A program made the position numbers and the translations under genes. A DNA stretch of 36,870 nt from a virus, in the IMG/VR virus record IMGVR_UViG_3300006072_000012, positions 1-36,870 of that record. One strand, 5' to 3'. Below are positions 1-36,870 of this stretch, piece after piece. The notes under the pieces are model-generated. The model did no database searches and had not been told where the DNA came from. It was given only the letters and a program-made list of their open reading frames with translations. The first letter of the stretch is position 1; the number at the start of each line of letters is the position of its first letter.

Positions 1-21
1 ACTAAATTCGTGCAAAGTAAT

Positions 22-50
22 TTGACGTTTGGGGGGTTAGTCCATATGAT
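22..50 (+). promoter_or_regulatory. Putative sigma70 promoter for the late operon
   Basis: A -35-like TTGACG (22-27) and a -10-like TATGAT (45-50) are separated by 17 bases, each matching the consensus at five of six positions. Transcription would start near 57 and read into the small terminase gene at 90. The spacer holds a run of six G. This is the only strong promoter-like pair seen ahead of the structural genes. Function is inferred from the motif and position only. Confidence 0.6.
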
Positions 51-89
51 ACCCGATATTACCTAACTTATTAAAAAAAGCGAAAAAAA

Positions 90-560
90 ATGAATCGAAA
101 ACCTCCAGAGCTTCACGTGGTTGACGGTACAACGTCTCGTCGAAACAATCACATGCTTTTGCCTGACAATTTAAAAAAGAGAATTCCCAAGGCTGAATGG
201 GTGGATAACCCTGATGCGTGGGACAAGAGTAAATTCATTGAGGAGACGGCAGAATTTTTGTATGAAGTCTATGGAATCGGAAACGACCAAGACAAACATA
301 CTTTGGCTATGCTGGCAGATCATATTGAGACGTACGTGCAATGCACGAAGGGAATTAAGAAGCGAGGAATTATTACCAGCTTTAACAATGGTCAGACGAT
401 TGGTCCAAATCCATTTTTGTCGGTGCGTAACAAGACCATGACTTTAATTATTCAGCTTATGAATGAGCTAGGGCTAACTCCAAGAAGTCGGTTATCTTCT
501 GGGAAGACTGAGGAAAATTCGCCCGTGGCTCAATTCCTTAAAGGACCGCTGGCTCAATGA
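90..560 (+). CDS. terS: Terminase small subunit, P27 family
   Basis: This 156-aa protein should recognise the packaging site and load the large subunit. It has the size and sequence character of P27-family small terminases, with a basic N-terminus (PPELHVVDGT), a central helical region around residues 45-85, and the typical segment ISFNNGQTIGPNPFLSVRN-like around 94-113 followed by MTLIIQLMNELGLTPRSR. It lies directly ahead of the large subunit and overlaps it by 4 bases (ATGA), so the two are likely translationally coupled. An HNH endonuclease gene would sit just upstream if the genome is circular, as in many HK97-like cos phages. Family assignment is from sequence recognition, not a database search. 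Confidence 0.88.
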   Translation: MNRKPPELHVVDGTTSRRNNHMLLPDNLKKRIPKAEWVDNPDAWDKSKFIEETAEFLYEVYGIGNDQDKHTLAMLADHIETYVQCTKGIKKRGIITSFNNGQTIGPNPFLSVRNKTMTLIIQLMNELGLTPRSRLSSGKTEENSPVAQFLKGPLAQ

Positions 561-2227
561 ATATAGAAAGTGGGATAACGTATGCGCATGCCGTGGCTAA
601 GGGTGAGATTAACGTCTGCAATGATGTTCGGTTAGCGTGTCAGAGATTTTTAAATCAGCTAGAAAATAAAGAATGGGAATATGTATTCGATGAGCGGTTT
701 CCGGCTCACGTGTTGCAGTTTGCTGGAACGCTGAGTCATACAAAGGGTCCGCAAGCTGGAGATGCAATCCAGCTCGAGCCGTTTCAGATTTTGCTTATTT
801 GTGCCGTTTATGGGTTTAGGAGCAAAAAGGATTTGACCAAAAGAATGGTCACGGATGTGATTTTGTTCATTCCTAGAAAAGCCGGCAAATCGACTTTAAC
901 TGCCGTAATTGCTTTGTACGAGCTTATTTTCGGAGATACGGGACCAGAGGTTTTTACTCTGGCGACCAGCAGAGAGCAAGCGACAATTGTTTTTGATGCT
1001 TCAAAGGGTTTTATTGAAGCTATGCCAAAAGACTTGGCTAATCTTTTTAATCCTTCTAAGTACATGATCGGTAAGCGTGGAGACTCGCAATCGATGTTTA
1101 AGGCTTTGAGTAGGGATACTAAAAAGACGGGTGACGGTAAAAATCCAAGTTGTGTAATTGTGGACGAGGCGGCTCAGATTGTGGATCGTAATTCGATTGA
1201 GGTGCTTCACTCTGGTATGGTTGCTAGGCAGAATCCTTTAAAGGTTTATATTACAACTGCGTCATTTACAAAGGATACAAAGTTTTACGAAGATTTTTCG
1301 ATGTATCAGTCAATGCTTAGGGGAGAAGCTACGGACAATCCAAGATGGTTCGGTTTGCTTTATGGGCTGGATTTGGGGGATGATTGGCGAGAGCCGACGA
1401 GCTGGAAAAAGGCTAACCCGATGCACGGAATATCGGTTTTCGATGAAGCGATTGCACAAAGGGCAGAGGAAGCAAAACACAAACCTGCGGTGCTCAATGA
1501 GTTTTTATGCAAAACCTTGAATGTCTGGGTTTCTGCAAATGCGGCTTGGCTGGATAGGCAATATTGGGACGATCCTGCGTGTCATATTATTGTTCCTAGA
1601 AAAGACCCAGAAGCAGTATTCATGGGGTTTGACTTGGCGGCAACCCGAGATTTGAATTCAGTTTGTACTTTGAGAAGGTATGGGGAGACTGACTACGAAG
1701 CGGAATGGCAATTTTTTCTACCCGAAGAAGGATTGAATTTCATTCCAAAGCATTATTTAGACATTTTTAAAGTGGCTATTGACTCTGGCATCTTAAAATT
1801 GACTCAGGGTAATGTGATGGATGATAGAGAAATCAGCGAATATATTATTAATCAGCAAGCTAAAAAATACGATATTAAGGAAATTGGATACGATGCGTAT
1901 AACGCCGCATCTTTAGTGGCTCGTTTGCATGATGCTGGTATGCCGGTTAAAAAGGTCGGTCAAGGTATGGCGGTGCTGAATAATCCTAGTAAATTCATTG
2001 AAAAAATGATTATGAATAAGAATATTAAACATGACGGCAATCCGTTTTTAGGATGGCAACTGGGTAATTGCGAATGCTATACGGACGTTAATGGAAATAT
2101 TAAGGTTAGAAAAAATGAAGCTGATAAAGCGGCTAAGGTGGACGGTATCATTTCGATGATTATTGCGGCTCATTGCAGTCTGGATAACCCCTATGTATCA
2201 AATTCATTTGGATTTAGAACATTTTAA
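557..2227 (+). CDS. terL: Terminase large subunit (ATPase and nuclease)
   Basis: This 556-aa protein is the packaging motor, which translocates DNA into the prohead and cuts it. The ATPase half shows a Walker A-like loop PRKAGKST (residues 106-113) and a Walker B segment CVIVDEA (199-205) with Asp203 and Glu204. The C-terminal RNase H-like nuclease half shows the acidic motifs MGFDLAATRDL (near 355), EIGYDAYNA (near 445) and an Asp in KVDGIISMI (near 529). Length is normal for the HK97/P27-associated Terminase_1 type. It overlaps terS by 4 bases and is followed 31 bases later by the portal gene, which fits a head-assembly operon. Confidence 0.95.
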   Translation: MNIESGITYAHAVAKGEINVCNDVRLACQRFLNQLENKEWEYVFDERFPAHVLQFAGTLSHTKGPQAGDAIQLEPFQILLICAVYGFRSKKDLTKRMVTDVILFIPRKAGKSTLTAVIALYELIFGDTGPEVFTLATSREQATIVFDASKGFIEAMPKDLANLFNPSKYMIGKRGDSQSMFKALSRDTKKTGDGKNPSCVIVDEAAQIVDRNSIEVLHSGMVARQNPLKVYITTASFTKDTKFYEDFSMYQSMLRGEATDNPRWFGLLYGLDLGDDWREPTSWKKANPMHGISVFDEAIAQRAEEAKHKPAVLNEFLCKTLNVWVSANAAWLDRQYWDDPACHIIVPRKDPEAVFMGFDLAATRDLNSVCTLRRYGETDYEAEWQFFLPEEGLNFIPKHYLDIFKVAIDSGILKLTQGNVMDDREISEYIINQQAKKYDIKEIGYDAYNAASLVARLHDAGMPVKKVGQGMAVLNNPSKFIEKMIMNKNIKHDGNPFLGWQLGNCECYTDVNGNIKVRKNEADKAAKVDGIISMIIAAHCSLDNPYVSNSFGFRTF

Positions 2228-2258
2228 TGATACCATGTTAGAAAAATGGGGGTAAAAA

Positions 2259-3698
2259 ATGGCAATCTTTGATATTTTTAAGCGGAAAAATACGAAAGAA
2301 AGTAACACTTTATTCGGGCAAACACAGCTTGGTAATCAGATTGTCAGGCAGACTCCGAAGACTCAACAAGGTTCAAACTTTCAATTATTGTATGTCACGA
2401 CTTCGAGCACAACTAATGCTGGAAGAATCGTTGATATGTCGGTTTTGTCGAGAAATTCGACAATTATGTCTTGCGTTGGTGTGATTGCTAGGGCTTTGGC
2501 GCAATGTTCTGTGTCAATTATGTATAAGCTGGACGATGGTACGTTTGAGGATGTATTGCAGTCTAGTAATGCTGGCGTTAGGGATAAAGCAAAAGCCAAA
2601 CAAATTTTGAATTTACTTCAAGAGCCGAATAATTTCCAAAATCAATATGAGTTTTGGTATCAATGGGCGATGTGGCACGAGCTGGCTGGTGAGACTTTTA
2701 CTTTACTGTTTAGAAAAGATCAGCAGGATTCAATGCAAACTCCAATCGAGATGTATAACCTCGATGCAACTTTGATTACTGTTCAAATGACGGAATTACG
2801 TTATCCGATGTATCGGTTATCAACTCCTAGTTATGGATTTAATAAAGACGAGCCGTTGCTGGCTCATCAAGTTATTCACGTAACTGAGGCACCGTGGCAA
2901 GGTTCGGCTGGTTTTAACAAGGGTATTTTGGCAACCGAGCTGGTGGGGCTGGATACTGATATCGACCTGTACGCAAATTACATTATGCAAAATGGCGCAA
3001 AGCCAAGCGGTATGTTTATGACGGATCAGGTAATTCCGGATGCAAAATTTAAGGAAATTGCGGCAAGGCTAAAAGAAGCGTGGTCATCTATGACTGGCTC
3101 ACGTCCTACGGATCAATCAAAGCCGGGACAATCTATTATGCTCGATCAGGGTATGAAGTACGAGGCTTTAAAACCTTTGACCTTGCAGGATGCTGATTGC
3201 GCTAAATTAAAAGATCAAACTACAAAGCGTATTTGTGCATTATTCGGAGTACCGGCTCAAATGTTGGGGCTGGAGACTGGTAAATTTAATAATACGCAGA
3301 CTTTATTGGATGAGTTCTACAAGACCAAAATGTACCCGATGGTCATTAATATTGAGCAAAAATTCAAGCAAAGTTTATTACGTGGATACCCTAACCTTTA
3401 TATTCGGTTCGATACAAAAGACTTTTTGAAGGGTGCGGCTCTCGATCAAATGAATTTTGTCACGGCTGGCGTATCTGCTGGTATTTTTACGCCTAACGAA
3501 GCAAGGGAATATTTGAATATGCAAAAGGTCGAAGGCGGTGATGATTTACCTGCTATTGATCCAATGGGGATTTCAAAAACCAATGTTCCTATTGGTGGTA
3601 AAGGTGCAAAAATCGATCCTATTGCTGGATCAAGTCCGCAAGATACGGGAGGCGGTGGAGGTAATCAAACTCGAAAGATGAATATCGGAAAAACGTAA
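2259..3698 (+). CDS. Portal protein, HK97 family
   Basis: The 479-aa product should form the dodecameric ring at the unique capsid vertex through which DNA passes. It carries the HK97-type portal core: an N-terminal segment VLSRNSTIMSCVGVIARALA, a central stretch with QYEFWYQWAMWHELAGE, and the conserved C-terminal region KRICALFGVPAQMLGLETG followed by a NTQTLLDEFYKTKMYP segment. The Gly-rich tail (near DTGGGGGNQ) is probably disordered. The start at 2259 has GGGGG about 5-6 bases upstream. Order terminase, portal, protease, capsid is the standard one. Confidence 0.94.
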   Translation: MAIFDIFKRKNTKESNTLFGQTQLGNQIVRQTPKTQQGSNFQLLYVTTSSTTNAGRIVDMSVLSRNSTIMSCVGVIARALAQCSVSIMYKLDDGTFEDVLQSSNAGVRDKAKAKQILNLLQEPNNFQNQYEFWYQWAMWHELAGETFTLLFRKDQQDSMQTPIEMYNLDATLITVQMTELRYPMYRLSTPSYGFNKDEPLLAHQVIHVTEAPWQGSAGFNKGILATELVGLDTDIDLYANYIMQNGAKPSGMFMTDQVIPDAKFKEIAARLKEAWSSMTGSRPTDQSKPGQSIMLDQGMKYEALKPLTLQDADCAKLKDQTTKRICALFGVPAQMLGLETGKFNNTQTLLDEFYKTKMYPMVINIEQKFKQSLLRGYPNLYIRFDTKDFLKGAALDQMNFVTAGVSAGIFTPNEAREYLNMQKVEGGDDLPAIDPMGISKTNVPIGGKGAKIDPIAGSSPQDTGGGGGNQTRKMNIGKT

Positions 3699-3699
3699 T

Positions 3700-3909
3700 A
3701 TGTCAGTAAAACACAAAATAATACGGGTTCTCACTTCACAAATCAAAACGAGTGGTGTTACACTACCGCAAATTGATAGAAAAAACCCTACAATACAAGA
3801 CATTAATTTATCTATACATAATGGGGTGATCAATGAAACAAATGAATCTGATCTGCGAGGCGAAGTTAAGCCTAAACGAAAAGGCAGACCCAAAAAACAG
3901 CGAACCTAG
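3700..3909 (+). CDS. Small basic ORF with AT-hook-like tail, uncertain
   Basis: A 69-codon frame starts one base after the portal stop (TAATATG) and overlaps the start of the protease gene by 77 bases in another frame. Its C-terminus KPKRKGRPKKQR contains the GRPKK core of an AT-hook, a minor-groove DNA-binding motif. It has no clear Shine-Dalgarno and would rely on re-initiation after the portal stop. I do not recognise a family. It may be a real small DNA-binding protein or a chance frame in the leader of the protease gene. Confidence 0.4.
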   Translation: MSVKHKIIRVLTSQIKTSGVTLPQIDRKNPTIQDINLSIHNGVINETNESDLRGEVKPKRKGRPKKQRT

Positions 3910-4660
3910 TGGCAAGATTTCTGCACGGGTTACGACTTGGGGGCCAAGAGAAGGCGAAGACGGGCGTAAGTTTAACTATCAGCCCGAGGGTTTCATGGAT
4001 TGGGCTAATGAGTTTTCTAGTGCTGGCAAACCATTGCCAATGTTCTTAAATCATAACGACATGGGGATGCCAGTCGGTGAATGGAACGAATTCAATTTTG
4101 ATAAAACAGGTATGACGGCAGAAGGTCGTTTATATCTAAGTACGGTCGGTGGATCAGATTTATATAATGTATTAAAAGAATCTCCTAACCTTTTCGGTGG
4201 CGTGTCCGTTGGTGCTTATGCTGACGAAGCGCAATATGTAGATTCAACTGGTGAAGCATTCCCAATGGGTCCAGATGGTTGGCCAGATATTGATTCAGAT
4301 GATGAAGCATATTTCCAAATCACTAAAGGTGGATTGCGTGAGGTGTCAGTCGTGATGTACCCAAATAATCCTGCGGCTGAAGTTATGCAATTGGAATATT
4401 TTGATTCTGAGGGTAAGTTAAACCCTCGATTGATTGAAAAAGCCTTGCGTGAGGCGGGCTTTTCAAGGAAGGATGCGACCACCGCATCTTTGGTTTTCCG
4501 CAAAGTTTTGGAATCGCGTGATGCGCCAAAAAACAAAGTGGAAGAAACGCCAAATCAAGGTGAGCTTGATGCGGTGGTAAACGAGGCCGATGCGATTCTG
4601 ATTGCTTTAGAGCAAAGGGAATTGCTGAAAGCATTATCAAAGCGTCTTATTAAGGATTAA
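3833..4660 (+). CDS. Prohead maturation protease, HK97 family
   Basis: This 275-aa serine protease should cleave the capsid delta domain during prohead maturation. The fold signature is clear: KISARVTTWGPREG near residues 28-41, the catalytic His74 in FLNHNDMGMPVGEW, and the nucleophile Ser115 in FGGVSVGAYAD. The C-terminal 100 residues are charged and helical and may act as a scaffold segment. The start at 3833 is preceded by GGGGTGAT; a second in-frame ATG at 3842 is possible. It is followed 3 bases later by the first capsid gene, whose N-terminal coiled coil is the expected substrate. Confidence 0.92.
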   Translation: MKQMNLICEAKLSLNEKADPKNSEPSGKISARVTTWGPREGEDGRKFNYQPEGFMDWANEFSSAGKPLPMFLNHNDMGMPVGEWNEFNFDKTGMTAEGRLYLSTVGGSDLYNVLKESPNLFGGVSVGAYADEAQYVDSTGEAFPMGPDGWPDIDSDDEAYFQITKGGLREVSVVMYPNNPAAEVMQLEYFDSEGKLNPRLIEKALREAGFSRKDATTASLVFRKVLESRDAPKNKVEETPNQGELDAVVNEADAILIALEQRELLKALSKRLIKD

Positions 4661-4663
4661 ATC

Positions 4664-6004
4664 ATGTCAGTAGAAAAAATTCTGGAAAAAGTTGATGCGA
4701 TTGAAGTTGCAAACGCAACCAAAATCGAAGAAGCAAAGACCGAGACTTTAGCTAAAGTTGAGGAAGTTAAGAACGAAACCGTTGAGAAAATTGCGGCTCT
4801 AGAAGCTAAGATTTCACAAATCAGCGTTCCTTCATTCATCAAGCCCGAGAAAACCGTGCGTGGTGATGTTAACAAAATGGTTAGAGAGCAACTCTCTAAA
4901 TTTGTTAAAAAAGGAAAGTCTCTTGAGAAAGAGATTAAGATGTTCGAGAGCGATGAGCAATACCAAGCATATTTGAACGAGAGTTCAGCTTTGACTGGTG
5001 GCGGTGCTGGCGTTGGTGGTCGTACTGCTTACGATCCCGTGTTTCACAAGTTGCGTCTGTTAAACCCAATGCGTGGTTTGTCTAGAAACGTAACTACGGA
5101 AGGCGCTACATATCAGTTCCGTGCCAAAACTGGTAACGCTGGCGCTACGTGGGGCTATGCCGTTCAAAATAACGGTTCACCCACAACTGAAAACACGAAC
5201 ATTTGGCAATTGACTTTGCAAGATTTGAACACTCAATTCCCAATCCGTACTGCGGCTTTGGATGATATTGATGGTTTAGAGGCAAACGTAGTTGACGATA
5301 TGTTGATGGAGTTTTCACAAGTTGAAGGCCAGTCAATGATTCAAAATAACGACCAGACAGATACACCTAATACTTACGGTGGTACAAATGGTTTGCGTGG
5401 TTTGAATCAGTATGCTGGAGCTAATGCAAGTTATACCGGTGGAACAATCACGACTGCGGCTTTCGGCTCGTCAGGTACTGGTTCTACATCTGGCTTGGCT
5501 TCACTTGCTACGTACGACCAGTTGACAACTAACGGTGCTGGTGTTGGTGCGGCTAACGTGACTTATCAAGATATCGTTGAATTCATTCACTTGTTGCCAC
5601 AAGAATACTGGACTCCAACTGCAAAGTTCATGATTAATCCATTGTTCTTGGCTCAAATTCGTGGTTTGAAAGATGCTAACGGAACACCAATTTTCGAGCG
5701 TATGGCTCCAATGGTGTACGAGGGTATCGTTGGTCAGATCATGGGCTTTGACGTTGTGGTTAACAAGTACATGGATAGTCCTGATAGTTCGACTTCGACT
5801 CCGGGTACTACATCTTTGTTCCCAATGTACTTCGGTGACTGGCAACGTGGTCACACAATCGTGGATCGTTTGAATATGGTTCTACGTCGCTACGATCAAA
5901 CATTGCCAGGTTACATCACTTTCTATGGTGAGAAACGTTTGGCTACATCTGTAATGGATCCATTCTCCATTATTCGCTATCGCTCGACGGCTACAGCGAC
6001 CTAA
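4664..6004 (+). CDS. Major capsid protein 1, HK97 fold, with delta domain
   Basis: The 446-aa product forms the icosahedral shell. Residues 1 to about 100 are Lys/Glu/Ala-rich and predicted coiled coil, the usual scaffold-like delta domain removed by the protease. The mature part starts near NESSALTGGGAGVGGR (105-120), includes WGYAVQNNGSPTTENTNIWQ and TYGGTNGLRGLNQY, and ends with PGYITFYGEKRLATSV. An AAGGA Shine-Dalgarno sits 7 bases ahead of the ATG. An intrinsic terminator follows the stop, consistent with a strongly expressed gene. A clear paralog is encoded next (6068-7090). Confidence 0.93.
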   Translation: MSVEKILEKVDAIEVANATKIEEAKTETLAKVEEVKNETVEKIAALEAKISQISVPSFIKPEKTVRGDVNKMVREQLSKFVKKGKSLEKEIKMFESDEQYQAYLNESSALTGGGAGVGGRTAYDPVFHKLRLLNPMRGLSRNVTTEGATYQFRAKTGNAGATWGYAVQNNGSPTTENTNIWQLTLQDLNTQFPIRTAALDDIDGLEANVVDDMLMEFSQVEGQSMIQNNDQTDTPNTYGGTNGLRGLNQYAGANASYTGGTITTAAFGSSGTGSTSGLASLATYDQLTTNGAGVGAANVTYQDIVEFIHLLPQEYWTPTAKFMINPLFLAQIRGLKDANGTPIFERMAPMVYEGIVGQIMGFDVVVNKYMDSPDSSTSTPGTTSLFPMYFGDWQRGHTIVDRLNMVLRRYDQTLPGYITFYGEKRLATSVMDPFSIIRYRSTATAT

Positions 6005-6012
6005 ATGAAACT

Positions 6013-6044
6013 GGGGGGGAAGAAATTCCCTCCCGTTTTCTTTA
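6013..6044 (+). terminator. Intrinsic terminator between the two capsid genes
   Basis: Seven G followed by AA pair with TTCCCTCCC (6026-6034), giving a 9-bp stem with one G-U pair and a GAAA tetraloop (6022-6025), followed by GTTTTCTTT. This is a strong rho-independent terminator. It would end many transcripts after capsid gene 1 and reduce expression of capsid gene 2 and the connector genes. Confidence 0.85.
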
Positions 6045-6067
6045 ACTTTTGACTTGGAAAAAAATTC

Positions 6068-7090
6068 ATGAACATCATCCTTGAAGCAATCAGAAAGTCT
6101 CTTAAAAAAGACGAGAAAGTAACAGTTAATATTAACGAATCATCAGCATTAACTGGCTCAGGGTCGGGTGTTGGTGGACGTGTAATTTACGATGATGCTT
6201 TTGCGGCTTTACGTTATGCGAATCCTATTCGTATGGCTGGAGCGAGAACAATTTCTACGATTGGATCGGATCAGGCTTTCGTTGTGAAAACTGGTAACGT
6301 GACCAATCCAACTAACCCTTGGGGATACTCTTTTACTGCTAACTTAGGCACTCCTAATACTGCAACTTCATTTTGGCAGTTGGCGGTGCAAGCGGTGGTT
6401 GCTCAAGTACCTGTGCGTACGGCTATTTTGAGTGATGTAAATAATTTAAATGAAACGCTTTTATCGGACGTCGCTTTAGAGTTTGCGCAACAAGAAGCGT
6501 TGTCTATGATGTTTAATAACGATCAATCTGGATCAAGCACAACTACGTATGGTGGTGTTTATGGATTGCGTGGATTGAATAGTTATACAAGTGGATCAAG
6601 TGCGGCTTTTGGCTCTAATGGTCCAGCTTTGACTAATGGAATTCATACGGTATTAACAAATTCATCTGCTACTGGTGGAACAATTGTTTATAACGACGTG
6701 GTTGGTTTGTATCAGGCTTTACCTCCTCAATATTACAATTTACCTTCTACTGCTTGGATGATGCACCCAAATACGATTGCTTATTTGCGTGAATTAAAAG
6801 ATTCAAACGGATTGCCTTTGTTTTTAGACATTGGTGAAAAAGAAGGTTATTCTGTGGGTAACATTTTTGGTCATGCGGTTATTCCTAATCCCTACATGGA
6901 TCAAATCGGTTCTGGAAAATTGCCAATTTACTTGGCGGCTTGGGAAAGATTCGTAACTATTGCGGATAATGAATTAATGTCATTCCAATGGTTTGAGCAA
7001 TCGACTCCGGGCTTTATGACATTGTTCGCTGAAAAGCGAGTATGTTCTACGATTCGTGACGTGTTCGGTGGTGTGCGTTTATCGACTTAA
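6068..7090 (+). CDS. Second HK97-fold capsid protein, lacks delta domain
   Basis: This 340-aa protein is a paralog of the upstream capsid protein. Both share NESSALTG-x-G-x-GVGGR, a YD..F..LR..NP.R segment, KTGN, WGY, WQL..Q....Q.P.RTA.L.D, EF.Q.E..SM..NNDQ, TYGG..GLRGLN.Y and a C-terminal PG..T...EKR. The shared core begins at residue 23 here versus 105 in protein 1, so the scaffold-like N-terminal domain is missing. A terminator lies upstream and the nearest GGA is about 9 bases from the ATG, so expression is probably lower than for protein 1. A role as vertex or minor capsid protein, as T4 gp24 is to gp23, is an inference. An alternative is a decaying duplicate, but the frame is intact. 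Confidence 0.85.
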   Translation: MNIILEAIRKSLKKDEKVTVNINESSALTGSGSGVGGRVIYDDAFAALRYANPIRMAGARTISTIGSDQAFVVKTGNVTNPTNPWGYSFTANLGTPNTATSFWQLAVQAVVAQVPVRTAILSDVNNLNETLLSDVALEFAQQEALSMMFNNDQSGSSTTTYGGVYGLRGLNSYTSGSSAAFGSNGPALTNGIHTVLTNSSATGGTIVYNDVVGLYQALPPQYYNLPSTAWMMHPNTIAYLRELKDSNGLPLFLDIGEKEGYSVGNIFGHAVIPNPYMDQIGSGKLPIYLAAWERFVTIADNELMSFQWFEQSTPGFMTLFAEKRVCSTIRDVFGGVRLST

Positions 7091-7099
7091 AGGTTAAAA

Positions 7100-7768
7100 A
7101 TGGCATTAGATAGCTACACGAATGGTCCGTATTTAGGTACGACCCGTAACCCGTTCTCGTATGAGAAAGTGGAGCAGGTCGATCGTGATGTATCGACTGC
7201 ATGGCTAACGCTGGACGAAATAACGAATCAACTGAATTTATTCGGTGATGAATCGCAAGATAGTTACTTGCTAGGGCTGGAGTTAGCGACTAGGATGACG
7301 ATCGAGGATTTTCTCGGTATGTCTATTTTCCCGATTCAGTATCGTGTTTACTATGGCGCATGGAACGGAATGACGGGTACGCAGGTTAATTTAGATTTGC
7401 CTGAAGTTAGTCAAGGGTCACAGTACGGGGCTGGTGTTACGATTGACGAAGTAGCGTACTGGTCTAGTAGTACACCTCCGGTTTATACGGTGCTCGACCC
7501 GTCAATGTATTTTTACGATATGACTGGTAATAAGGTCATTTGTAATGGCATTCCGGATGAAGTAAATCAGGCAATGACTAATCCTATTGTCGTTTTATAT
7601 ACTACTGGGGCTAGTCCTTATGCGGCTTATCCTGTGATTAAGCAAGCGGCTTTAATGATTCTTACTCATTTATACAATAATCGTTCAAACACGTTTAATG
7701 GGACTTTGAAAGAAATTCCATACGGGGCGCAGACTTTGCTTAGACCGTACAAGCCTTTGGTGATGTAA
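7100..7768 (+). CDS. Head-tail connector, gp6/phiE125 gp8-like
   Basis: The 222-aa product sits where the adaptor that docks under the portal is encoded in HK97-like phages. It has the characteristic pattern: an N-terminal helical part (STAWLTLDEITNQLNLFG, then LLGLELATRMTIEDFLGMSI), a beta-rich middle, and the C-terminal helix VIKQAALMILTHLYNNRS followed by a LLRPYKPLVM tail. That C-terminal motif is typical of gp6-like connectors. Its stop overlaps the next gene by one base (TAATG), so the two are coupled. Assignment is by sequence pattern and position. Confidence 0.82.
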   Translation: MALDSYTNGPYLGTTRNPFSYEKVEQVDRDVSTAWLTLDEITNQLNLFGDESQDSYLLGLELATRMTIEDFLGMSIFPIQYRVYYGAWNGMTGTQVNLDLPEVSQGSQYGAGVTIDEVAYWSSSTPPVYTVLDPSMYFYDMTGNKVICNGIPDEVNQAMTNPIVVLYTTGASPYAAYPVIKQAALMILTHLYNNRSNTFNGTLKEIPYGAQTLLRPYKPLVM

Positions 7769-8112
7769 TGGCAATAGCACGGTACGAAAACATAACTGTA
7801 AATCGAGTAGCTAATGGCGTGGACGCTATTGGGCAACAGACTACGACTATTACTAAATGGTTTGACTCTCGTGCTCGGGTGCAGGATGTAAAAAACGCCG
7901 TTTCTATTAATAAAGACGATCGTATTTATTCGGATTTGGTTAGGTTGACTGTTAACTATACGCCTTGGATGAAGGAAATAGTCGATAATCAAAACCTGTA
8001 CTCAATTTTTTGGCGCAATTTCGATTGGCGTATTACAGACGTGATGGAGTCTAACGACCGCATGAATGTGACGCTTCTTTGCTATAGAAACGATCCAACA
8101 ACAACAGTATGA
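7768..8112 (+). CDS. Head closure / head-tail joining protein
   Basis: The 114-aa product resembles the SPP1 gp16-like head-tail joining family, which plugs the connector and bridges to the tail. It shows the family layout: a short beta-rich protein with WFDSRARVQDVKNAVSINKDD, then LVRLTVNYTPWMKEI and a final strand pair NFDWRITDVMESNDRMNVTLL. It overlaps the upstream connector by 1 base and the downstream tail terminator by 4 bases (ATGA). Position and size support the call. Confidence 0.78.
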   Translation: MAIARYENITVNRVANGVDAIGQQTTTITKWFDSRARVQDVKNAVSINKDDRIYSDLVRLTVNYTPWMKEIVDNQNLYSIFWRNFDWRITDVMESNDRMNVTLLCYRNDPTTTV

Positions 8113-8534
8113 CTATCCAACAAAGCATTCTTGATTATGCTCAGGCCATTCAAAATGGTTTGGCGTCTACTGTTTCGCCTGTGGCTGTGACGGCTAATTT
8201 CAATAGGAATTTTGCTACTACGCCTAAGTTCGTTACTTGGCAATTGCGGAATGTGCATCAACCCGTATATACTGGGCAGACACAATCTAACAAAGGTATT
8301 GATACCCCGACTTTTCAAACTACAGTTTTTGCGCAAGATCAGAATGATTGTTTTGGTATTGCAAATACGATTATTCAGGCATTGCACGGTTACTCTGGGC
8401 AATTCGGGGTAAAAGGGAGTTTTGCCGGCATATATGTTGCAAAAATGGACATTTCGATGCTATACAACACGTATGACGATACGGTAAAATTAAACCAGAT
8501 AATATTAGATTGTCGAATGGACATTCCGTGTTGA
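8109..8534 (+). CDS. Tail terminator / tail completion protein
   Basis: The 141-aa product lies between head closure and tail tube, where the protein that caps the tail tube is expected. It begins with an amphipathic helix (SILDYAQAIQNGL) and continues as beta strands, like lambda gpU-type or DUF3168-type terminators. No catalytic motifs are visible. It overlaps the previous gene by 4 bases. Function is inferred mainly from gene order and size. Confidence 0.62.
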   Translation: MTIQQSILDYAQAIQNGLASTVSPVAVTANFNRNFATTPKFVTWQLRNVHQPVYTGQTQSNKGIDTPTFQTTVFAQDQNDCFGIANTIIQALHGYSGQFGVKGSFAGIYVAKMDISMLYNTYDDTVKLNQIILDCRMDIPC

Positions 8535-8581
8535 TAAAACAAAACAATATTTTTGTTCATTTTCTTTTGAAGGGTTAAATC

Positions 8582-9103
8582 ATGGCATTACCAAATAAAG
8601 TGTTAGCAGGTTTTCAAGCGTCGCTCTGGTGTCAAACTGGTGCGACTCCTACTCCATTGACTCTCACACAATTGTCTACATGGACGGGCGAAGTGGCTGG
8701 TATCGTAGGTACTGTAGTTGGCGGTACTGGATCAAGTGGCGAGCAATTGCTAGTTGAATCTATTCCTAAGTTCGGTCAAGATGATGCAAGCGCAAACTTT
8801 GCGGTAGCTGGATCAAGACAATCGGACGTTATTCCTACACAGTCTAAGCCAACTTCAATGGTGATTACTGCGGCTTGGAATCCTAGCGATGCAGGATTGT
8901 TGTTGATGCGTGCAGACGCATATAACGGTACTATCGATCGTACTTTTGTTATTGCGGCTTCTGACGGCACTAACACAATCGCTTATGCGTTTACGGGTCG
9001 TGTGTCTGAGTTCGACATTGATATGGCTCCAAATGCTGAAGCTAAATGCACATTTAGTATTCACCCACGTGGCAATCAGTACGGCTGGTCTAATAATACA
9101 TAA
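8582..9103 (+). CDS. Major tail (tube) protein
   Basis: The 173-aa product should polymerise into the tail tube. It is rich in Ala, Gly, Ser and Thr and predicted mostly beta, with QSKPTSMVITAAWNPSDAGL and the C-terminal YAFTGRVSEFDIDMAPNAEA segment typical of lambda gpV/HK97 gp12-like tube proteins. An AGGG Shine-Dalgarno lies 8 bases ahead of the ATG. It stands alone, with a 47-base gap upstream, which fits separate high-level translation. The place ahead of the chaperone and tape measure genes supports the role. Confidence 0.82.
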   Translation: MALPNKVLAGFQASLWCQTGATPTPLTLTQLSTWTGEVAGIVGTVVGGTGSSGEQLLVESIPKFGQDDASANFAVAGSRQSDVIPTQSKPTSMVITAAWNPSDAGLLLMRADAYNGTIDRTFVIAASDGTNTIAYAFTGRVSEFDIDMAPNAEAKCTFSIHPRGNQYGWSNNT

Positions 9104-9107
9104 AATA

Positions 9108-9338
9108 ATGACGATAATACAAAATAATAGTGACTTGCTAGGCTATTTGATAGCGCAATCCGATACTGGAAAAAAAGACTGGTTCGGATTTCCGCAACAA
9201 AAAATATTGACAATAAATCTGGCGTATGAGATCGCTCGCAATCATGCGGACACTCTTACGCCAGAGCAAGTCATTGATTACGTATTAGATTTAAACAATA
9301 ATATTTTTAAACGGATCGTTATTCGGAGTCTGAATTAA
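9108..9338 (+). CDS. Small tail-region protein of unknown role
   Basis: A 76-aa protein starts at the ATG at 9108; the same frame is open farther upstream, but that part overlaps the tail tube gene and is a shadow. It has no recognised domain. It reads as a small helical protein (NLAYEIARNHADTLTPEQVIDYVLDLN). Its stop overlaps the gp10-like gene by one base (TAATG). The position, just after the tube gene and before the gp10-like protein, suggests a tail-assembly accessory, which is an inference. Confidence 0.65.
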   Translation: MTIIQNNSDLLGYLIAQSDTGKKDWFGFPQQKILTINLAYEIARNHADTLTPEQVIDYVLDLNNNIFKRIVIRSLN

Positions 9339-9937
9339 TGCCGTACATTAATGATGCAGGCACTAAAGGTGTCGACATTAAGATTCAATGGAACGGATTC
9401 AGGGAGTTCGAGGATTTACTTTCTGAGATAGAAGACGATTTCGGTGAGAAAGATGCAAAGAAGATTTTGCAAAACGCAATGCGTGATGCAATGAAACCTG
9501 CATTAGTGACGGCAAGAAATTTGTTAACAGAAAACGATAATATTAATACTGGGCAATTAATTAATTCGTTACATATTGAGGCTAGAAAACCTACGCCTAA
9601 AGATAAGCATTCAAAATACTCTAGTCCGACAATGATTATGATTGCGCGGTTAACTGTGGCTCCGGGACACAAGTTCGTACCAGATGATGATGGTCAAAAA
9701 AGGTTACTGAGTAAACAATTTAAAAACAAATTGACTGGAAAAAAAGAGCACATGCACTCGGATGCTAGGGCATGGGCTATTGAGTTCGGTACGGCTAGAT
9801 GGAGAAAAGGCGAAGGGATGCCGTTTATTCGTCCTGCATTAGAAAGTAATGCGGTAAAGATAACGGATTCATTGGCTGATTCTTTAAAAAATGCTTTATT
9901 AAAATATAAATCTCGACACATGACAATAGGAAAATAA
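9338..9937 (+). CDS. HK97 gp10-like neck/tail protein
   Basis: The 199-aa product matches the HK97 gp10-like family by its C-terminal signature AWAIEFGTARWRKGEGMPFIRPALES and its N-terminal helices (FREFEDLLSEIEDDF). Members sit in the neck or at the head-proximal end of the tail. In most HK97-like phages this gene lies before the tail tube gene; here it lies after it. It is coupled by one-base overlap to the upstream 76-aa gene and is followed 3 bases later by the chaperone gene. Confidence 0.8.
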   Translation: MPYINDAGTKGVDIKIQWNGFREFEDLLSEIEDDFGEKDAKKILQNAMRDAMKPALVTARNLLTENDNINTGQLINSLHIEARKPTPKDKHSKYSSPTMIMIARLTVAPGHKFVPDDDGQKRLLSKQFKNKLTGKKEHMHSDARAWAIEFGTARWRKGEGMPFIRPALESNAVKITDSLADSLKNALLKYKSRHMTIGK

Positions 9938-9940
9938 AAC

Positions 9941-10426
9941 ATGAATCAACTCGCAAATGCTTTTGGCTCTAAATTCATGGAGCATAAAGATGCTCTTAGA
10001 ACAAGGACGTTTCAACTCGGTAAACATACTTTTAAGGTAAAAGTTCCGCTTACCGTGGAGATCGAAGCTATGTATGAACGGCTTAAAGAAGTCGATGAAA
10101 CTATCGTGCAAAAGTATTATGAGGATTTGACTAAAGAGTTTCAGGATCGTGATAAATACAAAGATGATCCAGAAGTTAAATATCTTGAAAATGATATTTT
10201 GATAAAAGATAAGTCGTTAAGAGATACGGCTAAAAATAAGCTAATTACTGAAAATCGAATTACGGAGTTCGTGCGCTTGTTAGTGCCTGATAACAAAGAT
10301 TTCGACATGAGTAAGGTGGCTTATAAAGATATTGAAGAATTATTCCCTTTTGCTATTCAGCTTGAATTGATCGAGCAGATAGCTAATTGCATCTCTCCTA
10401 ACTATACGGCTAACAAGGGAAAATAG
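9941..10426 (+). CDS. Tail assembly chaperone, short (G-like) form
   Basis: This 161-aa protein is the zero-frame product of a lambda G/GT-type locus, located between the neck protein and the tape measure gene. It has an N-terminal beta region (RTRTFQLGKHTFKVKVPLTV) followed by charged helices. The last codons are AAG GGA AAA TAG, which contain the slippery heptamer G GGA AAA in the correct phase for -1 slippage. A fraction of ribosomes should therefore extend into the downstream frame (10423-10773) and make a 277-aa fusion. Such chaperones coat the tape measure during tail assembly and are absent from the virion. Confidence 0.85.
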   Translation: MNQLANAFGSKFMEHKDALRTRTFQLGKHTFKVKVPLTVEIEAMYERLKEVDETIVQKYYEDLTKEFQDRDKYKDDPEVKYLENDILIKDKSLRDTAKNKLITENRITEFVRLLVPDNKDFDMSKVAYKDIEELFPFAIQLELIEQIANCISPNYTANKGK

Positions 10427-10481
10427 TCGGGTCAGTACGGAGACAAGTCAAGGCGTATTTAACTGCGCACGGTACTGACCC
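10417..10481 (+). other. Programmed -1 ribosomal frameshift signal
   Basis: The slippery heptamer GGGAAAA (10417-10423) is phased as X XXY YYZ in the chaperone frame, with the zero-frame stop TAG at 10424-10426. After a 5-base spacer comes a perfect 10-bp inverted repeat, GGGTCAGTAC (10429-10438) and GTACTGACCC (10472-10481), enclosing a 33-base loop. This is the classical layout of a -1 frameshift site with a stimulatory hairpin; the lambda G/GT site uses GGGAAAG. Confidence 0.88.
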
Positions 10482-10773
10482 TGATTCTGTTGACGAAGGC
10501 GTTTTTATAGACATTTGCATTATGTATGCCGATGGTCTAATTGGGAATCGTGGCATTTTAGAAGTGCTAGGAACGCTGACGGCTGGACAGTTTAATAAAA
10601 TGTTGCCAAGCGGAAAGGCTCCATATACACTAGGCGATATAATTCCACGAGCTTATGACTACATAAACCCTCCGCTAAGTGAGGAAGAAAAAAAAGAGCT
10701 TGTAAGCCAACGGTTATTAGCATTTGCGTTTATAAATCCGGACGCTCCAACACATTTTTTCGAGGGTAAGTAA
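10423..10773 (+). CDS. Tail assembly chaperone T-domain, made by -1 frameshift
   Basis: This frame is open from 10414 and has no start codon before the ATG at 10522. It is best read as the C-terminal 116 residues (from 10423) of the GT-like fusion, joining IVGSVRRQVK to the chaperone at its last Lys. The segment includes FIDICIMYADGLIGNRGILE and LSEEEKKELVSQRLLAFAFINP, helical and of the right size for a T domain that binds the tape measure. Its stop overlaps the tape measure start by one base. Independent translation from 10522 would discard conserved-looking sequence and lacks a good ribosome-binding site. Confidence 0.82.
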   Translation: MVGSVRRQVKAYLTAHGTDPDSVDEGVFIDICIMYADGLIGNRGILEVLGTLTAGQFNKMLPSGKAPYTLGDIIPRAYDYINPPLSEEEKKELVSQRLLAFAFINPDAPTHFFEGK

Positions 10774-12707
10774 TGGCACAAATAATCGCTGGCTTAGGTG
10801 CTCAACTCGGTTTAGATACTACGGAATTCAAAAAAGGAATTTCGGAAGCTAAAAAATCTCTAAAAGAATTAGCAGAATATTTGCCTGAAGCATTGTCGGT
10901 GGCGGCTTTTGTAGAAATGACTCATGCCGCAATGGAGTTTTCAAATAAGATTGTTGAGACTGCAAAAGCTAACGATGTGGCTACGGCTTCAGTTTTAGAG
11001 TTGTCTAAGGCTTTGGAGGAAAACGGAGGTCATGCAGATGATACAAGTCGTGTCTATTCTGGATTTACTGCAAAGCTAGAGTCGGCTATTCAGGGTAATG
11101 CAAGGGCGCAAGATTCTTTTGCAAGGTTAGGAATAACACTTAATGATTTGCGTCATTTGTCGGAGCAAGATTTATTTGAGAAAACTATTAATTCGCTCGG
11201 AAACATGAAAGATGCGGCAGAGCGTAATGGGTTGGCTTTCCAAACTTTGGGTAAATCTATAAAAGGTGTCGATCTTACTGGTTTAGCAAAAACCATGGAA
11301 GAAAATAAAGGCACGATGGACAAGTATGCTGGTGCAGTAGAGCAGGCTCATGAGTTGAGCTTGAAGCTGGACGCTACAAGTAAAAATCTAACGCTGAATT
11401 TTACAAATGCTTTTATACCTACGTTAAATGCGTTGTACGACATATTTACAAAAAATACTGGGATGATGGAAAAGTTCTTTAACTTTTTAAAGACCGGTGC
11501 TCAAATTATTGGGGATTTTGTAAGTGCTTCATTAACTGCGCTTGAGCATTTTTGGAGTATTACAAAACTGTTAGCAAAAGATTTATATGCGTTATTCGAC
11601 TATCGGAGTTATACGCAAGGGACTTTCTTCAAGCAGTTAACTGATAATTTAAACGACTTTACGTCTGAATGGTCTAAAGATTCGGATACGTATGTTGCGT
11701 CACTTCAAAAAATTGATGAAGCAAATAAAAGAGTAGGGACTAAGGGTCCAAATGGTGATGCGGAAAGAACAGTCGTAAATAGCTATGCAAAACAATTGTT
11801 AATGGCTGAGCAGTTGTCGGCTACGTATGAGGATCAATCAAGGTTAGCGTACGAAGAATTAAAGCAAAAAATGGCTGGTACTGAGCAAACTAAAAAAGAA
11901 AAAGAAGTTCAGGACGCTGTTAACAAAGTGCTAAATGAACGAGATAAAGTTATAGATAGCATTAACAAAAAAATTGCTGAAACTGATCCTACGGCTAGGG
12001 GTGGGGCAGAGTTAATTGCTACGTATAAAAAACAACAAGATCAAATCATGTTAACTGCAAAAATGCAGGAAAAGATGACAAAGGAATTCGTGCAAGATAC
12101 TCAAATCGCACAAGAAAAATTCGGATTTGGTTGGACTCAGGCTTTTAATCAATATCAAGAAAATGCGATGACTGCGGCAGATGCTGGTAGAAATTCGTTC
12201 AATCTTGTTATGAATTCGATGACTTCTGCGCTAGAGAATTTTTCTAAGACTGGTAAATTAAATTTTGCAGATTTGGTGCGTAACATTGTTTTGGGATTGA
12301 TTCAGATTCAGATTCAAATGCAAGCAATGAAGGCGGCTAATGCGTTCTCAAATTTCTTTGGATTGGGTAGTTTATTTAAAACAAGTAGTGGTCCAGCTCC
12401 GGTCGAGACTGCCGTTCCTACATTAGTCGGTACTGCTAGTGCTGGAGGTGGTGATTTAAGTGCAGGTCAGGCTTCAGTTGTAGGTGAGAATGGTCCAGAA
12501 ATAATCGTACCACGTGGTGCGTCTACTGTTATACCAAATCATATGACTGGCTCTATGGGCGGTACAAATCAAACCATTAACAATTACAACATTCAAGCAA
12601 TTGATACAAAATCATTCGAGGAAAGAATCTACGGAAGTTCGGGAGCAGTTTGGGCGGCTAATCAATATGCGACCAAGAACATTGCAACCACAAGGAGTAG
12701 AACATAA
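10773..12707 (+). CDS. Tail tape measure protein
   Basis: The 644-aa product sets tail length and is ejected with DNA. It begins with a helical region (LGLDTTEFKKGISEAKKSLKEL) typical of tape measures, has a hydrophobic patch near residues 225-265, long Lys/Glu/Gln coiled-coil stretches around 330-450, and a lambda-type C-terminal domain containing FGFGWTQAFNQYQENAM and NFADLVRNIVLGLIQIQIQM. The end has the common SVVGENGPEIIVPRGASTVI motif. At about 0.15 nm per residue, a known rule of thumb, the tail would be near 95-100 nm. It overlaps both neighbours by one base. Confidence 0.92.
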   Translation: MAQIIAGLGAQLGLDTTEFKKGISEAKKSLKELAEYLPEALSVAAFVEMTHAAMEFSNKIVETAKANDVATASVLELSKALEENGGHADDTSRVYSGFTAKLESAIQGNARAQDSFARLGITLNDLRHLSEQDLFEKTINSLGNMKDAAERNGLAFQTLGKSIKGVDLTGLAKTMEENKGTMDKYAGAVEQAHELSLKLDATSKNLTLNFTNAFIPTLNALYDIFTKNTGMMEKFFNFLKTGAQIIGDFVSASLTALEHFWSITKLLAKDLYALFDYRSYTQGTFFKQLTDNLNDFTSEWSKDSDTYVASLQKIDEANKRVGTKGPNGDAERTVVNSYAKQLLMAEQLSATYEDQSRLAYEELKQKMAGTEQTKKEKEVQDAVNKVLNERDKVIDSINKKIAETDPTARGGAELIATYKKQQDQIMLTAKMQEKMTKEFVQDTQIAQEKFGFGWTQAFNQYQENAMTAADAGRNSFNLVMNSMTSALENFSKTGKLNFADLVRNIVLGLIQIQIQMQAMKAANAFSNFFGLGSLFKTSSGPAPVETAVPTLVGTASAGGGDLSAGQASVVGENGPEIIVPRGASTVIPNHMTGSMGGTNQTINNYNIQAIDTKSFEERIYGSSGAVWAANQYATKNIATTRSRT

Positions 12708-13309
12708 TGGCTGGTTTTCAAGATATATTAAATATTCAGACAAGTATGTCGGTTAATAACCGAAGAACGGTAGGACAACAAGTTACTAGATCAGGTCAAA
12801 TTTCTGTGGCTCAGTATTTAACGTCTGTGCCTTGGGTGTTTACTGTGGTTCCAAATAATTATTTGTACTATCCACAAGTCAGAAATATTATTCAGGCTAT
12901 CGACAATTTAGATAGACAGTTGCCAGATTACATAACTTTTAATACTGCGCAACTTTCGTGGTTTACTGCTATGCAAGGAACGGCTACGACTGCGAGCTTG
13001 AATGGGACTCCTACGCCTAATAGTCAAACTATAAATATAACTTCAGATGGAACGTTTAAAGCTGGAGACTTTATTTCAATTAACGGGTACGTTTATAAAG
13101 TTACTGCGGATTCATCTGGATCGGTTGTAAATATAAATAGACCGTTGATCGGTTCACCTTCATCGTCTGCGCCTGTGGTTATTGGTAATGCTTGTTCGTT
13201 CTATGTGGTGGCTGAACAATGCCCTACGTACAAACTTAATCCAATGACAAGCGGTGCGTTTGTTGAGTGGTCGGGTCCATTTGTTTTTAGAGAATACATT
13301 ACGGGTTAA
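12707..13309 (+). CDS. Distal/minor tail protein
   Basis: The 200-aa protein follows the tape measure gene with a one-base overlap. It has an N-terminal part typical of phage distal tail proteins (SGQISVAQYLTSVPWVFTVVPNN, with LDRQLPDYITF) and a beta-rich insert around residues 100-160 (PNSQTINITSDGTFKAGDFI, GYVYKVTADSSG) resembling the small SH3/OB-like insert used to attach fibers or to carry a surface loop. It probably forms the ring between tube and tip complex. The specific family is not certain. Confidence 0.65.
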   Translation: MAGFQDILNIQTSMSVNNRRTVGQQVTRSGQISVAQYLTSVPWVFTVVPNNYLYYPQVRNIIQAIDNLDRQLPDYITFNTAQLSWFTAMQGTATTASLNGTPTPNSQTINITSDGTFKAGDFISINGYVYKVTADSSGSVVNINRPLIGSPSSSAPVVIGNACSFYVVAEQCPTYKLNPMTSGAFVEWSGPFVFREYITG

Positions 13310-13311
13310 AT

Positions 13312-14109
13312 ATGAGCACAGCAATAGCGGCTTTAAATTCTAGTCAAATCAGGTATGCTGAATTTATTCAGATGGTGGTAACTACTAATGCAGGATTTTT
13401 CTTAGTCGGTGAGTCGTACGTAATTTATCAAGTAGGTACTACTGATTTTACGGCAGTTGGTGCATCTTCTAATACTGTGGGAGTTACGTTTACGGCTACG
13501 GGGGCTGGCTCTGGTACTGGTAAAGCGCAACAGACTTTTACTTTTTGCAATGCGGCTTCAAATATAACTGTTAATGGAATTACGTTCTACGGAATGGGTC
13601 AATATTTGGGTGTAACTGACGTTCAACAGGATATAAAAGCTAGTAGTGTCGATTTGAAATTTAGTATTTCTGGGCTCGATCCAGCTATCGTATTTACTGT
13701 TTTAGCGGCTAATATTAAAGGTAGTCCGGTAAAGCTATGGCGTGGGTTTTTAGATAGTAATAATCAAATCGAGACTATTGGGGGAGTGCAACAATTCTTC
13801 CAAAGGTATCAGGGTATCGTTAATAACATTTCTGTTAATGAAGTATTCGACGAAACAAAAAGAAGTAGGACGGTTACGTGTGTAATCTCCTCCGCTTCAA
13901 TGCGTTTGATTTTGGATAGTCGTATAGCTGGAATTAAAACTAATCCTACAAGTTGGCGGTTTTTATATCCTACAGATTCAAGTATGGATAGAGTTCCGGT
14001 TATTGCTTCAACGTACTTTAACTTTGGATCAAAACCAACGGACGGAAGTGCTTCAAAAGTGATTGGGTCAACACAACAAAATCCAGTTAAAAATTGGATT
14101 ATTAGTTGA
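13312..14109 (+). CDS. Tail hub/tip protein with inserted GTTDFTAVGA module
   Basis: This 265-aa protein has an N-terminal strand SQIRYAEFIQMV, then an inserted Gly/Thr-rich module (residues about 33-72: YVIYQVGTTDFTAVGAS to GAGSGTGKAQ), and then a body resembling DUF2163/BR0599-type tail tip proteins: SVDLKFSISGLDPA, KLWRGFLDSN, and near the C-terminus RIAGIKTNPTSWRFLYPTD with DRVPVIAS. The order, after the distal tail gene and before the J-like protein, fits a tip hub. The inserted module is also seen in unrelated phage virion proteins (from memory), so it may be a swapped attachment or decoration unit. Confidence 0.65.
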   Translation: MSTAIAALNSSQIRYAEFIQMVVTTNAGFFLVGESYVIYQVGTTDFTAVGASSNTVGVTFTATGAGSGTGKAQQTFTFCNAASNITVNGITFYGMGQYLGVTDVQQDIKASSVDLKFSISGLDPAIVFTVLAANIKGSPVKLWRGFLDSNNQIETIGGVQQFFQRYQGIVNNISVNEVFDETKRSRTVTCVISSASMRLILDSRIAGIKTNPTSWRFLYPTDSSMDRVPVIASTYFNFGSKPTDGSASKVIGSTQQNPVKNWIIS

Positions 14110-14126
14110 TTAAAACGAGATAAAAA

Positions 14127-17100
14127 ATGGCATTCTTAAATTTATCAAACCTTTCTCTTAGTAGTATTTTTGAGGCAACGGCTTTTGCGGCAGTTGCTTT
14201 TTTTGCTCCTGAGCTTGGCATACCGGCTTGGGGTGCTCAGATGGCGGCTACGTTCGCTATTTCTATTGTGGCGTCAAGGGTGTTCGCTCCTAATGTTCCA
14301 CAGACTCAACAAAATAATATACGGCAACAAGTTCCTCCTGATCCTACGGCTGGAATTCCTTTAGTGTATGGTGATGCGTATACGGGTGCACGATTCGTTG
14401 ATGCGGTGTTGACGACAGATCAACAATCAATGTTCTATGTAATGGTAATTTCAAATATCAGTCCAAATGGACAGTTTATTTTTAATTTACCTACGGCTGG
14501 TAATCCAACGCAGTTTTATTATCAGGATCAAATTATCACGTTTGATGCAACGGACAATACAAAAGTTATAAGCCTTACCGATGGCGCTGGCAATGTCGAT
14601 ACTTCTATTAGTGGACATTTATACATTAATTTGTATACGTCTTCACAGACTGGGACTATCACGCCTGTAAATAGTTCAAGTCAACCATCAGCGGTAATGA
14701 GTACGGCTAATGGGTGCCCGTCTGGTCAAGAATGGGTAAGTAGTGGTCGGCAAATGAACGGCTTGGCTTTTGCTATTGTTCGACTGGTGTATAACAACAA
14801 TTCGGCTGGAACAACTTCACTTCAACCAATTACTTTTTACGTAAGTCATTACCTAAATGGTGCAGGTGCGGCTAAGTGCGGAGACGTATGGTACGACTAT
14901 CTTACAAATACGGTTTATGGTGGTGCGGTCGATCCTGCTTATGTAGATTCATCTTCAGCTACTGCTCTTAATACTTATTCAGAGCAATTGATTGGATATA
15001 CGCCTTCAGGTGGAGGAGCTACACAATATCAGGCTAGGTATAGATTTAATGGAGTGCTGGATACTGGACAGACTGTTTTATCAAATATTGATTTGATGAT
15101 GACGTGTTGCGATTCGTGGCAATCGTATCAAGTTACAAATGGTAAGTGGGCGGTTACTATCAATCAGGCAATTTCGCCTTCTTTTGATTTTAACGATAAC
15201 AATATCATTGGAAATATTACTACGAGCGAGCTGGATATCACACAGATGATTAACCAGATTGAAGCAAAGTTTAATGATTCTACTAATCGAGATCAAGCTG
15301 GATATGTAGAGTTGCAGACTCCTTCTAATTTGCTTTATCAAAACGAACCGGTTAATAAATTTACAGTTTCGTATGATTTAACAAACAATAGTGTTACGGC
15401 TCAATATTTGGCAAATAGAACGCTAGAACAAGCACGTGAGGATTTAATTGTAAGTTTCTCTACAAATTACACAGGAATTCAAGTTAATGCTGGAGATGTA
15501 GTAACAGTTACAAATTCATACTACGGATGGAGTTCCAAGCAGTTTAGAGTAATGCAGGTTAAAGAGTCTTCAATGCCAGATGGTACTTTGGGAGCTTCGG
15601 TACAGTTGATTGAGTACAACTCTGCGGTATACGGTACTGGATCAATTACGCAATACGTACCTGCTCCTAATAGTGGTATCGCTTCTCCTAATTTCTTTTC
15701 AGCTTTAAGTGCTCCTACTGCAACTGGTTATCCTGCGGCAACAATTCCTCATATTGATGTGTCGGTAAATATTCCTACTGTTGGAAGGGTAACTACTGGG
15801 ACTTTGTTTTATACAACATCGGCTACTCCTTCAAGTGGTGATTGGCAAACTTTAATTACGGTTAAATCATCTAACAATCAACCTATTACAAATGGCAGTA
15901 CTTTTGTTTTTGCAGATAACGTATTACCTGCTGGCACTTATTATTTTGCTTTTACTGTAGGAAGTGAAGTTAATAATTCTACGCTTAGCCCAAAAAGCGG
16001 TGCTTTTGTATGGGCACCGACTGGACTTTCTGGAGCAAGCGGTTATTCTGGAGCAAGTGGTAGTAGCGGTTATTCAGGTCAAAGCGGATATTCAGGCACG
16101 GGTTCTACTGGTGCTACTGGACCAAGATCGGCTACTGGAGAGCTTTATTATGCAACGTCACAATCAACTGCACCTGCCGCACCTACGGCTAGCGGATATA
16201 ACTTTTCTACTGGATCGTTTTCAAGTTTAACATCTGGGTGGTCAACTACGTTTACTGCTCCAACGGCTACGTATACAACGCAGTTTTGGGCGGCTAGATA
16301 TTATGTAATCGAATCTACGTATGGTGGATCACAAACAATAACGATCAGTACTGTCTATAACTGGACTAACTTTAACGGGTTAGTATCTTTTACTAATTTA
16401 GCAACTTCTACTGGTACTACGTTTATTGATGGCGGAAATATTGACACCAACACAATCACAGTTAATTCTTTGAAATCCAATTCAAGTGGAACATTCAATA
16501 GTTATGTTACCTTTGGTTTGGGTGTAGGTAGTTCAATCGGAGGTTATCAGGCTGGTGGTGCTTTTGTATCGGCTAATATTGGTTATTATGGATTATTAGT
16601 AGCTAATACTAATGCAGGAAATGCTTTCGGTGCTGGTACAACTGATACAAGTGGAAATGCGGCGGCAGTTTTTGGTGTTGGTGGTGGTAATAGTACATTC
16701 ACCACTTATAGAAATTTAGGGCTTTTAGGTGCTGGAAATGGTGGAGGTCAATTCCAAACTAATGGAGCTAGCAATTTACAGTCTGGAACATCTGCGGATA
16801 TTAGACTTGCATATTACAACGGTGGGACTTCTTATGCGTATTACATTTATTCGGGTGCGGCTTATCCGTTTACTGGTGCTCACGATGCAATGCAATTATT
16901 GACTGAAACCGAACCCCAAATTGGGGATTTAATGGTAGATGTGCAAGTGTTGGCGGCTAATACTGTAAACGATACGATTACACAAATGTCAATGAGCAGT
17001 AAAGCTAATCAAGCAGGAGTGATTGGGGTTTATACAGGTACGACTGGAGTAGGTTTTGTACCTGCGGCAATGGCTGAATATACAATGGCTGAAGATGGGA

Positions 17101-17381
17101 CTATGACTAAAGTTCAATTAAAACCAGCGTATGCCAATATTTACGATACGTATAGGTGTATTGGGGTTAATGCCTTGGGTGAAGGTCAAATGAACGTGTG
17201 CGGTCAAAATGGCAATATAAATATCGGTGATTTTATTGTTGCATCTGATATGGTGGGCAAAGGGATGAAACAATCCGATGATGTATTTCATTCTTACACG
17301 GTGGCAAAGTCAAGGGAAAATGTTATGTTTTCTTCGCCTAGTGAAGTTAAAATGATTGCGTGCATTTATATGGGCGGTTAA
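14127..17381 (+). CDS. J-like central tail fiber / tip attachment protein
   Basis: The 1084-aa protein should form the tail tip and its fiber. The N-terminus is hydrophobic (residues 10-53), followed by PDPTAGIPLVYGDAYTGARF, typical of lambda gpJ-like proteins, then tip domains to about residue 510 (LEQAREDLIVSFSTNYTGIQ). After an FnIII-like stretch comes a short Gly-X-Ser linker (16020-16128, GASGYSGASGSSGYSG) and a beta-rich fiber. The last 160 residues include NGNINIGDFIVASDMVGKGM and MIACIYMGG, a terminal fold found in other phage fibers, possibly a trimerisation or receptor-binding tip. The linker resembles the repeats of the separate fiber at 17944. Confidence 0.85.
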   Translation: MAFLNLSNLSLSSIFEATAFAAVAFFAPELGIPAWGAQMAATFAISIVASRVFAPNVPQTQQNNIRQQVPPDPTAGIPLVYGDAYTGARFVDAVLTTDQQSMFYVMVISNISPNGQFIFNLPTAGNPTQFYYQDQIITFDATDNTKVISLTDGAGNVDTSISGHLYINLYTSSQTGTITPVNSSSQPSAVMSTANGCPSGQEWVSSGRQMNGLAFAIVRLVYNNNSAGTTSLQPITFYVSHYLNGAGAAKCGDVWYDYLTNTVYGGAVDPAYVDSSSATALNTYSEQLIGYTPSGGGATQYQARYRFNGVLDTGQTVLSNIDLMMTCCDSWQSYQVTNGKWAVTINQAISPSFDFNDNNIIGNITTSELDITQMINQIEAKFNDSTNRDQAGYVELQTPSNLLYQNEPVNKFTVSYDLTNNSVTAQYLANRTLEQAREDLIVSFSTNYTGIQVNAGDVVTVTNSYYGWSSKQFRVMQVKESSMPDGTLGASVQLIEYNSAVYGTGSITQYVPAPNSGIASPNFFSALSAPTATGYPAATIPHIDVSVNIPTVGRVTTGTLFYTTSATPSSGDWQTLITVKSSNNQPITNGSTFVFADNVLPAGTYYFAFTVGSEVNNSTLSPKSGAFVWAPTGLSGASGYSGASGSSGYSGQSGYSGTGSTGATGPRSATGELYYATSQSTAPAAPTASGYNFSTGSFSSLTSGWSTTFTAPTATYTTQFWAARYYVIESTYGGSQTITISTVYNWTNFNGLVSFTNLATSTGTTFIDGGNIDTNTITVNSLKSNSSGTFNSYVTFGLGVGSSIGGYQAGGAFVSANIGYYGLLVANTNAGNAFGAGTTDTSGNAAAVFGVGGGNSTFTTYRNLGLLGAGNGGGQFQTNGASNLQSGTSADIRLAYYNGGTSYAYYIYSGAAYPFTGAHDAMQLLTETEPQIGDLMVDVQVLAANTVNDTITQMSMSSKANQAGVIGVYTGTTGVGFVPAAMAEYTMAEDGTMTKVQLKPAYANIYDTYRCIGVNALGEGQMNVCGQNGNINIGDFIVASDMVGKGMKQSDDVFHSYTVAKSRENVMFSSPSEVKMIACIYMGG
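16020..16128 (+). repeat. Short Gly-X-Ser linker inside the J-like protein
   Basis: About a dozen Gly-X-Y triplets (GAS, GYS, GSS, GQS, GST, GAT) form a flexible or triple-helical linker. It has the same composition as the long collagen-like blocks in the fiber gene 2 kb downstream, suggesting exchange between the two genes. Confidence 0.75.
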
Positions 17382-17458
17382 AATAATAAAAAACAACATA
17401 AAATATTCGTACTCAGGCCAGTAGGTCGGGAGCGTCAAAACCTAGTAAGGGAAATTTT

Positions 17459-17941
17459 ATGGCAGTCTTTAATAAGAATTCGCTCGCCCAGATTTCGGGC
17501 TTTAATAATCAGATTCTTTCTGGTGAGTTGGTGTATCAGCAAAAAGAGTTTTGGAATATTCAACTCGAAAATGATACAGGGTTTTTACCTACAACTGGGG
17601 CTACGATTGACGCTCAGATTATTCGTAGGCTTTTGTCAAATGTAATGGATACTCGCAACGGGTTGACTTTTGACATAGCAGACTACACTCCTACGCCTTC
17701 TCCAATATCTCTGACAATCACAAATCGCAACGATGCGACTGGATTTTTTACACTTTTGATGGACGAAAGTGCTTGGGGGACAATGGCAAGCGATCCTGAT
17801 TTGGAAATTAATAACGTCAATGGTGCTGGATTTTCTGGAAGAATTAAAATCAGTTTTCCTGCTAATGGGACTACGCCAGCTCAAGATATCATCATCTTTT
17901 TGTTCTTTATTGTCCGTTCTGACGGCATTGTCGTGGAGTGA
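17459..17941 (+). CDS. Unknown virion-region protein
   Basis: This 160-aa protein lies between the J-like protein and the giant fiber. No domain is recognised. It is beta-rich, starting MAVFNKNSLAQISGFNNQIL and ending with a hydrophobic strand (DIIIFLFFIVRSDGIVVE). A 77-base gap upstream holds no clear promoter; AAGGGAA lies 7 bases ahead of the ATG. The stop codon is 2 bases before the ATG of the fiber gene. It may connect the fiber to the tail tip, an inference from position only. Confidence 0.7.
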   Translation: MAVFNKNSLAQISGFNNQILSGELVYQQKEFWNIQLENDTGFLPTTGATIDAQIIRRLLSNVMDTRNGLTFDIADYTPTPSPISLTITNRNDATGFFTLLMDESAWGTMASDPDLEINNVNGAGFSGRIKISFPANGTTPAQDIIIFLFFIVRSDGIVVE

Positions 17942-17943
17942 TC

Positions 17944-20900
17944 ATGGGAATAAAAGTAAACGTAATCAATGAAAATAACGTCATTGTTAAAGTCGATCCT
18001 CCTGCAAATCAAATTGTAAAAGTAGACAAGTCTAGCTTTGGAGTTAGCGGATTTTCAGGAGCAAGCGGATATTCTGGATACTCAGGTTATTCAGGTTCGG
18101 GCGTAAGTGGATGGAGTGGCTATAGCGGTTATTCTGGTCAATCTGGTGCTGGTTATAGCGGATATAGCGGCTATAGCGGATATTCAGGCATTTCGGGATT
18201 TTCAGGCATTTCGGGATTTTCTGGAAGTGGCATTTCGGGATACTCTGGTTATTCGGGATTTTCTGGCTCAGGAACAAGCGGATACTCTGGATTTAGTGGC
18301 ATTTCTGGAGCTACGGGCGCACAAGGTTTGTCGGGATTTTCAGGAATAAGCGGGTACTCCGGTGTCGGTATTAGCGGTACGTCTGGGTATTCAGGTTTCA
18401 GCGGATACTCTGGTAGTGGTTTAAGCGGATACTCTGGATTTTCAGGGATTAGCGGATTTTCAGGAGCAACAGGAGCACAAGGGACTTCAGGTTATAGCGG
18501 ATATAGCGGTATTTCTGGAGCAACTGGAGGACAAGGTGCATCGGGTTTTAGCGGTCAATCTGGCTTTAGCGGATATAGTGGTTCAGGCATTTCGGGTTAT
18601 TCTGGGTTTTCAGGATATTCGGGTCAACAAGGGACTTCTATAAATATTAAAGGTACGGTGGCTACTCCAGCTAATTTGCCTGCAACTGGTAATAATCCTA
18701 ATGATGCGTACATTGTCGCTTCTAATGGCGATTTGTATGTGTGGGAGTCTTCAGCTTGGGTAAATGTTGGTCAAATCGTTGGACCATCTGGCGCTAGTGG
18801 AATTTCTGGATTTAGCGGTTATTCTGGCATAAGTGGCTATAGTGGTTTTAGCGGTTCAGGCATTTCTGGCTATAGCGGTTATTCTGGCTCTGGCGTTAGT
18901 GGCTATTCAGGTTACTCGGGTTATTCGGGTAGCGGTGTAAGTGGCTATTCCGGTTTTTCTGGCACTAGCGGATTTTCTGGATTTAGTGGTTCTGGCGTTT
19001 CTGGATATAGTGGATTTTCTGGCATTAGCGGTTACTCTGGTTATTCTGGAAGTGGCGTAAGTGGGTATAGCGGATTTAGCGGATTCTCAGGTGCTGTTGG
19101 AATTTCAGGATATAGTGGATTTAGCGGTTACTCTGGTTCAGGTGTTAGCGGTTATAGCGGATTTTCAGGGATAAGTGGCTATAGCGGTGCGGTTGGTCAG
19201 TCGGGTATATCTGGGTATAGCGGTTTTAGCGGAAGCGGTATATCAGGATATTCAGGCATTAGTGGATATTCTGGATTGGGTTATTCTGGGTTAACTGCTA
19301 CAGGCTCCAATTCAATTGGACTTGGTAGCAAATCATTTACAACCAATTTAGATGCAAGTGTGACCGCATTTGCAGTTGGCCAATATGTCAGGGTATATGC
19401 CACATCAGTCCCAAGCCAATACATGGAAGGATTGATTACATCATATTCGGGCACTTCATTGACTGTAAACGTGACATATGTAAATGGTGGTGCATCATTT
19501 AGCAATTGGACTGTTTCACTTTCTGGAGCAGTTGGTACGTCAGGTTATAGCGGTTATTCTGGCATTTCTGGATACAGTGGATATTCAGGAACAAATGGAG
19601 CTACAGGCACATCAGGTTATTCTGGATATTCAGGAACAAATGGGTCTAATGGAGCGAGCGGTTATTCGGGATATTCTGGCTATAGCGGTTCAGGGGTAAG
19701 CGGATATTCAGGTTATAGCGGATATTCAGGTGCTGGTGTAGCGGCTGGATCAAACACGCAAGTCCAATACAACTCAAGCGGTTCGTTTGCTGGTTCTGCC
19801 AATTTCACGTTCAACGGTACTACGGTGACGATGGCGAACGATGCATCCATTCATGGATTGACTGTTGGATTGGGTGGGGGTTCTGTATCAACAAATACTG
19901 CGGTGGGTGCTAGTGCTTTGGCGGCAAATACAAGTGGACTTCAAAATGCCGCTGTAGGAAACTATGCGTTATACAGCAACACAAGCGGTGGTTATGGGTC
20001 TGCATTCGGTTATGGTGCATTGACACAAAACACCACAGGACAAATTAATTCGGCTTTCGGCAATGGAGCTTTAAATTTAAACACTACTGGCGGATATAAC
20101 ACCGCCATCGGTGGTTCAGCACTTTACAGCAACACCACAGCCTCCTACAACACTGCTGTTGGTTATCAGGCGGGGTATAGCAATACTGGTGGCCCATACC
20201 AAGCGTTTGTCGGTTATCAAGCGGGGTATAACAATACGACTGGGACTGAAAATACAGCCGTTGGATGGCTATCTTTACTGTATAACCAGACAGGCAACTA
20301 TAACGTTGCAATCGGTGGCGAAGCGTTAAAAAATAACACTACAAATGGTAATACTGCGGTTGGTGTTGCCGTTCTTTTAAATAACACTACTGGTGGAAAC
20401 AATACAGCAATCGGCGGCGCTGATGCTTCGTCCTTTTACAATACCCTTGCTCGCAATACATCAGGTTCTTACAACATTGCTGTAGGTGGTGGTGCTCTTA
20501 GCGCAAATACAACCGCATTGTACAATGTGGCAATGGGTTGGCAGGCTCTTGGTAACAACACCACAGCATCTAACAACACAGCAGTAGGATATCAATCAGG
20601 CTACTCTAACAGTACAGGCGCAAACATAACTGCACTTGGTTATCAGGCTTTGTATTCAAATACCGCATCAAACAATACTGCGGTTGGCTACTTAGCTATG
20701 AATAACAATAGCAGTGGTACTGATAACGTGGCTATGGGTACGTTGGTTATGAATTCCAACACAACAGGCTCAAGCAACGTAGCAATTGGTCGTCAAGCAC
20801 TCCAAGCCAACAACTCAGATTCTGCAAATACAGCAGTTGGCTATCAAGCGCTTTATACAAACGCTAGTGGTGGTGGAAATAACACAGCTATGGGCTATCA

Positions 20901-21825
20901 AGCTGGTTTTTACAATACAAGTGGTGGGCCAAATACTTTTGTAGGAAATCAAGCTGGTTATAGAAATACAACTGGCTCACATAATGCCGCTTTTGGTGCA
21001 GGTGCATTAGATGGTAATGGAAATAGCACAACAGGAAGTTACAACACAGCATTGGGTGACCAAGCACTCCGCTCTAACACCACAGCATCTTATGTCACGG
21101 CAGTAGGATATCAAGCTGGATATAGTCATACAACTGCAGGATCAAGTGCTTTTTTTGGCTATCAAGCTGGTTACTACAACACAGGCGATCAAAACTTGTT
21201 TTTAGGTAATGGTGCTGGTTATGGTTCTTCTGGAAGTTCAACAGGAAACTATAACACTTGCGTTGGACCATACACAGGTTATAGCTTGACAACAGGTGCA
21301 TACAACACATTTGTTGGTGCAAGGGCATCTACAAATCAAGCTGCGGGTTATTATGTAACCACAGGTTCTTACAACACAATTCTTGGTGGCTACAACGGCA
21401 ACCAAGGTGGCTTAGACATCCGTACATCTAGTAACAATATTGTATTGAGTGATGGTGATGGTAATCCTAGAGGATATTCAAATGGTAGTGGTGTTTGGAG
21501 CATACCCAATTTAGTTCAAGCACAAAGAGCCGCAATAGTTACAATGATTATGAATGCTATTTCTAGCACTGGTGGATGCAGTTCCACTGGCCCAAGTACA
21601 AGTTTTAATAGTTCGACTATCAATGGAACATCAAGACAATTATTTGCTAGTTCATCAACTGGAACACCAACAAACTATATAAGTATTACAGATTCTTTAG
21701 GTTTATTTCCTATAATTGCTGTTAATTGTAGCAATGTTGTTACTGTATATTTTAGTTCGTCAATTCCATCATACTATGGTAGAGTTTATGTAAGAAGCGA
21801 TTACGACATCACAAATCTTAACTAA
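17944..21825 (+). CDS. Giant collagen-like tail fiber with NTAVG repeats
   Basis: A 1293-aa fiber. I prefer the ATG at 17944 (GGAG 5 bases upstream) over an in-frame GTG at 17938 that lies in the Shine-Dalgarno. Order: a 30-residue anchor, Gly-X-Ser block 1 (18040-18639), a small domain with NNPNDAYIVASNGDLYVWES, block 2 (18781-19290), a second beta domain with VTAFAVGQYVRVYA, block 3 (19525-19740), about 500 residues of NTAVG-type repeats resembling the YadA head, a conserved RTSSNNIVLSDGDGNPRG segment, and a beta-rich C-terminal tip of about 110 residues. Probably a trimer that binds the host. No chaperone or peptidase domain is recognised at the end. Confidence 0.88.
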   Translation: MGIKVNVINENNVIVKVDPPANQIVKVDKSSFGVSGFSGASGYSGYSGYSGSGVSGWSGYSGYSGQSGAGYSGYSGYSGYSGISGFSGISGFSGSGISGYSGYSGFSGSGTSGYSGFSGISGATGAQGLSGFSGISGYSGVGISGTSGYSGFSGYSGSGLSGYSGFSGISGFSGATGAQGTSGYSGYSGISGATGGQGASGFSGQSGFSGYSGSGISGYSGFSGYSGQQGTSINIKGTVATPANLPATGNNPNDAYIVASNGDLYVWESSAWVNVGQIVGPSGASGISGFSGYSGISGYSGFSGSGISGYSGYSGSGVSGYSGYSGYSGSGVSGYSGFSGTSGFSGFSGSGVSGYSGFSGISGYSGYSGSGVSGYSGFSGFSGAVGISGYSGFSGYSGSGVSGYSGFSGISGYSGAVGQSGISGYSGFSGSGISGYSGISGYSGLGYSGLTATGSNSIGLGSKSFTTNLDASVTAFAVGQYVRVYATSVPSQYMEGLITSYSGTSLTVNVTYVNGGASFSNWTVSLSGAVGTSGYSGYSGISGYSGYSGTNGATGTSGYSGYSGTNGSNGASGYSGYSGYSGSGVSGYSGYSGYSGAGVAAGSNTQVQYNSSGSFAGSANFTFNGTTVTMANDASIHGLTVGLGGGSVSTNTAVGASALAANTSGLQNAAVGNYALYSNTSGGYGSAFGYGALTQNTTGQINSAFGNGALNLNTTGGYNTAIGGSALYSNTTASYNTAVGYQAGYSNTGGPYQAFVGYQAGYNNTTGTENTAVGWLSLLYNQTGNYNVAIGGEALKNNTTNGNTAVGVAVLLNNTTGGNNTAIGGADASSFYNTLARNTSGSYNIAVGGGALSANTTALYNVAMGWQALGNNTTASNNTAVGYQSGYSNSTGANITALGYQALYSNTASNNTAVGYLAMNNNSSGTDNVAMGTLVMNSNTTGSSNVAIGRQALQANNSDSANTAVGYQALYTNASGGGNNTAMGYQAGFYNTSGGPNTFVGNQAGYRNTTGSHNAAFGAGALDGNGNSTTGSYNTALGDQALRSNTTASYVTAVGYQAGYSHTTAGSSAFFGYQAGYYNTGDQNLFLGNGAGYGSSGSSTGNYNTCVGPYTGYSLTTGAYNTFVGARASTNQAAGYYVTTGSYNTILGGYNGNQGGLDIRTSSNNIVLSDGDGNPRGYSNGSGVWSIPNLVQAQRAAIVTMIMNAISSTGGCSSTGPSTSFNSSTINGTSRQLFASSSTGTPTNYISITDSLGLFPIIAVNCSNVVTVYFSSSIPSYYGRVYVRSDYDITNLN
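18040..18639 (+). repeat. Collagen-like block 1 (Gly-X-Ser triplets)
   Basis: About 200 residues of G-[YFI]-S triplets without prolines, with seven one-residue phase slips of the type GYSGSGVSG or GYSGVGISG. A few GAT/GAQ triplets interrupt. The repeat is at protein level; the DNA copies differ in codon choice. Confidence 0.92.
18781..19290 (+). repeat. Collagen-like block 2 (Gly-X-Ser triplets)
   Basis: About 165 residues of G-[YFI]-S triplets starting with GPSGASG, the only proline-bearing triplet, with about eight GSG-type phase slips. It is separated from block 1 by a domain of about 45 residues. Confidence 0.92.
19525..19740 (+). repeat. Collagen-like block 3
   Basis: About 70 residues of Gly-X-Y triplets (GYS, GIS, GTN, GAT, GSN), slightly more varied than blocks 1 and 2. 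It leads into the NTAVG repeat domain. Confidence 0.88.
19893..21400 (+). repeat. NTAVG-type (YadA head-like) repeats
   Basis: About 500 residues built of degenerate units of roughly 20-25 aa such as NTAVGYQALYSNTTG, NTAIGGSALYSNTT and NVAMGTLVMNSNTTG. The (N)TAxGxxAL pattern is like the left-handed beta-roll of trimeric autotransporter heads. The fold is inferred from the pattern. Confidence 0.85.
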
Positions 21826-21842
21826 TACTTTTGGAGAAAAAA

Positions 21843-22187
21843 ATGGCTTTAGAAATAGCAGTTTCAATAGCAGATCAACATGATGCTGGATTTGCATCAC
21901 TTGGTATTGATTTACCATCCGCTTATATTAAAGTTGTAGCAATAATTTGGCATTATCAACCAGAAAAAGATGCTAATGGTAATACCACAAAAGGTGAAAT
22001 TACTTTTACAACTGGAATTTGGGCGAGCAAAGCGGCAAGAGATATGTCTGCATCCCCTCTTGGAACAAAACCTTATGTTTTGCGTAATCCTAATTTTTCA
22101 AGTGATTTATTGGCTCAATGCTATGAAGCTATGAAAAATGAAGGAAATTTCTTTATGCTTGATTTAAGTAAAGCAACTAATGTTTAA
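21843..22187 (+). CDS. Small fiber-associated protein, unknown
   Basis: A 114-aa protein starts at the ATG at 21843 with GGAG 6 bases upstream; a TTG at 21831 would put the Shine-Dalgarno inside the gene. The sequence (ALEIAVSIADQHDAGFASLG, then IKVVAIIWHYQPEKDANG) suggests a small beta protein. It follows the fiber gene by 17 bases and could be a fiber cap, chaperone or decoration protein. No family is recognised. Confidence 0.7.
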   Translation: MALEIAVSIADQHDAGFASLGIDLPSAYIKVVAIIWHYQPEKDANGNTTKGEITFTTGIWASKAARDMSASPLGTKPYVLRNPNFSSDLLAQCYEAMKNEGNFFMLDLSKATNV

Positions 22188-22198
22188 CGGAGATTAAA

Positions 22199-22540
22199 AT
22201 GGCACAAGTCAATCAATGGACATGGACAATTACTTCAATGCAACAATGGCCCTCTGGCCCTAATGCAGGATATGTCGTAAACATTAACTGGGAGCTAACA
22301 GGTACTGATGGCACTCACACAGCTAGTATTGGTGGCAACACTCAATACCCAGTTACTGATGCCCAAGCAGGGTTTACACCTTACGCACAACTCACTCAAG
22401 CCACAGTTATTGGATGGGTTCAAGAGTCTCTGGGCGCACAAGGCATTGCTAATTATGAGGCAAATGTCCAAGGTCAAATCAATAGTCTTGAGAATCCCCC
22501 AGTTTCCCCCACAACACAACCTTTGCCTTGGAGTGCTTAA
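22199..22540 (+). CDS. Small beta protein downstream of fiber, unknown
   Basis: A 113-aa protein, with a Trp-rich start (QWTWTITSMQQWPSG) and GYVVNINWELTGTDGTHTAS, resembles short proteins often found after tail fiber genes in aquatic phages; from memory this type is catalogued only as a domain of unknown function. The C-terminal half is helical (ATVIGWVQESLGAQG). Its stop overlaps the next small ORF by one base. The ribosome-binding site is GGAG 8 bases ahead. A role in fiber assembly is conjecture. Confidence 0.7.
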   Translation: MAQVNQWTWTITSMQQWPSGPNAGYVVNINWELTGTDGTHTASIGGNTQYPVTDAQAGFTPYAQLTQATVIGWVQESLGAQGIANYEANVQGQINSLENPPVSPTTQPLPWSA

Positions 22541-22671
22541 TGGAAAACATCACTTTACCCACACAACTGGTGAACGCAATTTTGCAATATTTGGCAACCA
22601 GACCCTATCAAGAAGTGGCTGGTTTGATTGCTGAAATTCATAAACAAAGTCAACCAGAAACACCACAATAA
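22540..22671 (+). CDS. 43-aa conserved-looking small protein
   Basis: A 43-codon gene begins at ATG 22540 in a TAATG overlap with the previous gene. It reads MENITLPTQLVNAILQYLAT, then RPYQEVAGLIAEIHKQ and a polar tail, a single amphipathic helical protein. Small proteins with this N-terminus occur after fiber genes in other phages (from memory). Function unknown. Confidence 0.65.
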   Translation: MENITLPTQLVNAILQYLATRPYQEVAGLIAEIHKQSQPETPQ

Positions 22672-22677
22672 AACAAA

Positions 22678-23331
22678 ATGACAATACAAAATATAACATG
22701 GGAGCAAATGCTCTTAATAAATGAGCTTAATTTTGCTAAACAACACAATCCAGAATACTATCGCTGGAAACTGACTAACAATTACGAAAGAGCAGTTTTC
22801 TTAAAAGGCGATCCTGTATATCCAAGAGAAGCAACACGGTATTTGTGGGCTAACAACAATCTCAAGGGTCGTAAAATACTAGAGATAGGGTGCTCTAGTG
22901 GATTCGGTGCTCAGTTTTTGCCTAATGATATTGACTATTTAGGTATTGATTACGATCCTATTATCGTTACGGTGGCTCAAGAGCAAAACTGGGGAGAAAA
23001 TTACAAATTCTCTTTGGGTGATATTAATGAAATAGAGCTAGCGCAGTTCGACACAATTATCGCTTTTGAAGTGATCGAGCATTTGGATAATGGGCTTGAA
23101 GTCGTAGAAAAGCTGAAAAAACATTGCAAAAGGTTATTGATTACAGTTCCATGGAACGAACCCAAAGGATTTTGGGGGGAGCATCACAAATTGCATGGAC
23201 TTAATGAGTCTTACTTCCCTGATTTTCAAATAGATTACATTGATGAGCATGGAAAAATACACGATAAACCTCAGCCTATTTTTGAACATAATCGTTTTAA
23301 CCTCATGATTTTGAGGTACGACCGTGGATAA
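22678..23331 (+). CDS. Class I SAM-dependent methyltransferase
   Basis: The 217-aa protein has a Rossmann-fold methyltransferase core: motif I ILEIGCSSGFGAQFL near residues 63-77, the acidic ribose-binding end of strand 2 in YLGIDYDP (near 86-93), and motif IV-like DTIIAFEVIEHL (near 123-134) followed by LLITVPWNE. It is of the Methyltransf_11/23 type, seen with sugar or small-molecule substrates rather than DNA. It overlaps the glycosyltransferase gene by 8 bases, so a shared role in modifying a glycan, perhaps on the fibers, is likely. Target unknown. Confidence 0.82.
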   Translation: MTIQNITWEQMLLINELNFAKQHNPEYYRWKLTNNYERAVFLKGDPVYPREATRYLWANNNLKGRKILEIGCSSGFGAQFLPNDIDYLGIDYDPIIVTVAQEQNWGENYKFSLGDINEIELAQFDTIIAFEVIEHLDNGLEVVEKLKKHCKRLLITVPWNEPKGFWGEHHKLHGLNESYFPDFQIDYIDEHGKIHDKPQPIFEHNRFNLMILRYDRG

Positions 23332-24292
23332 GATTTTATGTTCTATCGGTACCCGTGGTCGGTACGATACGACTTTACCGTTGGCGTTAAGTGCAATTAT
23401 TAATCAGACTAAAAAAGTAGATAAGCTGGTTATATTTGATGACAATGACGAACCGAGGGACGTAAGAAACGATCTTGTATATTATCATTTTTTTAAAATG
23501 ATGGATTTGAAGCGAATCGAATGGGAGTGGATTTTCGCTGAGAAAAAAGGTACGCACTATAACCATCAAAAAGCAAATACGATGGGTTACAAATGGGTTT
23601 GGCGAATGGACGATGACGCTATCCCAGAGCCGAATGTGCTGGAAGTGTTATATAGTCATGTAAATGATCAAGTCGGTGCGGTAGGAGGTTCTATCCTGAC
23701 TCCTCCGCTTATGTACGATCAAACAATGTCGTGCGGAAAAATAGAGGAAATTAATAACGAAGCCAATATGCAATGGAGCATTATTCGGCAAAAATTACCT
23801 GTAGATCATTTGCATTGTTCTTTTTTATACCGAGCTGGAGTCTATGAATACAATTTAGGGCTTTCTCGTGTAGCGCATCGTGAGGAGACTTTGTTCAGTT
23901 ACGGATTAAAGCAAAAAGGATATGAGCTTTACGTAGTGCCTAATGCCACAACTTGGCATTTAAAAAATCCGGATGGGGGTATCAGGTCAGAGACTAATCA
24001 GGAGCTATATGCGAAAGATGAGTTTATTTTTAATAATTTTATGGAGTACCGTGATCGTACAATTGTGGTGCTTAATTCAGGTTTGGGCGATCATTTGGTG
24101 TTTAGTAAAGTATTGCCTGAAATTAAAAACCCTCTTTTGTTCACTTGTTATCCCGAAGTCGTAGAAGGTATGTCAATTGCTGATGCAAATTATTTGTTCG
24201 GCAATTTAGATCAATGGAATATTTATAAAAAAATGGATCAATGGGGCTGGACTGGGACTCTGGAGGAAGCGTATAGGAAAATGTACCTATGA
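23324..24292 (+). CDS. GT2-like glycosyltransferase fused to a GT9-like half
   Basis: A 322-aa protein. Residues 1 to about 235 form a GT-A/GT2-like transferase: CSIGTRGRYDTTLPLALSAI at the nucleotide-binding start, a DDD metal-binding motif (96-98, WRMDDDAIPEP), and an acidic acceptor-site motif (HREET, 185-189). From about 246 the sequence TIVVLNSGLGDHLVFSKVLP looks like the N-terminal start of a GT9/heptosyltransferase-type GT-B fold, but only about 75 residues are present. The following gene has the matching C-terminal half. It overlaps both neighbours (8 and 4 bases). It likely transfers a sugar in concert with the methyltransferase. Confidence 0.78.
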   Translation: MDKILCSIGTRGRYDTTLPLALSAIINQTKKVDKLVIFDDNDEPRDVRNDLVYYHFFKMMDLKRIEWEWIFAEKKGTHYNHQKANTMGYKWVWRMDDDAIPEPNVLEVLYSHVNDQVGAVGGSILTPPLMYDQTMSCGKIEEINNEANMQWSIIRQKLPVDHLHCSFLYRAGVYEYNLGLSRVAHREETLFSYGLKQKGYELYVVPNATTWHLKNPDGGIRSETNQELYAKDEFIFNNFMEYRDRTIVVLNSGLGDHLVFSKVLPEIKNPLLFTCYPEVVEGMSIADANYLFGNLDQWNIYKKMDQWGWTGTLEEAYRKMYL

Positions 24293-24726
24293 TTATTATT
24301 TCTCCTTATTCCAAAAAATTAATGAATGGAAGGGAAAACCCTAAAAACTATCCATATTGGAGTGAATTAATTCGATTGATAGACGAGCCTATTATTCAAA
24401 TCGGTGTGGAAGGAGAGGCTAGGTTAGTAAGGGACTTTCGCACAAATTTGCCTTTAAATGAGCTAAGAGAGCTTTTAAAACAATGCCGTACTTGGATAGG
24501 GGTAGATTCTTTTTTTCAACATCTGGCTTGGTTGGAGGGCAAAAAGGGCATCGTTTTGTGGTCAGTTTCAGACCCTTTGATTTTTGGTCATACTGAGAAT
24601 GTAAACCTATTAAAAAGCCGGTCTTATTTGTCAGAAAAGCAGTTTTTGTGGTGGGAGGATCAAAAGTACGAAAAAGACGCTTTTATCGACCCTCATATAG
24701 TCGTGGATAATTTAAAAATGCTCTAA
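24289..24726 (+). CDS. GT9-like (GT-B) C-terminal half, separate ORF
   Basis: The 145-aa protein matches the C-terminal nucleotide-sugar-binding half of GT9/heptosyltransferase-like enzymes: IIISPYSKKL at the start, EPIIQIGVEGEARLV, then LLKQCRTWIGVDSFFQHLAW and KGIVLWSVSDPLIFGH. Alone it lacks the N-terminal half, which appears fused to the upstream GT2-like protein; the two genes overlap by ATGA. Probably the two polypeptides associate to rebuild a GT-B enzyme, or one arose by a frameshift or split. Activity is inferred. Confidence 0.72.
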   Translation: MIIISPYSKKLMNGRENPKNYPYWSELIRLIDEPIIQIGVEGEARLVRDFRTNLPLNELRELLKQCRTWIGVDSFFQHLAWLEGKKGIVLWSVSDPLIFGHTENVNLLKSRSYLSEKQFLWWEDQKYEKDAFIDPHIVVDNLKML

Positions 24727-24751
24727 AATCTAGTGACTTTAGGGGGCTTAG

Positions 24752-24949
24752 ATGAGCGATACGGAAAAAGACTTAGCGGTTCATGTAGCGGTTTGTGATC
24801 AAAGATACCAACAAATCGCACAGTCTTTGAAAGAAGGCGAAAAACGCATGACAAAAATTGAATATTTGCTATATGGGGTCATGTTGCTCGTTTTTTTAGG
24901 TCCGAGTGAAGTGGCTAATCAGTTCTTTCATAAGTTTTTAGGGTTGTAA
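24752..24949 (+). CDS. Small membrane protein, XhlA-like
   Basis: A 65-aa protein with a polar helical N-terminus (residues 1-35, QRYQQIAQSLKEGEKRMTKI) and one hydrophobic segment (YLLYGVMLLVFLG, 38-51). This layout is that of XhlA/hemolysin-like phage membrane proteins that accompany holins. AGGGGG lies 6 bases before the ATG. It begins the lysis-membrane region. Holin-accessory function is an inference. Confidence 0.65.
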   Translation: MSDTEKDLAVHVAVCDQRYQQIAQSLKEGEKRMTKIEYLLYGVMLLVFLGPSEVANQFFHKFLGL

Positions 24950-25017
24950 AAATTGACCCATTTACTCTCGTTGCGGTTGCTTCAAGTGCGTATTCCTTTA
25001 TTAAGGAATCGTGCGAA

Positions 25018-25680
25018 ATGTACAAAGAAGGCCGGCAACTTGTACAAGAAATAAATAAAGAGATCGAGGGGGTAGTTAAGGATTACCACGAAGCTGAGAA
25101 GAAAGCTAAAGGATTTATAGGCTTTCTGGTTAATATATTCGGTAGTAAGCCCAAAATAGAGCCAAAAATTGCAGAAAAAGCGCAAAAAACGCCTGCAAAA
25201 GCAGTTAAAACTAAAAATAAAGCACCTGCATTTGATGAAAATTTGATTTTTCAGCAGGTTTCGGACTCTCTGATTAAGTTTTTTCAAGCGTATAACGGAC
25301 TTAAAAACTACATAAAAGAGCAGGAGGAGCTAGCACTTCACTCTACGTCTGAGGAAGGCAACGAGATAGCAATTAAGCTAGTGATTGCTAACCTACAAAT
25401 GGAAAAATTGAATACTGAGTTATCGGATTACATGGTCTACCATGTTCCAGCCGAACTCAAAGACTTGTATACTCGGGTAAACCAGAAAATCGGTCAAATT
25501 GCTAATATTCAAGCAATGGCGAGACGAGAGGAGATGTTAAAGGAACGGCGGGCAAGATGGCAACGTCAGGAAAAAATAAGCCTAATTCAAAATCGAGCGG
25601 TGGCTATTCTAATTACAGTAGCAATAGTGAGTTACGCGTGGATTCTGATTCTGACAATGACTCATTCGCCATCATATTGA
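25018..25680 (+). CDS. Membrane-anchored coiled-coil protein, unknown
   Basis: The 220-aa product has a Lys/Ala/Glu-rich helical body, a second helical region (residues 85-160) and one C-terminal membrane segment (AVAILITVAIVSYAWILIL, near 193-211). AAGGA lies 10 bases before the ATG at 25018. The frame continues upstream without stops to 24934; there IDPFTLVAVASSAYSFIKES would be added if translation began at the ATT at 24952, and similar MDP-starting proteins are familiar from other phages (memory only). The gene overlaps the next one by 124 bases. Function is not known. Confidence 0.7.
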   Translation: MYKEGRQLVQEINKEIEGVVKDYHEAEKKAKGFIGFLVNIFGSKPKIEPKIAEKAQKTPAKAVKTKNKAPAFDENLIFQQVSDSLIKFFQAYNGLKNYIKEQEELALHSTSEEGNEIAIKLVIANLQMEKLNTELSDYMVYHVPAELKDLYTRVNQKIGQIANIQAMARREEMLKERRARWQRQEKISLIQNRAVAILITVAIVSYAWILILTMTHSPSY

Positions 25681-25799
25681 TTGTTATCTTGCTGGTAGTG
25701 ATTTTGTTTTTTTTGCCGTTATTAATGTGGATGTATGTCGATGTGCGTCAGATGGAAATCAGGGTCAATAAAGCGTTAACAAGGATCGAGGGAAAATGA
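25557..25799 (+). CDS. Small single-span membrane protein
   Basis: The 80-aa product has a Ser/Asn/Lys-rich N-terminus (residues 1-35), a strongly hydrophobic stretch (IILIVILLVVILFFLPLLMW, 39-58) and a basic tail. It overlaps the upstream gene by 124 bases in another reading frame and the lipoprotein gene by 4 bases (ATGA). A role in lysis, for example holin or antiholin, is possible, but nothing specific is seen. Confidence 0.65.
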   Translation: MATSGKNKPNSKSSGGYSNYSSNSELRVDSDSDNDSFAIILIVILLVVILFFLPLLMWMYVDVRQMEIRVNKALTRIEGK

Positions 25800-26035
25800 A
25801 ATTATTCAGTTGTACTTTGTTAGTTGTTCTACCTTTTTTGTGTTCGTGCCATGATTCGTATCGTTATACATGCCAAGACCCTGCGCATTTTAATGATGCA
25901 GAATGTCAAAAGCCTTTATGTGAGTTCAATCAAACTTGCCCCGAGTATTTAGTTGCACCTGTATTGGAGAAAAAAATTGAAGGAATTACTCCTAGCGTTT
26001 CTCAACAGCCCCAAGGATCGGTTAACTGCCGATGA
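25796..26035 (+). CDS. Small Cys-rich lipoprotein
   Basis: The 79-aa product starts MKLFSCTLLVVLPFLCSC, a signal peptide ending in a lipobox-like site (FLCSC), so it is probably exported and lipidated. The mature part holds several cysteines (YTCQD, AECQKPLCEF, TCPEY) that could form disulfides in the periplasm. It overlaps the next gene by 59 bases in another frame if that gene begins at the TTG at 25977. Function unknown. Confidence 0.68.
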   Translation: MKLFSCTLLVVLPFLCSCHDSYRYTCQDPAHFNDAECQKPLCEFNQTCPEYLVAPVLEKKIEGITPSVSQQPQGSVNCR

Positions 26036-26450
26036 AATTGAGGTAAGAATCAGAGCTTTCGTTGTCATTATGGTGACGTTGATTCTGTTTTTTATTGTGG
26101 TTACGTTGATTTATAGCATCATGTTCGTGACTCAGCCACTTAAACAAATGGCTCCAATAGATCAGGCTTTTAGTAAGATGCTCAATGATATTGTTTTGCT
26201 GATTGTCGGTGGTATTGGTGGAATATTGACTAAAGGCGTGGCTAATGAAGCTACGACTATGATGAATGCGGCAAAAGCCAATACTGCGGCTTATGTTGCT
26301 CCTCCTCCTCCTCCACCTGCTCCAATTATCATGACGGCTCCGGCTGGCAATTGGAATCCTCCTCCTCCTCCAACAAGACCGCCTACATTAGAGAGTGACG
26401 AAGAAAGAATGAGAACGGCACAAGCTAGAGAAAGCACTAGAAATGTTTAG
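25977..26450 (+). CDS. Two-span membrane protein with Pro-rich tail, holin candidate
   Basis: I choose the TTG at 25977, with GGAG 7 bases upstream, as the start (157 aa, MKELLLAFLNSP); an upstream TTG at 25953 is possible but lacks a ribosome site. Membrane segments lie at residues 27-50 and about 70-86 (IVLLIVGGIGGIL). The tail is a polyproline segment (two runs, near 109-115 and 128-132). No holin family is recognised; the assignment as holin rests on size, two spans and the neighbouring endolysin and spanin genes. Confidence 0.65.
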   Translation: MKELLLAFLNSPKDRLTADEIEVRIRAFVVIMVTLILFFIVVTLIYSIMFVTQPLKQMAPIDQAFSKMLNDIVLLIVGGIGGILTKGVANEATTMMNAAKANTAAYVAPPPPPPAPIIMTAPAGNWNPPPPPTRPPTLESDEERMRTAQARESTRNV

Positions 26451-27030
26451 CTGGCTGGCTTGGTTTTTTGACGATTTGTTTTACTGGCTTGCAGTTATTG
26501 CGGTAGTAGCTGGAGCAGTTGCTTACGTATTGAGTTTATTGGTGGGATTTATTCCTACATTAAAACCTCACGCCTTCATAATGAAGATCGTAGGATTGTG
26601 TTTAGTTTTTTTAGGGGGTTACTATGTTGCAGATCATAACGGCTATCAAAGACGGGTTGCAGAAGATAAAGTCGAAATTGACAGACTTAATGGAGAAGCT
26701 AGGGAAAAAGAAGCAGAGCTAAATAAGAAGATTGCACAGACAGGTGCGGCTTTAAGAAAGGCAAAAAATGATATTAAAGAAAATCAATCTAGCATTGATG
26801 CTCGTATTGATGCTGGAGAGTTGCGCCTCCCAACCTCCTGTGGTGTACAAGCCGGTGCAAATGCCTCCACTCAGTCCGGAAATTCAACCGATGGTGGACG
26901 ATCTGAGCGAGAGACTCTTAAAAGTATTAATGCCATCGTTGCAGACGGCAAACTCGCCATCAAACTCCTCAATGCCTGCATCATTGAGTACAACGACGCA
27001 AGAGAAAAAGTAAACGGGGGGGTGCAATGA
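26443..27030 (+). CDS. Rz: i-spanin (Rz-like) with two N-terminal spans
   Basis: The 195-aa product has two membrane segments (residues about 13-36 and 46-63), then a periplasmic coiled coil (RRVAEDKVEIDRLNGEARE and KKIAQTGAALRKAKND), a Cys and a helical C-terminus typical of Rz proteins in proteobacterial phages. Spanins fuse the inner and outer membranes at lysis. A second gene is nested in another frame (26768-27013) and has the features of Rz1, which makes the identification strong. Most Rz proteins have one span, so the extra span is unusual. Confidence 0.82.
   Translation: MFSWLAWFFDDLFYWLAVIAVVAGAVAYVLSLLVGFIPTLKPHAFIMKIVGLCLVFLGGYYVADHNGYQRRVAEDKVEIDRLNGEAREKEAELNKKIAQTGAALRKAKNDIKENQSSIDARIDAGELRLPTSCGVQAGANASTQSGNSTDGGRSERETLKSINAIVADGKLAIKLLNACIIEYNDAREKVNGGVQ
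26768..27013 (+). CDS. Rz1: o-spanin (Rz1-like), nested in Rz gene
   Basis: An 81-aa lipoprotein encoded entirely within the Rz-like gene in the +1 frame. It begins with MILKKINLALMLVLMLESC, a signal peptide ending in a lipobox (LESC), followed by a Pro-rich part (PPVVYKPVQMPPLSPEIQP), the hallmark of Rz1. A GGC-rich AAAGG site sits ahead of the ATG. It should be anchored in the outer membrane and bind the periplasmic part of the i-spanin. Confidence 0.85.
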   Translation: MILKKINLALMLVLMLESCASQPPVVYKPVQMPPLSPEIQPMVDDLSERLLKVLMPSLQTANSPSNSSMPASLSTTTQEKK

Positions 27031-27104
27031 ACGACAAAATAGTGGTCGCTCTTATGGGAGCAATAACGCTTTTTCTTCTTTTTATGCTGGTTCTATTATG
27101 GTAA
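27027..27104 (+). CDS. 25-aa single-span membrane microprotein
   Basis: A 25-codon gene, MNDKIVVALMGAITLFLLFM and a short end, is nearly all one membrane segment. A very strong GGGGGGG Shine-Dalgarno lies just ahead of it. It overlaps the Rz-like gene (ATGA) and the endolysin gene (7 bases). Tight overlap at both ends and the ribosome-binding site favour a real gene. It could be a pinholin-like or regulatory peptide, which is conjecture. Confidence 0.6.
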   Translation: MNDKIVVALMGAITLFLLFMLVLLW

Positions 27105-27697
27105 CGGCTGATCAACTTCATCAGTTAGGTATCGATCCTGTATGGGTTGACCCTTTGAATGATACGTTTCAAAGATTTGAAATCGTAACAAAGGAGGAGC
27201 AAGCCTGTTTTATTGGTCAGTTTTCTTATGAGTCAAATCATTTTAGGGATTTAAGCGAAAACCTAAATTATCGACCAGAGACTCTTATGCAGTTATGGCC
27301 AAAAAGATTTCCGAGCCATGATGAAGCGATGAAATATGCGCATCAACCTGAAAAAATAGCTAATCACATTTACGCTAATCGTATGGGTAATAGGGACGAG
27401 GCGTCTGGGGATGGATGGAGGTTTAGAGGTTCTGCGATATGTCAGCTAACTGGACATGACAATTTTTATCATGCTGGTCAGGCTTTAGGAGTAGATTTAG
27501 TTAGAAATCCTGATTTAGCTAGAACGCCTAAATATGCGGCTCCAATTGGCGGTTGGTATTGGCGAACTCATGGGTGTAACCACTTGGCAGATGCTAAAGA
27601 CTATAACAAACTTACTTTTGTAATTAATGGTGGATTATTTGGTGCAGAGCAACGAATTAACGTGATGCACCAATGCGAAAGAATATGTGGGGCTTAA
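27098..27697 (+). CDS. Endolysin, GH19 (chitinase-like) family
   Basis: The 199-aa enzyme should hydrolyse peptidoglycan at lysis. It has the GH19 layout: catalytic Glu45 in GQFSYESNHFR, then ENLNYRPETLMQLWPKRFP, HIYANRMGNRDEASGDGWRF with the conserved GWRFRG, and NKLTFVINGGLFGAEQR near the C-terminus. No signal peptide is seen, so export depends on a holin, presumably one of the neighbouring membrane proteins. This is the last gene of the long rightward late operon; it converges with the leftward operon. Confidence 0.92.
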   Translation: MVTADQLHQLGIDPVWVDPLNDTFQRFEIVTKEEQACFIGQFSYESNHFRDLSENLNYRPETLMQLWPKRFPSHDEAMKYAHQPEKIANHIYANRMGNRDEASGDGWRFRGSAICQLTGHDNFYHAGQALGVDLVRNPDLARTPKYAAPIGGWYWRTHGCNHLADAKDYNKLTFVINGGLFGAEQRINVMHQCERICGA

Positions 27698-27804
27698 TCT
27701 TGAAAAAATTCAATAATTAAAATAGTTAGGATTGCTGAGAATATAAAAAATAAACTAGCAATACCTAACGCAAAAGCCCATATAAAAATATTAGCCCAAT
27801 CCAT
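27694..27804 (-). CDS. 36-aa membrane microprotein, end of leftward operon
   Basis: Reading leftward from an ATG at 27804 gives MDWANIFIWAFALGIASLFF and a second hydrophobic stretch ending IIEFFQD. It overlaps the upstream 72-aa gene by 14 bases and the last codons of the endolysin gene on the opposite strand. No clear Shine-Dalgarno, so translation would be coupled. It is hydrophobic throughout, unlike random reverse-strand sequence, but the evidence is thin. Confidence 0.45.
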   Translation of the reverse strand: MDWANIFIWAFALGIASLFFIFSAILTILIIEFFQD

Positions 27805-28009
27805 ATATTAATTTTATTAATAATTGTTCATGAGAAAGTCGTAAATGTTTTTTTATTAAAAGCATTTCGTCTTGCAATATCAAATATTCAAAAATATATT
27901 CAAAAAATTTTTCATAATGTCCTTCTTCTGCAAAGTTAATCGCTAGAAATATTTGCAAAGACATTCGGTAACGTAATGCTAAATAGTCGGTTAAAGGTGT
28001 TAAGTTCAT
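27791..28009 (-). CDS. Small leftward-operon protein, unknown
   Basis: The 72-aa protein begins at ATG 28009 (GAGG 5 bases upstream) rather than at the TTG at 28024. It is helical and rich in Leu, Phe and Glu (YRMSLQIFLAINFAEEGHYE). No domain is recognised. It is encoded near the end of the leftward recombination operon. Confidence 0.6.
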   Translation of the reverse strand: MNLTPLTDYLALRYRMSLQIFLAINFAEEGHYEKFFEYIFEYLILQDEMLLIKKHLRLSHEQLLIKLIYGLG

Positions 28010-28016
28010 TTTGTCC

Positions 28017-28172
28017 TCATACAAACCAAAGATAAAAACCGTGCAAAATTCCTATGGGAAAGAAAATTGCACCTGCTATGAGAAAACCCCAAGCGGCATG
28101 ACCAAAACAAAAAATGATATGAGTTAGCCAAGCGCAAACGGTAGCAAAAATAATAATTTCACTCATCTTCAT
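28017..28172 (-). CDS. Small membrane protein, leftward operon
   Basis: From the ATG at 28172 (GGAGG six bases upstream) the product is 51 aa, MKMSEIIIFATVCAWLTHII, with two hydrophobic segments. A further ATG at 28166 is possible. The longer frame to 28223 lies inside the upstream gene. It overlaps that gene's stop. Function unknown. Confidence 0.6.
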   Translation of the reverse strand: MKMSEIIIFATVCAWLTHIIFCFGHAAWGFLIAGAIFFPIGILHGFYLWFV

Positions 28173-28350
28173 CTTCTTCCTCCTGATTGTCTTCTTCGCT
28201 TGGCTCACAATCTGGGCAACCAATATGGTCAGGGTCTCGACAATCAGGATGCGCCCAATAACGTCTCTGCATTTCTTTTTTGTGCTTTTCTTCTAAATAT
28301 ATGTCGTAAGCGTCTGGGTCGTCTCTAATAAGTTCAGTAAGGGATATCAT
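28159..28350 (-). CDS. Small acidic protein with Cys/His cluster
   Basis: The 63-aa product starts MISLTELIRDDPDAYDIY at ATG 28350, behind an AAGGAG site; the longer frame to 28428 lies within the upstream gene. It contains HPDCRDPDHIGCPDC, a possible metal-binding cluster, and ends in a run of Glu and Asp. Function unknown; a small DNA-mimic-like acidic tail is notable. Confidence 0.55.
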   Translation of the reverse strand: MISLTELIRDDPDAYDIYLEEKHKKEMQRRYWAHPDCRDPDHIGCPDCEPSEEDNQEEEDEDE

Positions 28351-28579
28351 CGTTTGTGTCTCCTTGGGTTTCTGGTTTATCTTTTTCAAATGGTACGTTG
28401 AGATATGCCCAACCATTCCAATGCTCATCTCCGATGGGGGTAGAGTTGAGCTTTAGCATAAGTTGATCTTGTTTTACTTGAAAAATATTCCCAATGGTTT
28501 GGTATTTTCTTTTTTCGACTCCATCTTTATTTAAGAATCGTCCGGTAACTACTACTACGTCATAGATTTTTTTAGACAT
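28334..28579 (-). CDS. SSB-like small protein with acidic IPY tail
   Basis: The 81-aa product has a beta-rich body (YDVVVVTGRFLNKDGVEKRK, YQTIGNIFQVKQDQL, WNGWAYLNVPFE) and ends in DTNDDIPY, which resembles the acidic DDIPF tip by which bacterial SSB recruits partner proteins. Similar small proteins occur next to recombination genes in other proteobacterial phages (memory). It follows the exonuclease gene (8-base overlap). A role in single-strand DNA handling or in recruiting host recombination proteins is an inference; true OB-fold SSB is longer. Confidence 0.6.
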   Translation of the reverse strand: MSKKIYDVVVVTGRFLNKDGVEKRKYQTIGNIFQVKQDQLMLKLNSTPIGDEHWNGWAYLNVPFEKDKPETQGDTNDDIPY

Positions 28580-29183
28580 TGATTTTTCCTAATTGGTTAA
28601 TTTTCTCGCCAAGTTCTTGAAGAAAAAGGCTAACTTCGGATTCGATGGTTTTTATAAAGTCATCATCTCTGGCAATGGTTTTGGTGAACAGTTGTAAATG
28701 TTCAGGTAAACGATTGTCAAAAGATACGAATTCGCAGTAGGTTCGACCTGTGCAGGCCATTTGCCATTGCATTTGGGTAATGTAGTCGGAATTGACTTTT
28801 TTAGTTAAAAGCGTGTCTAGGTGGGTTGCGGTATTGGGGCATTTAATTTCAATCAAACCGTTATCTTTGATTAATCCGTCTGGGCTTGCACCTGCCATTG
28901 GGATATAGGGATGATCCATAAATGCTATTTGTTCTACCTCTATATTGTTTTTAAGTTCCCAAGCTACTCTAGCTAATGGTTCGGTTTCAGTACCGTGTCG
29001 CATAGCGTCATTGCTAAAACCTTGAGTCGGTTGACCTGTTAAACGCTCACAGAGAAGTTGTGCCATATAGTTGGCTCTACCTGCTCCATAACCTGTTTTA
29101 GTTTTTGCAATAACGTCTTTAACACGGCTGGCGGTTACTTTGCCGAGTCTGATTTGATGCCATTCTGGTGTGCCTTGTTCCAT
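28572..29183 (-). CDS. YqaJ/lambda-exo-type 5'-3' exonuclease
   Basis: The 203-aa protein is a YqaJ-family recombinase nuclease of the PD-(D/E)XK type. It begins GTPEWHQIRLGKVTASRVKD, the family's DNA-binding start, and has the catalytic pattern: Glu in RHGTETEPLAR (residues 62-72), Asp102 in ASPDGLI and Glu112/Lys114 in IEIKCP. AAGGA lies 6 bases before the ATG. Together with the ERF annealase encoded 541 bases upstream in the same operon, it should form a Red-like pair that resects DNA ends for single-strand annealing. Confidence 0.92.
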   Translation of the reverse strand: MEQGTPEWHQIRLGKVTASRVKDVIAKTKTGYGAGRANYMAQLLCERLTGQPTQGFSNDAMRHGTETEPLARVAWELKNNIEVEQIAFMDHPYIPMAGASPDGLIKDNGLIEIKCPNTATHLDTLLTKKVNSDYITQMQWQMACTGRTYCEFVSFDNRLPEHLQLFTKTIARDDDFIKTIESEVSLFLQELGEKINQLGKINV

Positions 29184-29192
29184 GATATTCCT

Positions 29193-29522
29193 TTAAAGTT
29201 TTAAAGCTGGCTTTTTAGTTTCACGGTACTCAAATAAGTCTGCATGTTCGGGGTGCATAAGACCGAAAAGTCGGCACAAGTATGGTGCGTGATTGTTGTT
29301 GAGTTTCCAAGTTTCAGATTTTTCGCTAAGGTTTGAGTGATGCCTTAAAACCTCTAGGATGGTGCGTCCTGAGTAATGTTTAAATCCTTTATTGATAACT
29401 TTAAAAGTTTCAAAGTTAAAAGCATTAACAATGTGAGGATTTTCAGGTAACCAATTTAAAAATTCTTCTGAAAAATGATCGCTATTGTCTTCAGCTAATT
29501 GTAGTAAATCGTAAAGTCTCAT
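29193..29522 (-). CDS. Conserved phage protein, unknown
   Basis: The 109-aa protein contains HYSGRTILEVLRHHSNL and KLNNNHAPYLCRLFGLMHPE, a pattern I recall from many phage hypothetical proteins near recombination or DNA modification genes. No catalytic motif is known. GGAG lies 7 bases ahead of the ATG. Its start overlaps the stop of the preceding 69-aa gene. Confidence 0.75.
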   Translation of the reverse strand: MRLYDLLQLAEDNSDHFSEEFLNWLPENPHIVNAFNFETFKVINKGFKHYSGRTILEVLRHHSNLSEKSETWKLNNNHAPYLCRLFGLMHPEHADLFEYRETKKPALKL

Positions 29523-29728
29523 TTTTTCTCCAATTTTTGTTTAGCTTTTTTGATTGCTTTTTGCTCCAGTTCCTCGACTTGGAGTTGTTCGTAAATGCCG
29601 ATGAGATCGCCAATCCATTTAGAAAGTAAAAGCATTTTTATTTCAATGTTAGCGTTATAGAATTCGCTGGATTGGTAGGCGTAACCTGTGAGTTGAGGTA
29701 GGTTTGCTACTAGCTTTATAGTTTTCAT
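29519..29728 (-). CDS. Small helical protein, unknown
   Basis: The 69-aa product ends in a Lys/Glu/Gln-rich coiled coil (EELEQKAIKKAKQKLEKK). It overlaps the ERF gene stop (ATGA-type) and the next gene, so it is co-translated between the annealase and the nuclease. No family recognised. Confidence 0.65.
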   Translation of the reverse strand: MKTIKLVANLPQLTGYAYQSSEFYNANIEIKMLLLSKWIGDLIGIYEQLQVEELEQKAIKKAKQKLEKK

Positions 29729-30336
29729 TTGAGTTTTGCTTTCATAACGTCTTTAGATTTAATGAGGACTTTTTGAGCGTTTTGATCATTTCCGACTGTT
29801 TTGTAGACAGTTCCAAAGACTTTTGCTAGCTGGTCTAAGCTGGTGCAAGCATTAATTTGGTTTAGACCGTCTATTACGTTTTGATTCATAGTCACGTCTG
29901 CTAAAGTGTTTTCTGAATCGTTGTCACCTTCTGTGGGTATGGCAAAGGTTTGTAGAAGTGCATATTTGTGTGCGGCTGACATTGCTTTGTTGGTTGCTTT
30001 GTCGCCTGAGTCCATAGCTTCGCCAAAAGTAATAACTGTATGAATTGATGAATCGTGTGCAGAAATAAAGTCAAAGGCGGCTTTAACTGTAATGAAGTAA
30101 AGATTACCTCCGCTAGAGGATTTGCGTTCTACGATATCTCTGCGGAGCATTCTGGGCATGATGCAAAGGCCGTGTTCTGCCATAAGGCTAGAAATAGCGT
30201 TATAAATGTCGTCTATACCTCGGAATTTATAACCTGACCCTTGAGAGTTGGTTCGGTTCTTTTCAATGCCGGTTTTAGCAAGGTCGGCTTGTACTTTATT
30301 AATTGCTAGGTAAACAAGTTTAGTTTTAGTTTCCAT
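29725..30336 (-). CDS. erf: ERF-family single-strand annealing protein
   Basis: The 203-aa protein begins at ATG 30336 (GAGG six bases upstream); the longer frame to 30396 lies within the upstream gene. It carries the ERF signature YKFRGIDDIYNAISSLMAEH (residues 36-55) followed by GLCIMPRML, a strand-rich middle, and SGDKATNKAMSAAHKYALLQ near residues 130-150. ERF proteins bind single strands and anneal complementary ends. With the YqaJ exonuclease it forms the phage's recombination pair. The C-terminal 60 residues are variable, as in other members. Confidence 0.93.
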   Translation of the reverse strand: METKTKLVYLAINKVQADLAKTGIEKNRTNSQGSGYKFRGIDDIYNAISSLMAEHGLCIMPRMLRRDIVERKSSSGGNLYFITVKAAFDFISAHDSSIHTVITFGEAMDSGDKATNKAMSAAHKYALLQTFAIPTEGDNDSENTLADVTMNQNVIDGLNQINACTSLDQLAKVFGTVYKTVGNDQNAQKVLIKSKDVMKAKLK

Positions 30337-30511
30337 TTTTTGCCTCAAGGTAAATGATTTCGGTTTCAAGGGTTTTAATTCGTTGGCATAGTTCAAAGAC
30401 GGTATGTTTTAACATTCCGATTTGAAAAGCCATGCGGTCTGCTGGTTCTGCGTTTTTGTACAACTCGGCAATTGCATCATCTTGCATGCAGAGGATTTGA
30501 TTTGCATCCAT
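30326..30511 (-). CDS. Small helical protein, unknown
   Basis: The 61-aa product (MDANQILCMQDDAIAELYKN, then a Leu/Glu-rich helix FELCQRIKTLETEIIYLEAK) looks like a short coiled coil. GGAGA lies ahead of the ATG, and TAATG overlaps the upstream 56-aa gene. It overlaps erf by 11 bases. Function unknown. Confidence 0.65.
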   Translation of the reverse strand: MDANQILCMQDDAIAELYKNAEPADRMAFQIGMLKHTVFELCQRIKTLETEIIYLEAKNGN

Positions 30512-30681
30512 TAGGGTCTCCAGATAAAGAGGTCACAGGCTACTACGATGATGGCAACTAGGAATACGACTCGGTAAACCTTTTGCAGTAGTGTGATTTT
30601 TTGGGGGTAAATTTCGATTGAAGCGCCGTATTCCATAGTTTTAGGAAAGGCTTCGTTGATGGTTCTGTGATAGCGGATCAT
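30511..30681 (-). CDS. 56-aa single-span membrane protein
   Basis: From ATG 30681 the product reads MIRYHRTINEAFPKTMEYGA, then a span VVFLVAIIVVACDLFIW near residues 36-53. AAGGAATTGAA precedes the ATG. It is the first gene after the intrinsic terminator of the leftward leader and overlaps the next gene (TAATG). The segment is conserved-looking but of unknown function. Confidence 0.65.
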   Translation of the reverse strand: MIRYHRTINEAFPKTMEYGASIEIYPQKITLLQKVYRVVFLVAIIVVACDLFIWRP

Positions 30682-30694
30682 TTCAATTCCTTTT

Positions 30695-30727
30695 TAAAAT
30701 AAAAAAGCCAACCTTTTACAGTTGGCT
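30695..30727 (-). terminator. Intrinsic terminator in the leftward leader
   Basis: On the minus strand AGCCAAC and GTTGGCT form a perfect 7-bp stem around an 8-base loop (30706-30727 on the plus strand), followed by TTTTTATTTT. It lies after the 54-aa gene and just before the ribosome-binding site of the 56-aa gene, so it would stop most transcripts from the leftward promoter unless antitermination occurs. Confidence 0.8.
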
Positions 30728-30734
30728 ATGCTTA

Positions 30735-30899
30735 TTAACTATTTAACCATTCTTCGTATGTTTTTAAAGGTGCTCCGTTATTTGTAATATCTCCACCTTT
30801 ACCATTATCGGCACAAGCTAGATATATTTGGTACTCTTGATCATTTGTGCCTCTGGCTTGTGTTTGCCAATTTGCTTGGGGTAATAATTCATTTTTCAT
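30735..30899 (-). CDS. 54-aa leader protein of the leftward operon
   Basis: The first gene behind the leftward promoter: ATG at 30899 with AAGGAAC upstream, product MKNELLPQANWQTQARGTND, then YQIYLACADNGKGG and LKTYEEWLNS. It is polar and has no recognised domain. The stop codon lies 8 bases before a strong terminator on the same strand. In lambda, the first gene of this operon is antiterminator N; this protein is not Arg-rich like N, so the role is open. Confidence 0.62.
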   Translation of the reverse strand: MKNELLPQANWQTQARGTNDQEYQIYLACADNGKGGDITNNGAPLKTYEEWLNS

Positions 30900-30946
30900 T
30901 TAAGTTCCTTTTTAAAAGTACCTCAAGAAGTTTGAGGGCTGAATGC

Positions 30947-30976
30947 AGTATAACGTAACTTATAAACCACAGTAAA
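30947..30976 (-). promoter_or_regulatory. Leftward early promoter (PL-like)
   Basis: On the minus strand, a -35-like TTTACT (plus positions 30971-30976) and a -10-like TATACT (30947-30952) are separated by 18 bases. The spacer contains the operator-like AACTTATAA (30957-30965). Transcription would start near 30940, ahead of the 54-aa gene at 30899. Confidence 0.7.
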
Positions 30977-31017
30977 GAGTTATTTTATAAGTTGACTAAT
31001 CAGTAGGGTTATAAGTT
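30957..31017. promoter_or_regulatory. Three operator-like copies of AACTTATAA
   Basis: The 9-bp element occurs as AACTTATAA at 30957-30965 and as its exact complement TTATAAGTT at 30985-30993 and 31009-31017, each with the palindromic core TTATAA. They lie between the divergent leftward genes and the Cro-like gene, where lambdoid phages have their operator sites. The first lies within the leftward promoter spacer. Binding by the Cro-like protein is inferred. Confidence 0.7.
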
Positions 31018-31021
31018 CAGT

Positions 31022-31027
31022 TATAAT
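31022..31027 (+). promoter_or_regulatory. Rightward -10 (TATAAT), possibly leaderless start
   Basis: A perfect TATAAT lies 6 bases ahead of the ATG at 31034, so transcription would begin about at the start codon; no Shine-Dalgarno is present. A TTGACT at 30992-30997 is 24 bases away, too far for a standard -35, so promoter strength is uncertain. A leaderless Cro-type mRNA is suggested. Confidence 0.5.
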
Positions 31028-31033
31028 TAAAAG

Positions 31034-31210
31034 ATGGATTTAAAGACTTTAATCAAACTTGCTGGTAATCAGTATAAGTTAGCCGAATTGCTAGGAATAA
31101 GCCAGCCTGCGGTTGCTCAATGGAAAGAAATTCCACAGGCAAGAATTTGGCAATTGAAGGTTTTGAAGCCCGAATGGTTTACAACGCAAAATCAAGATAG
31201 AATAAGTTGA
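31034..31210 (+). CDS. Cro-like repressor (small HTH)
   Basis: A 58-aa protein of the Cro/YdaS type. It begins MDLKTLIKLAGNQYKLAELL, and the helix-turn-helix is visible at about residues 14-31 (YKLAELLGISQPAVAQWK), followed by the Cro-like IPQARIWQLKVL and EWF. It would repress early promoters by binding the AACTTATAA repeats just upstream. It is the first gene of the rightward operon. No CI-type repressor gene is found beside it or elsewhere in the window. Confidence 0.85.
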   Translation: MDLKTLIKLAGNQYKLAELLGISQPAVAQWKEIPQARIWQLKVLKPEWFTTQNQDRIS

Positions 31211-31220
31211 AACGAGGCTA

Positions 31221-31287
31221 GGTGGGGGGTAGCTATCCCACCGAAAAGAGTTACACCTTCTCCTGCCGAAGTTTCTCACAAAGGTGT
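31221..31287 (+). promoter_or_regulatory. Two hairpins in the cro-initiator gap
   Basis: GGTGGG (31221-31226) pairs with CCCACC (31237-31242), and ACACCTT (31253-31259) pairs with AAGGTGT (31281-31287). Neither is followed by a proper U run. They lie in the place occupied by nut/tR1-type control signals in lambda, but there is no direct proof. They may simply structure the 5' region of the initiator mRNA. Confidence 0.4.
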
Positions 31288-31308
31288 GTTTAAAAAGGAA
31301 AAAAACAC

Positions 31309-31986
31309 ATGCGGATTAAAAATTGGTCTAAATTTCAACACTTTAAGGATCGTAAACCGCCTTGGGTCAAACTTTATCGTGATTTATTAGACGATATTGA
31401 ATGGCACGAGCTGGACTCAAAAGCGGCAAAAGTGTTAACAATGCTCTGGCTAATAGCGTCTGAAAATGATGGAGAGATACCATCTACAAAAATATTAAGT
31501 TTTCGATTGAGAATGTCCGAAAAGGATACTAAAGATTGCATTAACAAATTGTCTCATTGGATCGAAGATGATTGTATCGACTTGATATCAAACGTATATC
31601 AAGATGATCGTCTAGAGACAGAGAGAGAGACAGAGAAAGAGAAAGAGACAAAGAAAGAAAAAGCAACTATCGTTGCTCGTCCTCACACAGTCACGGAGCA
31701 AGTCTGGGATGATTGGATGAAAATAAGAAAAGCTAAAAAGTTACCGATGACTGAGACAGCTTGGAAACAAACTTGCATTGAGTTTATGAAGGCTAATATT
31801 TCGGATCAAACTGGTGTGGAATATTGTTGTCTTAGTAATTGGGCGGCATTCAAGCATAGCTGGTATTTAAAAGCAATGAATGATGGTAATCAAATGTCTA
31901 AGACTGGGCAAATGAATCAATCGGTTTTATCTGGATTAACCAGAGGTTTAGTGGGGGGTTTAAATGTCAAACTACTCGGAAGCTGA
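31309..31986 (+). CDS. Replication initiator, O-like winged-helix protein
   Basis: The 225-aa product starts RIKNWSKFQHFKDRKPPWVK, a start shared by many phage replication initiators, and has a winged-helix part in residues 20-90 (DSKAAKVLTMLWLIASENDG). A highly charged linker (residues 103-119, ERETEKEKETKKEK) separates it from a C-terminal region with TVTEQVWDDWMKIRKAKKLP and CCLSNWAAFKHSWYL, typical of DNA-binding ends of such proteins. It is followed by a P-like gene overlapping by 23 bases, as O and P are adjacent in lambda. It should bind the origin and recruit the helicase. Confidence 0.75.
   Translation: MRIKNWSKFQHFKDRKPPWVKLYRDLLDDIEWHELDSKAAKVLTMLWLIASENDGEIPSTKILSFRLRMSEKDTKDCINKLSHWIEDDCIDLISNVYQDDRLETERETEKEKETKKEKATIVARPHTVTEQVWDDWMKIRKAKKLPMTETAWKQTCIEFMKANISDQTGVEYCCLSNWAAFKHSWYLKAMNDGNQMSKTGQMNQSVLSGLTRGLVGGLNVKLLGS
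31613..31664 (+). repeat. GA-rich purine tract inside the initiator gene
   Basis: About 52 bases of nearly pure purine sequence on one strand with repeats of GAGA, AGAGACA and AAAGAG. It encodes the charged linker of the initiator. In lambda the origin lies in the middle of gene O; this tract is a candidate origin or DNA-unwinding region, an inference only. Confidence 0.45.
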
Positions 31987-32362
31987 TTTTTGTACGAAAG
32001 ACGAAGGGTTAGATTACATTTTTGCAAACATGGGTGCTATCTATGGAGCTACATTCAACCGTCATTTCGAGGGCATGGGCACGGAATTAATACGGGGAGT
32101 ATGGAAGGGACAAGTCGGTAACTTTTTGACTTACAAGCCGTCTCTGGACTATGCACTCACTCGTTTAAGTGGTGATTTTGTGCCAAGTGCAATAAAGTTT
32201 CGGGATTTTTGCAATGCAGGTCCAGAAATTCCTAAAAAACCCGTTTTAATGATTGAGAAGAAGCTAACTCTGCATGAAAAGATGGAATTAGATAGGGTAA
32301 AGGCTGAAAGTTTAGCCAAACTTAAATTATTAAAAGATGAATACAAAAGAGGTAAAGAATGA
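31964..32362 (+). CDS. Replication protein P-like helicase loader
   Basis: The 132-aa protein has the layout of phage lambda P-like loaders: YIFANMGAIYGATFNRHFEG, WKGQVGNFL, ALTRLSGDFVPSAIKFRDFC and a C-terminal Lys-rich helix (KLTLHEKMELDRVKAESLAK). It should deliver host DnaB helicase to the origin. It overlaps the initiator gene by 23 bases and the next gene by 4 bases. It is shorter than lambda P (233 aa). Confidence 0.68.
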   Translation: MSNYSEADFCTKDEGLDYIFANMGAIYGATFNRHFEGMGTELIRGVWKGQVGNFLTYKPSLDYALTRLSGDFVPSAIKFRDFCNAGPEIPKKPVLMIEKKLTLHEKMELDRVKAESLAKLKLLKDEYKRGKE

Positions 32363-32601
32363 ATGATCAAGAAATTATGGACATGGCTAAGCAAGCACAT
32401 ATTGGTAGCAAGACATGGGTTGATATTTACAGCGACCAAATTACTGTTGGTGAAGTGCGTAATTTTATTAAAGAATTTGCCAAACTGGTAGCAGAAAAAG
32501 AACGTGAGGATTGTGCAAAGATTGCAGACGAATGGGTGCTTGCTTATCCACACCCATCAAAAGTTATTGCTGAAACAATCCGAGCAAGGGGACAAGAATG
32601 A
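32359..32601 (+). CDS. Small conserved-looking phage protein
   Basis: The 80-aa product contains VAEKEREDCAKIADEW and ends with IRARGQE, a pattern common in hypothetical proteins of proteobacterial phages (EREACA..IRARG; recalled). It is helical and hydrophilic. It overlaps the upstream gene (ATGA) and the next (ATGA). Function unknown. Confidence 0.7.
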   Translation: MNDQEIMDMAKQAHIGSKTWVDIYSDQITVGEVRNFIKEFAKLVAEKEREDCAKIADEWVLAYPHPSKVIAETIRARGQE

Positions 32602-32720
32602 TTCAACCTTCATTACACATTGATATCGTGATGGACATTGAAACGGTTTATGCAATTTCTGTTGTCATTGTTGCAGTTGTTATTGCATGGGCTTGGAATA
32701 TAAGGAACAAGAATGACTAA
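32598..32720 (+). CDS. 40-aa single-span membrane protein
   Basis: ATG at 32598 overlaps the previous stop (ATGA). The product, MIQPSLHIDIVMDIETVYAI then a span (VVIVAVVIAWAW) and a polar tail, is a typical small phage membrane protein. The stop lies inside the next gene, which starts at 32713. Confidence 0.6.
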   Translation: MIQPSLHIDIVMDIETVYAISVVIVAVVIAWAWNIRNKND

Positions 32721-32844
32721 AGATGAAGCAAACAAAATTCTCGATCAAGTTCGTTTTGGTGGTTTTGTGCCTGATTACATTGTCGCAATGGCTTTAATCG
32801 TAACCGGTGATTTACAAGGAAATTATGAAATTCGCACGAATTGA
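32713..32844 (+). CDS. 43-aa small protein, unknown
   Basis: Starts at ATG 32713 inside the preceding gene's end and stops at 32844, after the start of the VRR-NUC gene. The product is MTKDEANKILDQVRFGGFVP, then DYIVAMALIVTGDLQ. It fills the gap between two overlapping genes, with AAGGAAC seven bases upstream of its start. No family is recognised. Confidence 0.55.
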   Translation: MTKDEANKILDQVRFGGFVPDYIVAMALIVTGDLQGNYEIRTN

Positions 32845-33124
32845 CGCTAATCATGAACAGGTGGTTTCGGTATTAAGAGCTTATGGAGCTAGTGTTCAAT
32901 CATTAGCTGGTGTAGGTCATGGTGTGCCTGATTTGTTGGTAGGGTATCAGGGTTATACGATTTTGATGGAGGTCAAGGACGGAAATAAACCGCCTTCGGC
33001 TAGAAGATTAACCGAGGATCAAATGGATTGGCATGCAAGCTGGAAAGGTGGACCACTTGCAATTGTCGATAGTCCAGATTCTGCAATAAGGATGCTAAAA
33101 ATATGCACAGCGAATTCCAATTAA
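32825..33124 (+). CDS. VRR-NUC-type nuclease
   Basis: From ATG 32825 (AAGGAAATT upstream) the product is 99 aa; the in-frame extension to 32807 lies within the previous gene. It has the PD-(D/E)XK core of VRR-NUC proteins: PD (35-36) in GHGVPDLLVGY and Glu49-Val-Lys51 in TILMEVKDG, with a preceding helix (HEQVVSVLRAYGASVQ). Such small phage nucleases act on branched or broken DNA. It overlaps the NinB gene by 22 bases. Confidence 0.82.
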   Translation: MKFARIDANHEQVVSVLRAYGASVQSLAGVGHGVPDLLVGYQGYTILMEVKDGNKPPSARRLTEDQMDWHASWKGGPLAIVDSPDSAIRMLKICTANSN

Positions 33125-33534
33125 TCTCTGCAAATCAGGGTTATGAGGTAATTAAAACAGTTTGGAGTACCTTAAAAACGTACCTTGAAGCTGGAAATCA
33201 AGCAAAATTGATAATTACCGATGTAGATAAGAATCGAGATCAGGAGCAAAAATATCATGCTTTGATTGGTGAAATAGCCAAACAAGCGGAACATTTGGGC
33301 TCAAAATGGTCGGCTGACGATTGGAAAAGACTACTCATTCAGCAATTTATTGAAGATACGACTGGAGCTAAGGATAGGATTATTCCGAGCTTATCTGGTC
33401 TAGGAATAGTTCAACTGGGTTTTCAGTCAAGAAAGTTTTCAAAACAACAGGCAAGCGACTTTATTGAGTTTTTATACTCATGGGGCGCACAGAATGGCAT
33501 AACTTTTAGTTCAGAACATGAGAAAAAAAACTAA
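33103..33534 (+). CDS. ninB: NinB-like recombination protein
   Basis: The 143-aa protein matches the NinB family: RDQEQKYHALIGEIAKQAEH, then WSADDWKRLLIQQFI, RIIPSLSGLGIVQLGFQSRK and FIEFLYSWGAQNG. In lambda, NinB promotes recombination of the phage. It overlaps the neighbouring genes on both sides (22 and 17 bases). With the ERF, YqaJ and VRR-NUC genes the phage has a wide recombination set. Confidence 0.82.
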   Translation: MHSEFQLISANQGYEVIKTVWSTLKTYLEAGNQAKLIITDVDKNRDQEQKYHALIGEIAKQAEHLGSKWSADDWKRLLIQQFIEDTTGAKDRIIPSLSGLGIVQLGFQSRKFSKQQASDFIEFLYSWGAQNGITFSSEHEKKN

Positions 33535-33973
33535 ACGTACACATTACTTACTGATTAACCCTATTGAGCACGCAATAACGGGTGCGGCAATAACCGAAAA
33601 AAGGGTTTTAGATCAAATCAGAATTAGGGAATTGACCTCGATGCAAGCTATGAGGACGGGTCAAGGAACGGTTAACGATTGGCGTTCTATTGTGGATATG
33701 ATGAATATTGCAGAAACGATGGCGTTATCGGGAATTGGTCCAGAGGTGTTGCCATATGTACAGATTTTGCAAAAAAGTATGTATGAAGCGGCTGATAGAT
33801 ATAAAAAAACCAAAAAAATGGGTTTAAATGGGTCAGGAATCGTAGCTATGCGTGAAGTTTACGAATATCATGATTTACAAAGATCGTCAGTTTCAAGATC
33901 GGAATACGAGAAAATGATTAAAAAAACCGCAGATTTGATTCGTTCACAAGCTGAATCGGTAATTGAAGTATGA
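33518..33973 (+). CDS. Conserved phage protein after NinB, unknown
   Basis: The 151-aa protein is helical and begins basic (MRKKTKRTHYLLINPIEHAI). Segments TGAAITEKRVLDQIRIREL, MNIAETMALSGIGPEVLPY and EVYEYHDLQRSSVSRSEYEK look conserved among phages of related bacteria (recalled), but no function is known to me. Late-gene antiterminator (Q-like) is a conceivable but unsupported role. It overlaps NinB by 17 bases and the next gene by 4. Confidence 0.72.
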   Translation: MRKKTKRTHYLLINPIEHAITGAAITEKRVLDQIRIRELTSMQAMRTGQGTVNDWRSIVDMMNIAETMALSGIGPEVLPYVQILQKSMYEAADRYKKTKKMGLNGSGIVAMREVYEYHDLQRSSVSRSEYEKMIKKTADLIRSQAESVIEV

Positions 33974-34308
33974 GATTTCCTAAACATGAGTACGTGCGAA
34001 GCAAGAGGCTTTTAGCTAATGCTAGGGCAATTCCGTGCCAGCATTGCGGTAAAGATGACGGAACAATCGTAGCGGCTCACGGTAATTGGCAGGGAGGCAA
34101 AGGACGTGGCATAAAATGTGATGATAATTTAATTGCTAGTTTATGCTTTTCTTGCCATACGATGATCGATCAAGGACAATTGGAAAAAGAACAAAAACAA
34201 GATTTTTGGTACAGGGCGCATAAAAAGACTGTATTTCAATTAATTTATCATGGGTTATGGCCAGAAGATGTGCCGTTGCCAGATGTGCCAACATTTTTTA
34301 AGGGGTGA
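33970..34308 (+). CDS. YbcO-like/HNH-type nuclease
   Basis: The 112-aa protein has a zinc-type nuclease pattern: Cys23 and Cys26 (PCQHCGK), His37 (VAAHGN), Gly-rich GGKGRGIKCDDNLIAS, and Cys59/Cys62-His63 (LCFSCHTMIDQG). This resembles the DUF1364/YbcO family, found in the ninB-ninG region of lambdoid phages, where HNH-like proteins may process DNA junctions. It overlaps the upstream gene by 4 bases. The catalytic assignment is from family knowledge. Confidence 0.68.
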   Translation: MRFPKHEYVRSKRLLANARAIPCQHCGKDDGTIVAAHGNWQGGKGRGIKCDDNLIASLCFSCHTMIDQGQLEKEQKQDFWYRAHKKTVFQLIYHGLWPEDVPLPDVPTFFKG

Positions 34309-34746
34309 ATGATGCCGATAAGTAAAAAAGCGGACGGATGGTATTGGGGTTCAAAAGGTCCGTTTGATACCAAACAAAAAGCGGTCCAAGTAGGGCAAGC
34401 GGCTCATGCGGCTGGTGCTGAATCTATAGAAATTAAAGAAAAAAAAGCAGGTAAATTAACTTTTGCTTTGGATTATCACAATACTTATTCTGCTGATCCT
34501 AAGTTTTGGAACGTGTTCATCGAGCTAGTTAGACTTAGAAAAGACAAACTTTACTGCGTAACGCATCACACAGGTGAGAAGCAAAATCAGGATTTGTTAG
34601 ATTCTATCGGGAAAGTGATCGGGAAGGAAAACGTCATTTTTACGATGGGCAAGGCAAAAATGGATTTCGTAAAGAAATTAGGCATTAACATTGATATCTG
34701 GATCGACAACAACCCAATACATATTATCGAAGACCCTACAACATGA
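34309..34746 (+). CDS. HAD-like protein with degenerate active site
   Basis: The 145-aa protein has an N-terminal module of about 40 residues (KADGWYWGSKGPFDTKQKAV) and a HAD-like domain: LDYHNT (54-59) as motif I, CVTHHTGE as motif II-like, KAKMDFVKK as motif III and WIDNNP as motif IV. The usual DxD of motif I is D-Y-H, lacking the second Asp, so ordinary phosphatase activity is doubtful. It overlaps the ParB-like gene by 4 bases (ATGA) and belongs to a modification-like cassette. ATG at 34312 is an alternative start. Confidence 0.6.
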   Translation: MMPISKKADGWYWGSKGPFDTKQKAVQVGQAAHAAGAESIEIKEKKAGKLTFALDYHNTYSADPKFWNVFIELVRLRKDKLYCVTHHTGEKQNQDLLDSIGKVIGKENVIFTMGKAKMDFVKKLGINIDIWIDNNPIHIIEDPTT

Positions 34747-35537
34747 AATTAAAACTACAATACAAAAAAACTTCTGAGTTAATGTTTTTTGCTAATAACA
34801 GCAGACTTCACGACAAAGAGCAAATAAAACAAATAGCGGATAGTATTAAAGAATTCGGGTTTAACAATCCGGTGTTGCTGGATGGTGTTAACGGTATTAT
34901 TGCTGGTCATGGGCGGGTGATGGCGGCTCAGTTTTTGGGACTTGCAGAGGTTCCAACCATTGAGTTGTCTCACCTGAACGATGAGCAAAAGTCAGCTTAC
35001 GTTATTGCTGACAATAAAATCGCTATAAATGCTAAGTGGGATAACGAAATTCTGGCTTTGGAATTGAAAAAGTTAGAGGAAAGCGGTTTTAATGTTTCGT
35101 TGACTGGTTTCGGACAGGATGAAATTACAGATTTATTGGATTTGATGGACGATTCAAAATCCAAGGAAATGCTGGAATATACAAAAAAGATCGACACGCC
35201 TATATACGAACCAAAGGGCGAAAAGCCAGATTTGTCGATGCTGGTCGATAGACGTAAATCGGATGAATTGATAGAAAAAATCAATAATTCTAAAGTTACG
35301 GATGAAGAAAAAGAGTTTTTAAGAATAGCGGCTCAGCGGCATTTAGTATTTGATTATCAAGAAATAGCTGAATATTACGCTCATGCTGGTAAAGGAATGC
35401 AGGAATTAATGGAAAATTCTGCACTCGTAATCATTGACTTCCAAAAAGCAATTGAGCAGGGTTATGTCGTAATGTCGCAAAAGATTGACGATATTTACGC
35501 TGATTCATACATGGATATTGATAGCGATGAAGAATAA
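34743..35537 (+). CDS. ParB-like nuclease-fold protein
   Basis: The 264-aa protein begins with a ParB/sulfiredoxin-like domain: LMFFANNSRLHDKEQIKQIA, NNPVLLDGVNGIIAGHGRVM with the GHGR motif at 55-58, and LGLAEVPTIEL. Similar domains occur fused to adenine methyltransferases; here the remaining 130 residues (TPIYEPKGEKPDLSMLVDRR and LRIAAQRHLVFDYQEIAEYY) form a different conserved-looking C-terminal domain without a methyltransferase motif. It overlaps the HAD-like gene by 4 and the TAGT gene by 11 bases. It may guide DNA base modification, an inference from family context. Confidence 0.72.
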   Translation: MKLKLQYKKTSELMFFANNSRLHDKEQIKQIADSIKEFGFNNPVLLDGVNGIIAGHGRVMAAQFLGLAEVPTIELSHLNDEQKSAYVIADNKIAINAKWDNEILALELKKLEESGFNVSLTGFGQDEITDLLDLMDDSKSKEMLEYTKKIDTPIYEPKGEKPDLSMLVDRRKSDELIEKINNSKVTDEEKEFLRIAAQRHLVFDYQEIAEYYAHAGKGMQELMENSALVIIDFQKAIEQGYVVMSQKIDDIYADSYMDIDSDEE

Positions 35538-36375
35538 GGACTTTTGCGCCTTTATTCTGAGCAATGCAAGAGCGAATAAGGTTTACACGTACGAAACGCT
35601 GAGAAAATGCGGCTATACAGGTCCAATTGTGATCGTTATCGACAGTCTAGACAAAAAAGCTAATGAATACAAAAAGCTATACAGGGATCAGGTTTACGTA
35701 TTTGATAAGGTGAAAGCTGGTCAGATAACGGATAGCGGTGATAACTTCGGTACTTTGCGTGGCGTTGTTTATGCTCGTAATATGAATAATGAAATCGCTA
35801 AGGAATTGGGCTATAAATATTACATTCAGCTCGATGACGACTATACGGACTTTAGGCATAAACGTAACAACTATGGAACGTATTCGGATAAAAGAATCAA
35901 AGACTTAGACGGGGTTTGGGATGCGATGCTTGATTATTTCAAGGATACGCCAATAACTTCGTTAGCTATGGCTCAGGGCGGTGACTTTATCGGTGGAAAA
36001 GATAGCGGTACTATCGAAAAGCCAAAGCGTAAGGTGATGAATAGCTTCATTTTTAGCGTTGATAGACCGTACGAATTCTTTGGAAGAATAAACGAAGACG
36101 TAAATATGTACGTTTACCTCGGATCACAAGGAAAACTGTTCGTAACTGTGACAATCGTATCGCTTCAGCAAAAGCAAACGCAAAAGAATAGCGGAGGATT
36201 GACGGAGCTTTATTTGGACTCTGGTACGTACGTTAAGTCGTTTTACTCAATTCTTTATATGCCGTCGTCTGTAAAGATAGCAGTAATGCACAGTAAAAAC
36301 CCTCGTATACATCATTCAGTACGATGGAAAAACACAGTGCCTCAGATAGTTGAAGAACGATTCAAGAAATATTAA
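35527..36375 (+). CDS. TET-associated-type glycosyltransferase (TAGT)
   Basis: From ATG 35527 the product is 282 aa; the earlier frame to 35485 lies in the ParB gene. It has the start FCAFILSNARANKVYTYETL, then GYTGPIVIVIDSLDKK, VVYARNMNNEIAKELGYKYY and QLDDDYTDFRHK with the DDD metal motif at 103-105. This is the pattern I know from TET/JBP-associated glycosyltransferases (Iyer, Aravind and colleagues), which are proposed to glycosylate hydroxymethylated bases in phage DNA. No TET/JBP dioxygenase or hydroxymethylase is visible here. Confidence 0.78.
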   Translation: MKNKDFCAFILSNARANKVYTYETLRKCGYTGPIVIVIDSLDKKANEYKKLYRDQVYVFDKVKAGQITDSGDNFGTLRGVVYARNMNNEIAKELGYKYYIQLDDDYTDFRHKRNNYGTYSDKRIKDLDGVWDAMLDYFKDTPITSLAMAQGGDFIGGKDSGTIEKPKRKVMNSFIFSVDRPYEFFGRINEDVNMYVYLGSQGKLFVTVTIVSLQQKQTQKNSGGLTELYLDSGTYVKSFYSILYMPSSVKIAVMHSKNPRIHHSVRWKNTVPQIVEERFKKY

Positions 36376-36830
36376 TGCCATCAGTTCCTAAATATTCTTT
36401 ATGCGGTGAATTGGGTTGCAAGAATCCAAAGTCAGAATTCAATCGGTTTTGCATGGTCCATGGCGGAAAAAATACACCAAGATATAACCCGAAGATTAAT
36501 CAAGACCGAAAAGAATTCAATGACATGTACCAAACAAAACAATGGAAAAAGCTAAGGCAAATCCAGCTTAGTCTCTATCCTATGTGTGCCGGTTGTCTTA
36601 TGGAGGGACGGTACATTTCTGCTAATACAGTCGATCATCTATTTCCATGGTCACAGATAGGGGTAACTGCATTTACTTACAATCAGTTTCAATCGCTGTG
36701 TTCAACGCATCATGCTGAGAAGACACAACTAGAGCAGAGAGGGATATATAGACGATATGGCTCACCGGTCATAGACTACTCTAAAGACGATTACGGGGCG
36801 GTTATGAGCATGGGTGGCTCCGGTCGGTAA
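36375..36830 (+). CDS. HNH endonuclease next to the packaging genes
   Basis: The 151-aa protein has an N-terminal Cys cluster (LCGELGCKNPKSEFNRFCMV) and an HNH nuclease core: Cys71/Cys74 (CAGC), Asp87-His88 (TVDHLFPW), Asn103 and Cys109/His112-His113 (SLCSTHHAEKT). HNH proteins beside the terminase are found in many cos-type HK97-like phages and assist terminase cleavage. It overlaps the TAGT gene by one base (TAATG). If the genome is circular, the small terminase gene follows about 130 bases later. Confidence 0.88.
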   Translation: MPSVPKYSLCGELGCKNPKSEFNRFCMVHGGKNTPRYNPKINQDRKEFNDMYQTKQWKKLRQIQLSLYPMCAGCLMEGRYISANTVDHLFPWSQIGVTAFTYNQFQSLCSTHHAEKTQLEQRGIYRRYGSPVIDYSKDDYGAVMSMGGSGR

Positions 36831-36870
36831 TGCGAGCAAGAAACTAAAAAAACAGCCCATCCGAAAAAAG

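Follow-up and report, generated by a model that had tools for sequence, protein, structure and literature searches.

The virus record IMGVR_UViG_3300006072_000012 (36,870 bases; this whole stretch is referred to below as the window) carries two adjacent genes for HK97-type capsid proteins, designated A and B, which, as judged from their sequences, arose when a major capsid gene of the PF05065 family was duplicated in tandem long ago. We consider it probable (at approximately 0.6) that B serves specifically as a minor subunit of the capsid, with the penton (vertex) protein as its likeliest identity, and that A makes the hexamers. Such a division of labour would resemble that of gp23 and gp24 in phage T4, and probably evolved independently in a small siphophage lineage. 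From the evidence below we infer that virions contain B, in how many copies, and that it sits in the pentons.

The genes of the locus are arranged in the order terminases, portal, S78 protease, A, B and head-tail adaptor, those from the portal gene onward being encoded on the plus strand. The small and large terminase genes are located 5' of the portal gene (positions 2259–3698; PF04860, E-value 2.3e-59), which is followed by a prohead protease of the S78 family (3833–4660; PF04586, 6.6e-7), the presumed trimmer of A. Gene A (4664–6004) encodes the main major capsid protein of 446 amino acids and gene B (6068–7090) the second, minor one of 340 amino acids; the head-tail adaptor gene (7100–7768; phrog_442, 1.6e-13) directly follows B. 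In one relative (L136), approximately 560 nt of additional sequence was found between the protease gene and A (4442–5001 of that contig), unlike in other relatives.

The preliminary description had proposed two tandem HK97-type capsid reading frames, the second starting about 80 residues later and lacking the delta domain, and both parts of this proposal were borne out. In pairwise comparison A and B shared 39% identity over 360 columns (E-value 5e-59), and both scored well above the curated cut-offs of PF05065 (Phage_capsid; A, 5e-33 and 115 bits; B, 2e-20 and 74 bits; cut-off 24.2) and of the NCBIfam model TIGR01554 (major_cap_HK97; A, 1.8e-33 and 116 bits; B, 79 bits; cut-off 27.5). PF05065 was the only Pfam match of either protein at E-values up to 0.1, the capsid families of T4 giving none. 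The start of B aligns opposite residue ~85 of A, strong similarity runs from the motif NESSALTG onward (residue 105 in A, 23 in B), and residues 4–80 of A fill alignment columns with no equivalent in B. The first 80–100 residues are the usual location of the HK97 delta region, which usually recruits subunits into the prohead. The corresponding delta-like stretch of A (residues 1 to ~100; 4664–4963) is rich in long helices (residues 3–50 and 65–82 in the predicted model), and with the S78 protease gene upstream its processing is presumed; B is devoid of this region.

As a sequence search against the PDB gave little (a weak match of A to the RcGTA capsid, 7e-8, and no credible match for B), comparison of folds was used. 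B is predicted to adopt the HK97 fold, in line with the preliminary description: the best solved neighbours of its model (pLDDT 76, pTM 0.76) were RcGTA capsid chains (Foldseek, 9e-18; VIA-align to 6tb9, Z 23.2, rmsd 3.7 over 252 residues), followed by the capsid proteins of cf-PICI, Mycofy1, HK97 and D3, and VIA-align to 1ohg gave a Z of 16.4. RcGTA capsid chains were also the best Foldseek match of A (1.4e-10), whose model is weak (pLDDT 57), with a confidence too low for residue-level superposition onto B.

Relatives were collected by scanning viral contigs with A, B and divergent members of both, which yielded several hundred, together with five contigs filed in metagenome-assembled genomes. 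A locus was counted if at least 1300 nt were present after A, and B was sought within 2500 nt. B followed A in all of the 277 loci with room for it (217 distinct junction sequences; some contigs were retrieved twice), with a median gap of 64 nt between the matches. Neither A without B nor B without A occurred among loci with sufficient room, and no lineage representing a single-gene ancestral state, with A but without B, was seen in the relatives scanned. The comparison with related genomes suggested in the preliminary description thus found the pair to be kept throughout, and the recurrence in relatives of the sequence features that it had listed excludes chance. In three loci (L012, L052 and L055) the reading frame of A or B was interrupted, one of these loci containing N bases; these look like assembly errors and not decay.

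Among 50,697 deposited phages the pair was present in only one, Methylophilaceae phage P19250A (KX815270; P19250A_0005 and P19250A_0006), which belongs to the same family. It has the same portal-protease-A-B-adaptor order and a hairpin between A and B, its A and B are 62 and 49% identical to those of the window phage, and its B is annotated merely as 'hypothetical protein'. A passage in PMC8163748 describes Venkman as resembling P19250A.

A tree was built from 45 A and 45 B proteins, with H4907 and Bcep176 as distant outgroups. All 45 B proteins fell into a single clade (support 100/100), whose stem measured 1.63 changes per column, so the duplication is older than all sampled lineages; the outgroups are too remote (branches of 5.6 and 3.4), and the position of the root within A is uncertain. 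Both genes are under purifying selection, slightly weaker for B, the median dN/dS over 679 pairs being ~0.18 in A and ~0.22 in B, with dS close to saturation.

The expression signals of the two genes are unequal. In the window, the ribosome site of A (AAGGA, 4652–4656) pairs with the anti-SD tail at -5.9 kcal/mol and that of B (TTGGA, 6054–6058) at -3.3 kcal/mol, consistent with the weak site noted earlier for the second gene. Over 45 diverse pairs the corresponding energies were -5.2 and -4.1 kcal/mol, the site of A being the stronger in 35 (p 6e-5), and codon bias was higher in A in 36 of the 45 (Nc 38.6 vs 41.8, p 9e-7); these pairs are akin to one another, and the p values overstate their independence. 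Of the 22 window genes scored, A had the lowest Nc (38.5) and B the third lowest (42.9), ranks that would suit two structural proteins, the first abundant and the second less so.

Between the genes lies a hairpin (6012–6035). Its stem has 10 pairs, including two G-T, its loop is GAAA, and TTTTCTTT directly follows on the 3' side; the T-rich tail (6036–6043) gives the site the appearance of an intrinsic terminator. The stem-loop and its tail had been recognised before, with the stem put at nine pairs instead of 10. Stems of at least six pairs, varying in sequence, were found in the A-B gaps of 45 out of 45 diverse relatives (mean z -3.2 against dinucleotide shuffles; p < 0.05 in 91%). At least five T among the 10 bases at the stem end were counted in 31 of the 45, the T counts of L126 and L141 being unreliable, as the scripted stem there differs from the G-rich one. 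The reading of the element as a terminator between the genes therefore suits some relatives better than others, as some keep the stem without a T-run. The hairpin may be a terminator in most relatives and a protector of the 3' end of the A message in others. A putative terminator also follows the single capsid gene of HK97, so the hairpin is by itself ordinary and may serve A instead of setting the A:B ratio; the notable point is the location of B beyond it, where B transcription would presumably be reduced. No Rfam family matched within positions 4600–7200. The A-B gap is also a repeated insertion site of endonuclease-like reading frames, of HNH type in L071, L078, L097 and L099 (PF01844 at 3.7e-5 in L071) and GIY-YIG-like in L125, L265 and L300, the latter recognised by eye and without a Pfam match.

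In HK97-type capsids, the A-domain surrounds the capsomer axis, and the N-arm, E-loop and P-domain contact neighbouring capsomers. With A-domain boundaries drawn from the B model and general knowledge of HK97, the residue of columns conserved in B (at least 85%) recurred in A for 77% of those outside the A-domain and 47% of those inside it (p 0.002); in the other direction, conserved columns of A were retained in B at 0.61 outside and 0.46 inside (p 0.09). Identity between A and B of the same genome, relative to that within each paralog, was 0.48 in the A-domain, 0.38 at the C-terminus and 0.59–0.78 elsewhere. Conserved residues of the N-arm, E-loop, spine-helix and P-domain are common to A and B. 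Divergence of this kind would be expected of a B that retains the contacts of the lattice while packing into another type of ring.

Taken as a penton protein, B would act as follows. A, with its delta-like region and protease target, would build the hexameric lattice and drive prohead assembly and maturation, while B, translated from beyond the hairpin and from a weaker start site, would be made in a smaller amount. Being nearly mature in form, B would enter the prohead without a delta region and occupy a small set of lattice positions, the likeliest being the 11 pentameric vertices; in a T=7 head this would amount to ~55 copies of B alongside ~360 of A. Several points weigh against it: the single major capsid protein (MCP) of HK97 and its relatives makes pentons as well, and a penton protein is not required at such a genome size; the A-domain test is significant in one direction only; and, as regards dosage, a terminator is annotated after the MCP gene in single-MCP HK97 too, and the T-tract is missing in some relatives of the window phage.

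The closest parallel is T4, where gp23 and gp24 are likewise tandem HK97-fold paralogs in the same gene order, and the N-terminal propeptide is much shorter in the minor one; the A-domain is involved in both systems, through bypass mutations in T4 and through divergence in A and B. T4 gp24, the penton protein and paralog of gp23, loses 10 N-terminal residues, compared with 65 for gp23, and some gp24-bypass mutations map to the gp23 A-domain, at a contact within the capsomer (PMC9958956). On its attachment, gp24 is believed to set off the T4 prohead protease (PMC9958956), and a role of a vertex protein in maturation would thus have a parallel in T4. The two cases differ in that T4 is a myophage of ~170 kb with a prolate head and a pair ~20% identical, whereas the window phage has ~37 kb and a pair 39% identical. 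As A and B both belong to PF05065, are 39% identical and reside in a genome of ~37 kb, their duplication would be separate from that of T4. The preliminary description had likened the genes to gp23/gp24 as a stoichiometric pair. Two HK97-fold paralogs with unequal expression signals are supported, and the comparison is apt in gene order, in the shorter N-terminus of the minor paralog and in the divergence of the A-domain; the portal-proximal placement it offered as another option found no specific support.

Much less probable, though the best of the other explanations, is a mixture of A and B within capsomers, or an irregular distribution of B in the lattice, as in the two-component shells of Family 2B encapsulins, which likewise contain two HK97-fold proteins per shell. 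The two subunits of the Streptomyces lydicus shell both align with the B model (Z 16.4 and 16.1), and variable composition with irregular tiling is described for a shell of this type in PMC12407261. Those shells, however, are cellular nanocompartments without portal, protease or genome packaging, unlike the A/B phages. Furthermore, the A-domain, which would be needed for packing of A against B in shared capsomers, is the site of the greatest difference between the paralogs, and the expression signals of the two are unequal.

It is slightly less likely again that B forms a special ring, for instance around the portal vertex, or sets the size or shape of the head through elongated or oblate caps. 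That B is flanked by the capsid gene on one side and the head-tail adaptor gene on the other would suit this, as would the nearest structures of A and B, RcGTA capsid chains solved with C5 symmetry. Against it, B has no domain pointing to the portal, and the proximity to the RcGTA fold reflects sequence kinship and not head shape; RcGTA has one capsid protein.

That B stays outside the virion shell, with a role in assembly only or an unrelated function on the HK97 fold, appears improbable: the missing delta region, the usual recruiter of HK97 subunits, would agree with it, but the residues of the N-arm, E-loop, spine-helix and P-domain are kept, codon bias is high and B was never lost. A recent or decaying duplicate without a role of its own, as the tandem position and weaker expression signals might suggest, is contradicted by the single old split on a long stem, purifying selection and retention in 277 of 277 loci, and we give it hardly any weight.

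The single-MCP siphophages HK97, Bcep176 and H4907 share the fold and gene order of the A/B locus, but have one capsid gene and none further before the connector genes. In the open literature searched, with the original P19250A paper outside its coverage, we found no earlier description of two capsid paralogs in small phages. We see an approximately even chance that a large lineage of siphophages of ~37 kb, most of them environmental, has two-protein heads with an obligate, delta-less penton subunit and a hexon/penton split independent of T4; lacking a scaffolding domain, B would then rely on A alone for its entry into the shell. In most HK97-type phages one protein makes both pentamers and hexamers, and it has long been asked how the choice is made. 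With its two genes, its cultured member and its delta-less minor subunit, a small phage family of this kind would represent a natural experiment, revealing the requirements of a penton-only subunit and whether incorporation depends on the delta region. What is annotated as 'hypothetical protein' next to the capsid gene of A/B phages would then be a structural protein.

In one sub-clade (L131, positions 5934–7262; L132; L137) the B frame is extended N-terminally by ~100 residues (beginning MPKPTDAMKAEARRGLEW). The extension matches phrog_2859 (1.5e-24), a family of unknown function, and sits where A has its delta region. The domain was found in 90 phage records and forms the N-terminus of long 'major capsid protein' genes in Synechococcus S-CBS1 and Roseobacter CRP-406. 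Inside the extended frames a start with the SD-like AAGGAACTAAGGAAAATG is retained, which would allow for two products.

Elsewhere in the window, a TET-associated glycosyltransferase gene (35485–36375; PF20691, 1.8e-29; phrog_842 glucosyl-HMC-glucosyltransferase, 2e-70) adjoins a ParB-like gene (34743–35537; phrog_620), a neighbourhood that hints at modified, glycosylated DNA bases in this phage. A gene with a class I methyltransferase domain (22678–23331) is located between the tail-fibre and lysis regions.
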